55,479 nt of DNA from Lachnospiraceae bacterium. Lineage in GTDB: Bacteria; Bacillota; Clostridia; Lachnospirales; Lachnospiraceae. The stretch spans positions 1 through 55,479 of the forward strand of contig JAKSPD010000008.1 in the NCBI GenBank assembly GCA_024405115.1, read 5' to 3'. A model generated the notes under the pieces. It saw only the letters and a list, made by a program, of their open reading frames with translations, was not told where the DNA came from and made no database searches. Numbering within the stretch: position 1 is the stretch's first letter; each line of letters starts with the position of its first letter. Shown in pieces: positions 1 to 55,479 of this stretch. Made by a program: the position numbers and the translations under genes.

Positions 1-120
1 CTGTGAGAAATAACTCTTAACTGTGAGAAATAACTTTTAATTTTGAGAAATAACTTTTAATTTTGAGAAATAACTCTTTATTTTGAGAAATAACTCTTAT
101 TTTTGAGAAATCCCACTTAA
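1..120. repeat. Six tandem copies of a 20-bp repeat
   Basis: Six head-to-tail units of exactly 20 bp share the core TGAGAAATAACT; the sixth is degenerate (AAATCCCACT). The array ends 18 bp before the aspartokinase start codon and just upstream of its ribosome binding site. It may extend left beyond the window. There are no spacers, so it is not a CRISPR. A 20-bp period is close to two helical turns, which would place every copy on the same face of the DNA. Confidence 0.9.
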
Positions 121-138
121 TTCAGGAAAGGAAGATCT

Positions 139-1455
139 ATGGGTATTAAGGTTCTAAAGTTTGGTGGCAGCTCCCTGGCTGATTCAGGTCAGTTCAAAAA
201 GGTAAGGGATATCATCCTTGCTGATCCCGACAGGCGTTTTATCGTCGCGTCCGCTCCCGGAAAAAGAAGTTCAGGTGACATAAAGGTCACCGACATGCTC
301 TATAAATGCTACGACCTGGCTGCTTCGGGCAATGACCCGGGACCGGCTTTAAAAGGCATACGTGAAAGATTTGCCGAGATAATTGAAGAACTCTCTATCC
401 CCTTTGATATTGATACAGAAATTGAAATGCTTAAGATGCAGCTTAAGGAGACCCCGGAAAAGGAGTTTACCGCAAGCCGTGGGGAGTATTTAAACTCCCG
501 CGTTCTGGCTGCGTATCTCGGTCTTGAATTCGTTGATGCGGCTGATCTCATCTTCTTTAAGTCTGATGGCAGGCTTGACAGTGAAAAGACCTACAGCACC
601 GTCAAGAAGCGCCTTAAGGGAATGGACGGGGCGGTCATCCCCGGCTTTTACGGTTCCATGCCTGACGGAAGCATCCACACCTTCTCACGCGGCGGTTCTG
701 ACGTGAGCGGTTCCATCATTGCCTGCGGAGTTGACGCCTCCCTTTATGAAAACTGGACCGATGTTTCCGGAATGCTCTCCGCTGACCCAAGAATTGTTGA
801 AAACCCCGCCGGAATCGACGTGATAACATACCGCGAACTCCGTGAGCTTTCATACATGGGCGCATCCGTACTTCATGAAGACGCAGTATTCCCTGTAAAA
901 TGGGCAGGCATATCGATCAACATAAGAAATACGAATGCCCCCGGTGACAACGGGACCATGATCGTGCCGCGCCTTCCTCACGGTGACAAGGGAAACGTCA
1001 TCACTGGTATCGCGGGCAAGAAAGGATTTGCGGAAGTCACCGTCACGAAATCACTGATGAACGGTGAGGTCGGATTCGGCGCTAGGCTCCTTACCATATT
1101 TGCAGATGAAGGCGTACCGTTCGAGCACTGCCCCACCGGTATTGACACAATGTCCGTTGTTGTAAATGAGGAGAAATTCAATCCTGCAGAAGAAAGGATT
1201 CTTTCAAGAATAAGGGACGAGCTTAAGCCCGATGAGATTGAGATTGAACGCGGATTCGCAATGGTGGCCGTAGTTGGTCAGAGAATGGCCAGCACCGTCG
1301 GTACCGCCTGCAGGGTGACCGGTGCCTTAAAAGATTCCGGCATAAACATCCGAATGATCGACCAGGGCTCCAGCGAGCTTAACATCATCCTGGGAATTGA
1401 GGAGGAAGACTACGAAAAGACCATCCGCGCCATCTATAAGGAGTTCTTAAGCTGA
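139..1455 (+). CDS. Aspartate kinase (aspartokinase)
   Basis: Phosphorylates L-aspartate with ATP, the first step toward lysine, threonine, methionine and diaminopimelate; cytoplasmic. The 438-residue protein opens with the family signature KVLKFGGSSLA near residue 5. The kinase domain includes SRGGSDVSGS near residues 184-193, which contacts substrate and nucleotide. The C-terminal ~140 residues look like paired ACT regulatory domains (VTVTKSLMN and VAVVGQRMAS segments), so amino-acid feedback inhibition is likely. A ribosome binding site (AGGAAAGGAAG) supports the ATG at 139. The gene stands alone, directly after a 20-bp tandem array. No lysine riboswitch is visible in the 138 bp available upstream. 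Family assignment is firm; which end product inhibits it cannot be read from sequence. Confidence 0.93.
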   Translation: MGIKVLKFGGSSLADSGQFKKVRDIILADPDRRFIVASAPGKRSSGDIKVTDMLYKCYDLAASGNDPGPALKGIRERFAEIIEELSIPFDIDTEIEMLKMQLKETPEKEFTASRGEYLNSRVLAAYLGLEFVDAADLIFFKSDGRLDSEKTYSTVKKRLKGMDGAVIPGFYGSMPDGSIHTFSRGGSDVSGSIIACGVDASLYENWTDVSGMLSADPRIVENPAGIDVITYRELRELSYMGASVLHEDAVFPVKWAGISINIRNTNAPGDNGTMIVPRLPHGDKGNVITGIAGKKGFAEVTVTKSLMNGEVGFGARLLTIFADEGVPFEHCPTGIDTMSVVVNEEKFNPAEERILSRIRDELKPDEIEIERGFAMVAVVGQRMASTVGTACRVTGALKDSGINIRMIDQGSSELNIILGIEEEDYEKTIRAIYKEFLS

Positions 1456-1503
1456 GCGGCCTTTCCAGAATTATAATTACTGTCAGGACTGTTTTATGCA
1501 AAT

Positions 1504-1680
1504 CTTGTATGAAACAGTGTGTACTTGTGTTTCTCATACAAGCATTTTGTATGAAAGGTACCCTGCCAATGGCAATTCATATAATTTTTACTTTTGATAA
1601 TTGTATGAAACCGCCTTTATAAGCTCCGTTTCATACAAAATTCAAGCCTGGCTTGACGTTTTTTCCACTTTTTTTGTATG
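1504..1680. repeat. Cluster of TTGTATGAAA motifs in both orientations
   Basis: The gap 1456-1926 has no credible gene but is highly structured. The motif TTGTATGAAA or a close variant occurs about six times: 1505-1514, 1530-1542 (inverted, one insertion), 1547-1556, 1601-1610, 1629-1638 (inverted), and a diverged copy at 1674-1683. Copies at 1601-1611 and 1628-1638 form a perfect 11-bp inverted repeat around a 16-bp loop. Copies at 1504 and 1542 form a second inverted pair. A 14-bp perfect palindrome (GATACCATGGTATC) follows at 1752-1765. This could be an operator array or a structured RNA. Confidence 0.75.
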
Positions 1681-1771
1681 CAAAGCACCATATCATGGAA
1701 AAGCCTACAAGATTTGATGATAGTTAATTAGTTAACAGGCAACGGCAATTCGATACCATGGTATCAGGAAA

Positions 1772-1825
1772 AAAGCCCTCACACTTTCATGTACAGAATG
1801 AAATGTACAGAAATGTGAGGGCTTT
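1772..1825 (-). terminator. Terminator of the downstream-strand ceramidase-fold gene
   Basis: A 12-bp perfect outer stem (AAAGCCCTCACA with TGTGAGGGCTTT) encloses a second stem built from two TGTACA copies. On the minus strand it is followed by a run of T (TTTTTTCC), so it should end the transcript of the gene at 1927-3465. It lacks a convincing T-run on the plus strand. Confidence 0.8.
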
Positions 1826-1840
1826 AATTGTTAACTATAT

Positions 1841-1916
1841 TATTAACCAGCTACTTGGTTATTAACCAGTTTCCCGATTATTAACCAGTTTCCCGATTAT
1901 TAACCAGCTACCCGAT
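1841..1916. repeat. Four tandem copies of a 19-bp repeat
   Basis: Four direct 19-bp units share TATTAACCAG followed by CTAC or TTTCC and CGAT/GGT. A partial fifth unit (TATTATCCCA) runs up to the stop codon of the minus-strand gene. The array lies in the 3' untranslated region between that stop and the terminator. Confidence 0.88.
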
Positions 1917-1926
1917 TATTATCCCA

Positions 1927-3465
1927 TTACTCTTTGTACTCGTAAACCTTGTAATCATCAGCGAAAAGCTTATTGATGTCCTTTAAGGTCTCACGTACAA
2001 GGAGGTCTCCGCCTTCATGACCGCACTGGCCTGATGCAATGAAACCTGAATAATGTCCGTGCCCTTCAGCCTTAGCCGTGGGAAGATACCCTTCGCCTCC
2101 GCATGAAAGCTGTACGAGGAATGTCTGCTCGCAGTATGCGCGGGCCTTGATCTGGTTGCCGTAGTCAAGGAACAGTTCGAAGGGGTTGGTAGCGAATGCG
2201 ATTGAACCCATTCTTATGATGTGTACTTCAGTGTCAAGGCACTCGAAAGTCTCCTGAAGCTCGAACCTCTGGATGATTCCGATGTATCTCTGAAGGTTTG
2301 CAATATCGTTAAAGTCTATGTTTCCTTCCTTATTGCGGCAGTAGTCCTTGATCTCGCGTTCTGCCTCAATCTTCTCCTTAAGGGTCGCACGTCTAAGCGG
2401 AAGCTGCATGTTGTGGACATGGTGCTCGAACTTAACGTCCTTCTGGCTCTCGCCGATGCCGTCATCCCACGCATCAAATACCGCGTTAGCAACCCTCTTT
2501 CCTGCCTTCTTCATTCCCTCAAGGTCGAACATTGACGGGTCAGCCTTACGTACGGGAGGATTGTGACGGATGAGGTTCGGGTCATGAACGTCAGTGTCAG
2601 GGTTAACCCATCTTACAAGGTCAACCGGGCACTGGTCTCCTGCTGCGGAGCAGAGAGGAAGCATGAAGATGTCCTCTCCAAAACGCTCGCGGAGAAGTTT
2701 CTTTGTCTCACCCCAGAAATCAGGTGAAACGAAGAGCCTGTGCTGTACGCACTGTGCCGGGCATGCAAGGTTGACAACGATGCCCTTAAGCTTATCTTCC
2801 TTATCAAAGCAGTACAAAAGCTCAACGCCTGAATCATTTCCACCCTCAAGCTCCGTAAATACAGCGGTGTTTGCATCGCCCCACATCTGAGCCGTGTTAT
2901 CTGAGTAGTCAACACGACGGCACATGCCGATGGCCGCACGGTCAAAGGCATTAGTGAAAGCCGCATCCTCACGTGAATTCCATGCGCAAACGGCTGCCTT
3001 TGAGGCGCGCTCTATGACGAGCTCCGCGCACTCTTCGTTTGTGGCAACCTCGGGGTCTGAAAGGTTAGCAGACTGAACATATTCCTGACCGGGCTTTAAG
3101 TATGCCTTAATAAATTCCCTCCAGGTTGACATAACTCCAGAGGAATTCATCTTTGAACGCTGGCCACCTATGGTAGCCGGGCCTGTATGTGTATGGATTG
3201 CCGCGGTGATGACCTTATCGGTGTCAATCTCCGGGCACTTTGCCTTGATGGCCTCACGGATCTTCTTTGTAAGAAGGTAACTTACGCTTCCGAGGTCAAG
3301 TGAAATGATGATCATCTGGTCACCGTCACACTCAACTGCCATGGCCGTTGCCGTTAAAGGCTTTTCAACATACTCTGAAATTCTCTCCGCAAACTGTCCT
3401 GCAAGTGAAATCTTCTTATCGGGGGTAATTGACTCCTCGCCCCAGCCTATTCTGATTCTTCCCAT
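1927..3465 (-). CDS. Ceramidase-fold protein (neutral/alkaline ceramidase N-domain family), paralogue 1
   Basis: Resembles the N-terminal catalytic domain of neutral ceramidases: GWGEESITP at the N-terminus and HTHTGP near residues 91-96, corresponding to the zinc-site HTHSGP of true ceramidases. The family nucleophile motif GDVSPN appears to be replaced by GDQCPV (about residues 276-281), with Cys in the Ser position. The region NLACPAQC (about 232-239) carries Pro where the paralogue at 52698-54134 has His. No signal peptide is visible, so it is probably cytoplasmic, unlike secreted ceramidases. The start at 3465 is preferred over 3483 because an AGGAAG ribosome binding site sits just before it; this gives 512 residues. 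The substrate is unknown, perhaps an amide. It is divergent from an NSS symporter. Confidence 0.75.
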   Translation of the reverse strand: MGRIRIGWGEESITPDKKISLAGQFAERISEYVEKPLTATAMAVECDGDQMIIISLDLGSVSYLLTKKIREAIKAKCPEIDTDKVITAAIHTHTGPATIGGQRSKMNSSGVMSTWREFIKAYLKPGQEYVQSANLSDPEVATNEECAELVIERASKAAVCAWNSREDAAFTNAFDRAAIGMCRRVDYSDNTAQMWGDANTAVFTELEGGNDSGVELLYCFDKEDKLKGIVVNLACPAQCVQHRLFVSPDFWGETKKLLRERFGEDIFMLPLCSAAGDQCPVDLVRWVNPDTDVHDPNLIRHNPPVRKADPSMFDLEGMKKAGKRVANAVFDAWDDGIGESQKDVKFEHHVHNMQLPLRRATLKEKIEAEREIKDYCRNKEGNIDFNDIANLQRYIGIIQRFELQETFECLDTEVHIIRMGSIAFATNPFELFLDYGNQIKARAYCEQTFLVQLSCGGEGYLPTAKAEGHGHYSGFIASGQCGHEGGDLLVRETLKDINKLFADDYKVYEYKE

Positions 3466-3639
3466 TCTTATACTTCCTTTCATTATTTCGGCTCTGATAA
3501 TCCTTGTTTAAAAGCACTTTTCTTATAAAGGACACACCCTTGCCATTTATGAATACTTAAGCATTGACATCCAAAATATCCGCTTTGGACATCTTACTCA
3601 TTATAAACTCATAGTAATGCAAATTCAATGAAATTAGTA

Positions 3640-3669
3640 TTGGATTTTTGCTTTCTTCTTTGTTATAAT
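3640..3669 (+). promoter_or_regulatory. Probable promoter of the NSS symporter gene
   Basis: TTGGAT (3640-3645), an 18-bp spacer and a consensus TATAAT (3664-3669) lie 44 bp before the symporter start. The A+T-rich 247-bp gap (3466-3712) must also hold the divergent promoter of the ceramidase-fold gene. Confidence 0.55.
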
Positions 3670-3712
3670 GCTTTCTTGTGTGACTATAAAAACCTAGCGA
3701 AAGGGTATCTTT

Positions 3713-5194
3713 ATGAATGAAAAGAAAAAAGTAGGCTTTGCCAGTTCCTTCGGGTTCATAATGGCGGCCGCAGGATCGGCAGTCGGTCTTGGTAACCTCT
3801 GGGGTTTCCCCTACAAAACAGCCAAAGGAGGCGGTGCTGCCTTCGTGCTCATCTACATCTGCTGTGTTATCTTCCTCGGTGCAGTAGCGATGCTTACTGA
3901 AATGCACCTTGGAAAGAGAGTTCATGCAAATCCCGTAACAGCTTATAAGTCTGTTAATAAGAAGATAGGCTGGTTCGGACTTGTTGCAGTACTCATTCCG
4001 TTCTTCATCACCTGCTACTACTCAGTTCTCGGCGGATGGACACTTAAGTATGCCGTTAACTCATTTGCGGGAAATGACGGAATCATCGGAACATTCTCTG
4101 TAAACACATTTGAGGTGATTTTATTTACAGCCCTCTTTGCAGGACTTGCGCTCTGGATCATCGCCGCAGGCGTTGAAGGCGGAATTGAAAAGCTTTCAAA
4201 GATCCTCATGCCCGCACTTTTCATTATTCTCCTCTGCATCGTGGTCTACTCACTCTGCCTTGGTGAGGGAGTTAAGGAAGGTCTTAAGTTCTATCTTAAT
4301 CCCGATTTCTCAAAGATTGACTTTGGAACCGTTCTCCTTGCAATGGGACAGGCATTCTGGTCACTTTCAATCGGTATGGGAATTCTCATCACCTACGGTT
4401 CATACTGCGATAAGGAAATCAACCTTGTCAAGTCAACCGGCATGATCTGCCTGTTCGACACACTTGCAGCCCTCCTTGCAGGACTTGCAATCTTCCCGGC
4501 AGTTGCACACTTTGACGCTTCACTTCTTGACGGATCAAAGGGTGTTGCACTTATTTATGTTATTCTTCCCAAGGTTTTCGGATCAATGGGATTCATCGGA
4601 AAGGTCGTTTCATTCCTGTTCTTCTCAATGGTAACGATTGCAGCTCTTACCTCCATCATGTCACTTTATGAGGTATGCACACAGTTCGTCATCCAGAAGT
4701 TCCACGTAAACAGAAAGCTTTCCATCACCATCGTATGCGTACTTACGGTACTTATCTCCATCCCGGTTGGTATTTCACTCGGACACGTTGCAATCCTCGA
4801 GGAATCAAGCCCGGCACTCTTCGGACTCGACTGGCTCACATTCTTTGATGAGGTTACAAACACCGTGCTGATGCCCATCTGCGCACTGTTTGCATGCATA
4901 ACAGTCGGCTGGATCTTAAAGCCTGAAAATGCAATTAAGGAAATGAAGGAAGAAGGAACTGAGATTCCCTCATGGATTGAGAAAATCTATCCGGCATTCG
5001 TTAAGTACATCACCCCCGCACTCATCGTGGTCGTTGAGATCGGAGGACTTAAGAATGAGATTGAAGCAGGCAACATTCCCGTAATCATCACCGCCTTCAT
5101 TCTTATGGCTCTCTGTCTCGCTGCTTACTTTGCATTCTTTGCAAAGGCTCCGACCGGAACCAACGAGGACGAAAAGCTCGCAGGAAAGAAGTAA
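3713..5194 (+). CDS. Sodium-dependent transporter, neurotransmitter:sodium symporter (NSS/SNF) family
   Basis: Integral membrane Na+-coupled symporter, probably for an amino acid. The N-terminus carries the NSS hallmark FASSFGFIMAAAGSAVGLGN followed by LWGFPYKT, the unwound first helix that binds Na+ and substrate in LeuT-type carriers. About eleven to twelve hydrophobic segments fill the 493 residues, a typical bacterial NSS length. The C-terminal tail is short and charged. The RBS AAAGGG (3700-3705) supports the start. It is transcribed divergently from the ceramidase-fold gene and followed by two hairpins, so it is probably monocistronic. Substrate cannot be assigned from sequence. Confidence 0.92.
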   Translation: MNEKKKVGFASSFGFIMAAAGSAVGLGNLWGFPYKTAKGGGAAFVLIYICCVIFLGAVAMLTEMHLGKRVHANPVTAYKSVNKKIGWFGLVAVLIPFFITCYYSVLGGWTLKYAVNSFAGNDGIIGTFSVNTFEVILFTALFAGLALWIIAAGVEGGIEKLSKILMPALFIILLCIVVYSLCLGEGVKEGLKFYLNPDFSKIDFGTVLLAMGQAFWSLSIGMGILITYGSYCDKEINLVKSTGMICLFDTLAALLAGLAIFPAVAHFDASLLDGSKGVALIYVILPKVFGSMGFIGKVVSFLFFSMVTIAALTSIMSLYEVCTQFVIQKFHVNRKLSITIVCVLTVLISIPVGISLGHVAILEESSPALFGLDWLTFFDEVTNTVLMPICALFACITVGWILKPENAIKEMKEEGTEIPSWIEKIYPAFVKYITPALIVVVEIGGLKNEIEAGNIPVIITAFILMALCLAAYFAFFAKAPTGTNEDEKLAGKK

Positions 5195-5230
5195 TTAATT
5201 CCATTCAGAATTAAAAGGTGTTTAAATCAT

Positions 5231-5260
5231 TAATTGGCAGGCCTCAGTGCCTGCCAATTA
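5231..5260 (+). terminator. Hairpin after the NSS symporter gene
   Basis: A perfect 12-bp stem (TAATTGGCAGGC with GCCTGCCAATTA) and 6-nt loop lie 36 bp past the stop codon. The following tract (TTATGG) is a weak T-run, so this may be a primary or backup terminator. Confidence 0.6.
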
Positions 5261-5344
5261 TTATGGTTTAAACGTTTATTCACAATAGACATTAATTATG
5301 AACACAGTGCGTCTTTGGGCAGCAATATGCACTCAGTCAAAAAA

Positions 5345-5386
5345 CTGCCGCATTGTGACTTGCACTTAATGTGGCAGCTCTTTTTG
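5345..5386 (+). terminator. Second hairpin with T-run
   Basis: CTGCCGCATT pairs with AATGTGGCAG (one G-T pair), extended by GTG/CAC inside, and is followed by CTCTTTTTGG. It is a plausible intrinsic terminator on the plus strand. The sequence between the two hairpins shows no gene. Confidence 0.55.
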
Positions 5387-5435
5387 GCTTATCCTTATAT
5401 TGTTTTCATTTATGAATTCTGAAACGCTTCTCCAA

Positions 5436-5981
5436 TTACAGTTTCTTCATCATCCAGAAGGCATCCGCGTATGAACCGTCAGAATACTTCATGTTGTCAG
5501 GGAACGTTCCGTATCTGACAAACCCGAGCTTTTCATAAAGGGATATCGCGTTCTTATTGTCCGCAATCACCTCAAGCTCCGCCTGCTCATATCCCATTTC
5601 CTTTGCAACCATAAGGGCATTCTCAAGCATTATCCTTCCAATTCCGGCCCCGCAGTATTCCTGATACAGCGCGATTGCAATGTCACATCTGTGAGCGTAT
5701 CTTTTGAAGCTTCCGATTCCCGATACTGAGCAGTTGCCTACATGTTTTCCGGAAATGTTTGCTACCATCATAAGGTCACGTGGGGAATCAAGATTTCTTT
5801 CAATGAAGCTTTTTTCCTGCTCTACAGTAAGCACCTCGTCAGGCTCCCTGATAAGGAACGGGGTTTCCGCCGTCGTCACCTTAAGGTACTTTATCAGATC
5901 CTCCGCATCTTCTGCCTCCGCACTTCTTAAAACCACTTCTCTTCCCAGTTTATCCTTAAAAGTTACAGGCTCAAGCCTCAT
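5436..5981 (-). CDS. GNAT-family N-acetyltransferase
   Basis: Predicted to transfer an acetyl group from acetyl-CoA to an amine. The acetyl-CoA-binding motif A region is visible (GAGIGRIMLENALMVAKEMG, about residues 109-128), followed by the beta-bulge segment AELEVIADNKNAISLYEKLG that ends the GNAT fold. The start at 5981 (MRLEPVTF) is chosen because a purine-rich AGAAAGAGG lies upstream; an in-frame extension to 6035 lacks support. It is 181 residues, usual for the family. The acceptor substrate is unknown. It lies tail-to-tail with the NSS gene and downstream of the SdpI-like gene on the same strand. Confidence 0.85.
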   Translation of the reverse strand: MRLEPVTFKDKLGREVVLRSAEAEDAEDLIKYLKVTTAETPFLIREPDEVLTVEQEKSFIERNLDSPRDLMMVANISGKHVGNCSVSGIGSFKRYAHRCDIAIALYQEYCGAGIGRIMLENALMVAKEMGYEQAELEVIADNKNAISLYEKLGFVRYGTFPDNMKYSDGSYADAFWMMKKL

Positions 5982-6126
5982 TCTGCTTACCTCTTTCTTC
6001 CCACTTATTTTTAAGGATGCCGTACATGCAGGCATCCGCTTTTTCCTTTGACATCCGCATATTCAGAATCCGGTTTTGTAAGTAACCACATTTATACCAC
6101 ATAACGTTCTTCCAGGCAAACCCGTT

Positions 6127-6762
6127 TTATTTGTACGAACGCCTGTAGAACACGTATGAATATACTGTAGGGACCAGGACCATGATAAGCAGTATCACGA
6201 TGTCCACCCAGAAATCAAGCTTCAAAAATGCCGCAATAATGAAGAGCACCCCTCCTATCACCCATAAAAATCCGGCTAGGCGGTGTGTCCTGTTCCAGTT
6301 CTCCTCGCTGTCCAGGGTCCAGGGCAGCTTTATTCCCATCGTGTAGCTCTGCTTCGTCTTTGGAAGATAGTTGCCAATCACTATGAACAAAAGGCCAAAA
6401 ATAAATGGGACTATAAGTTCCACTGCAACATCATATCCAAGCGCGGATGCCATGGTGATGCCGGAGCATATTAGTTCGACCGCAGGCAAGGTCCAAAGAA
6501 TGACAGTGCGTAAGGCAGGACTCATGTTGTCATACTTAGGATCCATCTTCATAATGGCCGGCATGAACAGTGTCAGCACAAACAGAAGTCCCGGAAGGAC
6601 AAAAAGTGCGACGGCCCTGGAAGCATAATTATCCACTTCTCCGGCCGCATTAAAGTGTATTGGCATCTGTTCAGGCATCCTGCCATACAGAAAAGCACCG
6701 GCAATAAGCGGTATCAGACAGATAAGCCCGGGCAGCACAGCAATCTTTTTATCATTTTTCAT
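6127..6762 (-). CDS. SdpI-family membrane protein (DUF1648/SdpI domains)
   Basis: A 211-residue integral membrane protein with about six hydrophobic segments. It contains the DUF1648-like signature PIHFNAAGEVDNYASR between helices 1 and 2. The C-terminal half is SdpI-like (KTKQSYTMGIKLPWTLDSEE, then NWNRTHRLAGFLWVIGG). In Bacillus, SdpI protects against the SDP toxin and signals to the repressor SdpR. Its position just after an ArsR-type gene reproduces the sdpR-sdpI arrangement, so a similar immunity/sensor pair is inferred. No toxin gene is visible nearby. The start at 6762 has a strong GGGAGGAG site and lies inside the 3' end of the regulator gene (11-bp overlap), implying translational coupling. 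Confidence 0.85.
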   Translation of the reverse strand: MKNDKKIAVLPGLICLIPLIAGAFLYGRMPEQMPIHFNAAGEVDNYASRAVALFVLPGLLFVLTLFMPAIMKMDPKYDNMSPALRTVILWTLPAVELICSGITMASALGYDVAVELIVPFIFGLLFIVIGNYLPKTKQSYTMGIKLPWTLDSEENWNRTHRLAGFLWVIGGVLFIIAAFLKLDFWVDIVILLIMVLVPTVYSYVFYRRSYK

Positions 6763-7030
6763 TTTTTTCTCCTCCCTTAAGGTCCTCAATCCAAAGTATC
6801 AGTTCCTCAAGCACTGATGCATTGAGACTGTAATAGATGTAATTTTTCTGCCGGCTCTCAAAAATAAGCCCGGCCTTTTTCAATGTGGACAGGTGGTATG
6901 AAACTGTCGCACCGGTCATGTCAAAATGATCTCCTATCTCTCCGGCCGTCATGCTCCCGTTTTTCAGAAGATTCAGGATTTCCCTTCTTTCAGGCGCTGA
7001 CAAAGCCTTCATGGTTTCGTTAAAGCTCAT
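6752..7030 (-). CDS. ArsR/SdpR-family winged-helix repressor
   Basis: A 92-residue regulator with a clear winged-helix core: LSAPERREILNLLKNGSMTA, then IGDHFDMTGATVSYHLSTLK (recognition helix) and a wing with KNYIYYSLN. No CxC metal-binding motif is present, so it is SdpR-like rather than metal-sensing. ATG at 7030 is preferred because AGAGGTG is correctly spaced from it; upstream ATG/GTG codons overlap that site. Two near-identical inverted repeats directly upstream argue for autorepression. It is co-transcribed with the SdpI-like gene. Confidence 0.87.
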   Translation of the reverse strand: MSFNETMKALSAPERREILNLLKNGSMTAGEIGDHFDMTGATVSYHLSTLKKAGLIFESRQKNYIYYSLNASVLEELILWIEDLKGGEKNEK

Positions 7031-7041
7031 TCTCATCACCT

Positions 7042-7120
7042 CTATTTAGATTTTTTTCTAAATAGATAATAACACCGGCGCTCCTTTAATGCAAGAACTA
7101 TTTAGATTATTTTCTAAATA
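7042..7120. promoter_or_regulatory. Pair of palindromic operators upstream of the SdpR-like gene
   Basis: Two inverted repeats share the half-site CTATTTAGA: 7042-7065 (CTATTTAGA, 6 bp, TCTAAATAG) and 7098-7120 (CTATTTAGA, 6 bp, TCTAAATA). Their first bases are 56 bp apart. The proximal copy abuts the ribosome binding site. This is the expected layout for cooperative autorepression by a dimeric ArsR-type protein. Confidence 0.75.
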
Positions 7121-7150
7121 CTTTCCGTTTCCATTCTTTTCCTTACATAC

Positions 7151-7186
7151 AAAAAAGACCACGCTCACAGGCTGCAGCGTGATCTT
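7151..7186 (-). terminator. hflX terminator
   Basis: On the minus strand AAGATCACGCT pairs with AGCGTGGTCTT and is followed by six T residues, 56 bp beyond the hflX stop codon. A standard intrinsic terminator. Confidence 0.85.
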
Positions 7187-7241
7187 ATACCATTTTCATA
7201 ATGTAGTTTTCGATTGTGGTGTTTTTGAGAATAAAACAGTT

Positions 7242-8561
7242 TTACCTTACAAGATATTCCTTATATTTCTCCACGTCCGCGCGATGGCACCTTGCGTTAA
7301 GAAGTGTTCCGTCTTCCTTATACTCAACTGAAAGGACAAGCGAGTTCTGCTGAAGCGAAGATGCTATCGAGCCCTTATCATACGGTATCAGGAACCTGGC
7401 CTCCTCATAATCGCCATAAACCTCGTCAGTAATCATCTGAGCCAGAAGCTCGATTGATGAGGCTTCCTTTGCGCACATGTAAATGCTCTTTGAGGTCTCA
7501 CGCACCTCCGCACCCTTACGGGGATACTCAATTTTCGGGAAACATGCATCTGCCTTGTTATAGACATAGATTACCGGGATATGCCCTGCCCCAAGCTCCC
7601 TTACCATCCTGTCAGTCACTTCCATGTGTTCACGGTAATCCACGTCACTGTAATCAACGACATGCAGAAGAAGATCCGCCTCAGTAACTTCCTCTAACGT
7701 GGATTTGAATGCCTCAACCAGTGCCGTCGGGAGCTTTGAGACAAATCCTACGGTATCCGAAAGCATGAAGTCCTTATTGTTCCCAGTGCGTATCTTCCTG
7801 ATTGAGGTGTCAAGTGTCGCAAAAAGCATGTTTTCCTCAAATACCTGCTTTTCGTCTGACGCCGATGACTCTGTCCCGTACATGGAAAGCATGGCATTCA
7901 TGATGGCAGACTTTCCGGCATTCGTGTATCCGATTAGTGAAACCAGAGGAAGGCGTGACTTTCTGCGGCGCTTTCTCTGTGTCTCACGCTCGCGCTCGAC
8001 TACCTTAAGTTCTCTCCTAAGCTCTGCAAGTCGGTGGTCTATCTGACGGCGGTCAAGCTCAAGCTGCGTCTCACCTTCACCCTTGCTGGACATTGAACCG
8101 GAGGCACCGCCCTGACGGTTCTGCGTCTCCCACATGCCGATAAGGCGCGGCTTCAGATACTGAAGCCTTGCAAGTTCAACCTGTAGTTTTGCCTCCCTTG
8201 AACGGGCACGCTTACTGAATATCTCTAAGATAAGCGACGTCCTGTCCATTACGGGGAGCTTAAGTTCCTGCTGGAGGTTTCTTAACTGCGTGGGGGTGAG
8301 TGTGTCATTTACGACGCATAAGGTGCCGTTAAGTTCCTCGATGCGCGCACGCATTTCTTCAAGCTTTCCCGTTCCGATGTATGTTGCCTTATTAATCTGT
8401 GGAAGCTGCTGGGTCACCATGCCCACAGGCTCCATTTCACATGCGGAAGTAAGGGCGTCAAGTTCCGTCATGCTGCGGTCAAACCTGTATTCATCGCCCT
8501 TTGCAGCGCCCTCCGTCTGGAAGACGCCCAGTATTACAACTCTTTCTGTTTCAATAGCCAT
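7242..8561 (-). CDS. hflX: GTPase HflX
   Basis: Ribosome-associated GTPase that can split 70S or 100S ribosomes under stress. The N-terminal HflX domain contains GTGKLEEM and LPVMDRTSLILEIFSKRA. A Gly-rich linker (GGASGSMSSKGEGETQLELD) and an Arg-rich coiled segment follow. The G domain has G1 GYTNAGKSA, G3 DTVGFVSKLP and G4 NKAD. The C-terminal extension ends LPYDK-like (LIPYDKGSI) as in other HflX proteins. ATG at 8561 gives 439 residues; TTG/ATG codons up to 8579 are alternatives, and no strong ribosome binding site is seen for any of them. It has its own terminator and no operon partners. Confidence 0.94.
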   Translation of the reverse strand: MAIETERVVILGVFQTEGAAKGDEYRFDRSMTELDALTSACEMEPVGMVTQQLPQINKATYIGTGKLEEMRARIEELNGTLCVVNDTLTPTQLRNLQQELKLPVMDRTSLILEIFSKRARSREAKLQVELARLQYLKPRLIGMWETQNRQGGASGSMSSKGEGETQLELDRRQIDHRLAELRRELKVVERERETQRKRRRKSRLPLVSLIGYTNAGKSAIMNAMLSMYGTESSASDEKQVFEENMLFATLDTSIRKIRTGNNKDFMLSDTVGFVSKLPTALVEAFKSTLEEVTEADLLLHVVDYSDVDYREHMEVTDRMVRELGAGHIPVIYVYNKADACFPKIEYPRKGAEVRETSKSIYMCAKEASSIELLAQMITDEVYGDYEEARFLIPYDKGSIASSLQQNSLVLSVEYKEDGTLLNARCHRADVEKYKEYLVR

Positions 8562-8640
8562 GCGCAAAGTATACATCAACTGATTTTAAGATGTAAAGCG
8601 AATGTTTAAGCCCACGAACTTATCCAATGCACATTTTTTC

Positions 8641-8669
8641 TTGACATGTGGCACAAAATGTGATAAAAG
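8641..8669 (+). promoter_or_regulatory. Promoter of the T-box transcript
   Basis: A perfect TTGACA (8641-8646) is followed 17 bp later by a TAAAAG-type -10 element (or GATAAA one base earlier). Transcription would begin near 8676, just before stem I of the T-box leader. Confidence 0.6.
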
Positions 8670-8686
8670 GTATACAAATTGGTTAT

Positions 8687-8945
8687 GGCATTGACGAAGA
8701 GGGTCATGCGGGAAGTCCAGGAGAGAGACGGCGTGTGGTGCGAGCCGGGGGTCGGAAGGCATGATTGTAGCTTCAGAGCCGGAGGGAAGAAAGGCAAAAG
8801 CCGATTAGACCCCTCACGAGGACGCTGCGATAGTGCGGAGGGATTGATGGATCCCCATAAGCGGCAGCTTTTCAGCTGCAAGTTGAGTGGTACCGCGGGT
8901 TATGGTATAATAGCTCGTCTCAATGTTTTGAGACGGGCTTTTTTT
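8687..8945 (+). promoter_or_regulatory. T-box riboswitch leader, probable tRNA-Val (GUA) specifier
   Basis: Stem I: GAAG (8696-8699) pairs with CTTC (8771-8774), and GTCATGC (8703-8709) with GCATGAT (8759-8765). The distal AGAGAG and GGTG..GAGCCG elements are present at 8721-8746. The specifier loop 3' strand is TGTAG. By the usual rule (codon, one purine, lower stem) the specifier is GUA at 8767-8769. The conserved T-box GAGTGGTACCGCGG is at 8885-8898. Its UGG is followed by U, which would pair with discriminator A73, as in tRNA-Val. The terminator (8912-8945) has a 12-bp stem ending in seven T. TTGAG (8883-8887) can instead pair with CTCAA (8919-8923) as antiterminator. Specifier assignment is tentative; the element itself is secure. 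Confidence 0.88.
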
Positions 8946-8961
8946 ATATGTGAGGTGTTTT

Positions 8962-11250
8962 ATGCAGATCACGGGACTTGACTACAAGATAATGGAAATG
9001 GCCGGACGTATTAAGGAACTTCGTGAAATCGAAGGTCTTTCGGTACGTGAAATGGCGGAAAGAACCGGAGTTTCAGAGGAAGAATATCTTATCTGCGAAA
9101 GCGGTAAGACGGAACTTAACTTCACGTTCCTTTATAAGGCAGCCCTCGCACTTGGCGTCGACGTAACAGAAATCATCGAGGGTTCGGCACCCAAGCTTGC
9201 TTCCTACATTGTTACCAAGAAGGGCGGCGGGCATCAGATTTCAAGTGCGCACGGCATGACATACTTCAACATGGCGTACGCCTTCAGAAACCGTATTGCG
9301 GAGCCTCTTTACGTAAGAAGCATCTATGACGAGGAATCCCAGCATAAGGACATCGAGCTTACCTCCCATGCAGGGCAGGAATGCGACATCGTCGTAGACG
9401 GAAGCCTCATCGTCCAGGTGGGCGAGCATAGGGAACTTCTGGGCCCCGGCGACACAATCTACTATGACTCTTCCACTCCTCACGGAATGATTGCCACCGG
9501 AGGGCGTGACTGCATCTTCTACGCAATAGTTCTTAACCCGACAGGTGAGCCCATTCCGGAGCTTACCGCTGAAAAGGCAGAGGCAACAAAGCCTGTTGAG
9601 GTTGACACAAAGGATAAGGAACGAATCTGGCACCGTTACATAAAGGTTACTGAGGATGCAAACGGCACTCCCACAGCCATCAACTTCCATAACACTGACC
9701 GTTTCAACTTTGCATTTGACATCATCGACGAGCTTGGAAGGCAGGATCCAGAAAAGCTTGCAATGCTCCATATATCAAAGGACGGAACCGAAAGAAGAAT
9801 CACCTTCCAGGACCTAAAGAGAAAATCCGCACAGTGCGCGAACCTCTTTAAGTCCCTTGGCATTCGTAAGGGTGACCGTGTCCTTTTAGTTTTAAAGCGC
9901 CACTACCAGTTCTGGTATGCAATGCTTGGGCTTAATAAGCTTGGTGCGATTGCGATTCCCGCCACCTGCCAGCTTCAGGCGCATGACTTCGAGTACCGTT
10001 TCAACATGGGAAGTATCATTGCCGTAATCTGTACCGCGGACGGCAATACCGCTGATGAAGTCGATAAGGCAGCCCTTACATATCCCGCACTCCGCCATAA
10101 GCTCATAGTAAACGGTGAACGTGACGGATGGATTAATTTTGACGAGGCATATCCCCTCTTCTCAACACACTTTAAGAAGACGTCAGAGAGTCCTGCGGGC
10201 GATGACCTTCTCCTCATGTTCTTTACATCCGGCACCTCCGGATACCCGAAGATTGCGGCACATAACCATAAGTATCCATTAGGTCACTTCCATACTGCAA
10301 AGTACTGGCACTGCGTTGACCCTGAAGGGCTTCACCTTACCATTTCGGATACAGGCTGGGCAAAGGCCATGTGGGGCAAGATGTACGGCCAGTGGCTGTG
10401 TGAGGCTCCCATTTTCGTATATGACTTTGACCGCTTCAAGGCTGAAGACATCCTTCCGATGTTTGCAAAGTACAACATAACCACCTTCTGCGCGCCACCA
10501 ACTATGCTTCGAATGCTTGCAAAGCAGGATATATCACAGTATGACCTTTCAAGCGTAAAGCACATGACCACTGCCGGCGAGGCACTTAATCCGGAGGTTT
10601 ACCGTCAGTTTGAAAAGGCTACGGGTCTTCAGATCATGGAGGGCTTCGGACAGTCGGAAAGCACGATGATCATCGGAAGCCTCACAGGCGCTCCGCATAA
10701 ACTGGGATCAATGGGTAAACCCGCTCCCATCTATGATGTTGAACTCATGGACCGTGACGGCAACATCGTATCAGAAGGCCAGACCGGCGAAATCGTAATC
10801 AACGTCAAAAACGGCGCACCCTGCGGCCTCTTTACCGGATATTACTATGATGATGAGGCAACCGCAAAGGCATGGCATGACGGATACTACCACACTGGAG
10901 ATGAGGCTTACCGAGATGAGGACGGCTTCTACTACTACGTGGGCCGCGTGGACGACGTCATCAAGTCCTCCGGTTACCGTATCGGACCGTTCGAGATTGA
11001 ATCGGTCATCATGGAGCTGCCGTATGTGCTTGAATGCGGCGTATCGGCGGAGCCTGATGAGGTAAGGGGCCAGGTAGTCAAGGCCAGCATCGTGCTTGTA
11101 AAGGGCACTGAGGGTACTGATGCCTTAAAGAAGGAAATACAGGAATACGTCAAGACACATACGGCACCTTATAAATACCCAAGAATCGTCGTATTCCGTG
11201 ATGAGCTTCCGAAGACCGTTACCGGAAAGATCCAGAGAAACAAACTGTAA
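8962..11250 (+). CDS. XRE-cupin-AMP-forming acyl-CoA synthetase fusion
   Basis: A 762-residue three-part protein. Residues ~12-65 form an XRE helix-turn-helix (IKELREIEGLSVREMAERTG). Residues ~95-185 form a cupin (GQECDIVVDGSLIVQVGEHR, then PGDTIYYDSSTPHGMIATGG). Residues ~230-760 form an acyl-activating enzyme with P-loop FFTSGTSGYPK (~418), GFGQSEST (~560), TGDEAYRDEDGFYYYVGRVD (~646) and the catalytic Lys in PKTVTGKIQRNKL near the C-terminus. It should form an acyl-AMP and then an acyl-CoA; the chain specificity resembles short/medium-chain ligases. ATG at 8962 follows GAGGTG at 8952-8957. Its mRNA begins with a T-box, an unusual control for a ligase; a role in amino-acid supply from a carboxylic acid is inferred. 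Confidence 0.88.
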   Translation: MQITGLDYKIMEMAGRIKELREIEGLSVREMAERTGVSEEEYLICESGKTELNFTFLYKAALALGVDVTEIIEGSAPKLASYIVTKKGGGHQISSAHGMTYFNMAYAFRNRIAEPLYVRSIYDEESQHKDIELTSHAGQECDIVVDGSLIVQVGEHRELLGPGDTIYYDSSTPHGMIATGGRDCIFYAIVLNPTGEPIPELTAEKAEATKPVEVDTKDKERIWHRYIKVTEDANGTPTAINFHNTDRFNFAFDIIDELGRQDPEKLAMLHISKDGTERRITFQDLKRKSAQCANLFKSLGIRKGDRVLLVLKRHYQFWYAMLGLNKLGAIAIPATCQLQAHDFEYRFNMGSIIAVICTADGNTADEVDKAALTYPALRHKLIVNGERDGWINFDEAYPLFSTHFKKTSESPAGDDLLLMFFTSGTSGYPKIAAHNHKYPLGHFHTAKYWHCVDPEGLHLTISDTGWAKAMWGKMYGQWLCEAPIFVYDFDRFKAEDILPMFAKYNITTFCAPPTMLRMLAKQDISQYDLSSVKHMTTAGEALNPEVYRQFEKATGLQIMEGFGQSESTMIIGSLTGAPHKLGSMGKPAPIYDVELMDRDGNIVSEGQTGEIVINVKNGAPCGLFTGYYYDDEATAKAWHDGYYHTGDEAYRDEDGFYYYVGRVDDVIKSSGYRIGPFEIESVIMELPYVLECGVSAEPDEVRGQVVKASIVLVKGTEGTDALKKEIQEYVKTHTAPYKYPRIVVFRDELPKTVTGKIQRNKL

Positions 11251-11310
11251 TGCCGGTTTAATAACGTACGTAATTTCGCCTTTATATTCCATACAGTCAA
11301 TTTATGATCA

Positions 11311-11353
11311 AAAAAACGGCATTGTCTGCAGAAATGCAGGCCATGCCGTTTTA
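11311..11353. terminator. Bidirectional terminator
   Basis: AAACGGCAT pairs with ATGCCGTTT around an inner TGCA stem. On the minus strand six T follow, ending the ydjI-to-psiE operon. On the plus strand TTTT follows, which can end the ligase transcript arriving from the left. It occupies the gap between convergent genes. Confidence 0.8.
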
Positions 11354-11396
11354 TGCTGTCTTATGAGTTTTGTTCCCCGGTGGTTTATTATTACAC

Positions 11397-11858
11397 TTAT
11401 TCAGTTTTTTCCCGGTTCCTTTTTTTCTCAGTCTTCGGTTTCTTCAAATCGAAATCCTCATCGTGACGGTCAAGTTTGTCGATGAACAGATACTTTCTGA
11501 TTGCAAAAAGCACCGCAATACTTAAGACACCCAGAAGGATGTTCACCGCGTCCGCACTGAACAAAACAATCTCACGGGTGATGGCGATGAGCAGGATTTC
11601 CACAACGTTATCCAGGTTAGGATGGCACAGAAGATGTATGAGCTCTATACCGATGATCATGTCAATCAGGTATTCAAGGAAGTCCTTGAATCCGTCCTGC
11701 CATGCCGCTGAAAGATCCTTAATGGCCGCCGGAAATGATAACAGCTGTATCGCAATACCGACTATTATGCACGCAGCCAAAAACAGCTCAATGTACGTAG
11801 TGAATATCTGGATTCCATTTCTCAGTTTCTCAAGGGTGTTTCTGTGCTTCTCGCTCAT
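11397..11858 (-). CDS. PsiE-like membrane protein
   Basis: A 153-residue protein with about four hydrophobic helices and a highly charged C-terminal tail (KKPKTEKKRNREKTE). The segment IELIHLLCHPNLDNVVEILL, then IAITREIVL, resembles the phosphate-starvation-inducible PsiE family; the resemblance is moderate. It starts 16 bp after the upstream gene's stop with AAAGGTGG before the ATG, so it is the last gene of the SPFH/zinc-ribbon/TPM/LicCA operon. Its function is unknown; co-transcription suggests an envelope role. Confidence 0.6.
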   Translation of the reverse strand: MSEKHRNTLEKLRNGIQIFTTYIELFLAACIIVGIAIQLLSFPAAIKDLSAAWQDGFKDFLEYLIDMIIGIELIHLLCHPNLDNVVEILLIAITREIVLFSADAVNILLGVLSIAVLFAIRKYLFIDKLDRHDEDFDLKKPKTEKKRNREKTE

Positions 11859-11874
11859 TTAGTACCACCTTTCT

Positions 11875-13752
11875 TTACGGAAGTTTTGCTGAATAAGTTT
11901 TAAAGTAACGGTACATCTTAATTGTGTAATCGGTAAACTGGACTCCCAGCTTTTCCTTATATATTCCCCACAGTGACCACAGGAGGCCCCCAAGGGCTAC
12001 ATACGCATAAATGACCTCCTTTTCCGCCTCGTCAGGTTCATGCTTCAGATACATCTTTGAAAGCTTTATTATCTTTGCCTCATCCATGAAGCTGTAAATT
12101 GCGCACATTGAAATGTCTATGAATGGGTCAGCCATTCCGGCATACTCCCAGTCAATAAGCCTTAATTCCCCGTCAGGCAGGAAAATGAAGTTGTCAGGCA
12201 CGGAATCAATATGTGCAAGGGCCGTGGGCCTGCCCTTTTTGTGAAGCCACGAAAGAATCTCATCCTTTCTCGCCCTCACTTCCATGTAATCCTTAAACGG
12301 AACGGACTGGATGAACATCTTCTGAAGGTTCACATCATCCTTTGTCTCCGGATCAAAACCCGAAGCCTCCAGAATGAGCTTTTCATAGTAGGAAAGCCTC
12401 TCGCCGATGTCAAAAGAATGATCCACCTTTACTCCGGACTCGTGCATCCTTCTTAACAGGTCCATGCACTGCTGCATTTCGTTGTCTTCTGATGCGTCCG
12501 CATTGCGGGAGTTCTCGTAAAACCTTGATATCTTGTATCCCGTTTCAGGGTCAAAATAGATAAGCTCCTCAGTGATGCCAAGTGGTTTCACGGCCTCATA
12601 GACCGCAGCCTCCTCGCGGCGGTTTATGAGTTTATCCGTTCCCTCACCGGGAATACGGCTTATGTAAGACTTCCCGTTGACCGTAAACAGCCATGAGTTG
12701 TTGGTCATTCCCGCCTTAAGGCACCTTATCTTCTGTATCTCCGATTCTTTTATATTGAAAACCCGGCTCACCAGCTGCATGGCTTTTGAACCGGAATCAT
12801 TCTCGTATTTTCTGTCAAACCGCCTGAGTTCCTCAAGGTTCTCGAACTCATAAACGATGTCCGGATCCTGAAGGTTAATGTATATCTCCGGGCACTTAAG
12901 GTTCTTTATGTCCCTTGTAAGTCCGAAATAGGCCGCAAGGCGCTTTGCCGCACGTCCGTTCAGCATCTCCATGAGGACATGCTCCCAGTAATAGTTTTCT
13001 GTTCCGGGCATCTCATAATACTTCTCGAGTACCGGGATGAAAACCTCAGAAAACTCCTTTGTGAAATAAGCCGGCCCGTACATGTAGTCACAGTCACGCC
13101 CGCCGGGATAAGTATCGGTAATGCGCCCCTTTGCATCAGTTTCAAGCACCCACTCCGAAGTGTCACCGTCACTGTGCTCAGCGGCATACCACGCGTTCGG
13201 TTCATAAGCATGGTAGAGGTTTTCACGAAGCCAGTTGTCGGAGCTTAAAATGTATGTGTTTGCACCACGAAATGCCTCGCGGGCATGGTACAGGCTTGCG
13301 AGGGTGTTCTTGTCAGTAAACTCAGGGTTATATATGAGGCTCACGCCGAATTTGTCCGTAAGGTACTCAAAGCGCTCCTTCATATATCCGACTATAATGC
13401 TGATGTCATTGACTCCCGCATCATGAAGCTGCCTTATCTGACGTTCAATCATGGGCTCTCCCAGTACCTCCAGGAGACCTTTGGGGGTTTCAAGCGTAAG
13501 CGGCACGAAGCGTGAACCAAAACCTGCAGCCATTATGACCGCCTTTTCCGTCCTGTAGCCGCTAAGGCTTTCAAAGCCTTTTTCCGTAACAAAAAGACAG
13601 CCGTCCTTCTTCATGGCACAGCCGTCCTCTATAAGTTTTTTAACAGAAGCGTTAACGGTACCCAGACCGAGTCCGCATATCCTGCTTAATCCGCGCTGGG
13701 TAACCGTTTTATCTTCCGCTATTGTTCTTAAAATAAGTATATTTCTGTTCAT
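11875..13752 (-). CDS. HTH - phosphocholine cytidylyltransferase - choline kinase fusion (LicC-LicA type)
   Basis: Residues ~1-65 are a winged-helix domain (TVTQRGLSRICGLGLGTVNA). Residues ~68-290 are a nucleotidyltransferase like LicC (KAVIMAAGFGSRF, then PLTLETPKGLLEVLGEPMIE). Residues ~330-620 are a choline/aminoglycoside-kinase fold like LicA, with HIDSVPDNF (~514) as the Brenner HxDxxxxN motif and LIDWEYAG as the metal-binding loop. The protein should phosphorylate choline or a similar amino alcohol and convert it to the CDP derivative. The start at 13752 lies 4 nt after the TPM gene's stop with GGTGG upstream; a longer frame overlaps that gene and is rejected. No licB choline permease or licD transferase is in the window. 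The N-terminal HTH may sense or regulate, but that is inference. Confidence 0.85.
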   Translation of the reverse strand: MNRNILILRTIAEDKTVTQRGLSRICGLGLGTVNASVKKLIEDGCAMKKDGCLFVTEKGFESLSGYRTEKAVIMAAGFGSRFVPLTLETPKGLLEVLGEPMIERQIRQLHDAGVNDISIIVGYMKERFEYLTDKFGVSLIYNPEFTDKNTLASLYHAREAFRGANTYILSSDNWLRENLYHAYEPNAWYAAEHSDGDTSEWVLETDAKGRITDTYPGGRDCDYMYGPAYFTKEFSEVFIPVLEKYYEMPGTENYYWEHVLMEMLNGRAAKRLAAYFGLTRDIKNLKCPEIYINLQDPDIVYEFENLEELRRFDRKYENDSGSKAMQLVSRVFNIKESEIQKIRCLKAGMTNNSWLFTVNGKSYISRIPGEGTDKLINRREEAAVYEAVKPLGITEELIYFDPETGYKISRFYENSRNADASEDNEMQQCMDLLRRMHESGVKVDHSFDIGERLSYYEKLILEASGFDPETKDDVNLQKMFIQSVPFKDYMEVRARKDEILSWLHKKGRPTALAHIDSVPDNFIFLPDGELRLIDWEYAGMADPFIDISMCAIYSFMDEAKIIKLSKMYLKHEPDEAEKEVIYAYVALGGLLWSLWGIYKEKLGVQFTDYTIKMYRYFKTYSAKLP

Positions 13753-13756
13753 CAGA

Positions 13757-14722
13757 TCAGAATTTTCCACCACCTGAGGAATGCTGTCCACCGCCCATTG
13801 AAGCATGGCCGGTCGACTGTCCGCCGCCAAATGCGGCACCACCGCCCTGAGGACCTTTTGGCTCCTGGGTACGCGGAATGATCACGCTCCTTGTACTCTT
13901 TCCTATAATTCTTGCGCCTGAAAGCTGCGGGTCATAGGCAAACGCCGCGGTTGCCCTATATGCCTTATTTACCGACTGTGCTGCACGCTTTTCAGTTTCC
14001 ATGGCATACTGCCGCTTAACGCTGTTTACGGGAGCAAGCCCTGAAAGAAGGCTCATTACAAGAGACACGATGATCTGCCACAGCCTCAGGAAAGGCTTAT
14101 TTTCCTTATAATAAGGATCTTTTTCTCCTGTAACCGGATCATAATTATACTGATCCTGCTGAATGCCCTGCTTATAGAGTGCATCAACAGATTCCACGTA
14201 ACGGTAAAAAGCACCGTAATAATCACCGTCAGAAAGAAGTGAAAGGAATCCGCCGTTATATGATCTCGCGATCTGGTCGATTGCGGAATCCGTCAGGTAT
14301 CTCATGGCACCGGCCTGAGCATAAATCTCCCAGTCTCTTGTTCCGAGATCAACTACCAGGAGTGATCCGTCGCGGCCATTTCCCGTTCCGAAACCGCCCT
14401 TATAGTAAAGCATGTCGCAGTATGCATCGAAGTCCGCACTGTAAGTATGATCATTCACCGTGATAATGGCAAAATCATGGCCGAAGGCAGTTTTCAGATT
14501 TTCAAGTCTCTGCTGCATTTCATCTTCTTCCCCGTCGGAAAGAAGACCGGCCGTATCAAACATCCTGTAACCTTCTTTTACAAGAGATGCAAATTCCTGC
14601 ATGGATGCATCATCTGCAGCAGCCAGATCCATATCGGAAGCGATCGGGAACGTCAAAGTTCCCGCAAAGGCAGTAAAGCTCATCACAAGTGTAAGAAGGA
14701 CTGTAAAAAATACTTTTTTCAT
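13757..14722 (-). CDS. TPM-domain membrane-anchored protein (YdjH-like)
   Basis: A signal peptide (KKVFFTVLLTLVMSFTAFAG) is followed by a TPM domain at ~residues 40-185 (YRMFDTAGLLSDGEEDEMQQ; GRDGSLLVVDLGTRDWEIYA). A hydrophobic helix is at ~210-230 (WQIIVSLVMSLLSGLAPV). The C-terminus is Gly-rich, ending GGGQHSSGGGKF. This matches the architecture of YdjH of the Bacillus pspA-ydjGHI operon. The TPM domain is probably extracytoplasmic. It sits between the zinc-ribbon gene (12 nt upstream) and the LicCA fusion (4 nt downstream). The biochemical role is unknown; the family is linked to envelope maintenance or stress. Confidence 0.82.
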   Translation of the reverse strand: MKKVFFTVLLTLVMSFTAFAGTLTFPIASDMDLAAADDASMQEFASLVKEGYRMFDTAGLLSDGEEDEMQQRLENLKTAFGHDFAIITVNDHTYSADFDAYCDMLYYKGGFGTGNGRDGSLLVVDLGTRDWEIYAQAGAMRYLTDSAIDQIARSYNGGFLSLLSDGDYYGAFYRYVESVDALYKQGIQQDQYNYDPVTGEKDPYYKENKPFLRLWQIIVSLVMSLLSGLAPVNSVKRQYAMETEKRAAQSVNKAYRATAAFAYDPQLSGARIIGKSTRSVIIPRTQEPKGPQGGGAAFGGGQSTGHASMGGGQHSSGGGKF

Positions 14723-14734
14723 TCACGTACCCCC

Positions 14735-15814
14735 TTATCCCAGGAAATGGAACAGGGCCAGAAGACCCACAAGAACCGGTACCGCTACTTTTGCGAATAA
14801 ACCAATCAGCTTTGTTTTATCCACGGGAAGTTCTCCCACGGTCTTTCCTGAATCACCGTTGATGGAGAAGTAGTAAACCTTTCCGTCCCTTCCCTTATAT
14901 GTAAGGGTCCATACCGGCATAAGGGCATATTTGAAGGATTCAGACTTTATGTCCGTATTAACTGACTCAAGCTGTACCTTCTGGAACTCACCGTATACGC
15001 CTCCCTGCAGCTGTGCCTTAGCAAACTCCTCGACCTCCTGATGGATTTCGGGGGTTATTGCGGCACTCTCAACGTCACGTGACTCAGCCACGTATCCTGA
15101 AAGGTATCCGTACTCAAACGGCTTCATCCTGGCCTCGTCAAAAGGTGCCACGCTTTCGCAGAGAACCTTTGAAGCCTTATTGAGTGCAATCCTGCTGATA
15201 TTTGAAACAGGCATTTCGCCTGACTTGTTTATCTCATAAGTGGTAGTCTCGGTAAACTGTGTCTCTCCCTGAACCCATACACGGTCATTCATTCCACGTC
15301 CGCGCACGGATCCGTTTACCTTTGCGTTATAGATCCAGTAGGGGAAGTAAACACCTGAAAGCATCTCAACCTGTGAATCTGAATAAAAGTCAGCAGGTAT
15401 GTACTGGTGTTTCTTTACCCAGTCCTTAAATATCTGCTGGGCCTTCTTCCTGTCGATTGCAAAGGGAATTATGCAGTCGGGCTTAAATGTTCCGGTGAGC
15501 TTTTCTGAAAGGACTATCGGGTTATGACAGTAGTAACACTTTGATGCCGCTGTCGTTCCGTCCGTCACTATCTGCGCTCCGCATGAAGGGCAGCTGTATG
15601 TGCGGATGGCCCCGGCCTGATTGTTCTGCTTTCCGGTCATGTCGGCGGCAGCCTGTGCCTCCTGAGTCTTTTCCGTAGTTGCGTTTTCTTCAAGTTTATC
15701 AAGATCAGCCTGTGTGTACTCCGAACGGCAGTACTCACAGCCATATTTCTGTTTTGCAGCATCCCACTTGAGCGGACCTCCGCAGGCGGGACACTTGTAA
15801 CTTATTAATGCCAT
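14735..15814 (-). CDS. TFIIB-type zinc-ribbon membrane protein (YdjG-like)
   Basis: A 359-residue protein with two zinc ribbons, CPAC..CEYC (residues 8-30) and CPSC..CYYC (about 74-96). A long soluble domain follows (DCIIPFAIDRKKAQQIFKDW), then a single C-terminal transmembrane helix (VAVPVLVGLLALFHFLG). This is the YdjG arrangement, tail-anchored with the bulk in the cytoplasm. RBS GAAAGGA precedes the ATG. It lies 79 bp after the SPFH gene, with a strong hairpin in the gap, and 12 bp before the TPM gene. It probably forms one membrane complex with its neighbours. Confidence 0.85.
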   Translation of the reverse strand: MALISYKCPACGGPLKWDAAKQKYGCEYCRSEYTQADLDKLEENATTEKTQEAQAAADMTGKQNNQAGAIRTYSCPSCGAQIVTDGTTAASKCYYCHNPIVLSEKLTGTFKPDCIIPFAIDRKKAQQIFKDWVKKHQYIPADFYSDSQVEMLSGVYFPYWIYNAKVNGSVRGRGMNDRVWVQGETQFTETTTYEINKSGEMPVSNISRIALNKASKVLCESVAPFDEARMKPFEYGYLSGYVAESRDVESAAITPEIHQEVEEFAKAQLQGGVYGEFQKVQLESVNTDIKSESFKYALMPVWTLTYKGRDGKVYYFSINGDSGKTVGELPVDKTKLIGLFAKVAVPVLVGLLALFHFLG

Positions 15815-15843
15815 TTTGATTCCTTTCGGCAGATAAGACTAAA

Positions 15844-15868
15844 TCTGCAGGGGCTTTTGACCCCTGCA
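15844..15868 (-). other. Intercistronic hairpin between ydjI-like and ydjG-like genes
   Basis: CTGCAGGGG..CCCCTGCAG forms a stem of nine perfect pairs (more with the adjacent G-T/TC pairs) around a short loop. Neither strand has a good T-run directly after it. It more likely sets differential expression or mRNA stability of the first gene than full termination. Confidence 0.6.
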
Positions 15869-15893
15869 GAAAAGTTTGAATCATTTATTCTGA

Positions 15894-17087
15894 TTACATC
15901 TGGGGCTTTGCCTGTCCGCACTTAAAGCAGAAGTTGCCGGTGTTCTGTGTTCCGCAGCTGGGGCAGAACCAAGCGCCTGCTGCTGCCGGAGCCGGAGCGG
16001 GTTTAGCTTTTCCGCACATTGAGCAGAAGTTGCCCTGCTGGTTTGTAGCACCACATTCACATGTCCAGCCGCCTGCTGCCTGCTGCTGTGCCTGCTGTGC
16101 AGCCATCTGTGCATTTGTCTGTGAGAAGCCTGCGCCTACAGTGCCCATTGCGCCAAGTCCGAGACCCACGCCCATGAATGCTCCGCCTGCACCTGCCTCG
16201 TTTGAGCCTGCAGCCTTGATGCCCTCTGCAATAGTCTGCTGAACGTAAGACTCGCGAAGGTTGGGGTCTGAAAGCATTGCAGCCTGGTTTCTCTTGTTGA
16301 TGAGATCCTGAGACTCCTGGGTGTAGCTGATTGAAGTAACGCCGACATGGTCTACTTCGAATCCACGGTTCTGGTTCCAGTCCTCATCGAGGCACTGCTG
16401 CATGTGCTTTGAAAGCTCGGGTGCCATTGATGCGAGGAAAGAGATTCTCTTGCCTTCTGCAGACATACGGTTCATTGCTGCAGAGAAAGCCTGAAGGTAC
16501 TCTGAAAGGTACTGGTCGTTTACGTCATCAATCTCAACGCGGTCCTTGTTCTTCGGAATAACCTGCTCATAGAAAAGAAGCGGGTTGGTAATCTTAACAG
16601 AATACTCACCGAAGCTCTTTACGAAAAGTTCAGCATTGTAGAAGTTATCAAAGTAGTTTAAGGGGTTCGGTGTGCCGAACTTGATTCCCTTGATTTCCTG
16701 AAGGTTGATGAAGAATACCTGCTGCTTCTGGGGGTTGGTTCCGCCATACTGGATACGTCCGAATACATCCTTTAATGTATCCTTGAACTGTCCGTTGAAA
16801 AGTGAGGGAGCTGATGAGTTATTAACTGTGTAGTAACCCTCCTCAGCTGTATAGTCAACGACCTTGCCGCCGTCAACAACCATCATGAACTGGTTCGGAT
16901 ATACATGAATGGTTGATCCGTTAGTTACGATATCAGAACTTCCTCTCTTATTTGAACCGTCTGTTCTAACCGGAACACCCTTTGTGAAGACTGTCTTGTC
17001 GCTCATGTTATCAGCTTCGAAGACTTCCTTCCACTGCTCGCCGAGGCCCTTGCCTACGGAGTTAACAACTGCCTGAATTAATCCCAT
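15894..17087 (-). CDS. SPFH-domain protein with C-terminal zinc ribbons (YdjI-like)
   Basis: A 397-residue protein. Residues ~25-280 form an SPFH (stomatin/flotillin-like) domain, the type once called virion-core protein (HVYPNQFMMVVDGGKVVDYT; FEVDHVGVTSISYTQESQDL). An Ala/Gln/Gly-rich linker (AQMAAQQAQQQAAGG) leads to two zinc ribbons, CECG..CSMCGK and CPSCG..CFKCGQ, at ~345-395. No transmembrane segment is seen, so it is likely recruited to the membrane by partners. In Bacillus, YdjI works with YdjG/YdjH to recruit PspA. PspA is absent from this window. It is the first gene of a five-gene operon; AAAGGAG precedes the ATG. Confidence 0.87.
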   Translation of the reverse strand: MGLIQAVVNSVGKGLGEQWKEVFEADNMSDKTVFTKGVPVRTDGSNKRGSSDIVTNGSTIHVYPNQFMMVVDGGKVVDYTAEEGYYTVNNSSAPSLFNGQFKDTLKDVFGRIQYGGTNPQKQQVFFINLQEIKGIKFGTPNPLNYFDNFYNAELFVKSFGEYSVKITNPLLFYEQVIPKNKDRVEIDDVNDQYLSEYLQAFSAAMNRMSAEGKRISFLASMAPELSKHMQQCLDEDWNQNRGFEVDHVGVTSISYTQESQDLINKRNQAAMLSDPNLRESYVQQTIAEGIKAAGSNEAGAGGAFMGVGLGLGAMGTVGAGFSQTNAQMAAQQAQQQAAGGWTCECGATNQQGNFCSMCGKAKPAPAPAAAGAWFCPSCGTQNTGNFCFKCGQAKPQM

Positions 17088-17171
17088 TTTTTTCTCCTTT
17101 CAATATTCACGTCCGGTTTTTCCGGTCATGTTTCATAAATTAATTCTATATATGAACTGTCCTTCACAGTA

Positions 17172-18503
17172 TCATACCCTCTTACTGAGTTCCGCGCTTA
17201 AAGCTTCATATCCCGGTTTTCCTAAAAGCGCGAACATGTTCTTCTTGTAGCTTTCAACGCCCGGCTGGTTAAATGGATTCACGCCCAGCATGTATCCGCT
17301 CACACCGCAGGCATACTCAAAGAAGTAGAAAAGCTGCCCCAGCGTATATGCATCACGTCTTTCAAGTTCAATCTTCATAACGGGAACCCCGCCGTCATTA
17401 TGGGCAAGTATCGTTCCACGCATCGCCTGATGGTTTATCTCATCCATTGTCCTTCCGGCAAGATAGTTGAGACCGTCAAGGTCTTCCTCCGCGTCTTTCA
17501 TTGTAACACACCTTTGTGTATTTTTAATGTCAAGAACCGTTTCCATGAGGATTCGCTCGCCATCCTGGATGTACTGGCCCATGGAATGAAGGTCAGTGGT
17601 CAGGTCAACTGATGCCGGGAAAATCCCCTTTTTGTCTTTTCCTTCAGACTCACCGTACAGCTGTTTCCACCATTCTGCAATGTAATGGAACGAGGGCTCG
17701 TAATCAGCCAGCACTTCTATCAGCTTGCCTTTCCTGTAAAGGATGTTTCTGCATGCAGCGTACTGAAGCGGCCCGTTTTCCTCAAAAGGCGCATTCTGAG
17801 CATGCTCACGCATTTCTGCGGCACCCTGGATGAACGCATCAGTGTCAATTCCTGCGACAGCGATTGGAAGAAGTCCGACCGCAGTGAGCACGGAATACCT
17901 TCCGCCCACGTCATCGGGTACGGTAAACTGTTCATATCCTTCTGCCACAGAAAGCATCTTCAGTGCCCCGCGCAGACTGTCAGTAGTGGCATAAATACGG
18001 CGTGAAGCTTCCGCACACCCATACTTTTTCTCAAGGAGGTCCTTAAAAATACGGAAAGCTATTGCAGGCTCCGTGGTTGTTCCCGACTTTGAGATGACAT
18101 TGACTGAAAAGTCCTTATCCTTAAGGGAATCAACAAGCTCTGCCAGATAATCCGCTGAAATCGAGTTACCGGCAAAATATATCTCCGGTCCTTCAACGCT
18201 ACCAAACTGTCTTCGTAAAAACTCAATGGCCGCCCTGGCTCCGAGATAGCTTCCGCCAATCCCGATCACGATAAGAACATCGGAATTCTCACGTATCCTT
18301 TTCGCGGCCGCCTTTATGCGTCCGTATTCCTCCCTGTTATAATCAATGGGAAGGTCCAGCCATCCGAGGAAATCGTTTCCGGCTCCGGACTTTTCCAAAA
18401 GGGTCCTGTTTGCTGAAAACAGTTCGCCTTTGACCGCACTAATCTCAGCTTCGCTCACGAAACCATTAAGAAACTTTCTGTTAAAAACAACATTCAAAGA
18501 CAT
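17172..18503 (-). CDS. pgi: Glucose-6-phosphate isomerase
   Basis: Interconverts glucose 6-phosphate and fructose 6-phosphate in glycolysis and gluconeogenesis; cytoplasmic. The 443-residue length matches the short Firmicutes form. Family segments include [20 protein letters not shown], the sugar-phosphate loop [15 protein letters not shown] (~134-148), [13 protein letters not shown], and the C-terminal [18 protein letters not shown] with the catalytic Lys. It has its own start site, with a terminator for the upstream gene between them, and is 85 bp from the ydjI-like gene. No clear terminator of its own is visible. Confidence 0.95.
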
Positions 18504-18517
18504 TGAAAATACCTTTC

Positions 18518-18558
18518 AAAAAATCCCTGCGGCTATATGGTCACACAGCCGCAGGGAT
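18518..18558 (-). terminator. Terminator of the nitroreductase gene
   Basis: On the minus strand ATCCCTGCGGCT pairs perfectly with AGCCGCAGGGAT and is followed by TTTTTTG. It separates the nitroreductase transcript from pgi, which starts 15 bp further on. Confidence 0.85.
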
Positions 18559-18629
18559 ATTATAACATATCTGTTCAGTTTACAATAGTTTTTTTTAAAC
18601 TGAACTATCAAATACCTCTTAATATTCCC

Positions 18630-19133
18630 TTAAATATAGTATACCCTTCCCGGCCTGTGCTCCTTCGGGGCAGGATTCTCGTCAGGATATCCGAGTGCAA
18701 GGTGGCCGATTCCCTCAAATTCTCCCTCGATACCAAGCTTTTTAAGGATTTCTTTTCCAATCTCCCCTTCAAACTCCTGCTTTGCCCTGTGGATCCAGCA
18801 TGTTCCGAGTCCCAGTTCCTTTGCCTTAAGCATCATGTAACCAAGTGTTATCGGACCGTCATAAATATATGTTGGAGCCGTCTTATCAGCAATAACGATA
18901 AGTATTACCGGGGCTCCGTAGAACGGGTCCGCAGTGCTTCCCATGATATCGGCGTTAGCCTTCATGATGCGGTCGCGCATTTCCCTGTCAGTGACGGCGA
19001 TGATTCTTGTGCTCTGGCTGTTTCTTCCTGTGGGAGCATATATGCCTGCCTCAATGATTTCATCGATAAGTTCCTTTGGAACCGGCTGATCCTTATACTT
19101 TCTGATACTGACTCTTTCCTTTATAACGTCCAT
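18630..19133 (-). CDS. Nitroreductase-family FMN oxidoreductase
   Basis: A 167-residue small nitroreductase. It has the N-terminal FMN-phosphate-binding motif SIRKYKDQPVPKELIDEIIE (residues 8-27), GIYAPTGRNSQSTRIIAVTD, and the C-terminal GHLALGYPDENPAP segment. It is predicted to use FMN and NAD(P)H to reduce quinones, nitro compounds or an unknown physiological substrate. ATG at 19133 is preferred over upstream codons because AAAGGAAG lies just before it. It is monocistronic and divergent from the sirtuin gene. Confidence 0.9.
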   Translation of the reverse strand: MDVIKERVSIRKYKDQPVPKELIDEIIEAGIYAPTGRNSQSTRIIAVTDREMRDRIMKANADIMGSTADPFYGAPVILIVIADKTAPTYIYDGPITLGYMMLKAKELGLGTCWIHRAKQEFEGEIGKEILKKLGIEGEFEGIGHLALGYPDENPAPKEHRPGRVYYI

Positions 19134-19296
19134 GGTTCTTCCTTTCTTAGATAAATGATAAATACGGCCTTGCCGCGGAATGACTTCATTACAGGAATCA
19201 TTATAGACTTGTTTTTTTACCGTGTGAAGTATCACATGAAAATTTCAGCTTACACCATGCGCAAAAAGATATATAATCATTTAAGGAGGCATTGCC

Positions 19297-20046
19297 ATGA
19301 ACAAGCTTGAAACACTGAAAAAATGGATAGATGAATGTGACAGTATAGTCTTTTTCGGAGGGGCTGGCGTATCGACTGAAAGCGGGGTTCCCGACTTTCG
19401 CAGCAAGGACGGCCTTTATAACCAGCATGACGTAAAGTTTGATGCCTACAGGCCCGAATACCTGCTGAGCCACTCATGTCTCCGTGACCATCCCGAGGTA
19501 TTTTATGAATTCTACCGCCAGAAGATGGATACCAGAAACATAGAGCCTGACTTTGCCCACTGTTTCCTTGCAGACCTTGAGAAAAAAGGAAAGCTTACTG
19601 CAGTCGTCACACAGAACATTGACGGACTTCATCAGAAGGCAGGAAGCAGAAATGTATATGAAATTCACGGAACCACGGGAAGGAACTACTGTGCGAGATG
19701 CGGAAGGCCGTTTCCTGCAGATTATATCTTTGAATCAGAAGAAAAAATACCACGCTGCCAGTGTGGCGGCATGGTAAGATGCGACGTTACCCTTTATGAG
19801 GAACAGCTACCTGAGGAAGCTGTGGAAGGCGCCCTGAGAGCCATTGAAAATGCGGACATGCTGATAATAGGGGGCACCAGCCTCCAGGTCTATCCGGCGG
19901 CTTCCTATATCCATTATTTCAGCGGTAAACACCTCGTCGTGATCAACAGGGAAAAGCTCAATATCAGTCTTGATCCTGAAAACGATCTGGAAATCAATGA
20001 CTCCATCGGTAAAGTCTTTAAGGCTGTGAAAGCTCTGTACTGCTGA
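19297..20046 (+). CDS. NAD-dependent protein deacylase, Sir2 family
   Basis: Sirtuin of 249 residues that removes acyl groups from lysine using NAD+. Motifs: NAD-binding GGAGVSTESGVPDFRS (~residue 25), TQNIDGLHQKAGS (~107), catalytic His in EIHGTTG (~126), and a zinc site CARC (~135) plus CQCGG. The RBS AAGGAGG (19283-19289) and a TATAAT at 19272-19277 lie just upstream, giving a very short leader. Its 3' end overlaps the convergent PfkB kinase gene by 29 bp. Confidence 0.95.
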   Translation: MNKLETLKKWIDECDSIVFFGGAGVSTESGVPDFRSKDGLYNQHDVKFDAYRPEYLLSHSCLRDHPEVFYEFYRQKMDTRNIEPDFAHCFLADLEKKGKLTAVVTQNIDGLHQKAGSRNVYEIHGTTGRNYCARCGRPFPADYIFESEEKIPRCQCGGMVRCDVTLYEEQLPEEAVEGALRAIENADMLIIGGTSLQVYPAASYIHYFSGKHLVVINREKLNISLDPENDLEINDSIGKVFKAVKALYC

Positions 20047-20974
20047 TGAACCTTTCAACTTCCTCCATGCTTTTTGCCCCGTTTATCGCACCCACGTGTC
20101 GCGCGCACATGGCACCGCAGGCCGAAGCAATCCGAAGCGACTCCCCGTGTGTACGGCCAGAAAGCGTTCCCTTAATAAAACCTGAAAGAAAGTTATCACC
20201 GGCGCCTGTTGCATCAACGGCGTCGATTTTAAATGCCGGGATAAACATCTTCTCACTTTCGTTCCTGAAAAGACATCCTTTACTGCCAAGCTTTACTATG
20301 ACGTTTTTCACGCCATATGAAAGAAAGACGTCCGCCTCCCTTTCAGGATCCGTTTCCCCTGTATAATGGCGCGCCTCATCCTCGTTGGGAAAGATGTAGT
20401 CGATAAGCGGAAGCACTTCCTTCATGTCAGAAAGCGTGAGGTCCCAGAAATTTGGGAGCTTTGTATCCGCAAATGTAAGCACCCCGTTTTCCTTTGCCCT
20501 CATAAGAAATCTCTTTACGGCATCAGGCTCGCAGAACGGTGCACGGAACAGTGAGCCGAGCGTTACGGCCTTCGTTTCCGAAAGCACGTCCATGTGCAGC
20601 TCCGGGTGAAAGTTATACTTATGCGACCCGCTCATTATTGACTTCCTGTCCCCGGATTCATCCACAAACATAGCTGTAATGGGAGTTCCCATGCCCTCAG
20701 GCCTTACTGCGGGCGCTGTATCCACCCCGTTGTCCCAAAGTGCCTTTTCTATGATCTGGCCCACGCTGTCATCACCAAGGAAACAGAGTATTCCCGTCCT
20801 GAGTCCCAGCCTTGCGGCCGTCACCGCTTCGTTAAGCGCCTCTCCGCCCACATTAAGAGTGGCGCTTTCCGAAAGAAAGCGTCCTTTAGAAACCGGGTTC
20901 GGATCAAATCCTTTAATTATAAGGTCTGCGAGGGCCACACCCGCGCAGACCACATCATACTTATTCTGTTTCAA
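20018..20974 (-). CDS. PfkB-family carbohydrate kinase
   Basis: Ribokinase-type sugar kinase of 318 residues. The first PfkB region reads GGEALNEAVTAARLG near residue 42, and the second, carrying the catalytic Asp and anion hole, reads DATGAGDNFLSGFIKG near residue 250. Substrate is uncertain (fructose, ribose, 2-keto-3-deoxygluconate or a nucleoside are possible). The start is probably TTG at 20974 with GAAGGAAG upstream, placing it 14 bp inside the aldo/keto reductase gene, so the two are translationally coupled. The 3' end overlaps the sirtuin by 29 bp. Confidence 0.87.
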   Translation of the reverse strand: MKQNKYDVVCAGVALADLIIKGFDPNPVSKGRFLSESATLNVGGEALNEAVTAARLGLRTGILCFLGDDSVGQIIEKALWDNGVDTAPAVRPEGMGTPITAMFVDESGDRKSIMSGSHKYNFHPELHMDVLSETKAVTLGSLFRAPFCEPDAVKRFLMRAKENGVLTFADTKLPNFWDLTLSDMKEVLPLIDYIFPNEDEARHYTGETDPEREADVFLSYGVKNVIVKLGSKGCLFRNESEKMFIPAFKIDAVDATGAGDNFLSGFIKGTLSGRTHGESLRIASACGAMCARHVGAINGAKSMEEVERFISSTELSQP

Positions 20975-22073
20975 AGGCTTCCTTCACTTTCACAAGGTTC
21001 TCTATGATTGAAAGATGCTGCGGGCAGGCTGCCTCACACTGGCCGCATTCTATACAGTCGGACGGTTTTCCATGCTCCGCTATTAAGTTCGTAAACATCG
21101 TGGACATTGAAGGAACATATCCATAGAGCTTCATGGAATTATAAAGGCTGAAATAATCAGGTATTGCTATGTTCTGAGGACAGCCTTCCGTACAGTAGCG
21201 GCATGACGTACACTTAACCGCCACGGAATCATTGAGAATCTTCACGGACTTTTTAATGACCGCCTGCTCTTTTTCATTAAGCGGCTCAATGTCATCAAAC
21301 AGGGCGATGTTTTCCTCCAGCTGTTCCATGTTGCTCATGCCTGAAAGAATCATGCACACATCAGGAAGCGAAGCCGCAAACCTGAATGCCCATGAAGCCG
21401 CACTTGCCTCGGGATTCTCCTCCTTCATAAGGGAAAGAACACTTTCGGGTACCCTCGCCAGCGAGCCTCCCTTAACGGGTTCCATGACCACCACCGGCTT
21501 TCCGTGCTTTACGCATACGCCATAGCACTTATGTGCCTCGACCGTTTCCGAATCCCAGTCAGCGTAGTTAAGCTGAAGCTGAACCACCTCAAATTCAGGA
21601 TGCTCCGTAAGGAACCGGTCCAGAATTTCCGCCTTGTCATGATAGGAAAAACCTATATGCTTTATAAGTCCTTCTTCCTTTTTGCGCTTTATCCACTCAA
21701 AGCCGCCGGTTTCCGCCACTGACTCCATCCTTGACTTTCCCATTGCATGAAGGAAATAATTGTCAAAATATCCGGCATGGGTACGGTCAAGCTGCTTGTT
21801 AAAGATGAAATCGTAATCCTCAGGTGCATTTATAAGCCATACCGGCATCTTAGACGTGAGGAAATATGATTCTCTCGGGTATCTGTCAGCCACAAGCTCA
21901 CCGAAAAGCTTTTCGGAAGCTCCGCGGTGATACGGATAGGCAGTATCAAAATATGTATATCCGGCTGCAAGGAAAGCGTCCACCATACGGCGTGCCTCTT
22001 CCTTGTTTATGTTCTTCACATCATCAGGGTCATTGAGGGGAAGCCTCATAAGGCCAAATCCAAGTTTCTTCAT
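20961..22073 (-). CDS. Aldo/keto reductase with C-terminal 4Fe-4S ferredoxin domain
   Basis: The 370-residue protein joins an AKR barrel (GLMRLPLN at residue 8; AAGYTYFDTAYPYHRGASEK with the catalytic Asp and Tyr at ~39-55; TSKMPVW with the Lys) to a C-terminal ferredoxin-like module. That module has CTSCRYCTEGCPQN and CIECGQCEAACPQH, enough cysteines for two 4Fe-4S clusters. Such anaerobe-type AKRs are common in Clostridia; substrate is unknown. GGAGA lies before the ATG. It is followed immediately by the PfkB kinase, suggesting joint carbohydrate metabolism. Confidence 0.92.
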   Translation of the reverse strand: MKKLGFGLMRLPLNDPDDVKNINKEEARRMVDAFLAAGYTYFDTAYPYHRGASEKLFGELVADRYPRESYFLTSKMPVWLINAPEDYDFIFNKQLDRTHAGYFDNYFLHAMGKSRMESVAETGGFEWIKRKKEEGLIKHIGFSYHDKAEILDRFLTEHPEFEVVQLQLNYADWDSETVEAHKCYGVCVKHGKPVVVMEPVKGGSLARVPESVLSLMKEENPEASAASWAFRFAASLPDVCMILSGMSNMEQLEENIALFDDIEPLNEKEQAVIKKSVKILNDSVAVKCTSCRYCTEGCPQNIAIPDYFSLYNSMKLYGYVPSMSTMFTNLIAEHGKPSDCIECGQCEAACPQHLSIIENLVKVKEAFETE

Positions 22074-22175
22074 TTTTATCTCCTTTTTGAATCAAAACCA
22101 TTCTGCTGCAACCAGATTATATTCAAAGCGAATTCCATTTTTCACACTGCTGTCACTCGTGTCCTGCTCAAATGA

Positions 22176-23123
22176 TCACTCACCCTGGTTTCTTACCGAT
22201 GTTCCGATTAAAGTATATTTTTCGTGGCATTCCATTTCGATTAATTTATATGCCGCGTTCCTTTCCTCTTCTGTACTGAAAAAAGCAAACACCGTCGGGC
22301 CTGAACCGCTCATCATGGCCGCCCTGGCTCCCGCCGATATGAGTTTTTCCTTTATTTCCTCTATTTCTGGAAGCTTCCTTACCGTAACCCTTTCGAGGAT
22401 GTTCCCCATCAGGCTGCAGAGTCCGTAAAAGTCCTCGTTTTTCATTGAGGAAACTGCGGCTTCCACATCAGGATGAAGCCCTTTAATCCTTACTTCCTCC
22501 ATGCCTTCCTTCCATCCGCACACTTCATCAAGCGTCGTGTAGACCTCCCTGGTCGAAACGCCCTCATTCGGCTTTACCAGGAGCACAGGAAGTCCCTTAA
22601 GAAATTCCGGGGTGTCCAGCTTTGTGAGCCTTTCGCCGATGCCCTCAGAAAGCGCCGTTCCACCCATTATGCAGTACGGTACGTCCGCCCCGAGCCTCAC
22701 GCCCATGTCCATCATTTCCCTTAACGAAAGGCCCGTGTTAAAAAGCCTGTTCATTCCGCGGATTACTGCGGCAGCATCGGCGGAGCCGCCTGCAAGTCCT
22801 GCAGCAGAAGGTATTTGCTTTGAAAGATGAATGGAGACGCCTTCACTTATCCCGAATGTCTCCAGCATAAGATAAGCAGCCTTTACGGCGATGTTTTTCC
22901 TGTCAGCAGGAACATCCGGTGAAGCTCCCTCCATTGTCAGAATGACTCTTTCGGAGCCTGTGGCAGTCTCCGTTTCTGATTCAGAAATCTTTCGAAGACT
23001 TACCTTATCACAGAGGCATAGGTCCTGCATTATCATTTTTACTTCATGATAACCGTCCGGGCGCACCCCGGTGACATCAAGGGATATATTTATTTTGGCG
23101 TGTGCTTTTTCGCTGACGTTCAT
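22176..23123 (-). CDS. ispE: 4-diphosphocytidyl-2-C-methyl-D-erythritol kinase
   Basis: GHMP kinase of the MEP isoprenoid pathway, phosphorylating CDP-ME. Recognised from the N-terminus AHAKINISLDVTGVRPDGYH, the ATP loop IPSAAGLAGGSADAAAVIRG (~residues 95-114) and the C-terminal MSGSGPTVFAFF. The length of 315 residues is slightly above the usual ~285-300. No obvious Shine-Dalgarno precedes the ATG at 23123. The 102 bp after its stop show nothing recognisable. Other MEP genes are not in the window. Confidence 0.95.
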   Translation of the reverse strand: MNVSEKAHAKINISLDVTGVRPDGYHEVKMIMQDLCLCDKVSLRKISESETETATGSERVILTMEGASPDVPADRKNIAVKAAYLMLETFGISEGVSIHLSKQIPSAAGLAGGSADAAAVIRGMNRLFNTGLSLREMMDMGVRLGADVPYCIMGGTALSEGIGERLTKLDTPEFLKGLPVLLVKPNEGVSTREVYTTLDEVCGWKEGMEEVRIKGLHPDVEAAVSSMKNEDFYGLCSLMGNILERVTVRKLPEIEEIKEKLISAGARAAMMSGSGPTVFAFFSTEEERNAAYKLIEMECHEKYTLIGTSVRNQGE

Positions 23124-23252
23124 ATTTTGTTTACAAATCGTTTTATTTCTTTTTACTTAAAAAACATTTGTTGGACATCTTTACTTTTTATCATATAGTC
23201 AGATAAAGAAAACAAGCTGTTGCGATGCTTATAAGTTTTTTTCATAATACTT

Positions 23253-23275
23253 GCCCCGGTTATCTGAACCGGGGC
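23253..23275 (-). terminator. Hairpin after the L,D-transpeptidase gene
   Basis: GCCCCGGTT and AACCGGGGC form a perfect 9-bp stem with a 5-nt loop, 26 bp past the transpeptidase stop. The T-run is poor on both strands, so terminator function is likely but not certain. Confidence 0.55.
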
Positions 23276-23300
23276 TCCTCCCTTTTTATGGGGAAGTTTT

Positions 23301-24068
23301 TTATTCATACTTCGCAAAATTACCCTTTACATCGATTATGATAACAGTCTTTCCGTCCTCATAAAGCGTGAGGACTTTTTTCATTATGTCCTCTTCCACC
23401 GCAATGCACCCTGCCGTATTGATCTTAGGGCCCTTGCAGTGCAGGAAAAGCGCGGAGCCTTTTCCGCCCACACAGTCCGGGTTATATCCGGTGTCGATTG
23501 CATAGTTGTATTCAGGGTCTGCGTCTATAAGGTGCTCAGATCCCTTCAGGTCCTCTGATGCTGCGTTTCTTCTGTCAAAAAGCCTGTTATATGTCTTCCT
23601 GTCAGAATTACCGCCCCAGTAATAATTATCTGTAAGCTTGAGATAGTTGTCAGGGAAACCGGCCTCCTTATCCTTAATTCCAAAAGGAGTGTTCATCGTA
23701 AACATTCCGCAGGGAGTCTTCTGGTCTCCTTCCTTTACCTTTCCCATTCCGTTGCGGCCCATATATGCGGCTGCATCCTTTATCTCAGCCTTCCAGGGAT
23801 CAGTGCTGCTTTTTCTGCTGTAAACGGAAAGGCTTCCTGTTGCATTCTTTTCCTCACCGTTTGATTCCACGACAACTAAGACCGTAGCCGTTGACGGAAC
23901 TTTTCCATATGAGGGTCCCGTGGTTCCGGTTCCGGAAACTGCCGCACCAACCGGCGCAGCCGCCAGGGTGATGGCACCTGTTCCAGTTCTCACCGCGGCC
24001 AGGGCCGGCATGATAAGTGACGCACATAAAAGCACCGTCATAATGATTGTTTTAATCTTTCTATTCAT
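23301..24068 (-). CDS. Secreted L,D-transpeptidase (YkuD-type catalytic domain)
   Basis: A signal peptide (NRKIKTIIMTVLLCASLIMP, ALAA) leads a 255-residue protein. The catalytic region (~65-250) contains DQKTPCGMFTMNTPFG and LFLHCKG...INTAGCIAV. The last supplies the His and the Cys nucleophile of L,D-transpeptidases, although the usual SHGC is TAGC here. It probably crosslinks or trims peptidoglycan at the cell surface; this is inference from the family. ATG at 24068 is chosen because GGGAGA precedes it; an upstream GTG/ATG extension adds six residues. Monocistronic. Confidence 0.85.
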   Translation of the reverse strand: MNRKIKTIIMTVLLCASLIMPALAAVRTGTGAITLAAAPVGAAVSGTGTTGPSYGKVPSTATVLVVVESNGEEKNATGSLSVYSRKSSTDPWKAEIKDAAAYMGRNGMGKVKEGDQKTPCGMFTMNTPFGIKDKEAGFPDNYLKLTDNYYWGGNSDRKTYNRLFDRRNAASEDLKGSEHLIDADPEYNYAIDTGYNPDCVGGKGSALFLHCKGPKINTAGCIAVEEDIMKKVLTLYEDGKTVIIIDVKGNFAKYE

Positions 24069-24172
24069 AAAGCAAGTCTCCCGCAAATTTTACTGTATCA
24101 ATTATAAAGTCATTCCTGTCAACATTCAACCTCATAAAAGCGCAGTACATTCCAATATCTTATTATTTTGCG

Positions 24173-24246
24173 GAGAAAGCAGGTCCTCTCCCCAAAAAGT
24201 TCTTTCAGAACTTTTTATGGGGCACACCCTCAGGACCTGCTTTCTC
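24173..24246. repeat. Nested 74-bp inverted repeat
   Basis: Outer arms 24173-24187 (GAGAAAGCAGGTCCT) and 24232-24246 are perfectly complementary over 15 bp. Inside them CCAAAAAGTTCT (ending 24203) pairs with AGAACTTTTT-AT-GGGG from 24207. The element lies in the 269-bp gap between the L,D-transpeptidase start and the permease stop, separate from the permease terminator. It could be a second terminator pair, a small RNA or a miniature mobile element remnant. Confidence 0.8.
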
Positions 24247-24260
24247 ATGCCGGGCATTTC

Positions 24261-24311
24261 AAAAAAACTCCCACCCGTCTTCCTCTGATATGGTGAGGCT
24301 GCAGGTGGGAG
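24261..24311 (-). terminator. Terminator of the riboswitch-controlled permease operon
   Basis: On the minus strand CTCCCACC (24304-24311) pairs with GGTGGGAG (24268-24275) across a long partly paired loop, followed by seven T (24261-24267). It ends the methyltransferase-permease transcript 27 bp after the permease stop. Confidence 0.8.
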
Positions 24312-24337
24312 CTTTGAATTAGTTTTTACTGAATTTT

Positions 24338-25912
24338 TTATACGTATTCAAAATCATCCGGGGCATTGAACCACTTTCCTTCTCCCGAAGCCAGGATGAA
24401 GAGGATGACTGCAACGATGAGCCAGCCGATCATGAACGGGGATGTAATGTAGAACCCGAGCTGTGCATGATGAATGAAACCAAAGAGTGAAAGGACTGCT
24501 CCGCAAAGTGCCACGATGCCTGCGCTCTTAAGCTTCTTGTCAATCATGAATACAGTCATTGCACCAAGTAGGATACCGATGATGATGGCTCCCGACTTAA
24601 CTGCGGGAACGCCGTTCCACATGGCACCGTTAACGATGAGAAGCTCGTTTACAGCGTCGTCAAATCCTTTAAGGTTGTCAGCGGTAACATCTGACCAGAT
24701 GCCCCAGCCGCCTTCCATCATTGAGCCTGTTGCAAGTGCAGCCTCAACCTGTGTGAAGAGGTAGTCAGCAATGGAGGGAACCATGGCAATGGCGATTGCA
24801 GCGTAGTGCTTGGGCTTGCACTCCTTGAATGCCTGTGCAACCATGACGCCTGCACACCAGAGAAATGTAATTGCCGCAACTGCTGCGGGCATGATTGATG
24901 AAAGAACTGAGAAGAGTCCGAGGACACCTGCAAGACCAAGTACAAGACCGCTTATCCATGAATAGGAAGCTCCTGCCTCGCCCTTTTTAAGACCTGCATG
25001 TCCAAGCCATACGGTGTTCGGAACAACGCCGCCAAAGATTGCTGAAAGCATGGTGCAGATACCGTCTGCGAACTGTGCCTCACGTACATTGTACTCGTCT
25101 CCTGCCGCATTTGCTGATTCAACGTTATCCATTGTCTCAACGAAGTTATAAATCTCAACGGGGATAACAACTGCAAGATATGGAGCAACGTAAGCAAATC
25201 CGTTGATAATTGACTGAATGGTGTTGACGGGGTTCGGGAAGTAGAATCCTACTGAAGAGAAATCAAAGGATGTCCTTCCAAGACAGAATGCGTAAACCAT
25301 TCCTCCGATTATAGCTACAAGGAAAGGAGAAATCTTCTTCGGGAATGCGTATCCTGCGAAGAGTCCGAGCATAGCAACTGCAAGGATGGGAAGTCCGACA
25401 ACGGGATCACCGAATACGTCAAATACGCCCTGTGTGGCCATCCAGATGAAACCGACGCCTGCGATGGTACCGAGAAGGGCTGCCCTCGGAATGTGCTTCT
25501 TGACCCAGGGACCGATGAAGCCGCCTAAAAACTCCACGAAACCGCCGATGAAGCAGGCTGCAGTAGCTGCTGCCCACTCAGTTTCAGGATCCATGATGGC
25601 ATAATGAAGGGGACTGATGACGCCGAACAGGATAACGAACATTGCGGGTGTCGAGATACCTGACGGAAGTGCCGTTACATCAGAGCGTCCAGTCTTATTG
25701 GAAAGCTTATGCGCCATATATGCGTAGTAGAAACCGCCTGCCAAAAGTCCGATGGACATTCCGGGAATGACACGGCCGTAGATGATGTAATCCGGCCATT
25801 CAAAACCCTGAAGGGTTGCAATGACGATGATGTAGTTAACGATGTTGTTTGCAATCATGTAAACAAGTCCGCCGACATCGCCGTCCCTGAAGAAGGGAAT
25901 TTTTGATTTCAT
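24338..25912 (-). CDS. NCS2-like purine/nucleobase permease
   Basis: A 524-residue membrane protein with about 12-14 hydrophobic segments. It has the fold pattern and motifs of xanthine/uracil permeases: DVTALPSGISTPAMFVILFG near residue 80, VIPVEIYNFVETMDNVESAN near residue 255 (the NCS2 substrate/cation-binding Glu region), and GGVVPNTVWLGHAGL near residue 295. The assignment to nucleobase transport is strengthened by the guanine-class purine riboswitch heading its operon. It starts 14 nt after the MtmB-like gene's stop with a strong AAAGGAG site, so both are made from one mRNA. Exact substrate is unknown; a purine or methylated purine is inferred. Confidence 0.8.
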   Translation of the reverse strand: MKSKIPFFRDGDVGGLVYMIANNIVNYIIVIATLQGFEWPDYIIYGRVIPGMSIGLLAGGFYYAYMAHKLSNKTGRSDVTALPSGISTPAMFVILFGVISPLHYAIMDPETEWAAATAACFIGGFVEFLGGFIGPWVKKHIPRAALLGTIAGVGFIWMATQGVFDVFGDPVVGLPILAVAMLGLFAGYAFPKKISPFLVAIIGGMVYAFCLGRTSFDFSSVGFYFPNPVNTIQSIINGFAYVAPYLAVVIPVEIYNFVETMDNVESANAAGDEYNVREAQFADGICTMLSAIFGGVVPNTVWLGHAGLKKGEAGASYSWISGLVLGLAGVLGLFSVLSSIMPAAVAAITFLWCAGVMVAQAFKECKPKHYAAIAIAMVPSIADYLFTQVEAALATGSMMEGGWGIWSDVTADNLKGFDDAVNELLIVNGAMWNGVPAVKSGAIIIGILLGAMTVFMIDKKLKSAGIVALCGAVLSLFGFIHHAQLGFYITSPFMIGWLIVAVILFILASGEGKWFNAPDDFEYV

Positions 25913-25926
25913 AAGCTTTTCTCCTT

Positions 25927-27288
25927 TTAGTTTATATTGAGGCCAAGGGCCTTAAGATCTTCTTTTACCTCATCATACATGCCCTGCCAGAACGGAAGGG
26001 GTTCCATGGTTTCAGTGTCATAAACTTCCTTAAACGGAAGTCCCTCGTTCTTATCACCGAGGATGCCTTCATATTTGGGAAGAAGTGCCTTTATTATCAC
26101 CTCACCCTTCTCCCTTGTGATATGCTGGCCTGCACATGCCTTTCCGACTTCTCCCATCATGCGGCACTCAAGGCCTGAACAGTTGGGTTTTATGCCGTCG
26201 CATGATCCGCAGCCTTCAAGGTGTCCGCCTGAAACGGTAATGGCAATTGAGTTAGCGGCCACCTCATAGAGAAGTTCCTTCGTACCTGCACCGCTTTTTG
26301 GATAGATGTCGCAGATGATGATGTTCGGTGCACACAGTGAGAACGCCTGGCACACGACTGACTGAAGCCACATGCACTCCCTTGCGCTGGTGGCGATGTA
26401 TCTTAAGTGAATGGGATGGCACAGGTGGTAATCTGCCTTGCAGACAACGTTTGCCAGAAGCATGGAGGCAATCATGCATACAGCCGCACCTGCAGCGTTT
26501 CCTGCCATACCGCCCACCATTACACATGCAAGCGAGGCATTAAGTACGCCCGTATCCTCTGACATGGCAGCACGTATGAGGTTGTCCGTGGTCATGATGA
26601 GTTCGTTATTTATGGCCACAAGATGTGCATCACCTGCACGCATTCCTGAACCGAACGCGGTAAGGTCTCCTATCTGTGAAACTGAGGACTCTGCGGCAAG
26701 TCTTCCAATGTAAGGTCTTCCGACTTTGGCGCATGTCTCATTTAAAGCCTTCATTTCAGCCTTAAGGGCATACACCTCACTGGCGTCACCGCATCTCACG
26801 GTGTGTCCGTCAACATCAACTATGGAACCGCATGTCACCATGTCGATTGAAGGCTCCTTTGCCCATGACTCAACGGTCTGCCTGAACGTCGGGACATCCA
26901 TGGGGCATCCGGGATTTCCCGCCACTACACCGGGACGTCTTTCATCTTCAGCCTTTCTTGCGTAGAACGTGAATGCATCAGCTCCCCGTCCCACGGTCAT
27001 GGTCTTTTTCTGGTTTGCGGCAGCCTCGTCGATTTCATCCTCCGTAAGCTTTATGATTCTTCCGGTGTTCTGGTTGTAGATTCCGCTTTCAATGGCGAGC
27101 TGCCTTCCTGCTGCATAGAAACGGCGGAGCATGTCCTCGTCATAAGCCATTACGTCCCCGTTTTCATAGTCGAGGTCGTAGTCGTCAAGGATGTCCTTAA
27201 TTGCCAGTGCCACATAGTCGATGTCCCAGTCTTCCTTTGCGACCTTTTCACCGGTATATGACCGTTCCACAATGTCAATAAAATCCAT
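25927..27288 (-). CDS. MtmB-like corrinoid methyltransferase lacking pyrrolysine
   Basis: A 453-residue homologue of archaeal monomethylamine:corrinoid methyltransferase (458 residues). Matching landmarks from memory of that family: ESGIYNQNTGRIIKLTEDEI (~67-86), VGRPYIG (~189), HPIHLRYIATSARE, and near the end LECRMMGEVGKACAG. MtmB carries pyrrolysine (amber-encoded) in GMGV-Pyl-GPETS; here the aligned segment is YIGRLAAESS with Leu197, an ordinary CTT codon at 26698-26700. The catalytic chemistry of MtmB therefore cannot be identical. It should transfer a methyl group from an unknown donor to a corrinoid protein. No corrinoid protein, RamA activase or pylBCDST gene is in the window. It is first in a riboswitch-controlled operon; AAGGGGAAAG precedes the ATG. 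Confidence 0.85.
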   Translation of the reverse strand: MDFIDIVERSYTGEKVAKEDWDIDYVALAIKDILDDYDLDYENGDVMAYDEDMLRRFYAAGRQLAIESGIYNQNTGRIIKLTEDEIDEAAANQKKTMTVGRGADAFTFYARKAEDERRPGVVAGNPGCPMDVPTFRQTVESWAKEPSIDMVTCGSIVDVDGHTVRCGDASEVYALKAEMKALNETCAKVGRPYIGRLAAESSVSQIGDLTAFGSGMRAGDAHLVAINNELIMTTDNLIRAAMSEDTGVLNASLACVMVGGMAGNAAGAAVCMIASMLLANVVCKADYHLCHPIHLRYIATSARECMWLQSVVCQAFSLCAPNIIICDIYPKSGAGTKELLYEVAANSIAITVSGGHLEGCGSCDGIKPNCSGLECRMMGEVGKACAGQHITREKGEVIIKALLPKYEGILGDKNEGLPFKEVYDTETMEPLPFWQGMYDEVKEDLKALGLNIN

Positions 27289-27308
27289 TTCTTTCCCCTT
27301 TGCATACA

Positions 27309-27349
27309 GATAATAATTAAAATAAGCAGACCCTCAGAAGAGAATCTGC
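27309..27349 (-). terminator. Riboswitch expression-platform terminator
   Basis: On the minus strand GCAGATTCTC pairs with GAGGGTCTGC (two G-U pairs) around TTCT, followed by the U-rich TTATTTTAATTATT. The alternative antiterminator pairs GGGAGAGA (starting within the riboswitch P1 3' arm) with TCTCTTCT inside this stem. Ligand binding should favour this terminator. Confidence 0.75.
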
Positions 27350-27368
27350 CACCAATATAAAATCTCTC

Positions 27369-27434
27369 CCGATAGTCGTGATTGATCGGCATCACGGTAG
27401 AAACATCAGGGCCATCTGTCCTGAACTATATCGG
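27369..27434 (-). promoter_or_regulatory. Purine riboswitch aptamer (guanine/hypoxanthine/xanthine-type pocket)
   Basis: Read on the minus strand. P1: CCGATA (27429-27434) with TATCGG (27369-27374). P2: TTCAGG with CCCTGA. P3: GTGAT (27391-27395) with ATCAC (27378-27382). J2/3 is GTTTCTACC, identical to the family consensus. J3/1 is GACTAT, so the specificity base (xpt C74) is C, not U as in adenine switches. Equivalents of U22, U47 and U51 are conserved. L2 ends in GG and L3 contains CC, allowing the loop-loop contact. J1/2 reads TAG, where xpt has TAA. It sits 80 nt before the MtmB-like gene and is followed by a terminator, so it should be an OFF switch. The rest of the 317-bp gap (27289-27605) holds the promoters of this operon and of yhaM. 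Confidence 0.87.
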
Positions 27435-27605
27435 TAACATCTACATATAGGATACCACCAACTGATTTTTTTACAATCAGAAAATAAGCGGTGGCTCAAA
27501 AATTTTAATCGTAAAAATATCAGTGCCATGCGTATGTTTTCTTTTGCCGTTAAATATGATAAACTTATCATGTCGCCAAAGGGTGGCTTAGAAAGTGAAT
27601 TAAAA

Positions 27606-28550
27606 ATGAGATTCATAGGAAATTTAACAGATGGAATGAGGGTCAGTGACGTATATCTCTGCAAGGCAAAAACAGTGGCCCTCACAAAAAACGGCAAGGA
27701 GTATGCTAACGTAGTGCTTCAGGACAAGACAGGCCAGATTGAGGCAAAGATCTGGAACCTTAATGATCCTGCAATACACGATTTTGAGGCGATGGATTAT
27801 GTCCAGGTCGATGCAACCGTAACCGTCTTTAACGGCGGGAACCAGATGAACGTTCACCGTATCAGGGTCGCCACAGATGACGAGTATGTAATTGATGATT
27901 ATTTCCCGATTTCCCAGAGGGACCGTGAGGAAATGATCACAGAACTGCGCACCCTCACAAACAGCGTGAAGGATGAGTACATGCGTGCCCTTTTAAAGTC
28001 CTTCTTTGAAAATGAAAAGTTCATGAAGATGTTCATGGACCATTCCGCCGCAAAGAGCGTGCATCACGGATTCATCGGAGGTCTTGCAGAACACACCCTA
28101 AGTGTAGCCGAAATGTGTGAAAAGGCCTCAGAGCACTACCCATACCTTAACCGTGACCTGCTCCTTACCGGTGCGCTTTTACATGATGTCGGAAAGGTAA
28201 GGGAACTTTCACTTTTCCCCACTAATGACTACACTGATGAAGGACAGCTTTTAGGTCACATCACGATAGGTGCCCAGATGGTTTCAGAAGTCATCAATAA
28301 AATCGGAGGATTCCCAAGGGTACAACGCAACCAGATCCTTCACCTCATACTCTCACATCACGGCGAATACGAGTTCGGTTCTCCCAAAAAACCGGCGATA
28401 ATGGAAGCCTTCGTTTTAAGCTTCATTGACAACATGGATGCAAAACTTGAGACCATGAAGGAACTTCTGGAATCAAAGGCCCCCATCAATGAGGACGGCT
28501 GGATGGGTTTCCAGAAGCTTCTTGACACAAACGTGCGTAAGACGGTGTAA
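27606..28550 (+). CDS. yhaM: 3'-5' exoribonuclease YhaM family
   Basis: The 314-residue length matches Bacillus YhaM. An N-terminal OB-fold (KNGKEYANVVLQDKTGQIEA, ~28-47) binds nucleic acid. The C-terminal HD domain contains the metal site HHGFIGGLAEHTLSVAE (~160-176), then LLHDVGKV and LSHHGEYEFGSP. YhaM trims RNA (and DNA) 3' ends in RNA turnover; cytoplasmic. ATG at 27606 is preferred to an upstream in-frame ATG at 27528, since the homologous sequence starts at MRFIGNL. It is followed 1 bp later by a second exonuclease gene. Confidence 0.93.
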   Translation: MRFIGNLTDGMRVSDVYLCKAKTVALTKNGKEYANVVLQDKTGQIEAKIWNLNDPAIHDFEAMDYVQVDATVTVFNGGNQMNVHRIRVATDDEYVIDDYFPISQRDREEMITELRTLTNSVKDEYMRALLKSFFENEKFMKMFMDHSAAKSVHHGFIGGLAEHTLSVAEMCEKASEHYPYLNRDLLLTGALLHDVGKVRELSLFPTNDYTDEGQLLGHITIGAQMVSEVINKIGGFPRVQRNQILHLILSHHGEYEFGSPKKPAIMEAFVLSFIDNMDAKLETMKELLESKAPINEDGWMGFQKLLDTNVRKTV

Positions 28551-28551
28551 A

Positions 28552-29208
28552 ATGGCTGATTTATTAGTAATAGACCTTGAAATGTGCAAGGTGGACAGAA
28601 ATGTCACAAAAGGTTCGGGCGTATACCTCGATCACGAGATAATTGAGATAGGTGCCTGTATCCTTGGAAAAAAGAATAAGATAAGGGATGAGTGGAAAAG
28701 CTATGTGCGTCCGCAGCATGGATCACTTGACAGCTACATTTCAGAACTTACCGGGATAAAGGACATTGACCTTTCCATGGCACCGGTTCTCGCCGATGCA
28801 TTAAAAAAGATGGCGAACTGGATAAACGGACGCGAACTTACCGCCGTTTCATGGAGCGACACGGATGAAATCCAGCTTTCCATCGAAATGGAGCAGAAAG
28901 GCATCAAGAACGAGGTAATTGAAAAGCTTTTAACTGACTGGGCAGACATCCAGAAAAGCTATGACAGGCTCACAAAGGCAACACGTTCCACCTCGCTTGA
29001 GAATGCCATGCGTGCAGAAGGCGTAAGGCCTGACGGAAGGCTTCATGACGGTGCGGATGACGCCAGAAACACCGCGCTTCTCATCGCAAAGCTTTTCGAG
29101 GAAGGAAAGGAGCTTGAGATGGAGCCCATAAACCAGACCTTCGAGTACCATGATGACGCAAATGACGAGTTCAACGTAAGTCCCTTCGCAGGACTGTTTA
29201 AGTTTTAA
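28552..29208 (+). CDS. DEDD-type 3'-5' exonuclease (KapD/ERI-like)
   Basis: Exonuclease-domain protein of 218 residues. The first motif is VIDLEMCK (~residue 6), followed by DHEIIEIGACILG, ELTGIKDIDL, and near the C-terminus LHDGADDARNTALLIAKLF with the catalytic His and Asp. Its resemblance is to KapD or ERI-1-like nucleases acting on RNA 3' ends. ATG at 28552 is 1 nt after the yhaM stop, so the pair is translationally coupled. A terminator follows at 29231-29255. Confidence 0.85.
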   Translation: MADLLVIDLEMCKVDRNVTKGSGVYLDHEIIEIGACILGKKNKIRDEWKSYVRPQHGSLDSYISELTGIKDIDLSMAPVLADALKKMANWINGRELTAVSWSDTDEIQLSIEMEQKGIKNEVIEKLLTDWADIQKSYDRLTKATRSTSLENAMRAEGVRPDGRLHDGADDARNTALLIAKLFEEGKELEMEPINQTFEYHDDANDEFNVSPFAGLFKF

Positions 29209-29230
29209 AGGAAGGCCAGTCATCAACATC

Positions 29231-29255
29231 AAAAAGCCGGATGCCCGGCTTTTTT
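29231..29255 (+). terminator. Terminator of the yhaM-exonuclease operon
   Basis: AAAAAGCCGG pairs with CCGGCTTTTT around ATGC, with the T-run built into the stem and extended by TG. A compact, strong intrinsic terminator 23 bp after the stop. Confidence 0.9.
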
Positions 29256-29288
29256 GTTAAGAAATCAACTTTTTTTAAAGGCTGTAAA

Positions 29289-29918
29289 ATGATTAAGAAC
29301 ATAATTTTTGACCTGGGCGGTGTGCTGATAATATTCAACATGGACTATTTCCTTAAAAAACGCGGTGTCACGGATGAAGCTGACTTAAAGCTTGTAAGGG
29401 ACATCCTGTTTTATAAGGAAAAACTCTGGCTTCCCATAGACAGTGGGGAATGGACGGAAGAAAAGGCTGCAGAGGAAGCAGAAAAGCTTCTCCCTGAAAG
29501 GCTTAAGGAGCCTGTAAGGGATGCAATACTTAACTGGAATAAGCCAATGCCTGAGATAATTCCGGAGATGCACGAATTCATAAGACAGGCTTACAGTGAC
29601 GGATATAACCTCTACATCCTTTCAAATGCCCCAAGCAGCACGAATGACTATATTTATGATGTGCCGGATGTGGACCTCATGAAGGGAATCATCATATCCG
29701 CAGACATCAAAATGGCAAAGCCGGATCCTGAAATCTTTAAGTTCGCCCTCAATAAATTCGGCTTAAAAGCCGATGAGACAATGTTTATAGATGATAATCC
29801 CATGAATATAGAAGGCGCCAGATCAGTTGGAATCACGGGCGCCGTATACAGGTGGAAAAAAGGAGTTCCCGTCACCATGGAAGGCCTCCTTTCCGGGGAA
29901 TTCAGGATAAACGCATAA
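29289..29918 (+). CDS. HAD-superfamily hydrolase (subfamily IA)
   Basis: A 209-residue phosphatase-like protein. Motif I is IIFDLGGVLI, where the second Asp of DxD is replaced by Gly, as is common in FDLGGVL proteins. Motif II is ILSNA, motif III is MAKPDPEIF, and motif IV is MFIDDNPMNIEGARSVG. The start at 29289 is used because the longer frame begins within the terminator. The substrate is unknown, possibly a sugar phosphate or epoxide-type acid. Monocistronic. Confidence 0.87.
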   Translation: MIKNIIFDLGGVLIIFNMDYFLKKRGVTDEADLKLVRDILFYKEKLWLPIDSGEWTEEKAAEEAEKLLPERLKEPVRDAILNWNKPMPEIIPEMHEFIRQAYSDGYNLYILSNAPSSTNDYIYDVPDVDLMKGIIISADIKMAKPDPEIFKFALNKFGLKADETMFIDDNPMNIEGARSVGITGAVYRWKKGVPVTMEGLLSGEFRINA

Positions 29919-29995
29919 ACCTGGAGCTTTTCATCAAGGGAGTGTTGCATTACTGATAATAAATCAATAATACGACAGCCCCATATCTTCAGTCT

Positions 29996-30475
29996 TTAAG
30001 TTGTCTTTGATATCCTGTCACCCTTTGCAGGGACAAGCTTTGGCGAAAAAGCCTCCTTATGCTTTGAAAGGACAAAGGTGGTCTTCGTCCTTCCCACGCC
30101 CTTTAGGCTCCTTATCGCTGTAAGCACCTTGTCAAGGGAATGTGTGTTCTGTGTGTTTATCTTCATTATGAAGTCATAGTCGCCGGCCACGTAATCGCAC
30201 TCGACGATGTCCGGCGTCCTCTTTGCGAACTCGATGAATTCAGCCTTATACGTCGGGTCATCCATGCTCACGTCCATGTACGCGGTGACGTCAAACCCCA
30301 GCCTGTCATAATTTATCACGGCTGTATATCTGGCGATTATGCCCTCGTTCTCAAGCTTTCTTATGCGCTCCGAGACTGCGGACACTGAAAGGTGGATGTC
30401 CGCTGAAAGTTCGCTTAGGGATATCCTTGAGTTATCTATCAGGCTGTTAATGATTTTTATATCTGTAGCGTCCAT
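29996..30475 (-). CDS. Lrp/AsnC-family transcriptional regulator
   Basis: A 159-residue regulator with an N-terminal HTH (DATDIKIINSLIDNSRISLS; SAVSERIRKLENEGIIARYT) and a C-terminal RAM ligand-binding domain (FIMKINTQNTHSLDKVLTAI). ATG at 30475 is preferred to TTG at 30502. It responds to amino acids in the family; its neighbour upstream is an alanine-type symporter, separated by a terminator, so regulation of that symporter is a reasonable guess only. Confidence 0.92.
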   Translation of the reverse strand: MDATDIKIINSLIDNSRISLSELSADIHLSVSAVSERIRKLENEGIIARYTAVINYDRLGFDVTAYMDVSMDDPTYKAEFIEFAKRTPDIVECDYVAGDYDFIMKINTQNTHSLDKVLTAIRSLKGVGRTKTTFVLSKHKEAFSPKLVPAKGDRISKTT

Positions 30476-30546
30476 TTTTCTGTTAAGCTCGCTTTCCGGC
30501 AAGGTAATTATATGATTTAGTTCCTTTTATTATTTTAATTTAAAAC

Positions 30547-30578
30547 AAAAAAAAGTAAAGCGGATCGCTCCGCTTTAC
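30547..30578 (-). terminator. Terminator of the AGCS symporter gene
   Basis: A perfect 10-bp stem (GTAAAGCGGA with TCCGCTTTAC, 4-nt loop) is followed on the minus strand by eight T, 15 bp after the symporter stop. Confidence 0.92.
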
Positions 30579-30592
30579 AGAAAATTTTCTGA

Positions 30593-32053
30593 TTAATGCA
30601 TTGTGAATTGGAAAACGGTAACTTTTCTAAGCTTACCGCCATCCGTTTTTCTTCCGGCTTTTTTGCCGCCTTCTGTTTCCGGATCCATCCTGTCAAAATA
30701 ATCCTTTGTCTTCTTCTCGACTATCTTCATGAGACCGAAGATTCCGATCAGGTTAGGAAGCGCCATAAGTCCGTTCATTGTGTCGGATATCTGCCAGATA
30801 AGTTCAAGACTTCCTGCACCACCGAATGCACCCACGAAAACCACGAGGGTATAAACGGTACGATAGATCTTTATTGCCTTAACGATTCCGACATCAGAAA
30901 TACGTCCGCGGAACAGGTACTCCATTGCCTTTTCACCGTAGTAAGCCCATCCGAGCATTGAGGATGTGGCAAAAAGCGTTGTGGCTACAGTAACTGCTAT
31001 TCCTCCGATTCCCGGAACTGCCTTATTGTAAGCGGCAATTCCGAGCGATGAACCTGAAAGTCCGGTTGAGATGGTACCCGTTGACAGGATTACCAGTGCC
31101 GTACATGTACAGATGATTATGGTTGTAAAGAATACCTCAAACACTCCCCAGAATGCCTGCTCCACGGGTTCCTCGGTACTTGATGCCGCATGGGCAATGG
31201 GTGCACTCCCAAGGCCTGCCTCGTTTGAGAAAACACCTCTTGCAAATCCGTAACGCATCGCGGAGAAGATACCGTATCCTCCAACACCTCCTGCAATGGC
31301 ACGGAATGTGAATGCCTCACGGAAAATCCGGCTGAATGCCGCGGGAATGTTCTTTAAATTAAGAATAAGTGCGATAAACGCTGTTACTATATACACGAGG
31401 GACATGAAGGGAACCAGCTTCTCATTAACGGAGGCGATACGCTTGATTCCTCCTAAGATAACGGCACCCACAAGGATAAGAAGCACGATGGCGGTAATAA
31501 GCGGGTTTACTCCGATGGTTGATTCAAGGGCAACAGATATCGAATTTCCCTGAGTGGCATTTCCGATTCCGAAAGAGGCAATTACCACAAAGAATGCAAA
31601 CATGACTGCGAGCCACTTGCATTTAAGACCCTTTTCAATGTAATACATGGGTCCGCCTGACCACTGTCCCTGGGTATTCTTTTCACGGTAGTTAAGTGAA
31701 AGGAGAATCTCTGAATACTTTGTGATCATTCCTAAAAGGGCACTCACCCACATCCAAAAGATGGCGCCTGCACCACCGGAAACGATTGCGGTCGCAACAC
31801 CCGCGATGCTTCCTGTTCCTATGGTACCCGCCATTGCAGTGGCCACAGCCTGGAACGGAGTTACGCCGGCATTGCCTTTTTTATGCTGCTTATCGGAAAA
31901 TAGACTTCCGATTGTATTCTTTATAATGAAACCAAATTTCCTGAACTGGAAAAAATGAAGACGTATGGAAAGAATGAGGCCCGTGCCGATAAGCAGTGAA
32001 AGCATAACCGGTCCCCATACGATGTTGTTAATAACCTGATTAATCTGTGCCAT
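30593..32053 (-). CDS. Sodium:alanine (AGCS-family) symporter
   Basis: A 486-residue membrane protein of the alanine/glycine:cation symporter family. Diagnostic segments include VTPFQAVATAMAGTIGTGSI (~63-82), GGAGAIFWMWVSALLGMITK, GPMYYIEKGL, and RGVFSNEAGLGSAPIAHAAS (~274-293). It imports alanine, glycine or glutamine with Na+. It has its own terminator. A CCCCC/GGGGG hairpin lies across the Shine-Dalgarno region upstream. Confidence 0.93.
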   Translation of the reverse strand: MAQINQVINNIVWGPVMLSLLIGTGLILSIRLHFFQFRKFGFIIKNTIGSLFSDKQHKKGNAGVTPFQAVATAMAGTIGTGSIAGVATAIVSGGAGAIFWMWVSALLGMITKYSEILLSLNYREKNTQGQWSGGPMYYIEKGLKCKWLAVMFAFFVVIASFGIGNATQGNSISVALESTIGVNPLITAIVLLILVGAVILGGIKRIASVNEKLVPFMSLVYIVTAFIALILNLKNIPAAFSRIFREAFTFRAIAGGVGGYGIFSAMRYGFARGVFSNEAGLGSAPIAHAASSTEEPVEQAFWGVFEVFFTTIIICTCTALVILSTGTISTGLSGSSLGIAAYNKAVPGIGGIAVTVATTLFATSSMLGWAYYGEKAMEYLFRGRISDVGIVKAIKIYRTVYTLVVFVGAFGGAGSLELIWQISDTMNGLMALPNLIGIFGLMKIVEKKTKDYFDRMDPETEGGKKAGRKTDGGKLRKVTVFQFTMH

Positions 32054-32060
32054 GACACAT

Positions 32061-32080
32061 CCCCCTTTTCATTCCGGGGG
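32061..32080 (-). promoter_or_regulatory. Hairpin covering the AGCS ribosome binding site
   Basis: On the minus strand CCCCC, a 10-nt loop and GGGGG end 7 nt before the ATG at 32053. The second arm is the Shine-Dalgarno itself, so pairing would hide it. Only five pairs support this, so regulation is speculative. Confidence 0.35.
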
Positions 32081-32193
32081 CTATTTTACGCATAACCGAA
32101 ATAAATGTAAATATTTTATCAAAAGTCGAAAATATTTCAGGATTTTTAAATTTTATACGAAATGTTTTCTGCTTTCCCCGATGGCAGATACAC

Positions 32194-32230
32194 AAAAAAA
32201 GAAGACAGGGACATGAATCCCCGCCTTCTT
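32194..32230 (-). terminator. Terminator after fbp
   Basis: An imperfect stem (AAGAAGGCGGGG with CCCTGTCTTCTT on the minus strand) is followed by seven T, 17 bp past the fbp stop. It closes the seven-gene minus-strand operon. Confidence 0.65.
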
Positions 32231-32246
32231 AAAAGTTTTCGGTTTT

Positions 32247-34172
32247 TTACCGCTTTACCGGCTTTTCCTTAATGGCACCGCTTGAGTATGCACCCAGGAG
32301 TTCCTCAAGCGCATCAGTCTGTTCCTGTAAGATTTTCCCAAGGTCCGTATCTGCTACACGTATTCTGGGATTCATGTATTCCACTGTTTCAAGGTGCGGG
32401 GACGTCTCCCGCCCTTCTTCAAACGGCTCATGTGAGGCAAGTGACAGGGCATGTGAATTGAAGATGAGCGTATATCCCGCAATTCCTGTCTTTTCGTGAT
32501 AAGACTTTGCAAGGCCACCGTCAATTACAAACACGCGTCCTCCAGCCTTCATCGCATGTTCCCCGGCCTTTTCGCGTACAGGTACATGACCGTTAATGAT
32601 GTGTCCCTTTACCGAATCCATCTCAAATTCATTTAATATCATCTCAGCAGTCGGTACTGTTTCGATGTATCTGTAATATGGGTTGAGTGTCTCCTTACGG
32701 AGTTCCTTTTCGTTTATGAAGTAATTCTCAAAAGTGGCCATCTTGTCCTTGCCGTAAAGCGGGCTTGCAGGACCGTTCCACAGATACCAGAAGATGTCAG
32801 TTGAGCCTGTCTTTTTATTGTATGCATCTTCAATCATGTCCTGAAAGCCGTCCAGAAGCGCCTTTCCCTTTACAGGTCCCTTTCCAAAGTCCATGGTAAG
32901 GAATGAACCGTCCTCATTGAGCGGGACACAGCCATGACACAGGAAGTTACCGTTCACCCTGCGGTAAACTCTTCCGCGGTCCATGAAATAACGAACATGG
33001 TCCTGCAGGAGTTTTGAACGTAAAAATGAGGTCTTTATGAGTTCAACGATTTCAGCCTCTTCCTTAGAAAGTTCATATGGGTATGAAGGATTGACCGTGG
33101 GAAGATATGTGTCCTTAAGCTCATAACGGCTCCCGCCGATTTCTAACGTCCCGTTCTCAAAATCAATCTTGTCCAGAAGCAGCCTTCCATCCATCTTGTA
33201 CTCCGGATGGCGCTTTATGAGCTGGCCCTCAAGCTTAAACTGTATGATGGCTGCCGCCTTCTGCATCCTGGCCGCCAGACTCGGATCAACGGAGTCGTAT
33301 ACATTTTCGTCAAGGATATGCGGACGGAACTGCTCACAGGGATCATCGCGGTAAATGTCATCAGCAAAAAGCGAAAAAGCGCGCAGATTGATGCCATATC
33401 CGTCCTGAAGGATGTCAAAGTTATTATAACGTGTTGAGATACGGAGCACATTAAACATGCAGGCTTCATTGCCTGATGCGGCTCCCACCCAGCTCATGTC
33501 ATGGTTGCCCCATACAAAGTCAACATCAGGGTACTTCATCATTTCCTCGATTACTACATCCGGGTGCGGGCCACGGTCAAAAAGATCCCCGAGGATATGA
33601 AGCTGGTCGATAGAAAGGACATGAATCAGGTTGCAGAGTTCCGTGATGAATATCTCTGTTCCGTCAGTATCAACGATGGTACTGATGATGTTGCTGAAAT
33701 AACGGTCCTTATCCTCACCATCCTCGTCAACCGTGAGCATTTCCTCAAGGATGTATGCATAGTCACGGGGCATCTTCTTACGCACCTTGGAACGTGTGTA
33801 TTTCATGGACACCTCACGGCACACCTTTATGAGCCTGTAAATGTTCACGCTCTGCCACTCGGCGGTGAATTCACCTGATTCGATTTTTTTCTGAAGGGTA
33901 CGTTCCGGATAGTAGATGAGGTTTGCAAGAGCCTGAAGCTCTGATTCCGGAAGTATGTTTGCAAACAGATTGTTGATCTTCCCGCGGATTACACCCGAGG
34001 AAGAACGGAGGAGATGTACAAAGGCCTTGTCCTCTCCATGGATGTCAGAGAAAAAGTACTCAGTTCCCTTTGGAAGGCCCAGGATAGCGTTAAGATTGAT
34101 GATTTCCGAACGGCATGCAGCCTTATCCGGAAATGATCTTGATAAAAGATTTAGGTATTCCAGGTCGTGCAT
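32247..34172 (-). CDS. fbp: Fructose-1,6-bisphosphatase, class III
   Basis: Dephosphorylates fructose 1,6-bisphosphate in gluconeogenesis. The 641-residue length and the metallophosphoesterase-like motifs FFSDIHGEDKAFVHLL (~40), HILGDLFDRGPHPD (~192) and VWGNHDMSW (~219) identify the Firmicutes class III enzyme. The C-terminus contains INGHVPV and IDGGLAKSYHEKTGIAGYTL. GGAGG precedes the ATG at 34172, 14 nt after trkH. Its link to K+ transport and phospholipid genes through one operon is unexpected. Confidence 0.96.
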   Translation of the reverse strand: MHDLEYLNLLSRSFPDKAACRSEIINLNAILGLPKGTEYFFSDIHGEDKAFVHLLRSSSGVIRGKINNLFANILPESELQALANLIYYPERTLQKKIESGEFTAEWQSVNIYRLIKVCREVSMKYTRSKVRKKMPRDYAYILEEMLTVDEDGEDKDRYFSNIISTIVDTDGTEIFITELCNLIHVLSIDQLHILGDLFDRGPHPDVVIEEMMKYPDVDFVWGNHDMSWVGAASGNEACMFNVLRISTRYNNFDILQDGYGINLRAFSLFADDIYRDDPCEQFRPHILDENVYDSVDPSLAARMQKAAAIIQFKLEGQLIKRHPEYKMDGRLLLDKIDFENGTLEIGGSRYELKDTYLPTVNPSYPYELSKEEAEIVELIKTSFLRSKLLQDHVRYFMDRGRVYRRVNGNFLCHGCVPLNEDGSFLTMDFGKGPVKGKALLDGFQDMIEDAYNKKTGSTDIFWYLWNGPASPLYGKDKMATFENYFINEKELRKETLNPYYRYIETVPTAEMILNEFEMDSVKGHIINGHVPVREKAGEHAMKAGGRVFVIDGGLAKSYHEKTGIAGYTLIFNSHALSLASHEPFEEGRETSPHLETVEYMNPRIRVADTDLGKILQEQTDALEELLGAYSSGAIKEKPVKR

Positions 34173-34186
34173 GTTTTAAGTCCTCC

Positions 34187-35632
34187 TTAGAACTTGTGCC
34201 AGGTACGGCGTGAGAAGAGAAGCATTATCGGGAATATCTCCAGTCTTCCTATCAGCATGTCTGCTGAAAGAATGAGCTTTGAAAAATGACTCAACCCGGA
34301 GAAATTTTCCATTGAGCCTACCAGACCGAATCCCGGTCCGATGTTGTTGAATGTAGCGATGACCGCCGAAATCGTAGTGTCCCATCCAAGGTCATCCAGT
34401 GAAACCAGAAGAATGGATGCGAACGTTAAAAGTACATAGATGAAGAAATAAGTTCCCGCTGAATGAATAACGTTTTCATCAACGGTCTTTCCGTCCATAT
34501 GGACCCTGATTATCTGCTGCGGATGAAGTATCTTCCTGCATTCCCTGATAAAGGCCTTGAAGGTGAGCATTACCCTTGAAACCTTGAGTCCGCCTCCGGT
34601 CGATCCGGCGCAGGCGCCTATTACCATGAGCATTATGAGTATCACCTTGTTAAATGCCGGCCATACATTCAGGTCAGTCGTGACGTAACCTGTCGTGGTC
34701 ATGATTGACGCGGCATGGAATGCCGAATCATGGAAGGCACGGAAGAAGCTGTCATAACATCCTTCCACCACAAGACATACTGACATCAGGATAATGGACG
34801 AAAGCATTATGATGAGATACCAGTTCACCTCCTCCATCTTAAAGGCGCTCTTTTTGTCACGCTTGAAAAGAAGAAGGAAATAGAAGTTAAAGTTTATTCC
34901 AAACAGCGTCACGAATATCGTGATTGCTGCCTGCTGCAAAGTCGTATAAGACGCACATCCGTCATTAAGTACAGAAAAGCCTCCTGTTCCTGCCGCACCC
35001 AGCCCGATGCACACTGAATCAAACAGCGGCATTCCAAGCAGCCTGAAAACGAGTATGGAGGCTATTGTCATTGCAAAGTAAATACCGTAAAGGATCTTTG
35101 CGGTATCCTGTGCCCTCGGGACAAGCTTTGAGATGGAGGGTCCCGGAGATTCCGCCTTCATGAGGTTCATCTGTGTTCCGCCTGACAGCGGTATAAGCGC
35201 CAGCATGAACACAAGTATTCCCATGCCACCAATCCAGTGCATCAGGGAACGCCACAGAAGGACGCTCTTCGGAAGTATCTCAACGTTTATAAGTATTGTC
35301 GATCCCGTGGTCGTAAAGCCTGAAACTGTCTCGAAGAAAGCATCGACAGGATCCGGAATTGCGCCTGAAATAATAAACGGAAGCATTCCGGTAAGTGAAA
35401 GAATGATCCATACCAAAGCCGTCGACACGACACCTTCCTTTGAAAGAAGGTTGCTTGTGCCGGGTTTTGCCTTATAGAGCGGGAAACCTATTACAAGGCT
35501 CGCGCCGATGGCTGCAAGAAACGGAACAACGCTCTCGCCAATAAATGCGGCAAACAGAAGGGGAATAAGCATTAATGCCCCTTCTATCATAAGTGCTGTT
35601 CCTATTACATATCCTACAACTAATAAATCCAT
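34187..35632 (-). CDS. trkH: Potassium uptake protein TrkH/KtrB family
   Basis: K+-translocating membrane subunit, 481 residues. The four pseudo-filter loops are visible: SGFTTTGST (~105), GAAGTGGFSV (~221), ASIMTTTGYVTTD (~311) and NNIGPGFGLVG (~443). It partners TrkA, encoded just upstream in the same operon. ATG at 35632 has only a weak Shine-Dalgarno. Confidence 0.95.
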   Translation of the reverse strand: MDLLVVGYVIGTALMIEGALMLIPLLFAAFIGESVVPFLAAIGASLVIGFPLYKAKPGTSNLLSKEGVVSTALVWIILSLTGMLPFIISGAIPDPVDAFFETVSGFTTTGSTILINVEILPKSVLLWRSLMHWIGGMGILVFMLALIPLSGGTQMNLMKAESPGPSISKLVPRAQDTAKILYGIYFAMTIASILVFRLLGMPLFDSVCIGLGAAGTGGFSVLNDGCASYTTLQQAAITIFVTLFGINFNFYFLLLFKRDKKSAFKMEEVNWYLIIMLSSIILMSVCLVVEGCYDSFFRAFHDSAFHAASIMTTTGYVTTDLNVWPAFNKVILIMLMVIGACAGSTGGGLKVSRVMLTFKAFIRECRKILHPQQIIRVHMDGKTVDENVIHSAGTYFFIYVLLTFASILLVSLDDLGWDTTISAVIATFNNIGPGFGLVGSMENFSGLSHFSKLILSADMLIGRLEIFPIMLLFSRRTWHKF

Positions 35633-35695
35633 GTTTTTAACTTGGAATCCTGACAGCCTCTCTGCCGTTCGGATGCCTGCCCGAAGGCGCGTCCA

Positions 35696-37051
35696 CTATG
35701 CCAGTATGTCCGCCAGTGACGCGATTCCCTTAAGTTTTGTCACAATAACGACTGAATCCCCCGCATGTATCTCCGAAAGTCCGGAAGGAATGGTGAAGCT
35801 GCCGTCCCTCATGATGCATGCAAGGATGAGTTCTTTCTTGAGATGCATGTCCTTAAGCGGAATGTTAAGTCCGGGATCTTCCGCCGTGGCCTTTAATTCC
35901 GTAATCTCAACGCGGTTTCCCATGTAACGGAAGAAGGCCTCCAGGTTCTTTCCTGCCCCGCTCTTACGTGCCCTCACGTACTGGGCTATTACGTCAGAAC
36001 AGATGACCTTCGGGAAAACCGCGGAATCAATGTCCAGTGACTCTATGACGTCACGCAGGTCAGTACGGTTGACCTTTGTTATTACCTTGTTGTGAGCATG
36101 ATCCTTTGCATAATTGGCAGTAACGATGTTTTCCTCGTCAATGCCGGTCAGCGCGACGAATGCATCCGCATTCATGAGACCCTGTTTCATGAGGAAACGC
36201 CTGTCAGTTCCGTCACCGTGGATTACCTCTGCCTTTGGGAACTGCTCAGAAAGTTGCTCACAGCGTTCAGCATTCTGCTCAATTATCCTTACATGGCGTC
36301 CCCTTGCAAGAAGAAGCTCCGTAAGATACCAGCATATCGCACCGCCTCCAGTAATGAGCACGTCTTCCGCCGATATGTTGTTGATGTTGTGCTCACCAAG
36401 GAACACCTGCATGTCGGAACGCTGGGTGACGAACGTGACCTCATCATCCGGCTCGATGACAAATGAGCCTCCGGGGATAAACACGCTGCCCTTGCGGTAA
36501 ACGGCACACGCCAGGATCTTCGACTTTGTCGACTTTCTCACCTCCATGAGGCTTCTTCCGGCAAAGCCGTACTCCCCACGGCAGTGAAGCGTAAAGATAA
36601 GTACCTTTCCTTCCGCAAAAGAGTCCACCCTTGAAAGGGCAGGGTACTGCAGGAGCGTGTAGATGTCCTTGGCCGCCTGTAATTCCGGATTGATTATCTT
36701 TGAAACACCCAGACGGTCGATGAATACTCCGGACTCATGGTAGTAGACCGGATTTCTCACCCTGGCAATGGTCTCCACTTCCGAAACCTGCTTTGCTATA
36801 AGGCATGAAAGAAGGTTCAGCTCGTCACTCGGACTTACTGAAATGAAGAGGTCTGCAGCCTCGATGCCGGCCTCACGTAAAACCTTTATGTCAGCACCGT
36901 CACCGCATACGGAAAGAAAGTCAAGTTCTTCTGACACGGCGTCAAGTGCCTTCTGTGATTTGTCAATGATTGCGACGGAGTTGCCGTCATTTATCAGAGT
37001 TGCCGCAAGTTCGCTTCCGACCTTGCCACATCCCATTATTATAATGTTCAT
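35696..37051 (-). CDS. trkA: Trk potassium transporter regulatory subunit TrkA
   Basis: Cytoplasmic nucleotide-binding (NAD/ATP) gate of the Trk channel, 451 residues. It contains two RCK units. The first Rossmann motif is MGCGKVGSELAATL (residues 6-19) and the second, VLITGGGAICWYLTELLL, is degenerate, as often in TrkA. TrkA-C domains follow each (FVIEPDDEVTFVTQ; SEIHAGDSVVIVT). GGAAG precedes the ATG. It lies 63 bp upstream of trkH. Confidence 0.95.
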   Translation of the reverse strand: MNIIIMGCGKVGSELAATLINDGNSVAIIDKSQKALDAVSEELDFLSVCGDGADIKVLREAGIEAADLFISVSPSDELNLLSCLIAKQVSEVETIARVRNPVYYHESGVFIDRLGVSKIINPELQAAKDIYTLLQYPALSRVDSFAEGKVLIFTLHCRGEYGFAGRSLMEVRKSTKSKILACAVYRKGSVFIPGGSFVIEPDDEVTFVTQRSDMQVFLGEHNINNISAEDVLITGGGAICWYLTELLLARGRHVRIIEQNAERCEQLSEQFPKAEVIHGDGTDRRFLMKQGLMNADAFVALTGIDEENIVTANYAKDHAHNKVITKVNRTDLRDVIESLDIDSAVFPKVICSDVIAQYVRARKSGAGKNLEAFFRYMGNRVEITELKATAEDPGLNIPLKDMHLKKELILACIMRDGSFTIPSGLSEIHAGDSVVIVTKLKGIASLADILA

Positions 37052-37063
37052 AATAAAACTTCC

Positions 37064-37789
37064 TTAGGTCATCGGAAGACCTATAAGTGCCCAGATGACC
37101 GCAAAGATAAGCGCGGGAAGATAATTTCCTGCACGGAATGTCTTCGGACGGATCATGTTGATACCAATCATGGTTATCATTACATTTCCAACCTGTGATA
37201 TATTTGCGAGAGCCTGCTCAGTCATAAGCGGCTCCATAAGGCCGGCCAGTATCGTAAGTCCGCCCTGGAGAATGAGTACCGGTACGGCTGAGAAGATACA
37301 TCCCTTGCCCATGGCGGACGTCATGAGGGCGACCGTTATAAGGTCAAGGACTGACTTCAGGAGGAGTATTGAATAGTCTCCGGTCAGGCCGTCCTGAATG
37401 GATCCGACCACTCCCATGGCACCCACTCCCACGATAAGCGTGGTCGTAACAAAGGCGTCTATGAAACCGCCGTCCTTTGCGCTTCCCGATTTCACCTTAA
37501 GCCAAGCTCCAAAGCGCTCCATGAAACCGTCAATGTCAAGGATTTCACCGACTATCGCACCGAGTACCATGCACACGATCATCATTACGGAGCCGATTGT
37601 TGAAATGGAGCCGTCACTGATCACAAATATCTTCGCCAGTGCCCCGCTTGCGCCGATGAACATGGTGCAGGCACCGATTCCCTTAATGACGGTATCCTTT
37701 ATGTTCTCCTTAATGAGCTTACCGAAAAGAAGGCCGAAAATTCCGCCGACGATTATTGCTGCCGTGTTGATTATTGCTCCGTACCTCAT
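37064..37789 (-). CDS. DUF554-family membrane protein
   Basis: A 241-residue protein with about seven hydrophobic segments. It begins GAIINTAAIIVGGIFGLLFG and contains GACTMFIGASGAL, and ends FRAGNYLPALIFAVIWALIG, the pattern of DUF554 (YdfK/YqgA-like). Function is not established for the family. GGAGG precedes the ATG; 12 bp separate it from trkA and 13 bp from the symporter gene, so it is embedded in the Trk operon. Confidence 0.88.
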   Translation of the reverse strand: MRYGAIINTAAIIVGGIFGLLFGKLIKENIKDTVIKGIGACTMFIGASGALAKIFVISDGSISTIGSVMMIVCMVLGAIVGEILDIDGFMERFGAWLKVKSGSAKDGGFIDAFVTTTLIVGVGAMGVVGSIQDGLTGDYSILLLKSVLDLITVALMTSAMGKGCIFSAVPVLILQGGLTILAGLMEPLMTEQALANISQVGNVMITMIGINMIRPKTFRAGNYLPALIFAVIWALIGLPMT

Positions 37790-37802
37790 TTATTACCTCC
37801 GG

Positions 37803-39008
37803 TCATTTACCCTTTACCGATTCCGCTATAATAAGGTTTGCCGCCACATCGCCCTCCACGTTCATGGTAGTGAATGCCATGTCAAGAAGACGGTAGAAGC
37901 CTGAGATCGGTCCCATAAGGTCTATGGGAAGGCCGAGTATTGAAAGGAATGACGCCCCTAAAACGATTCCGCCCCCGGGAATTCCCGGTGCGGCCATATT
38001 TATCAGGGTAGCCACAAAAACGAGGAAGACTATGGTTCCGAACGAAAGTCCTATGCCATAGAAATCCGATACAAACACCGCAAGACAGCAGAATGAGCAT
38101 GCACCGCCGCACATGTTTATGGTGCAGCCAAGCGGAAGCGTGAACTTTGAAATAGCCTCAGGAGCACCGAGGTCATTAATGCTTACATTGATGGTGGTGG
38201 GCAGCGTGGCCGCACTCGACGTGGTTGAAAGCGTCACAAGTGCGATCTTTCCGCATGCCTTAAGGAATTTCCCGACAGGCATCCTGGTAATGAGGCATGT
38301 GGGCAGTACCATTACGATGATGAACACCGCTATGCAGCAGAGCCAGCATGTAAAAATGTACTTTGCAAGTGATCCGAAGATTCCTGCACCGTACTGTGCC
38401 ACTGAAAACGCCATGAGGCTCATTACTCCTAAGGGCGTAAGTTCCATGAAATAGTGGAGCATTTTGAAGAATGCCGCCGAAAGGCTGTTCATCAGGTCAA
38501 CAACAGGTTTCCCCTGCTCCCCGACCGCAACTATTGCCACTGCAAAAACAATCGTGAAAATGATTACGGGAAGCGTGTCACCTGCTGCCATTGAAGCAAA
38601 AATATTCGTGGGAACGATGGTCTTTAAAAAACTGGTGACTGTCGGCGCCGCCACGTTTCCTTCATAAACGGGCGCGTTTTCAAATGATGCAGTAAGACCC
38701 GGTCTTATCACATAGGCAATCGCCAGTGAAATGGCTGAGGAAACGACGAACATGAGTACATAAAGTGCAACTGTCCTGAATCCGATCTTTCTTAAGAGCT
38801 CCCCGTTCCTTATATTGGCAATTCCGCAGAACACCGCGCAAATGACTATTGGGATGACCATGAGCTTTATGAGGTTGAGGTATATGTCACCGATTACCTT
38901 CACTGCTATCGAAAAATCCGGAAGCAGGATGCCGAATACAATTCCAAGCAGAAAACCTGCAGCCACCCTGAGGTACAGCTTATCTTTGTCAAAAAACTTC
39001 TTTATCAT
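37803..39008 (-). CDS. Dicarboxylate/amino acid:cation symporter (DAACS family)
   Basis: Glutamate/aspartate/C4-dicarboxylate-type carrier of 401 residues, with family segments IVVNLKL-type MVIPIVICAVFCGI (~48), the Ser-rich reentrant loop LVTLSTTSSAATLPTTINVS (~256-275), GCTINMCGGACSFCCLAVFV, and APGIPGGGIVLGASFLSILG (~341-360). The ATG overlaps the plsY stop (ATGA). The substrate is not determined by these motifs. Confidence 0.93.
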   Translation of the reverse strand: MIKKFFDKDKLYLRVAAGFLLGIVFGILLPDFSIAVKVIGDIYLNLIKLMVIPIVICAVFCGIANIRNGELLRKIGFRTVALYVLMFVVSSAISLAIAYVIRPGLTASFENAPVYEGNVAAPTVTSFLKTIVPTNIFASMAAGDTLPVIIFTIVFAVAIVAVGEQGKPVVDLMNSLSAAFFKMLHYFMELTPLGVMSLMAFSVAQYGAGIFGSLAKYIFTCWLCCIAVFIIVMVLPTCLITRMPVGKFLKACGKIALVTLSTTSSAATLPTTINVSINDLGAPEAISKFTLPLGCTINMCGGACSFCCLAVFVSDFYGIGLSFGTIVFLVFVATLINMAAPGIPGGGIVLGASFLSILGLPIDLMGPISGFYRLLDMAFTTMNVEGDVAANLIIAESVKGK

Positions 39009-39595
39009 CTGTGTCCGGGGGAAAATTTTCCCTCTTCTCCTTTCATTAAACGCTTTATATTGCTTCTGTGCATGTAGATCACAAGAAGTCCGGTAAACAC
39101 TCCCAGAAGTCTCAGCGGAAGTGAGGGCGTTACAAAAAACACCGCTATAATCAGCACTACCGCCGCCGTGAGCGATGATACTGAAACTATTTTTGTCTTT
39201 ACGGCCACCAGAAGGAATATGATGAGCATCACAAGGAAAAGCTTCCAGTCAATGAGCGCCGCAACACACGCACCTGTGGAAACCGCCTTTCCGCCCTTAA
39301 ATCCGAAGTACAGCGGAAAGCAGTGACCTATGAGGCAGAATGCCCCTCCTATGAACATCCCCCATTCTCCCGCGAAATATTTTCCGAAATACATGGCCAG
39401 AACGCACTTTATGAAATCACAAATAAATGTGATTATACCCGGACGCCAGCCGAAGGTCCTTGCCACGTTGGTGGCACCTGCGTTACCGCTGCCATGGTCT
39501 CTCACATCGTCGTGATAAACATATCTGGTGATTATTATCGAGCCGCTCACGGAACCTATAAGGTATCCGAAAACGGCAGTCAGAACATATTTCAT
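39005..39595 (-). CDS. plsY: Acyl-phosphate:glycerol-3-phosphate acyltransferase PlsY
   Basis: Membrane enzyme that makes lysophosphatidic acid from acyl-phosphate, the first step of phospholipid synthesis. The 196-residue protein shows the three conserved loops: GSGNAGATNVART (~36), GHCFPLYFGFKGGKAVSTGA (~88) and the C-terminal YMHRSNIKRLMKGEE. It overlaps the genes on both sides by 4 bp (ATGA), showing tight translational coupling. Confidence 0.95.
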   Translation of the reverse strand: MKYVLTAVFGYLIGSVSGSIIITRYVYHDDVRDHGSGNAGATNVARTFGWRPGIITFICDFIKCVLAMYFGKYFAGEWGMFIGGAFCLIGHCFPLYFGFKGGKAVSTGACVAALIDWKLFLVMLIIFLLVAVKTKIVSVSSLTAAVVLIIAVFFVTPSLPLRLLGVFTGLLVIYMHRSNIKRLMKGEEGKFSPGHR

Positions 39596-40416
39596 TTATT
39601 TTCCTGTCCGTATAAGGCGCCAAAGCCTGCCAGTGTCAGTATGTCGTCACGGAGTGCGTCAAGCTCAAAATCACGGTATTTACCTGTCTTCTGTGCCCTG
39701 GTGATCAGGTTTATCACGGCACTTGCCTCATCGGCCGTAAGTGCCGTTTCTCCTTCCTTTAAGGGCATGCGGATCCGGCGCTTATTAAAGTAATTGATAC
39801 GGTACTTCTTTTCCTCAACTATACGGCTGTATTTTTTCTTTGAGAACTTTCCCTTCTTCAGGTTCTCTACGCACTGGCCCAGAAACTTTGCATCCTGGAA
39901 GGCGTCGTGAGCATCCACCGGATCAACGTAACAGATTTCACACAGCTCCGCCATCGAAAGCTGCCCGTGTGATTCCTTCCTGCCCAGAAGTTCGTCTATG
40001 AACGGCATTACGTCCGTGACACGCTTTATACATTCGTCAACCTCCTGGCTTCCCAGCTTACAGTGGCGCATCGTCTCCTCAAGACGCTTGCGGTCCTCCG
40101 ACCCGTAGGAATAAACCTTTACCGGCTCATACCCGTTCACGAATGCCACAAAATCCTTCATGGCACGTTCAAAGGAAGGTGCGTCCCTTAAGGTATAGGA
40201 ATTGATTCCCGTAAGGGCCTCCAGTCTTTTTGAGGCATGCACTCCTTTCGGAAGATGAATGTATGTGCTGAAAGTATCCAAAACAGAACCGCCGCGTACC
40301 ATCACCGCGCCGATCTGGACAACATCCTGGAATCCCTTATTCTGATTTTTAAAATCCTGACCGTTAAACTCAGTATCTATATAACAGTACGCCTTATCGC
40401 GTTCTCTTTCAGCCAC
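39592..40416 (-). CDS. DEDDh 3'-5' exonuclease-domain protein
   Basis: A 274-residue protein with an exonuclease fold: motif I YIDTEFNGQDF (residues 12-22), motif II segment SYGSEDRKRLEE, and motif III HDAFQDAKFLGQC (~173). A C-terminal region with KYRINYFNKRRIRMP has no identified domain. The start is GTG at 40416 with GAGGA upstream. First gene of a seven-gene operon running to fbp. The substrate (DNA or RNA) is unknown. Confidence 0.8.
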   Translation of the reverse strand: MAERERDKAYCYIDTEFNGQDFKNQNKGFQDVVQIGAVMVRGGSVLDTFSTYIHLPKGVHASKRLEALTGINSYTLRDAPSFERAMKDFVAFVNGYEPVKVYSYGSEDRKRLEETMRHCKLGSQEVDECIKRVTDVMPFIDELLGRKESHGQLSMAELCEICYVDPVDAHDAFQDAKFLGQCVENLKKGKFSKKKYSRIVEEKKYRINYFNKRRIRMPLKEGETALTADEASAVINLITRAQKTGKYRDFELDALRDDILTLAGFGALYGQENK

Positions 40417-40560
40417 GTTTAAAAATCCTCACATTCTTTCGCTGATTATACTCTATATGACCCTGATTATCAAGCATTACGCTTTTGACAGAAATGTTCT
40501 GAAGACGCCGTTTTCTTTAAACGCATCTGTAAAAGCCTTATTTTATGTTGCATTTCAAAA

Positions 40561-40580
40561 TTTCGGGGGGCCCCCGGAAA
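40561..40580. other. G+C-only palindrome in a divergent promoter region
   Basis: TTTCGGGGGG and CCCCCGGAAA form a 20-bp palindrome with one mismatched pair and no loop, set in A+T-rich DNA. It lies in the 240-bp gap (40417-40656) between the divergent exonuclease and ECF genes, upstream of the latter's promoter. It may be a protein-binding site. Confidence 0.6.
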
Positions 40581-40605
40581 ATGACTTAAGATTTCGGTCA
40601 CCTGC

Positions 40606-40634
40606 TTGAAAAGGACTGCCTGCGAGAGTATATT
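40606..40634 (+). promoter_or_regulatory. Promoter of the ECF S-component gene
   Basis: TTGAAA (40606-40611), a 17-bp spacer and TATATT (40629-40634) fit a sigma-A promoter well. Transcription would begin near 40641, about 16 nt before the start codon, leaving room only for the Shine-Dalgarno site and no riboswitch. Confidence 0.7.
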
Positions 40635-40656
40635 AGCGGAAACGGAGGTGATATAC

Positions 40657-41232
40657 GTGAATAAGAATTCTGTCAAAAAGCTAGCTGAGGCCGGCCTCAT
40701 GGCTGCACTCTGCTTCGTCGGTTATATGGTATTCCCTGCAATTTCCGCTTCAGGAACAAAGGTTCATGTCGGAAACGCCTTTGTAGTCCTCGGAGCCCTC
40801 TTACTCGGTGGAGTATGGGGAGGACTTGCCGGGGCAGTCGGTCTTTCCATAGCGGACATCCTGAGCGGGTATGCGGCTTCGGCACCCAGGACCTTCATAA
40901 CAAAACTTGTCATCGGGCTCATCGTGGGACTCGTTGCGCATAAGATCTGCAGTATAAATGAAAAAGGTGATAAGAAGGCCGTTTTCAGGATTTCCCTTTT
41001 GGCATCGGCCGCAGGCCTTTTATTCAACTGCGTCTTCGAACCTGCCTTAAAGTATGTATGGTATACCCTTCTCACGCCTAACGCCGATAAGGCCGCTTCA
41101 GCCATAAAGGCACTCATGGCCGTGACTACCTACTCAACCATCATCAATGCCGTGATCAACACGGTAATTGCCGTCATCCTTTACAATATCGCAAGACCGG
41201 TCCTTAAAAAATCAAATCTTCTTCCAATGTAA
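40657..41232 (+). CDS. ECF transporter S component, probably pyridoxine-specific
   Basis: A 191-residue membrane protein with about five to six hydrophobic helices. It begins SVKKLAEAGLMAALCFVGYM and contains HVGNAFVVLGALLLGGVWGG, typical of ECF substrate-binding subunits, which capture a vitamin and pair with a shared EcfAA'T module encoded elsewhere. The gene lies 24 bp before a pyridoxal kinase, which points to vitamin B6 (PdxU-like) uptake. GTG at 40657 is chosen because GGAGGTG sits 7 bp before it and the promoter leaves no room for a longer protein. Confidence 0.82.
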   Translation: MNKNSVKKLAEAGLMAALCFVGYMVFPAISASGTKVHVGNAFVVLGALLLGGVWGGLAGAVGLSIADILSGYAASAPRTFITKLVIGLIVGLVAHKICSINEKGDKKAVFRISLLASAAGLLFNCVFEPALKYVWYTLLTPNADKAASAIKALMAVTTYSTIINAVINTVIAVILYNIARPVLKKSNLLPM

Positions 41233-41256
41233 TTTCTCATGTGGTAAACTCTTCTC

Positions 41257-42132
41257 ATGAGACCACCTAAGCTGGCAATCTTTAATGACTTATCCGGGTA
41301 TGGCCGCTGTTCACTGACAGTGGAAATACCCGTTATTTCCGCGCTTGGAATCCAGGCATGTCCCATTCCCACGTCCATACTCTCAAATCACACCGGATTT
41401 CCCAAGGAATACAAGGTGGATTTCACTGAACATATGGAACCTTACGTAAGGGCATGGGAGGATCTGGGACTTTCCTTTGACGGAATACTCACCGGCTACA
41501 TGAATTATGAGGCGCAGGTAAGTCTTGCCGCCTCGTTCATTGAAAAGACGGCTTCGGAAAACACCGTCGTTTTCGTTGATCCGGCCATGGCCGATAACGG
41601 AAAGCTCTACAGGGGTTTCAGCAGCGAGTATGCCACCTACATAAAGGAACGGCTTATCAGGAAGGCTACCATAGTAAAGCCCAACATCACTGAGGCATGC
41701 ATCCTTACCGGCTTTGACTATGATGAGATAATCTGTGACTCGAAGGAACATACGATGAGAAAGCTCAAGTCACACCTCATGAACATTATGGATGAGCTTT
41801 CAACACTGGGCCCTGCCGACATCGTGATAACCGGTATCGAGCGGGGTAACAGCATTATCAATGCCGTTTCAGAAAACGGGGAGGTAAAGTTCCTCACCGC
41901 GCGTAAGACAGGCAGCAACCGTCCCGGAACAGGTGACATTTTCTCCGCCATCACGTGTGCCTCTGTAATGAAGGGAATGGCCTTTGGAAAAGCCGTGGCA
42001 AAGGCGGCTGATTTTGTGTCCACGGCGATAAGGATTTCTGATGACGCCGGTATACCTACGGAGGAAGGCGTAATATTCGAAAACATACTTTCAAAACTTT
42101 CTGCAACGGCGGACCAATTAAGTCCTTATTAA
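41257..42132 (+). CDS. Pyridoxal/pyridoxamine kinase
   Basis: A 291-residue ribokinase-fold enzyme like PdxY/PdxK that phosphorylates vitamin B6. It starts PPKLAIFNDLSGYGRCSLTV and has the B6-kinase segments LSNHTGFP, DGILTGYMN and DPAMADNGKLY. The C-terminal motif is NRPGTGDIFSAITCASVMKG, with the catalytic Asp in GTGD. It is co-transcribed with the ECF S component, so imported B6 would be trapped by phosphorylation. Confidence 0.92.
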   Translation: MRPPKLAIFNDLSGYGRCSLTVEIPVISALGIQACPIPTSILSNHTGFPKEYKVDFTEHMEPYVRAWEDLGLSFDGILTGYMNYEAQVSLAASFIEKTASENTVVFVDPAMADNGKLYRGFSSEYATYIKERLIRKATIVKPNITEACILTGFDYDEIICDSKEHTMRKLKSHLMNIMDELSTLGPADIVITGIERGNSIINAVSENGEVKFLTARKTGSNRPGTGDIFSAITCASVMKGMAFGKAVAKAADFVSTAIRISDDAGIPTEEGVIFENILSKLSATADQLSPY

Positions 42133-42183
42133 TGGACAGCTGAAAGCTGCATAATGTGCCCATAAGGTAAATCGGAGGTGCTT

Positions 42184-42390
42184 ATGGGCATTGTAGTTTT
42201 AAAAATATGGCTTATAGTTCTTGTGGTAATTGATGTAATGCTCTTCTTCCAGGCATTTTCAAGGGTGGTCCTTTACATCGCCGGCAGGACAGGTGAAATC
42301 GACTGGACCGTCTACAACATCATAATGCTTAAACTCCTTGCCGTGGCTTTCCTGCCCATCACGGCCATGGTCCTTTATCTGAAAAAATAA
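42184..42390 (+). CDS. Small two-helix membrane protein
   Basis: A 68-residue protein with two hydrophobic helices (VVLKIWLIVLVVIDVMLFFQ; LKLLAVAFLPITAMVLYLKK) joined by a short polar loop. I do not recognise a family. It is likely real: GGAGGTG (42174-42180) precedes the ATG, and the stop TAA shares a base with the next gene's ATG, indicating coupling. Confidence 0.72.
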   Translation: MGIVVLKIWLIVLVVIDVMLFFQAFSRVVLYIAGRTGEIDWTVYNIIMLKLLAVAFLPITAMVLYLKK

Positions 42391-43220
42391 TGAGTGAAGA
42401 ATCCTTAAAAAAAGAAGATTATGTGGAACCCTGCTGTCCCTTTGACACATCACAGTGGAAAAAGGAGGCACCTGTAAAACCCATAGACATAAGACGTGTC
42501 GTAGAAAAACTTGATGAATATTTCTACAAAGGCGACATGAACGGTGCAATGCGCCACCTTCAGTACTGGAAGGAAGAGGCCGTCCTGGGGAATGACAGGA
42601 CAGGTGAGTTTCAGGTAGAAAATGAACTCATGGGCCTGTGCAGAAAGCTCGGAAAGGGTGAAGAAGCAAAATCCCATGCCACGCGTGCCATAGAGCTTGT
42701 CGGTGAACTTGGCATCGGTGACAACGTGGGTGCCGCCACGGCATTCCTTAACTGCGGGACGGTGTTCCGCGCCTTTGGTGAATCAGAAAGGTCCATTGAA
42801 CTTTTTAAAAAGGCTGAGTCCATCTACAGAGCACAGTTACCAGAAGGTGACGAAAGATTCGGCGGGCTCTACAACAACATGGCCCTTTCTGAAAGCGGCC
42901 TTGGGATGTATGAGGACGCCATACGGCATGACGGGATGGCACTGTCCGTAATGGAAGGTGTTTCCGGAGGAAAGGCAAACATGGCCATCACGTACCTTAA
43001 CATGGCTAACCTGTATGAGGCGTGGCTTGGACTCGAGGATGCCCTTTCAAAGATTGATGAATGCGTTGAAAATGCATGGAATGCACTTAACGATCCTTCC
43101 CTTAATCATGACGGATATTACACATTCGTATGTGAAAAATGTTACACCACCTTCCTTTATTACGGCTACCTGGAGTACGGGGAGGAAATCCAGAAAAGAT
43201 CTGAAAAAAATAAGGAGTAG
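42390..43220 (+). CDS. Tetratricopeptide-repeat protein
   Basis: A 276-residue soluble protein made mostly of helical TPR-like repeats: GEEAKSHATRAIELVGELG, FRAFGESERSIELFKKAESI, LYNNMALSESGLGMYEDAIR, and AITYLNMANLYEAWLGLEDA. Such proteins usually mediate protein contacts; the partner is unknown. It is coupled to the small membrane protein upstream (shared base) and followed 10 bp later by an acetyltransferase. Confidence 0.8.
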   Translation: MSEESLKKEDYVEPCCPFDTSQWKKEAPVKPIDIRRVVEKLDEYFYKGDMNGAMRHLQYWKEEAVLGNDRTGEFQVENELMGLCRKLGKGEEAKSHATRAIELVGELGIGDNVGAATAFLNCGTVFRAFGESERSIELFKKAESIYRAQLPEGDERFGGLYNNMALSESGLGMYEDAIRHDGMALSVMEGVSGGKANMAITYLNMANLYEAWLGLEDALSKIDECVENAWNALNDPSLNHDGYYTFVCEKCYTTFLYYGYLEYGEEIQKRSEKNKE

Positions 43221-43230
43221 CAGCCCCTCA

Positions 43231-43725
43231 ATGCTTAATGTCAGAAACTCAAAGGTAGAAGATCTTCCTGAAATGCACAGGCTTTATGACCTGGGGCGCG
43301 CCCACATGAGGGCTGAGGGCAACACAACACAGTGGGGCCCGACAGATAACCCGGATGAAAAGCTTGAAAACGATATCAGGAAAGGAATCAGCTATGTTGT
43401 CACTGATGAAACCGGAAAGGTCTGTGGCACCTTTGCGTTCATCCTCGGTGACGACCCTGCGTATGCGGTAATAGAGGACGGATCATGGCCTGACGATGAG
43501 CCTTACGGAACCATCCACCGCATTGCCTCCGACCAGGTGACAAAGGGCATCCTTAAGGCAGCCCTTTCATACTGTGACACCAGAACAAAAAATATCCGCA
43601 TTGATACTCATGCGGATAATAAGACAATGCAGGCCGCCGTCAGAAAGCAGGGCTTCATTAAGGCCGGCACCATCTATGTTGATGACGGTACCCCAAGGAT
43701 TGCATTCTATCGAAAAACAAGCTGA
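43231..43725 (+). CDS. GNAT-family N-acetyltransferase
   Basis: A 164-residue GNAT protein beginning LNVRNSKVEDLPEMHRLYDL. Further features are YVVTDETGKVCGTFAFILGD, a central substrate/CoA region (PYGTIHRIASDQVTKGILKA) and a C-terminal FYRK strand, as in the IAA-like acetyltransferases of Lachnospiraceae. ATG at 43231 is 10 bp after the TPR stop, with AAGGAG at 43211-43216. The acceptor is unknown. Confidence 0.82.
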   Translation: MLNVRNSKVEDLPEMHRLYDLGRAHMRAEGNTTQWGPTDNPDEKLENDIRKGISYVVTDETGKVCGTFAFILGDDPAYAVIEDGSWPDDEPYGTIHRIASDQVTKGILKAALSYCDTRTKNIRIDTHADNKTMQAAVRKQGFIKAGTIYVDDGTPRIAFYRKTS

Positions 43726-43862
43726 AAGACATAAAATAAAAAGCATCTGTTCATGAAAATATCACCGGTCACCGCAAAAGCAGAGATCGTGAATGCCGAA
43801 GAAATAAGTCAGGCCAGAAGAATCATCGTGATTATTCTTTTTTCATTTACTCCCTCCCATAA

Positions 43863-43898
43863 ACAAAACGACCTGCGGGAAATCATCCCTGCGCAGGC
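43863..43898 (-). terminator. Terminator of the telA operon
   Basis: On the minus strand CCTGCGCAGGGA pairs with TCCCGCAGG across a short loop, followed by CGTTTTGTTT. It ends the telA-xpaC-membrane protein transcript. The rest of the gap 43726-43907 shows no credible gene. Confidence 0.6.
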
Positions 43899-43907
43899 CG
43901 CAGCCAT

Positions 43908-44249
43908 TTATTTTCTCTTTTTATTATCGCCGTCCTCATCCGGGAAATTGTTGAGGATCTTTTTTGCCATTATGAAGTTATATACCACACAGGCAATCAG
44001 GATTCCAAGCCCGGTATAAAGCCCTGCCGTTGTTCCCATGAACGGGATGTAGTCTGAAAAAGCCATAAGTATTACAACGCTTCCCTCGATAATGTAAGTC
44101 GTTCCGTCAATTGTCGAGAACCTCCTTATCTGTTCCTGAGTGGAAGCGGCAGTATTCCTTCCCGCAACGGTTTTTTTGGCAATCTCATACATTCCCATGC
44201 ATACCGCGACTATTCCGATAAATACCATCAGAAGCTGGACCAGTTCCAT
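43908..44249 (-). CDS. Small integral membrane protein, unknown family
   Basis: A 113-residue protein with three hydrophobic helices (LVQLLMVFIGIVAVCMGMYE; YIIEGSVVILMAFSDYIPFM; YTGLGILIACVVYNFIMAKK) and an acidic-basic tail (NNFPDEDGDNKKRK). I do not recognise it. GGAG precedes the ATG and only 14 bp separate it from the XpaC-like gene, so it belongs to the TelA operon. Confidence 0.7.
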   Translation of the reverse strand: MELVQLLMVFIGIVAVCMGMYEIAKKTVAGRNTAASTQEQIRRFSTIDGTTYIIEGSVVILMAFSDYIPFMGTTAGLYTGLGILIACVVYNFIMAKKILNNFPDEDGDNKKRK

Positions 44250-44263
44250 ATTTTACTCCTTCT

Positions 44264-44938
44264 TCAGGCTTCTTCCCTGATACCATCCCTTGCAAGCATG
44301 GTATCAAGTGTTCTCTTCTCAACCGTCAGGTCAAGCATCTCATCATTGAAAAGACTCCTGTACTGCTTTTTATAAGCATCAAGAAGGTTTTCACAGCAGG
44401 ATACAGCCTTGACCTTAGCCTCATCAGCTACGCCGCCTGCCTCTACGGTAAGGTATTTCTCAAGTACAGTTTCCAGGGTTGGAAGGTAGTAACTGAAGAA
44501 ATGCTTTGTCCTCTTTATCTCATGGGGCTGGCGCGAGATTTCATTCACTATCTTAAGTGCCCAGTTATAGGCCTCGTAGGATTTAGCGCGTACCTCTTCA
44601 TCCTGAACCTTTCTGATGAGTGCATTTATCTTTAGGATCTGTGTCTTGGCGTTTCTGATCTCGTCCGGATCATTGTCCTTTATGGCCTGCTCCTCTGAAG
44701 GCGCATCAGTCTTAGCTTTGGCAGCCATTCTTTTTTTATTTTCATCGGAACCGCTTTTAATGGCATAAATGGTGACTGCAATAACACCTAATGCAAAAAT
44801 TCCTGCCAGGATAAAAATCCCTACAAATACGATTTTGAAAAGTGACGGCAGTATTTTTGTTAATACAAAAAGGGCTATCACTATACTTACAAAACTAAGC
44901 AGTGCTCCACCGGCTCCGCCCTTATTTGAACCTCTCAA
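44264..44938 (-). CDS. XpaC-family membrane protein
   Basis: A 224-residue protein with two N-terminal transmembrane helices (ALLSFVSIVIALFVLTKILP; IVFVGIFILAGIFALGVIAV) and a helical cytoplasmic domain. It resembles XpaC (named for X-phosphate hydrolysis), which in Firmicutes precedes or follows telA. The start appears to be TTG at 44938, immediately after the telA stop (TAATTG) with AAAGGAGAGG well spaced; the next ATG would delete both helices. Function is unproven; it is linked to envelope stress through TelA. Confidence 0.8.
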   Translation of the reverse strand: MRGSNKGGAGGALLSFVSIVIALFVLTKILPSLFKIVFVGIFILAGIFALGVIAVTIYAIKSGSDENKKRMAAKAKTDAPSEEQAIKDNDPDEIRNAKTQILKINALIRKVQDEEVRAKSYEAYNWALKIVNEISRQPHEIKRTKHFFSYYLPTLETVLEKYLTVEAGGVADEAKVKAVSCCENLLDAYKKQYRSLFNDEMLDLTVEKRTLDTMLARDGIREEA

Positions 44939-46078
44939 TTATTCCTCTCCTTTTGAGTCGTTACTCTGTGTGCTTAATGCAAGGAGCTTTGTCTTGAGCT
45001 CCTCCTCAATCTGGGCAAGCTCGCCTTCTGCATTTGCGCGGGCCTTTCTGCCCTCTTCCTGGATTCTTGTTACCTCCGTAAGGGACTCGATGAGTTTCTG
45101 GTTTGTTTCCTTTAATGTCTCGATATCCACAACGCTTCTCTCGCTTTCCTTTGCAATCTCGATTGTTCCGGTCTTAAGGATGTCGGCATTCTTCTTAAGA
45201 AGCTCATTTGTAAGATCCGTAACTTCCTTTTCAGCCTTTAATGCTTCCTGTGAATGTGCAAGTCCGAGAGAAAGTACCAGCTGGTTCTTCCAGAGCGGAA
45301 TGGTATTTACCAGGGTCGACTGGATTCTCTCAACCATGAGTGAATCATTGTTCTGGATGAGCCTTATCTGGGGAGCCATCTGCATTGAGACGGTCCTTGT
45401 AAGTTCAAGGTCATACAGCTTCTTCTCAAATCTTGTCACGATGTCAGCATAGTCAGCTGCTGCCTGAGCATCCTCAGGAAGACCTGTCTCAGCCGCCTTT
45501 GCCTGGAGTTCCTTGAGTTTTCCTTCCTTTGCATCCTCGAGTGCCTTCTTGCCGGCAAGAATGTACATCGTCAGCTCCTTATAGTAAGTAAGGTTTGCAG
45601 AATACATCTCATCGAGCATAGCGGCATCCTTTGTAAGTACGATCTGATGATCCTCGAGAACATCTGAAATCTTCTCAACGTTCTTTTCAGTCGTTGCATA
45701 CTGAGCCTTTAACTTCTCAACGGGAACGTTCTTCTTGAAAAGTCCCAGGAAGCCCTTTGACTCTGTGGGCTCGTTCTTGAGCTCTGCCACAAGGTTTGTG
45801 ATCATTGCACCCACTTCACCAAGGTCCTTTGTCTTTATTCCCTGAAGTGCAGTGTCTGAAAACTCAGCTACCTTCTGCTGGCTCGCCGCCCCGTATGTCA
45901 TAACGGAATTAGTATCAGTAATATCTATCTTTGCAGCAAACTCTGTGATGGCAGTCTGCTCTTCATCTGTGAGAACCACATCCTTCATGTACTCAGCATC
46001 TGCGGGTACTATCTCAGCTGCTTCCTCTTCAGCCTTTTTTGCAAACGGATCAAGTGTAAGCTCTATCTTCTCTTCCAT
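44939..46078 (-). CDS. telA: Toxic anion resistance protein TelA family
   Basis: A 379-residue largely coiled-coil protein with family segments SVMTYGAASQQKVAEFSDTA (~58-77), GLFKKNVPVEKLKAQY, LTRTVSMQMAPQIRLIQNND, and NTIPLWKNQLVLSLGLAHSQ (~266-285). TelA proteins are associated with tellurite and envelope-agent tolerance; mechanism is unclear. GGAGAAG precedes the ATG. First gene of a three-gene operon. Confidence 0.92.
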   Translation of the reverse strand: MEEKIELTLDPFAKKAEEEAAEIVPADAEYMKDVVLTDEEQTAITEFAAKIDITDTNSVMTYGAASQQKVAEFSDTALQGIKTKDLGEVGAMITNLVAELKNEPTESKGFLGLFKKNVPVEKLKAQYATTEKNVEKISDVLEDHQIVLTKDAAMLDEMYSANLTYYKELTMYILAGKKALEDAKEGKLKELQAKAAETGLPEDAQAAADYADIVTRFEKKLYDLELTRTVSMQMAPQIRLIQNNDSLMVERIQSTLVNTIPLWKNQLVLSLGLAHSQEALKAEKEVTDLTNELLKKNADILKTGTIEIAKESERSVVDIETLKETNQKLIESLTEVTRIQEEGRKARANAEGELAQIEEELKTKLLALSTQSNDSKGEE

Positions 46079-46158
46079 ATTCTTCTCCTTTTTTATTTAA
46101 ATGACCAAAATGGTTTCCATCCTTATAAATATAAGTTTTTTGCGTGACTTTGTCAATG

Positions 46159-46905
46159 TCACACATAAAGCCTCAGCTTTACGAAAAGCCTTCCCCTTCG
46201 GCTTTCCGCCTCGATTCCGTCGTATATGAACTTACCGTGTCCGCGGACGGATATCTTCATTCCTTCCTTCAGCTTTGCGGCATTTCCGGATGCCTCCCTT
46301 CCGTCAAGGAACACATATCCGGATGAAATGGTTTCCGAGGCCTTTGCACGTGGCAGCTTAAATACCGCTGCTATGACCGCGTCAAGCCTTTCCGATGCCA
46401 CGTTCGCCTTCATTTCTTTTAAGTCAGGAGCTATGTCGCATTCTGAAAGCGAAACGGCCTCTGCATTAACCTCTGTGTGTTTAACTCTTGTAAGTCCATC
46501 CGTTATCACCTCTTTCATTTCGGATATACAGTAAATGTACGCCGTGTTTTCCTTTATGAGTATGTCGCCGATGCAGTCACGTTCAATCTGAAGGTTCATC
46601 AGTGCCCCAAGGAAATCCCTGTGCGTAAGGTCATCCGCAAATTTCTTATTTACAGGAGTGATTCTTATGCAGGAAATAAGCTCTGAGGGGATTGCATCCA
46701 TATCGGCGTAAGACGCCGGAAAGACGGCCATGGCGCGCTCCGGGTCTGTATGACCGCCACAAAGGAACGGTCCCTCCGTTCTCTCAAAGGTCTGAAGAAA
46801 CTCTGCCTGTTCCACGCCTGTAAGAAATCCGGTGTGCTTTGTGACATCACGGAGTTCCGATACCCTCATAAGATCTTTGATTCTTTTAACAAATGATTCT
46901 TCCAT
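46159..46905 (-). CDS. ylmH: YlmH-family RNA-binding protein with S4 domain
   Basis: A 248-residue protein. The N-terminal region holds HTGFLTGVEQAEFLQTFE and VFPASYADMDAIPSELISCI, as in YlmH. The C-terminal S4 RNA-binding domain is RLDAVIAAVFKLPRAKASET followed by SGYVFLDGREASGNAAKLKE. In Bacillus YlmH lies with cell-division genes and has been linked to ribosome quality control; here it is isolated from that cluster. No strong Shine-Dalgarno is seen. It is divergent from the Cof phosphatase. Confidence 0.9.
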   Translation of the reverse strand: MEESFVKRIKDLMRVSELRDVTKHTGFLTGVEQAEFLQTFERTEGPFLCGGHTDPERAMAVFPASYADMDAIPSELISCIRITPVNKKFADDLTHRDFLGALMNLQIERDCIGDILIKENTAYIYCISEMKEVITDGLTRVKHTEVNAEAVSLSECDIAPDLKEMKANVASERLDAVIAAVFKLPRAKASETISSGYVFLDGREASGNAAKLKEGMKISVRGHGKFIYDGIEAESRRGRLFVKLRLYV

Positions 46906-47051
46906 GAAGTCATTTTACCACAGTTACCGATCTTTTAATTCGTTAAAAAACGGACAATAAATCCGATTATTCCGAAAAATCCGTAATTTTTTACAATACC
47001 AAACCCTGTTTTATGAGTTATAATACTGATATCAAATATAAGGACGACATC

Positions 47052-47888
47052 ATGGAAAAAAAAGAGATAAAGGTGATCGGGCTTGACCTTGACGGAACAC
47101 TGCTTGATCCGGATAAGAAGATATCAGAATTCACATTTGACACATTAAAGGAAGCCTCTGAAAGAGGAATCGAGATAGTTCCCTCGACAGGGCGCTATTT
47201 TAGCGCCATGCCCGCATGTATAAGGGAAATGCCGTTCGTTCACTACTCAATAAACATCAACGGTGCCTCCGTTGCAGACGTGAGGACCGGTGAGAAGCTT
47301 TATACTGCGGAGATACCGCTTTCTGAAGCTTTGGACATCATGCGTTATCTCGACACAAAGCCGGCCCTTTATGACTGCTACATGAATGACCACGGATGGA
47401 TCACCGGTTCGTTTAAGGACAGGGTTGAAAGCTTTGTACAGGATCCGCATTACATCGACATGGTAAGAAACCTCCGTGATTCAGTTCCGGAGTTAAAGGC
47501 TTTCATTACAGAAAAGGGACGTGACATCCAGAAGATCCAGTTCTTTACATATGACCATGATTTCCAGCAGGAGACTCTGCACCACGGTGCAGAGCTTTTC
47601 CCTGACATCATATGCACATCATCCGTAAGGGATGAAAACGTGGAGTTCAACAACATCCATGCAAACAAGGGGGATGCACTTTGCGGTCTTGCAGTAAAGC
47701 TTGGGTATACAAGGGAAAACACCATGGCGTTCGGCGACGGTGACAATGACATTCCCATGATAAAGGCAGCTGCAGTTGGGGTGGCAATGTCCAACTCCTG
47801 CGAAGATGCGCTTAAGGCAGCTGACTTCATAGCCCTTTCTAACGCGGAGGACGGAGTGGCTAAGTTCATAAGGGAATACTGTTTCTAG
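47052..47888 (+). CDS. Cof-type HAD-IIB phosphatase
   Basis: A 278-residue sugar-phosphate or cofactor phosphatase. Motif I VIGLDLDGTLLDPD (residues 8-21), motif II VPSTGRYFSAM, and motif IV MAFGDGDNDIPMIKAAAVGV, then AMSN. The CAP domain lies between II and IV. ATG at 47052 is preferred because AAGGA precedes it; an upstream ATG at 47013 lacks one. 20 bp separate it from the peptidase gene, probably co-transcribed. Confidence 0.92.
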   Translation: MEKKEIKVIGLDLDGTLLDPDKKISEFTFDTLKEASERGIEIVPSTGRYFSAMPACIREMPFVHYSININGASVADVRTGEKLYTAEIPLSEALDIMRYLDTKPALYDCYMNDHGWITGSFKDRVESFVQDPHYIDMVRNLRDSVPELKAFITEKGRDIQKIQFFTYDHDFQQETLHHGAELFPDIICTSSVRDENVEFNNIHANKGDALCGLAVKLGYTRENTMAFGDGDNDIPMIKAAAVGVAMSNSCEDALKAADFIALSNAEDGVAKFIREYCF

Positions 47889-47908
47889 AATAAACGTAGG
47901 GGGAAGTT

Positions 47909-49435
47909 ATGTGCGATACGATAGCTATCAATAAGAAGTTTTCTGAAACAATGCAGACCATCCTTGCCAAAAACAGCGACCGTCCGCTTGGCGAGTGCCA
48001 GCCGCTTGGCTATTTCCCTGCCGGAACAAAAAGGGAGAAACCCTCATGTGTGAAAAGCACTTCAAAGAAAATGACTGCAACTGTAAACGGGACGGGGTAC
48101 TGTAAAGAAGGATCCAGATTCGCCGTGATAGGAAGCCGTCCCTATTGGATGGACGGATTTGAGATGGGTGCCAATGAAAAAGGCCTTTTCATCGGAAACG
48201 AGGCGGAAGGTTCTAAATGCCCTGCTGAAACCGTGGAAGGTCTCCTGGGAATGGACATGTTAAGATGTGCCCTTGAGGCAGCTGAAACGGCCAGGGAGGC
48301 AGTCGGTGTCATAACCGGACTTTTGGAGACCTTCGGGCAGAATGCCAATGCCTCACAGCTTTTTGACAGAAGATATGAAAACACATTCATCATGTGCGAT
48401 CAGAAGGAAGTATGGATACTTGAAACGGCGGGCAGGCAGTGGGTATCAAAGAAAATTGATGATTATGCTACGGTATCAAACTGCTATACGATCACTACCG
48501 ACTGGACCGAATGTTCAAAAGACATGAAAAAAACGGTACGTGACAACCGCTGGCTCCATCCTTCCGAGCCTGTTGACTTTGCAAAGGCTTATACGAAGCC
48601 TGCCACCCGTCAGAGGTTCTCAGTACCGCGCCGTAACCAGATGATGAAACTCCTCTTTGGATGCCTTTTACAGTCAATGAATGAAATCGCACAGAAACGA
48701 CTTGAGGATGACATCGAAGACGGTAAGTTCCATGATGACCGTGAACTTAATAAAGCCCTTAAGTCATATGGAGCCTCCGTCGGTGTCCCGATGCTTAAGT
48801 TCATTCTTGGTGACCATTTTGAAGATGAGATAAATGCCGGCAGGTTCTCGGACTCCGGCGGGGAAAACTGTTCCATCTGTATGCATGCAAATTCATGGGA
48901 TGAGGCAAAGACCGCAGCTTCCATGATAATGACATACGAAAAGGGAATCGGATTGAAGCTTCTGTGGGCACCGGCATCACCCTGCATGAGCGTCTACATT
49001 CCTGTTTACTGGATTCCCGGGCAGGTTCCGAAGATACCGGAATGCATGTCACGTGGCAGTGAGAAATTTGATGACGAATCCCTTTGGTGGCATATGGAAT
49101 GGGCAGGACAACTTACAGGCATTGATGAAGAAGTCTATTCTGAAGATAACAGTAATGACCTTCTTGAAGTCGAACTTAACCAGGAGGACGCGCAGGAACG
49201 CATTGAAAAACTTGCCAGAAAGCTTGTTAAGGATGGAATGGAAAAAGAAGCACAGGAACTTTTAAATGAATTCACCGAAAACTATGCCCTTAAGGCAATG
49301 CTTGCCGCAGGAGACATAAACGACTACATGATAAAGGAAATTCAGGCAGATGGCGGTTTTTACGGGCCCAGAAAAGAATTCCTTAAGGACTATGCGGAAA
49401 GAGTCTCACTTTTTGAAAACATAGTCTTAAGCTGA
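47909..49435 (+). CDS. C69-family dipeptidase (PepD/U34, Ntn hydrolase)
   Basis: A 508-residue peptidase beginning MCDTIAINKK, which places the nucleophilic Cys at residue 2, exposed after Met removal or short processing, as in family C69. Further family segments are TILAKNSDRPLGECQPLGYF, NEKGLFIGNEAEG, LGMDMLRCALEAAETAREAV and CSICMHANSWDEAKTAASMI. It hydrolyses dipeptides, probably in the cytoplasm as no signal peptide is present. GGGGGAAG precedes the ATG. Confidence 0.92.
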   Translation: MCDTIAINKKFSETMQTILAKNSDRPLGECQPLGYFPAGTKREKPSCVKSTSKKMTATVNGTGYCKEGSRFAVIGSRPYWMDGFEMGANEKGLFIGNEAEGSKCPAETVEGLLGMDMLRCALEAAETAREAVGVITGLLETFGQNANASQLFDRRYENTFIMCDQKEVWILETAGRQWVSKKIDDYATVSNCYTITTDWTECSKDMKKTVRDNRWLHPSEPVDFAKAYTKPATRQRFSVPRRNQMMKLLFGCLLQSMNEIAQKRLEDDIEDGKFHDDRELNKALKSYGASVGVPMLKFILGDHFEDEINAGRFSDSGGENCSICMHANSWDEAKTAASMIMTYEKGIGLKLLWAPASPCMSVYIPVYWIPGQVPKIPECMSRGSEKFDDESLWWHMEWAGQLTGIDEEVYSEDNSNDLLEVELNQEDAQERIEKLARKLVKDGMEKEAQELLNEFTENYALKAMLAAGDINDYMIKEIQADGGFYGPRKEFLKDYAERVSLFENIVLS

Positions 49436-49453
49436 TTAAAAAGATGAATTTAA

Positions 49454-49488
49454 GAGGAGGACCTCCGTTTTGGAGATCCTCCTTTTTT
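49454..49488 (+). terminator. Terminator after the C69 peptidase
   Basis: AGGAGGA pairs with TCCTCCT, extended by an inner CTCC/GGAG stem, followed by TTTTTT. It lies 18 bp after the stop and 15 bp before the convergent antiporter gene's end. Confidence 0.85.
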
Positions 49489-49503
49489 GTCTGATTATTA
49501 ATC

Positions 49504-50820
49504 TTATGCCTTCTTATCAGGTATGATGTAGATGAATACCAGTGAACTTACAAGAAGCACATAGGGATAGAAAAGGTTGGGCATGATTTCAAATGCTGAA
49601 ACAGCACAACCCATTTCTGCTGCTGCAGAGATTGCAACGAGCATCTGTGCGCCGTAAGGGATGACGCCCTGGAAGATACATGAGAATGTATCAAGGATGG
49701 AAGCGGTCTTCTTATTCCTGATGCCGTAGGTTTCTGACATCTCCTTTGCGATTGGGTTAGCCATAACGATAGCAACGGTATTGTTAGCGGTGGCAATGTC
49801 CATTGCACCAACTAAAAGTCCCATCCCAAGCTGTCCGTTCTTCTTTCCCTTGAAGACTCTCTTAATGAAGTTAAGGAGTGCCTCGAATCCGCCGAACTCA
49901 CGGATGAGTGCGCAGATTGCCGAAACAAGGATTGCAACCATTGTGGTCTCGAACATTCCTGAAGCGCCTGAACCCATTGAAGCAAGAAGGCTTGTTCCTG
50001 TGATTGCACCTGTTGCAAGCATGATGGCTGAACCTGAAAGGATACCGATCATGAGAACGATGAATACGTTTACACCGATGATTCCAAGAACCAGAACGAT
50101 GATGTAGGGAATTATCTGAACAAAGTTATATCCGGGATTTGCAACCGGCTGGATGTCAAGTGAAAGTGACTTTAAAACGATGAGGATGAGGGTGACGATT
50201 GCTGCGGGAAGTGCAATTCCGAAGTTCTCCCTGAACTTGTCCTTCATCTGGCAGCCCTGTCCGTTGCAGGCCGCGATGGTTGTATCAGAAATGAATGAAA
50301 GGTTGTCACCGAACATTGCTCCGCCCACGATAGCACCGAGAAGGAATGCCGGGCTGATGCCTGAAGCATTTGCAATGGCAATACCGATGGGGCTTATGAG
50401 GGTGATGGTTCCAACTGAAGTACCCATGGCCGTTGAAACGAAGCATGCAACAACGAACATGATTGCGGGAGCCCACTGCGGATTCTTGACAACATCAAGC
50501 ATAAAATATGCAACGCTTTCTGCCGCGCTTCTTCCACAAACGCCCACGAACATACCTGCCTCAAGGAAGATGAGGATCATGGTCACGATGTTGGGATCCC
50601 CGATTCCGTGTCCCATGAGTTCAAGCTTCTTTTCAAAAGAAAGTTCCTTGTTCTGGATGCATGCGACTAAAAGGGCAATAAGGAAAATGACAACGATGGG
50701 GATTGAATAGAATCCCATCGGGATCTTAAGCACATACTCAAAAATGATTCCAAGTCCAAGGTAAAGGATAAGGAACACGAGAATGGGCAGAAGGGCCTTA
50801 GCATTAGCTTTTTTATTCAT
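49504..50820 (-). CDS. Na+/H+ antiporter, NhaC family
   Basis: A 438-residue membrane protein with about 11-12 hydrophobic segments. The NhaC-type core is visible: TSVGTITLISPIGIAIANAS (~133-152), GAIVGGAMFGDNLSFISDTT (~162-181), then IAACNGQGCQMKDKFREN. A second pseudo-repeat holds DIATANNTVAIVMANPIAKE. It exchanges Na+ (or a paired organic ion such as malate/lactate) for H+. Strong GGAGG before the ATG; monocistronic. Confidence 0.9.
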   Translation of the reverse strand: MNKKANAKALLPILVFLILYLGLGIIFEYVLKIPMGFYSIPIVVIFLIALLVACIQNKELSFEKKLELMGHGIGDPNIVTMILIFLEAGMFVGVCGRSAAESVAYFMLDVVKNPQWAPAIMFVVACFVSTAMGTSVGTITLISPIGIAIANASGISPAFLLGAIVGGAMFGDNLSFISDTTIAACNGQGCQMKDKFRENFGIALPAAIVTLILIVLKSLSLDIQPVANPGYNFVQIIPYIIVLVLGIIGVNVFIVLMIGILSGSAIMLATGAITGTSLLASMGSGASGMFETTMVAILVSAICALIREFGGFEALLNFIKRVFKGKKNGQLGMGLLVGAMDIATANNTVAIVMANPIAKEMSETYGIRNKKTASILDTFSCIFQGVIPYGAQMLVAISAAAEMGCAVSAFEIMPNLFYPYVLLVSSLVFIYIIPDKKA

Positions 50821-50924
50821 AAAAATACCTCCTCTTTTGCTTGGGCGATGCCGTCAGCAACGCGACTATTATAGCAAAGTACGGAGGTTTGCACAATCTT
50901 TTTATTTACAATATGGCACTAATT

Positions 50925-51776
50925 TTACAAAGAAAGCAGGATGATGGCCAGAAGCCCCATACCCATGCCGGCAACCTGGCTTTTTGAAAGCCTCTGTTTA
51001 AAGATAAACACGTCACAAAGCGTCACAAGCATTAGACGTGCCCCGTTATTGGTTGCATAAACACCGGAGGTGGAAAGCACTTTTAAGGCTGCTATGGTAA
51101 GAAGGAAAATGACGGCACTTCCGCATCCGATGAAAAGAATCGGAAGAAAGTTCTTCTTTGTAAGCTTAAACTCAGCCTTTTCCTTTTTAACCTTCTGTAT
51201 TATCAGTGTGGCCACAATCACGACAACAAAGCTTATTACGGCATATGTGTTTGTCTCATCGGCATGAGCCGATGTGGTAAGGTACTTTTCACAGATGGCA
51301 CATGATCCACCGGCAAAGAACGCAATAAATGCAAACAGCAGCCATCTTCTGTTTATGTCATGTTTTCCCGAAAAAACATCCAGGATGAGAGCCATTGAAA
51401 TTACAGTGAGCACCGAACCGAAAAGCTGGGTGGCCTTCAGCTCCTCGTGCCACAAAAACGGGGAAACGACTACCGGAATTATAAGTGCCGCCAGTGAAAA
51501 AAGTGAGGTAAGGCTCATTGAGCCGCAGCGCATTGCTTCCAGAATGGCGTAGTTTTCCAGTGTAAGTATTAAGCCGTTAATTACCGCAAGCATTATGCAG
51601 TAAGACGAGGGCTTCGGTAAATCCACGACAAGTACAGTGGAAATGAGCGCGATTATATATATGACAGTCTCATATTTGAGATTGTCACTTTCATTCTTAA
51701 ACAGGTTTTTACAGAAGTAATTCTGTATGCAGGCAGATGCAACTGCCACAAGTACTATTATGACCAGATATATCAT
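50925..51776 (-). CDS. EamA/DMT-family transporter, copy 2
   Basis: A 283-residue membrane protein with about ten helices and the two-fold DMT repeat: ILEAMRCGSMSLTSLFSLAA and LIIPVVVSPFLWHEELKATQ in the first half, LSTSGVYATNNGARLMLVTL in the second. It resembles the neighbour at 51790-52698 throughout, so they are tandem paralogues that could form a heterodimer. The pair lies downstream of a ceramidase-fold gene. Substrate is unknown. Confidence 0.87.
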   Translation of the reverse strand: MIYLVIIVLVAVASACIQNYFCKNLFKNESDNLKYETVIYIIALISTVLVVDLPKPSSYCIMLAVINGLILTLENYAILEAMRCGSMSLTSLFSLAALIIPVVVSPFLWHEELKATQLFGSVLTVISMALILDVFSGKHDINRRWLLFAFIAFFAGGSCAICEKYLTTSAHADETNTYAVISFVVVIVATLIIQKVKKEKAEFKLTKKNFLPILFIGCGSAVIFLLTIAALKVLSTSGVYATNNGARLMLVTLCDVFIFKQRLSKSQVAGMGMGLLAIILLSL

Positions 51777-51789
51777 GACTTACTGATAT

Positions 51790-52698
51790 TCACAAACTGA
51801 GCAGGACGATTGAAGTAATGCCCACCGTGATTCCTATAAGCTGTTCAACTGACAGTTTCTGTTTAAACAGCCACATATCAATTACTGTAACAAGTATAAG
51901 CCTTCCCCCGTTACTTATCGGAAGCAGAAGCGACATCGGCAGAAGCTCGATGGCCTTCATGGTAGCTATATGGAGAAGCGCCATTGCAATACCGGAAGGA
52001 ATGATGTAAACCATGTTCTTCCTGTTAAGCTGAAGCGTCAGGCCTTCCCCTTCACGGTTCTTATAATAGAAATAGAGTACTGCTCCCAGTAACGATGCCG
52101 TCACAAATCCGTAGAAAAGATACGGCATTATCTCTCCTGAAAGCCCGCAGGTCGTAAGCTTCTTCTGATTAAAGCCCATGACACCGCCCGCCAGAAAAGA
52201 CATGAATGCAAAGAAGGCCCACTTTCTGCTGACGCCGTACTCTACCTTCTCAAGTTCCGCATTCTTTTTCTTTTCAGTAAATTCAGTAATCAGGTTGAGT
52301 ATCAGTCCCATTGATATGATCATGAGAACAATGCCGGTGATGCGCTGCCAGGTGAGTTCCTCCCCCCAGAGCCACTTGGCGGGAATGATGGGTATGACCA
52401 GCGAACACATTGATATCATGGTCGAAAGGGACATTGAACCTATCCTGAGCGCATTTACTGCAAAAACGCCCTCCAGGATTATGAGAATTCCAAGCACTAC
52501 ACCAAGATGAACGGTGTAAGGACTGCAGACCCTTACACCGCCGAATGCTCCCATCACAACAGCTCCGATTCCAAAGACCAGTGCCTCATATACGGCATTG
52601 TCGCTCATTGTGCGGATACTGTCCTTACTGATTTTATTCTGTACGCATGCAAGGACCAGACCGTCCAGCACGCATACCGTCAGGAAAAGTGCACCCAT
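51790..52698 (-). CDS. EamA/DMT-family transporter, copy 1
   Basis: A 302-residue ten-helix DMT transporter. Parallel landmarks to its tandem paralogue: VFAVNALRIGSMSLSTMISM, CSLVIPIIPAKWLWGEELTW, and LLPMSLLLPISNGGRLILVT. Its ATG overlaps the TAA of the ceramidase-fold gene by one base (TAATG), so it is translationally coupled to that gene. This points to transport of the ceramidase-fold protein's substrate or product, by inference. Confidence 0.88.
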   Translation of the reverse strand: MGALFLTVCVLDGLVLACVQNKISKDSIRTMSDNAVYEALVFGIGAVVMGAFGGVRVCSPYTVHLGVVLGILIILEGVFAVNALRIGSMSLSTMISMCSLVIPIIPAKWLWGEELTWQRITGIVLMIISMGLILNLITEFTEKKKNAELEKVEYGVSRKWAFFAFMSFLAGGVMGFNQKKLTTCGLSGEIMPYLFYGFVTASLLGAVLYFYYKNREGEGLTLQLNRKNMVYIIPSGIAMALLHIATMKAIELLPMSLLLPISNGGRLILVTVIDMWLFKQKLSVEQLIGITVGITSIVLLSL

Positions 52699-54134
52699 TA
52701 TTTAAGCTCGTCAAGGAGTTCCTTTCCTCCCCTGATTATCTCTTCAGCCACTCCGCCCTTGTAATCTGAGGAACGTGCTTCATATCCGCCCTCATCAAAG
52801 GCTTCCTTCATGGGGTAGTATGCTTCAGAACCGTTTGCAAGGCAGCACGGGCAGATCATCTTCCATCCTTCAGCTTCCTTTATGCCCACTCCCACGCCCG
52901 TGAAGGGTTCCCCGGGAATGCCCACAAATCCTACAGGGCCTATCTTTACCCCGCTTAAGGTAAGGTCAAAGAACTCAGGTCCATTCTCAAGACGGCACAT
53001 CCTTAATGCTTCGGCAACTACAGTTGTAAGTTCCATCGCCGTGTAAGGAATAAGGTCATCACGGCCTGCATCATGCCATTCCTTATACTGGTGTGCCCTC
53101 GGGAGCTCCTCAGGTTTTGGAACATTGGCGGCAACCTTAAGTGTCTTTGAAAGCATCTTTACTTCGTCTACGTCAACGTACTCAACCTTATCGTATACCT
53201 GAAGGATTGTTCCGCAGAGTGCACGTCCCACAAAGCGGGCCATTCCTTCACTCTTCATTTCGTTATCAAATGAGATGAAGGTATCATTCATGTCACCGCC
53301 CTCAGGCCATACATGGGTGCTTCCCACGTCGCCTTCGCATCCGTTAAAGAACACGCACTTCGTTCCGGGTACTGCAGCCTCAAATGTCCTGCTCATCCAT
53401 CCGGGCCAGTCGGGGCTTATGGCGTCAAGGTTAAGGCAGTCAGCATGAAGACCATAGTTCATCATGACTATGGTGTCCGCACCTTCGCGGTCAAAACGGA
53501 GTACGTTTACTCTCTGGTCAAGCTCACCGATCACATGGTCAATGTCAGGATCCTCGATGGGCGGGCATGTCCACGTGGTACCGTCCTTCATCTTATAGCG
53601 GCGGATGTAAGCCACCCTGTCAGGAGCCACTCCCTCGCAGAATCCCATCCTTGCAGGCTTCATGTCCATAAGGGCCTGTAGTCCTGAATCAGCAAGACGT
53701 GTCATTAAAAATTCCGCATACTTCTCAATGGGTTCCGGATCCACTTCAAAGGCATTGTCAACCCTTGCGAAGGGGCCTGTATGGGTATGTGTGCACTGAA
53801 GGAAGATGTTCTCCACCGGAACACCAGTCAGCTTTGAGATATACTTTCTGAATGTGAGGCACTGCGCCGCATTAATTCCGCAGTTGTCAATTGAATACAT
53901 AAGGACGCAGTTGCCATATGGAGCCTTTTTTGCGTCACGGTTATAACGTCCCGTATCAGGGTTCCATACCTTCACTTCCTCTTCCGCTGCCTCATCGGTC
54001 GTTAAGGCGATTGCATTAACATAAAGATCATCAAGGATCTTACTGGCAAAACGCGGAACAAAGTATCCGTGTACGCCGATACCAAGCGGAGGGTTGATGT
54101 TTTCCCTTGAAAATCCAACTTTGAGTCTGTTCAT
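52698..54134 (-). CDS. Ceramidase-fold protein (neutral/alkaline ceramidase N-domain family), paralogue 2
   Basis: A 478-residue relative of the neutral-ceramidase catalytic domain without a signal peptide. It has GFSRENINPPLGIGVHGYF at the N-terminus, CTHTHTGPFARV (~114-125), NYGLHADCLN with a putative zinc-ligand His (~230), and NGCEGDVGSTH (~264-274) where true ceramidases have GDVSPN, so the usual nucleophilic Ser position is Gly. GGTAG before the ATG. It lies between sugar ABC permeases and two EamA transporters on one strand. A role in cleaving an imported amide or glycoconjugate is inferred; ceramide itself is unproven. Confidence 0.77.
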   Translation of the reverse strand: MNRLKVGFSRENINPPLGIGVHGYFVPRFASKILDDLYVNAIALTTDEAAEEEVKVWNPDTGRYNRDAKKAPYGNCVLMYSIDNCGINAAQCLTFRKYISKLTGVPVENIFLQCTHTHTGPFARVDNAFEVDPEPIEKYAEFLMTRLADSGLQALMDMKPARMGFCEGVAPDRVAYIRRYKMKDGTTWTCPPIEDPDIDHVIGELDQRVNVLRFDREGADTIVMMNYGLHADCLNLDAISPDWPGWMSRTFEAAVPGTKCVFFNGCEGDVGSTHVWPEGGDMNDTFISFDNEMKSEGMARFVGRALCGTILQVYDKVEYVDVDEVKMLSKTLKVAANVPKPEELPRAHQYKEWHDAGRDDLIPYTAMELTTVVAEALRMCRLENGPEFFDLTLSGVKIGPVGFVGIPGEPFTGVGVGIKEAEGWKMICPCCLANGSEAYYPMKEAFDEGGYEARSSDYKGGVAEEIIRGGKELLDELK

Positions 54135-54160
54135 TTTTTCTACCTCTTATTTCTTATAAG

Positions 54161-54192
54161 GGAAATGCGACGGGAAAACCCGACGCATTTCC
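54161..54192 (-). other. Hairpin between the permease and ceramidase-fold genes
   Basis: GGAAATGCG..CGCATTTCC forms a strong stem, extended by the inner CGGG/CCCG. The long T-run (minus strand) precedes rather than follows it, so it may stabilise the upstream permease mRNA rather than end transcription. Confidence 0.55.
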
Positions 54193-54220
54193 AAAAAAAC
54201 ATTTTAAATTGACTGTAAAA

Positions 54221-55078
54221 TCATCCCTTTACTGAACCTGCCGTCATACCACCCATAAGTTTCTTCTGGAAAATCAGATAGATAACAAGGATGGGCATCG
54301 TAAGCGTAACACAGGCCGCAAAGGTAGGTCCCCAAATCTGACGCACCGCATCACCCATCTGGAAGCGGAGGATTGTAACGGCGGCGGGAAGAAGCTGCTT
54401 CTTAACAATGAGCTGCATTGCGAAGATGTACTCGTCCCAGAAGTCAAGAAGTGCAAAAATACCAGCTGTTACAAATCCGGGCCTCATTACAGGAAGCATT
54501 ACCCTGCAGAAAGTCTGGAAAGACGAAGCACCGTCAATGTATGCAGCTTCCTCCAGCTCATGCGGGATTGTTGAAAAGAATGACCTCATCGTATAAACGA
54601 TGAAAGGAATCTCATGTGCCGTATAGAAAAGTATCAGGGCAACTCTCTTATTATAAAGTCCCAGTATCTTTCCTACAAAGAAGGTGGGGGTAAGGCAGAC
54701 GATTGTGGGAACAAGGAGCATTGTGAGATACAGTGTATTAAGCGCCCCTTTAAAGGGAATGTGCCTTCTAGTAAGCTCATATGCCACCATTGAACTTAAG
54801 ATCAGTGTAAAGACAAGTGCACCGCCACATATGATGACCGTATTTGCCATACCTGATCCCATCTGCGCCTCGGTCCATGCGAATGCGAAGTTCTCGATTC
54901 CCATCTTTATAGGCGTTTCCGGAAGGGCAAACATCTTATGCCAGAATTCCTCATTGCTCTTAAATGCCGTCACGAACATGATGTAGAACGGAAAGAGAAT
55001 GAAAAGTGACCAGATGATCATCATGATTCTGGTAACGATGGTTCCCCAGTGAATTGTTTTCTTTTTACTACTATTCAT
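54221..55078 (-). CDS. Carbohydrate ABC transporter permease (MalG/CUT1 type)
   Basis: A 285-residue permease with six predicted helices. The EAA loop that docks the ATPase reads EEAAYIDGASSFQTFCRVML, then PVMRPG (~residues 172-198). It belongs to the second-permease (MalG-like) group of sugar importers. The partner MalF-like permease, binding protein and ATPase are not in the window, presumably to the right. It follows a truncated paralogue by 3 bp. Confidence 0.92.
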   Translation of the reverse strand: MNSSKKKTIHWGTIVTRIMMIIWSLFILFPFYIMFVTAFKSNEEFWHKMFALPETPIKMGIENFAFAWTEAQMGSGMANTVIICGGALVFTLILSSMVAYELTRRHIPFKGALNTLYLTMLLVPTIVCLTPTFFVGKILGLYNKRVALILFYTAHEIPFIVYTMRSFFSTIPHELEEAAYIDGASSFQTFCRVMLPVMRPGFVTAGIFALLDFWDEYIFAMQLIVKKQLLPAAVTILRFQMGDAVRQIWGPTFAACVTLTMPILVIYLIFQKKLMGGMTAGSVKG

Positions 55079-55081
55079 AAA

Positions 55082-55426
55082 TCAACCCTTTACAGAGCCT
55101 GCCGTCATACCACCCATAAGTTTCTTCTGGAATACTGCATAAATGATAAGAATGGGAAGAACGAACATTACGCAGGCTGCGTATGTATATCCCCAGTTCT
55201 GGCGCACGCCGGTGCCTGACTGGAAACGGAGTATTGTAACTCCGGCGGGAAGCAGTTCCTTCTTAACAATGAGCTGGAGAGCAAACATGTACTCGCCCCA
55301 GAAATCAAGAAGTGCAAAGATTCCGGCAGTGACAAAACCAGGTCTCATGATTGGAAGCATAACCTTTAAGAATGTCTGGAATGAAGTAGCTCCATCCACG
55401 AAGGCTGCCTCCTCAAGTTCATGAGG
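55082..55426 (-). pseudogene. 5'-truncated sugar ABC permease paralogue at window edge
   Basis: The C-terminal 115 residues of a second MalG-like permease are intact, from HELEEAAFVDGATSFQTF to GGMTAGSVKG, in tandem with the complete copy at 54221-55078; 34 bp at the 3' ends are identical. Homology stops abruptly: the codon preceding the Pro-His of the EAA loop is TAA (55427-55429), and the last 53 bp (55427-55479) do not encode permease. A GTG-initiated product from 55399 would lack most helices. This is either a real disruption (insertion or rearrangement) or a contig-end artefact. Confidence 0.7.
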
Positions 55427-55479
55427 TTATGACAAGATTTCAGTTATGTAAAGAAATCCGCTGAAAACCAATCGTAGCA

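Follow-up and report, generated by a model that had tools for sequence, protein, structure and literature searches.

The window, the whole 55,479-nucleotide stretch of Lachnospiraceae DNA analysed here, carries a two-gene operon in which a guanine-type purine riboswitch and its terminator precede an MtmB homologue without pyrrolysine and, 14 nt behind it, a distant NCS2-like permease (Table 1). From sequence, we give an even chance to the prediction that this is a purine-repressed operon importing and demethylating a methylated purine in a corrinoid-dependent manner. Together with related loci, it suggests an undescribed oxygen-free route for methylated purine use.

Table 1 Features of the operon and its control region
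Feature	Position	Strand	Basis
Guanine-type purine riboswitch aptamer (RF00167)	27353-27453	minus	cmscan; core conserved across 8 aligned aptamers
Possible antiterminator: P1 3' strand (UCGGGAGAGA) pairing with the terminator's UCUCUUCUGA	27334-27372	minus	alternative fold of 27330-27390
Intrinsic terminator hairpin (riboswitch expression platform)	27325-27350	minus	terminator scan; folding energy
MtmB homologue of 453 aa without pyrrolysine; putative methyl-purine:corrinoid methyltransferase	25927-27288	minus	PF05369, 1l2q match, active-site alignment, tree
NCS2-like permease of 524 aa, distantly related; putative importer of purines	24338-25912	minus	hhalign; riboswitch/adenine deaminase context of relatives
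Probable terminator of the operon: CTCCCACC ... GGTGGGAG followed by a T run	24261-24311	minus	read by eye from sequence

A guanine-type riboswitch heads the operon

An earlier note on this DNA had proposed a purine aptamer, a terminator with a competing antiterminator and two closely spaced genes, and the order and spacing of these parts were confirmed. The aptamer matched RF00167 in cmscan along the entire model (1-102 of 102) with 51.2 bits against a gathering score of 37 (E 8.2e-6), well clear of noise, and was the sole Rfam match in the window to reach its gathering score. A chance match is ruled out by this score and by the recurrence of the riboswitch in other genomes. Both GUUUCUACC and GACUA of the core are present, the latter (GACTA) without variation in an alignment of eight aptamers, and the window aptamer carries the C that marks the guanine type. 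It is a guanine-type member of RF00167, predicted to bind guanine or a like purine. The terminator stem (27350-27325, 11 pairs) folds at -16.5 kcal/mol (z -2.0 versus shuffles), which bears out this half of the proposed expression platform. The alternative pairing is possible at -14.4 kcal/mol (z -0.4) but does not beat shuffles, and the antiterminator is therefore weakly supported.

The window riboswitch thus resembles RF00167 riboswitches in its full-length match, its preserved core and its downstream terminator, but governs a corrinoid methyltransferase homologue. The open-access literature searched contained no description of a purine riboswitch controlling MtmB, a methylamine methyltransferase or any corrinoid system, one paper returned dealing with cobalamin riboswitches, in line with the earlier statement that none was known.

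The first gene is an MtmB homologue and the second a distant NCS2-like permease

The first gene belongs to the MtmB family, as judged from its sequence: it matches PF05369 with 279.2 bits (cut-off 25) over profile positions 2-450 of 450 and the solved MtmB structure 1l2q with 215 bits, the homology extending along the full length. Its description as a non-pyrrolysine homologue was upheld, as alignment with MtmB places Leu at the position of Pyl202 and the reading frame has no internal stop, hence no amber codon. Furthermore, Glu259 and Gln333 of MtmB are replaced by Leu and Asp in the five full-length rows of the window clade. Since Pyl202, Glu259 and Gln333, the methylamine-handling catalytic residues of MtmB, are all replaced, methylamine is an unlikely substrate. 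The window protein also differs from MtmB in falling into a separate clade, and its locus in standing under purine control without an adjacent corrinoid gene.

The permease had no Pfam match even at E 10 and none over an NCBIfam cut-off, and it matched no PDB entry by sequence. A profile of the permease and three relatives, compared by hhalign with five E. coli NCS2 transporters (UraA, XanQ, GhxQ, UacT and AdeP), gave 95.7% probability over 234 columns. The NCS2-like assignment made earlier is probable as a distant relationship, with the permease on an outlying branch. Some of its relatives adjoin adenine deaminases; two others, in genomes G696 and G673, lie immediately behind purine riboswitches (96.1 and 84.6 bits), and no MtmB match was found in either genome.

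Close homologues recur in purine-linked operons

A purine riboswitch stands at the operon head in four of the six genomes with close MtmB homologues, the window counted. The other three, L015, L009 and L010, score 55.9, 80.0 and 83.1 bits with RF00167, and their MtmB-like proteins are 75%, 51% and 50% identical to that of the window. At the L011 gene (47% identity), the stretch 8400-9100 gave no purine riboswitch at E up to 1, its matches to two other families falling well short of the gathering score; the partial locus L003 of G045 gave no riboswitch match at E up to 1. L015 came from a scan of genome contigs, with at least one locus among the matches listed. A match in G391 (19 bits, 30% identity over 95 residues) was dismissed as chance.

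The operons of L009 and L010 combine a window-type permease with an adenine deaminase, scoring 586 and 565.8, respectively, over a curated cut-off of 472.5. In L015, the place of the permease behind the methyltransferase is taken by an ABC transporter that includes a PnrA-like BMP lipoprotein, and in G045 a BMP lipoprotein gene lies ahead of the methyltransferase gene; the sole NCBIfam match of these BMP proteins is a vitamin B6 transporter model, at 60.6 and 89.2 against a cut-off of 400. No deaminase gene adjoins the MtmB-like gene of the window, L015 or L011. Because the partners vary in this way, the methyltransferase rather than any one transporter appears to be the constant part.

Conservation of the locus in relatives, named earlier as a check, was found in part: the gene pair recurs in three genomes of another family, but the MtmB-like gene is missing from all 24 congeners searched. 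With one carrier among 25 genomes of the genus, the window gene was either acquired locally or is one of the few to have survived there. A viral origin was rejected, as a single scan of viral contigs yielded no relative.

Purine-type genes neighbour many non-pyrrolysine MtmB loci

We surveyed MtmB loci from a phylum sample and counted purine-type genes within 8 kb. Such neighbours occur at 19 of 31 non-pyrrolysine loci but at none of the 11 pyrrolysine loci (p 0.0003); background windows have them in 2 of 12 cases (p 0.016, a modest contrast). In this count the neighbour types were picked after some loci had been viewed, several loci are paralogues or close kin, and most deaminase-like neighbours are typed by similarity alone. 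A smaller set including L137, a locus reached via the permease, gave 18/26, 0/10 and 2/12, with a background p of 0.004 that weakened to 0.016 in the larger set. Twelve of the 31 loci have no purine-type neighbour.

Several neighbours score over curated cut-offs, namely xanthine dehydrogenase XdhA at L136 and L155, 8-oxoguanine deaminase at L136, methyl-THF:corrinoid protein methyltransferase at L152, YgeY at L156 (beside genes resembling those for xanthine dehydrogenase, SsnA and YgeW that fall short of their cut-offs) and hydantoinase at L164. The neighbour classes are not purine-exclusive, and the best-scoring model for the NCS1 permease at L147 is a hydroxymethylpyrimidine transporter, whose cut-off it does not reach. 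Outside the window clade, the closest relatives are those of G627 and G638; neither has a purine transporter or deaminase in its vicinity, and G638 has only a PucR-like gene.

Overall, comparison across genomes partly supports the earlier proposal that a corrinoid-type methyltransferase here acts on a purine-linked substrate: homologues in three other genomes lie behind the riboswitch, two operons contain an adenine deaminase, one has the BMP-type ABC transporter instead of the permease, and the survey found purine-type neighbours at many non-pyrrolysine loci.

A general corrinoid protein is encoded elsewhere in the genome

Of the 35 non-pyrrolysine MtmB loci examined beyond the window clade, 33 have a corrinoid gene alongside, while the operon of that clade contains none. 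Matches to PF02607 (corrinoid protein) and PF14574 (RACo-type activase) are present in all six genomes with close homologues, so that such partners are encoded somewhere in the genome, as the earlier note required. In the window genome, the single PF02607 match lies on contig C1, next to the activase gene, whereas the window is on contig C64. The C1 protein shares 75% identity with a corrinoid protein of the congener G022, whose genome has no MtmB match, and falls among corrinoid proteins linked to URO-D and activases; the only MtmB-adjacent corrinoid protein to join this group is that of L137, on a long branch with weak support. The activase was found in 36 of 99 relatives. The partnership is therefore not specific to the window enzyme, and the grouping of the C1 protein does not support a dedicated partner. 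No purine riboswitch reached the gathering score at seven corrinoid/activase stretches.

Proposed function and alternatives

If the operon acts on a methylated purine, the permease would import it, RNA turnover and plant methylxanthines being conceivable sources, and the MtmB-like enzyme would hand its methyl group to the general corrinoid protein of contig C1 in the Co(I) state, which the activase would restore by re-reducing the protein. The freed purine would go to salvage; with guanine or a like purine abundant, the aptamer would bind it, the terminator would form and the operon would be shut off. Speculatively, the methyl group might end on homocysteine to give methionine, since no pterin-binding protein (PF00809), the kind expected of a second methyltransferase passing the group to tetrahydrofolate, was found in the window genome (G000, assembly 78.5% complete), in G022 or in that of L015, and in the latter two a homocysteine methyltransferase gene adjoins the activase gene. 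A tblastn search covering the window plus five stretches from its genome gave no homocysteine methyltransferase. With confidence just short of even, we extend this reading: many bacterial non-pyrrolysine MtmB homologues may be methylated-purine:corrinoid methyltransferases in anaerobic purine degradation, the window being a reduced, riboswitch-controlled branch that would borrow a general corrinoid protein and pass the methyl group to methionine synthesis.

Among the alternatives, the substrate could be a methylated nucleoside or another methylated heterocycle (2'-O-methyl nucleoside, N-methylpyridine or N-methylhydantoin) taken up by the same transporter classes. The PnrA-like BMP lipoproteins of L015 and G045 and the xanthine-dehydrogenase-type and amidohydrolase neighbours at other loci, not exclusive to purines, would fit such a compound, but the closest loci have a guanine-type riboswitch and curated adenine deaminase, and we regard this as improbable. 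Slightly less probable is an MtqB-like enzyme for a quaternary amine or other N-methyl compound, with purine control mirroring, for example, nitrogen or folate status; MtqB is indeed presented in PMC13044021 as the first non-pyrrolysine MtmB with demonstrated function. Against this, riboswitch and adenine deaminase share operons with close homologues, and purine-type genes lie near 19 of the 31 other non-pyrrolysine homologues.

Marginally weaker again is the case for methylamine freed from N6-methyladenine by an adenine-deaminase-type enzyme, which would place the purine link one step away. An amidohydrolase akin to adenine deaminase deaminates N6-methyladenine, and L009 and L010 have the deaminase in their operons. 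Growth of E. coli on N6-methylated purines is reportedly the subject of PMC13296781. The replacement of all three catalytic residues, however, and the window, L015 and L011 genes without an adjoining deaminase gene argue against this route. Least probable is that regulation is aimed at the permease, as the G696 and G673 permeases might suggest, and that the MtmB-like gene is carried along as a passenger or encodes a methyltransferase with some unrelated role. Both in the window and in L015, the gene next to the switch is the MtmB homologue, and in L015 it is followed by an ABC transporter instead of the permease.

Methylated purine demethylation, if correct, would give part of the non-pyrrolysine MtmB homologues a class of substrates to test, bring compounds such as methylguanines or methylxanthines into corrinoid chemistry, and suggest a way in which anaerobes, lacking recourse to oxygenases, could exploit methylxanthines from the diet and methylated bases released by RNA turnover.

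Relation to known systems

In the open-access literature, we found no description of corrinoid-based anaerobic demethylation of methylxanthine, theobromine or caffeine, the search on caffeine leading to a review of plant bioactives, and none of the articles linking MtmB with purine was, by title, on the subject. According to PMC13044021, there are many non-pyrrolysine MtmB homologues, of which MtqB alone has an assigned function; its text mentions neither purine nor xanthine. MtqB/MtqC, as described there, comprises a non-pyrrolysine MtmB homologue of a methanogen that acts on tetramethylammonium and choline with a cognate corrinoid protein. The window enzyme, compared with it by description rather than sequence, is likewise a non-pyrrolysine homologue expected to use a corrinoid protein, but differs in its host and in having no corrinoid gene beside it. 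Genes like those of the anaerobic uric acid degradation clusters of PMC12507026 occur at some non-pyrrolysine MtmB loci (L156 and L164), while MtmB is absent from the main text of that source. Type 1 mlp gene clusters, according to PMC10418091, encode homologues of soluble coenzyme M methyltransferase, not MtmB, which the authors tie to methyl-sulfur or selenide compounds; like the genes considered here, they are widespread bacterial homologues of methanogenesis methyltransferases.

Control elements and genes of the window operon

Searching the 55,479-base window with Rfam gave a purine riboswitch as the sole match at the gathering score (51.2 bits versus 37); a terminator hairpin lies behind it, and both elements bear out the earlier note. 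The competing antiterminator proposed there can pair as an alternative fold, but no more strongly than in shuffled sequence. The first gene is confirmed as an MtmB homologue: it aligns end to end with PF05369 (MtmB) at 279.2 bits, and its match to the solved Methanosarcina MtmB scores 215 bits. The permease gene begins 14 bases past it and encodes a 524-aa membrane protein, for which Pfam and PDB sequence searches were empty and no NCBIfam match came near its cut-off. A profile of this protein and three relatives aligned to five E. coli NCS2 transporters with a probability of 95.7% over 234 columns, as fits a distant NCS2-like permease. The description of the locus was thus correct, the antiterminator being its weakest part.

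Coordinates and gene orders of the loci discussed
Locus	Feature or gene order	Position (strand)	Context
Window	Purine riboswitch	27453-27353 (minus)
Window	Terminator hairpin	27350-27325	3' of riboswitch
Window	MtmB homologue	25927-27288 (minus)
Window	NCS2-like permease	24338-25912 (minus)
L009, L010	Riboswitch, adenine deaminase, MtmB-like, permease
L011 (another family, as L009 and L010)	MtmB-like, permease
L015 (genome G835, contig JAUNOA010000015.1)	Riboswitch, MtmB-like, ABC transporter with PnrA-like BMP lipoprotein
Relative G045 (partial)	BMP lipoprotein, methyltransferase		BMP gene directly 5'
L046 (genome G627)	MtmB homologue	9121-10482	3' of ECF-type transporter (by eye) and corrinoid gene
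L092 (own genome, G000:C12:40606-40706)	Purine riboswitch	~7607-7707 (minus)	Before 215-aa gene and AICAR transformylase/PurH-like gene (by eye), same strand
L093 (own genome, G000:C63:20758-20867)	Purine riboswitch	~7759-7868 (minus)	Before BMP-type ABC transporter genes (by eye)
L095 (G835:C97)	Purine riboswitch	~7891-7993 (plus)	Before BMP-type ABC transporter genes (by eye)
L135 (G653:C11)	Molybdenum/tungsten cofactor riboswitch	10181-10297	Soon after adenine deaminase-permease cluster

Control elements and gene context are read directly from the sequence. In what we consider the best reading, at about an even chance of being right, the cell would take up a methylated purine, a corrinoid-dependent reaction would remove its methyl group, and the freed purine would feed back on the riboswitch; here we infer the substrate, the methyl transfer, its acceptor and the direction of the switch. 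The system is of a known kind, that of the corrinoid methyltransferases, but titles and abstract openings of the open-licence literature yielded no description of its control or its context.

Relatives of the permease

Counting the own genome, 16 of the 398 genomes drawn from the phylum have a relative of the permease; 13 stretches from 11 of these were inspected, eight of them also with Rfam. A purine riboswitch immediately precedes the gene in G696 and G673 (96.1 and 84.6 bits, respectively). Its neighbours in G448 and at one G653 locus are a PF13382 adenine deaminase and another deaminase-like gene, and at two further G653 loci it is close to MtmB homologues. Other relatives sit amid allantoin/carbamate-type genes typed by eye (G473, G733, G464), near a xanthine-dehydrogenase-like gene (G528) or beside an amidohydrolase-like gene (G575); among the inspected stretches, those of G724 and G649 had no clear purine neighbour. 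Because of these riboswitches and neighbours, the permease substrate is, on balance, probably of purine type. A main rival to purine demethylation makes another methylated heterocycle or a methylated nucleoside the substrate of the enzyme.

MtmB neighbourhoods across the phylum

Of the 398 genomes drawn from the phylum, 28 gave MtmB homologues; the list of matches is a lower bound, since at most four candidates were scored in each of the busiest genomes. Two weak matches (G507, 18.7 bits; G753:C7, 20 bits) were left out of the flank survey, which compared 35 loci without pyrrolysine, 11 loci with it and 12 background windows drawn from five of these genomes. A locus was called purine-type if a phmmer match lay within 8 kb to an NCS2-like permease, NCS1 permease, BMP lipoprotein, adenine-deaminase-like protein, guanine-deaminase-like amidohydrolase or xanthine-dehydrogenase-like protein. 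Three loci whose own genes had served as search queries, which fixed their outcome in advance (L136, L147, L152), and one discovered via its permease (L137) were excluded. The purine-type count was 19/31 for non-pyrrolysine loci (22/35 without exclusion), 0/11 for pyrrolysine loci (Fisher test, p 0.0003) and 2/12 for background (p 0.016), in a survey whose loci are non-independent and whose neighbour types were picked after some loci had been seen. A corrinoid gene within 1 kb marks the enzyme family rather than a purine link, since it accompanies 10/11 pyrrolysine loci as well as 33/35 non-pyrrolysine ones.

In several clusters, putative parts for methyl transfer from substrate towards tetrahydrofolate sit among purine-type genes; in others they do not. 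This rests on pterin-binding methyltransferase homologues in seven stretches (L048, L152, L154, L162, L164, L190, L194) and on matches over curated cut-offs: xanthine dehydrogenase in L136 and L155, 8-oxoguanine deaminase in L136, and methyl-THF:corrinoid protein methyltransferase in L152. The L155 deaminase is slightly under its cut-off (530.4 versus 532), and other neighbours are just or well under theirs. In L156 (G489:C34) and L164 (G550:C3) the MtmB homologue has neighbours resembling those of the cluster for anaerobic uric acid degradation; curated cut-offs are exceeded by YgeY in L156 and by hydantoinase in L164, and xanthine dehydrogenase, SsnA and YgeW of L156 fall under theirs. MtmB is absent from the main text of the uric acid pathway paper (PMC12507026).

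Another main rival is a quaternary amine as substrate, as with MtqB. The paper on MtqB describes it as the first non-pyrrolysine MtmB with a demonstrated function and assigns none to the others (PMC13044021); the words purine and xanthine are absent from its text.

Genome G653 carries at least five non-pyrrolysine MtmB loci (L136, L137, L147, L148, L149) and is a candidate for substrate diversification; every one of these loci has a corrinoid gene and, close by, genes of PucR, BMP, deaminase or permease type. A cofactor riboswitch also occurs there (L135).

Active-site residues and phylogeny

The alignment set six pyrrolysine MtmB of the phylum against the window clade, represented by five full-length sequences (window, L009, L010, L011, L015) and the partial G045 row. 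Residues are numbered as in MtmB, where Pyl202, Glu259 and Gln333 handle methylamine. In all five full-length members Leu replaces both the amber-encoded residue and Glu259, and Asp replaces Gln333; Tyr335 is retained in all five and is Trp in the partial row. Judged by these residues, methylamine is an unlikely substrate, which counts against a main rival, that the enzyme uses methylamine liberated by a deaminase; the adenine deaminases of L009 and L010 both exceed the curated cut-off. A midpoint-rooted tree with 40 rows groups the five in a single clade (100/100), joined at 100/99 by G627 and G638, both long branches, and keeps pyrrolysine MtmB separate (100/100). The G627 gene (L046), nearest relative outside the clade, has no purine-type neighbour in the surveyed flanks, and its enzyme perhaps has a different substrate.

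Recurrence of the operon

The earlier note proposed a check for conservation of the locus: a riboswitch-headed operon recurs in L015, L009 and L010, and the window-type methyltransferase gene is present in 1 of 25 genomes of the genus. It occurs in 2 of 99 relatives searched (own genome and G045) and in 5 of 392 genomes drawn from the order, counting the own genome and a G391 match set aside as weak. A scan of named genomes listed at least one locus, L015 on a Lachnospiraceae MAG contig, 75% identical to the window protein. Neither L011 nor the partial G045 locus showed a purine riboswitch before the gene. Another main rival makes the MtmB-like gene a passenger; across these loci the methyltransferase under predicted purine control is the constant element, and the transporter varies.

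Corrinoid protein, activase and methyl acceptor

No corrinoid gene was found beside the methyltransferase in the window clade. All 6 genomes examined encode a corrinoid protein as well as an activase of RACo type, and in the own genome the two adjoin on contig C1. The partnership is non-specific: the activase occurs in 36/99 relatives, and the corrinoid protein encoded on C1 shares 75% identity with its counterpart in G022, a congener that has no MtmB match. In G022, corrinoid, activase and homocysteine S-methyltransferase (PF02574) genes lie together, and in G835 the last likewise adjoins the activase. Searches of the own genome (78.5% complete), G022 and G835 found no pterin-binding protein (PF00809), neither dihydropteroate synthase nor MetH-type, despite their corrinoid protein and activase. 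We therefore guess that the methyl group may end on homocysteine in these three. Their methionine synthase is possibly a split one that draws on a different methyl donor.

Other purine riboswitches

The riboswitches of L093 and L095 apparently mark a purine-repressed uptake operon. That of L092, the third of the own genome, scores 54.6 bits.
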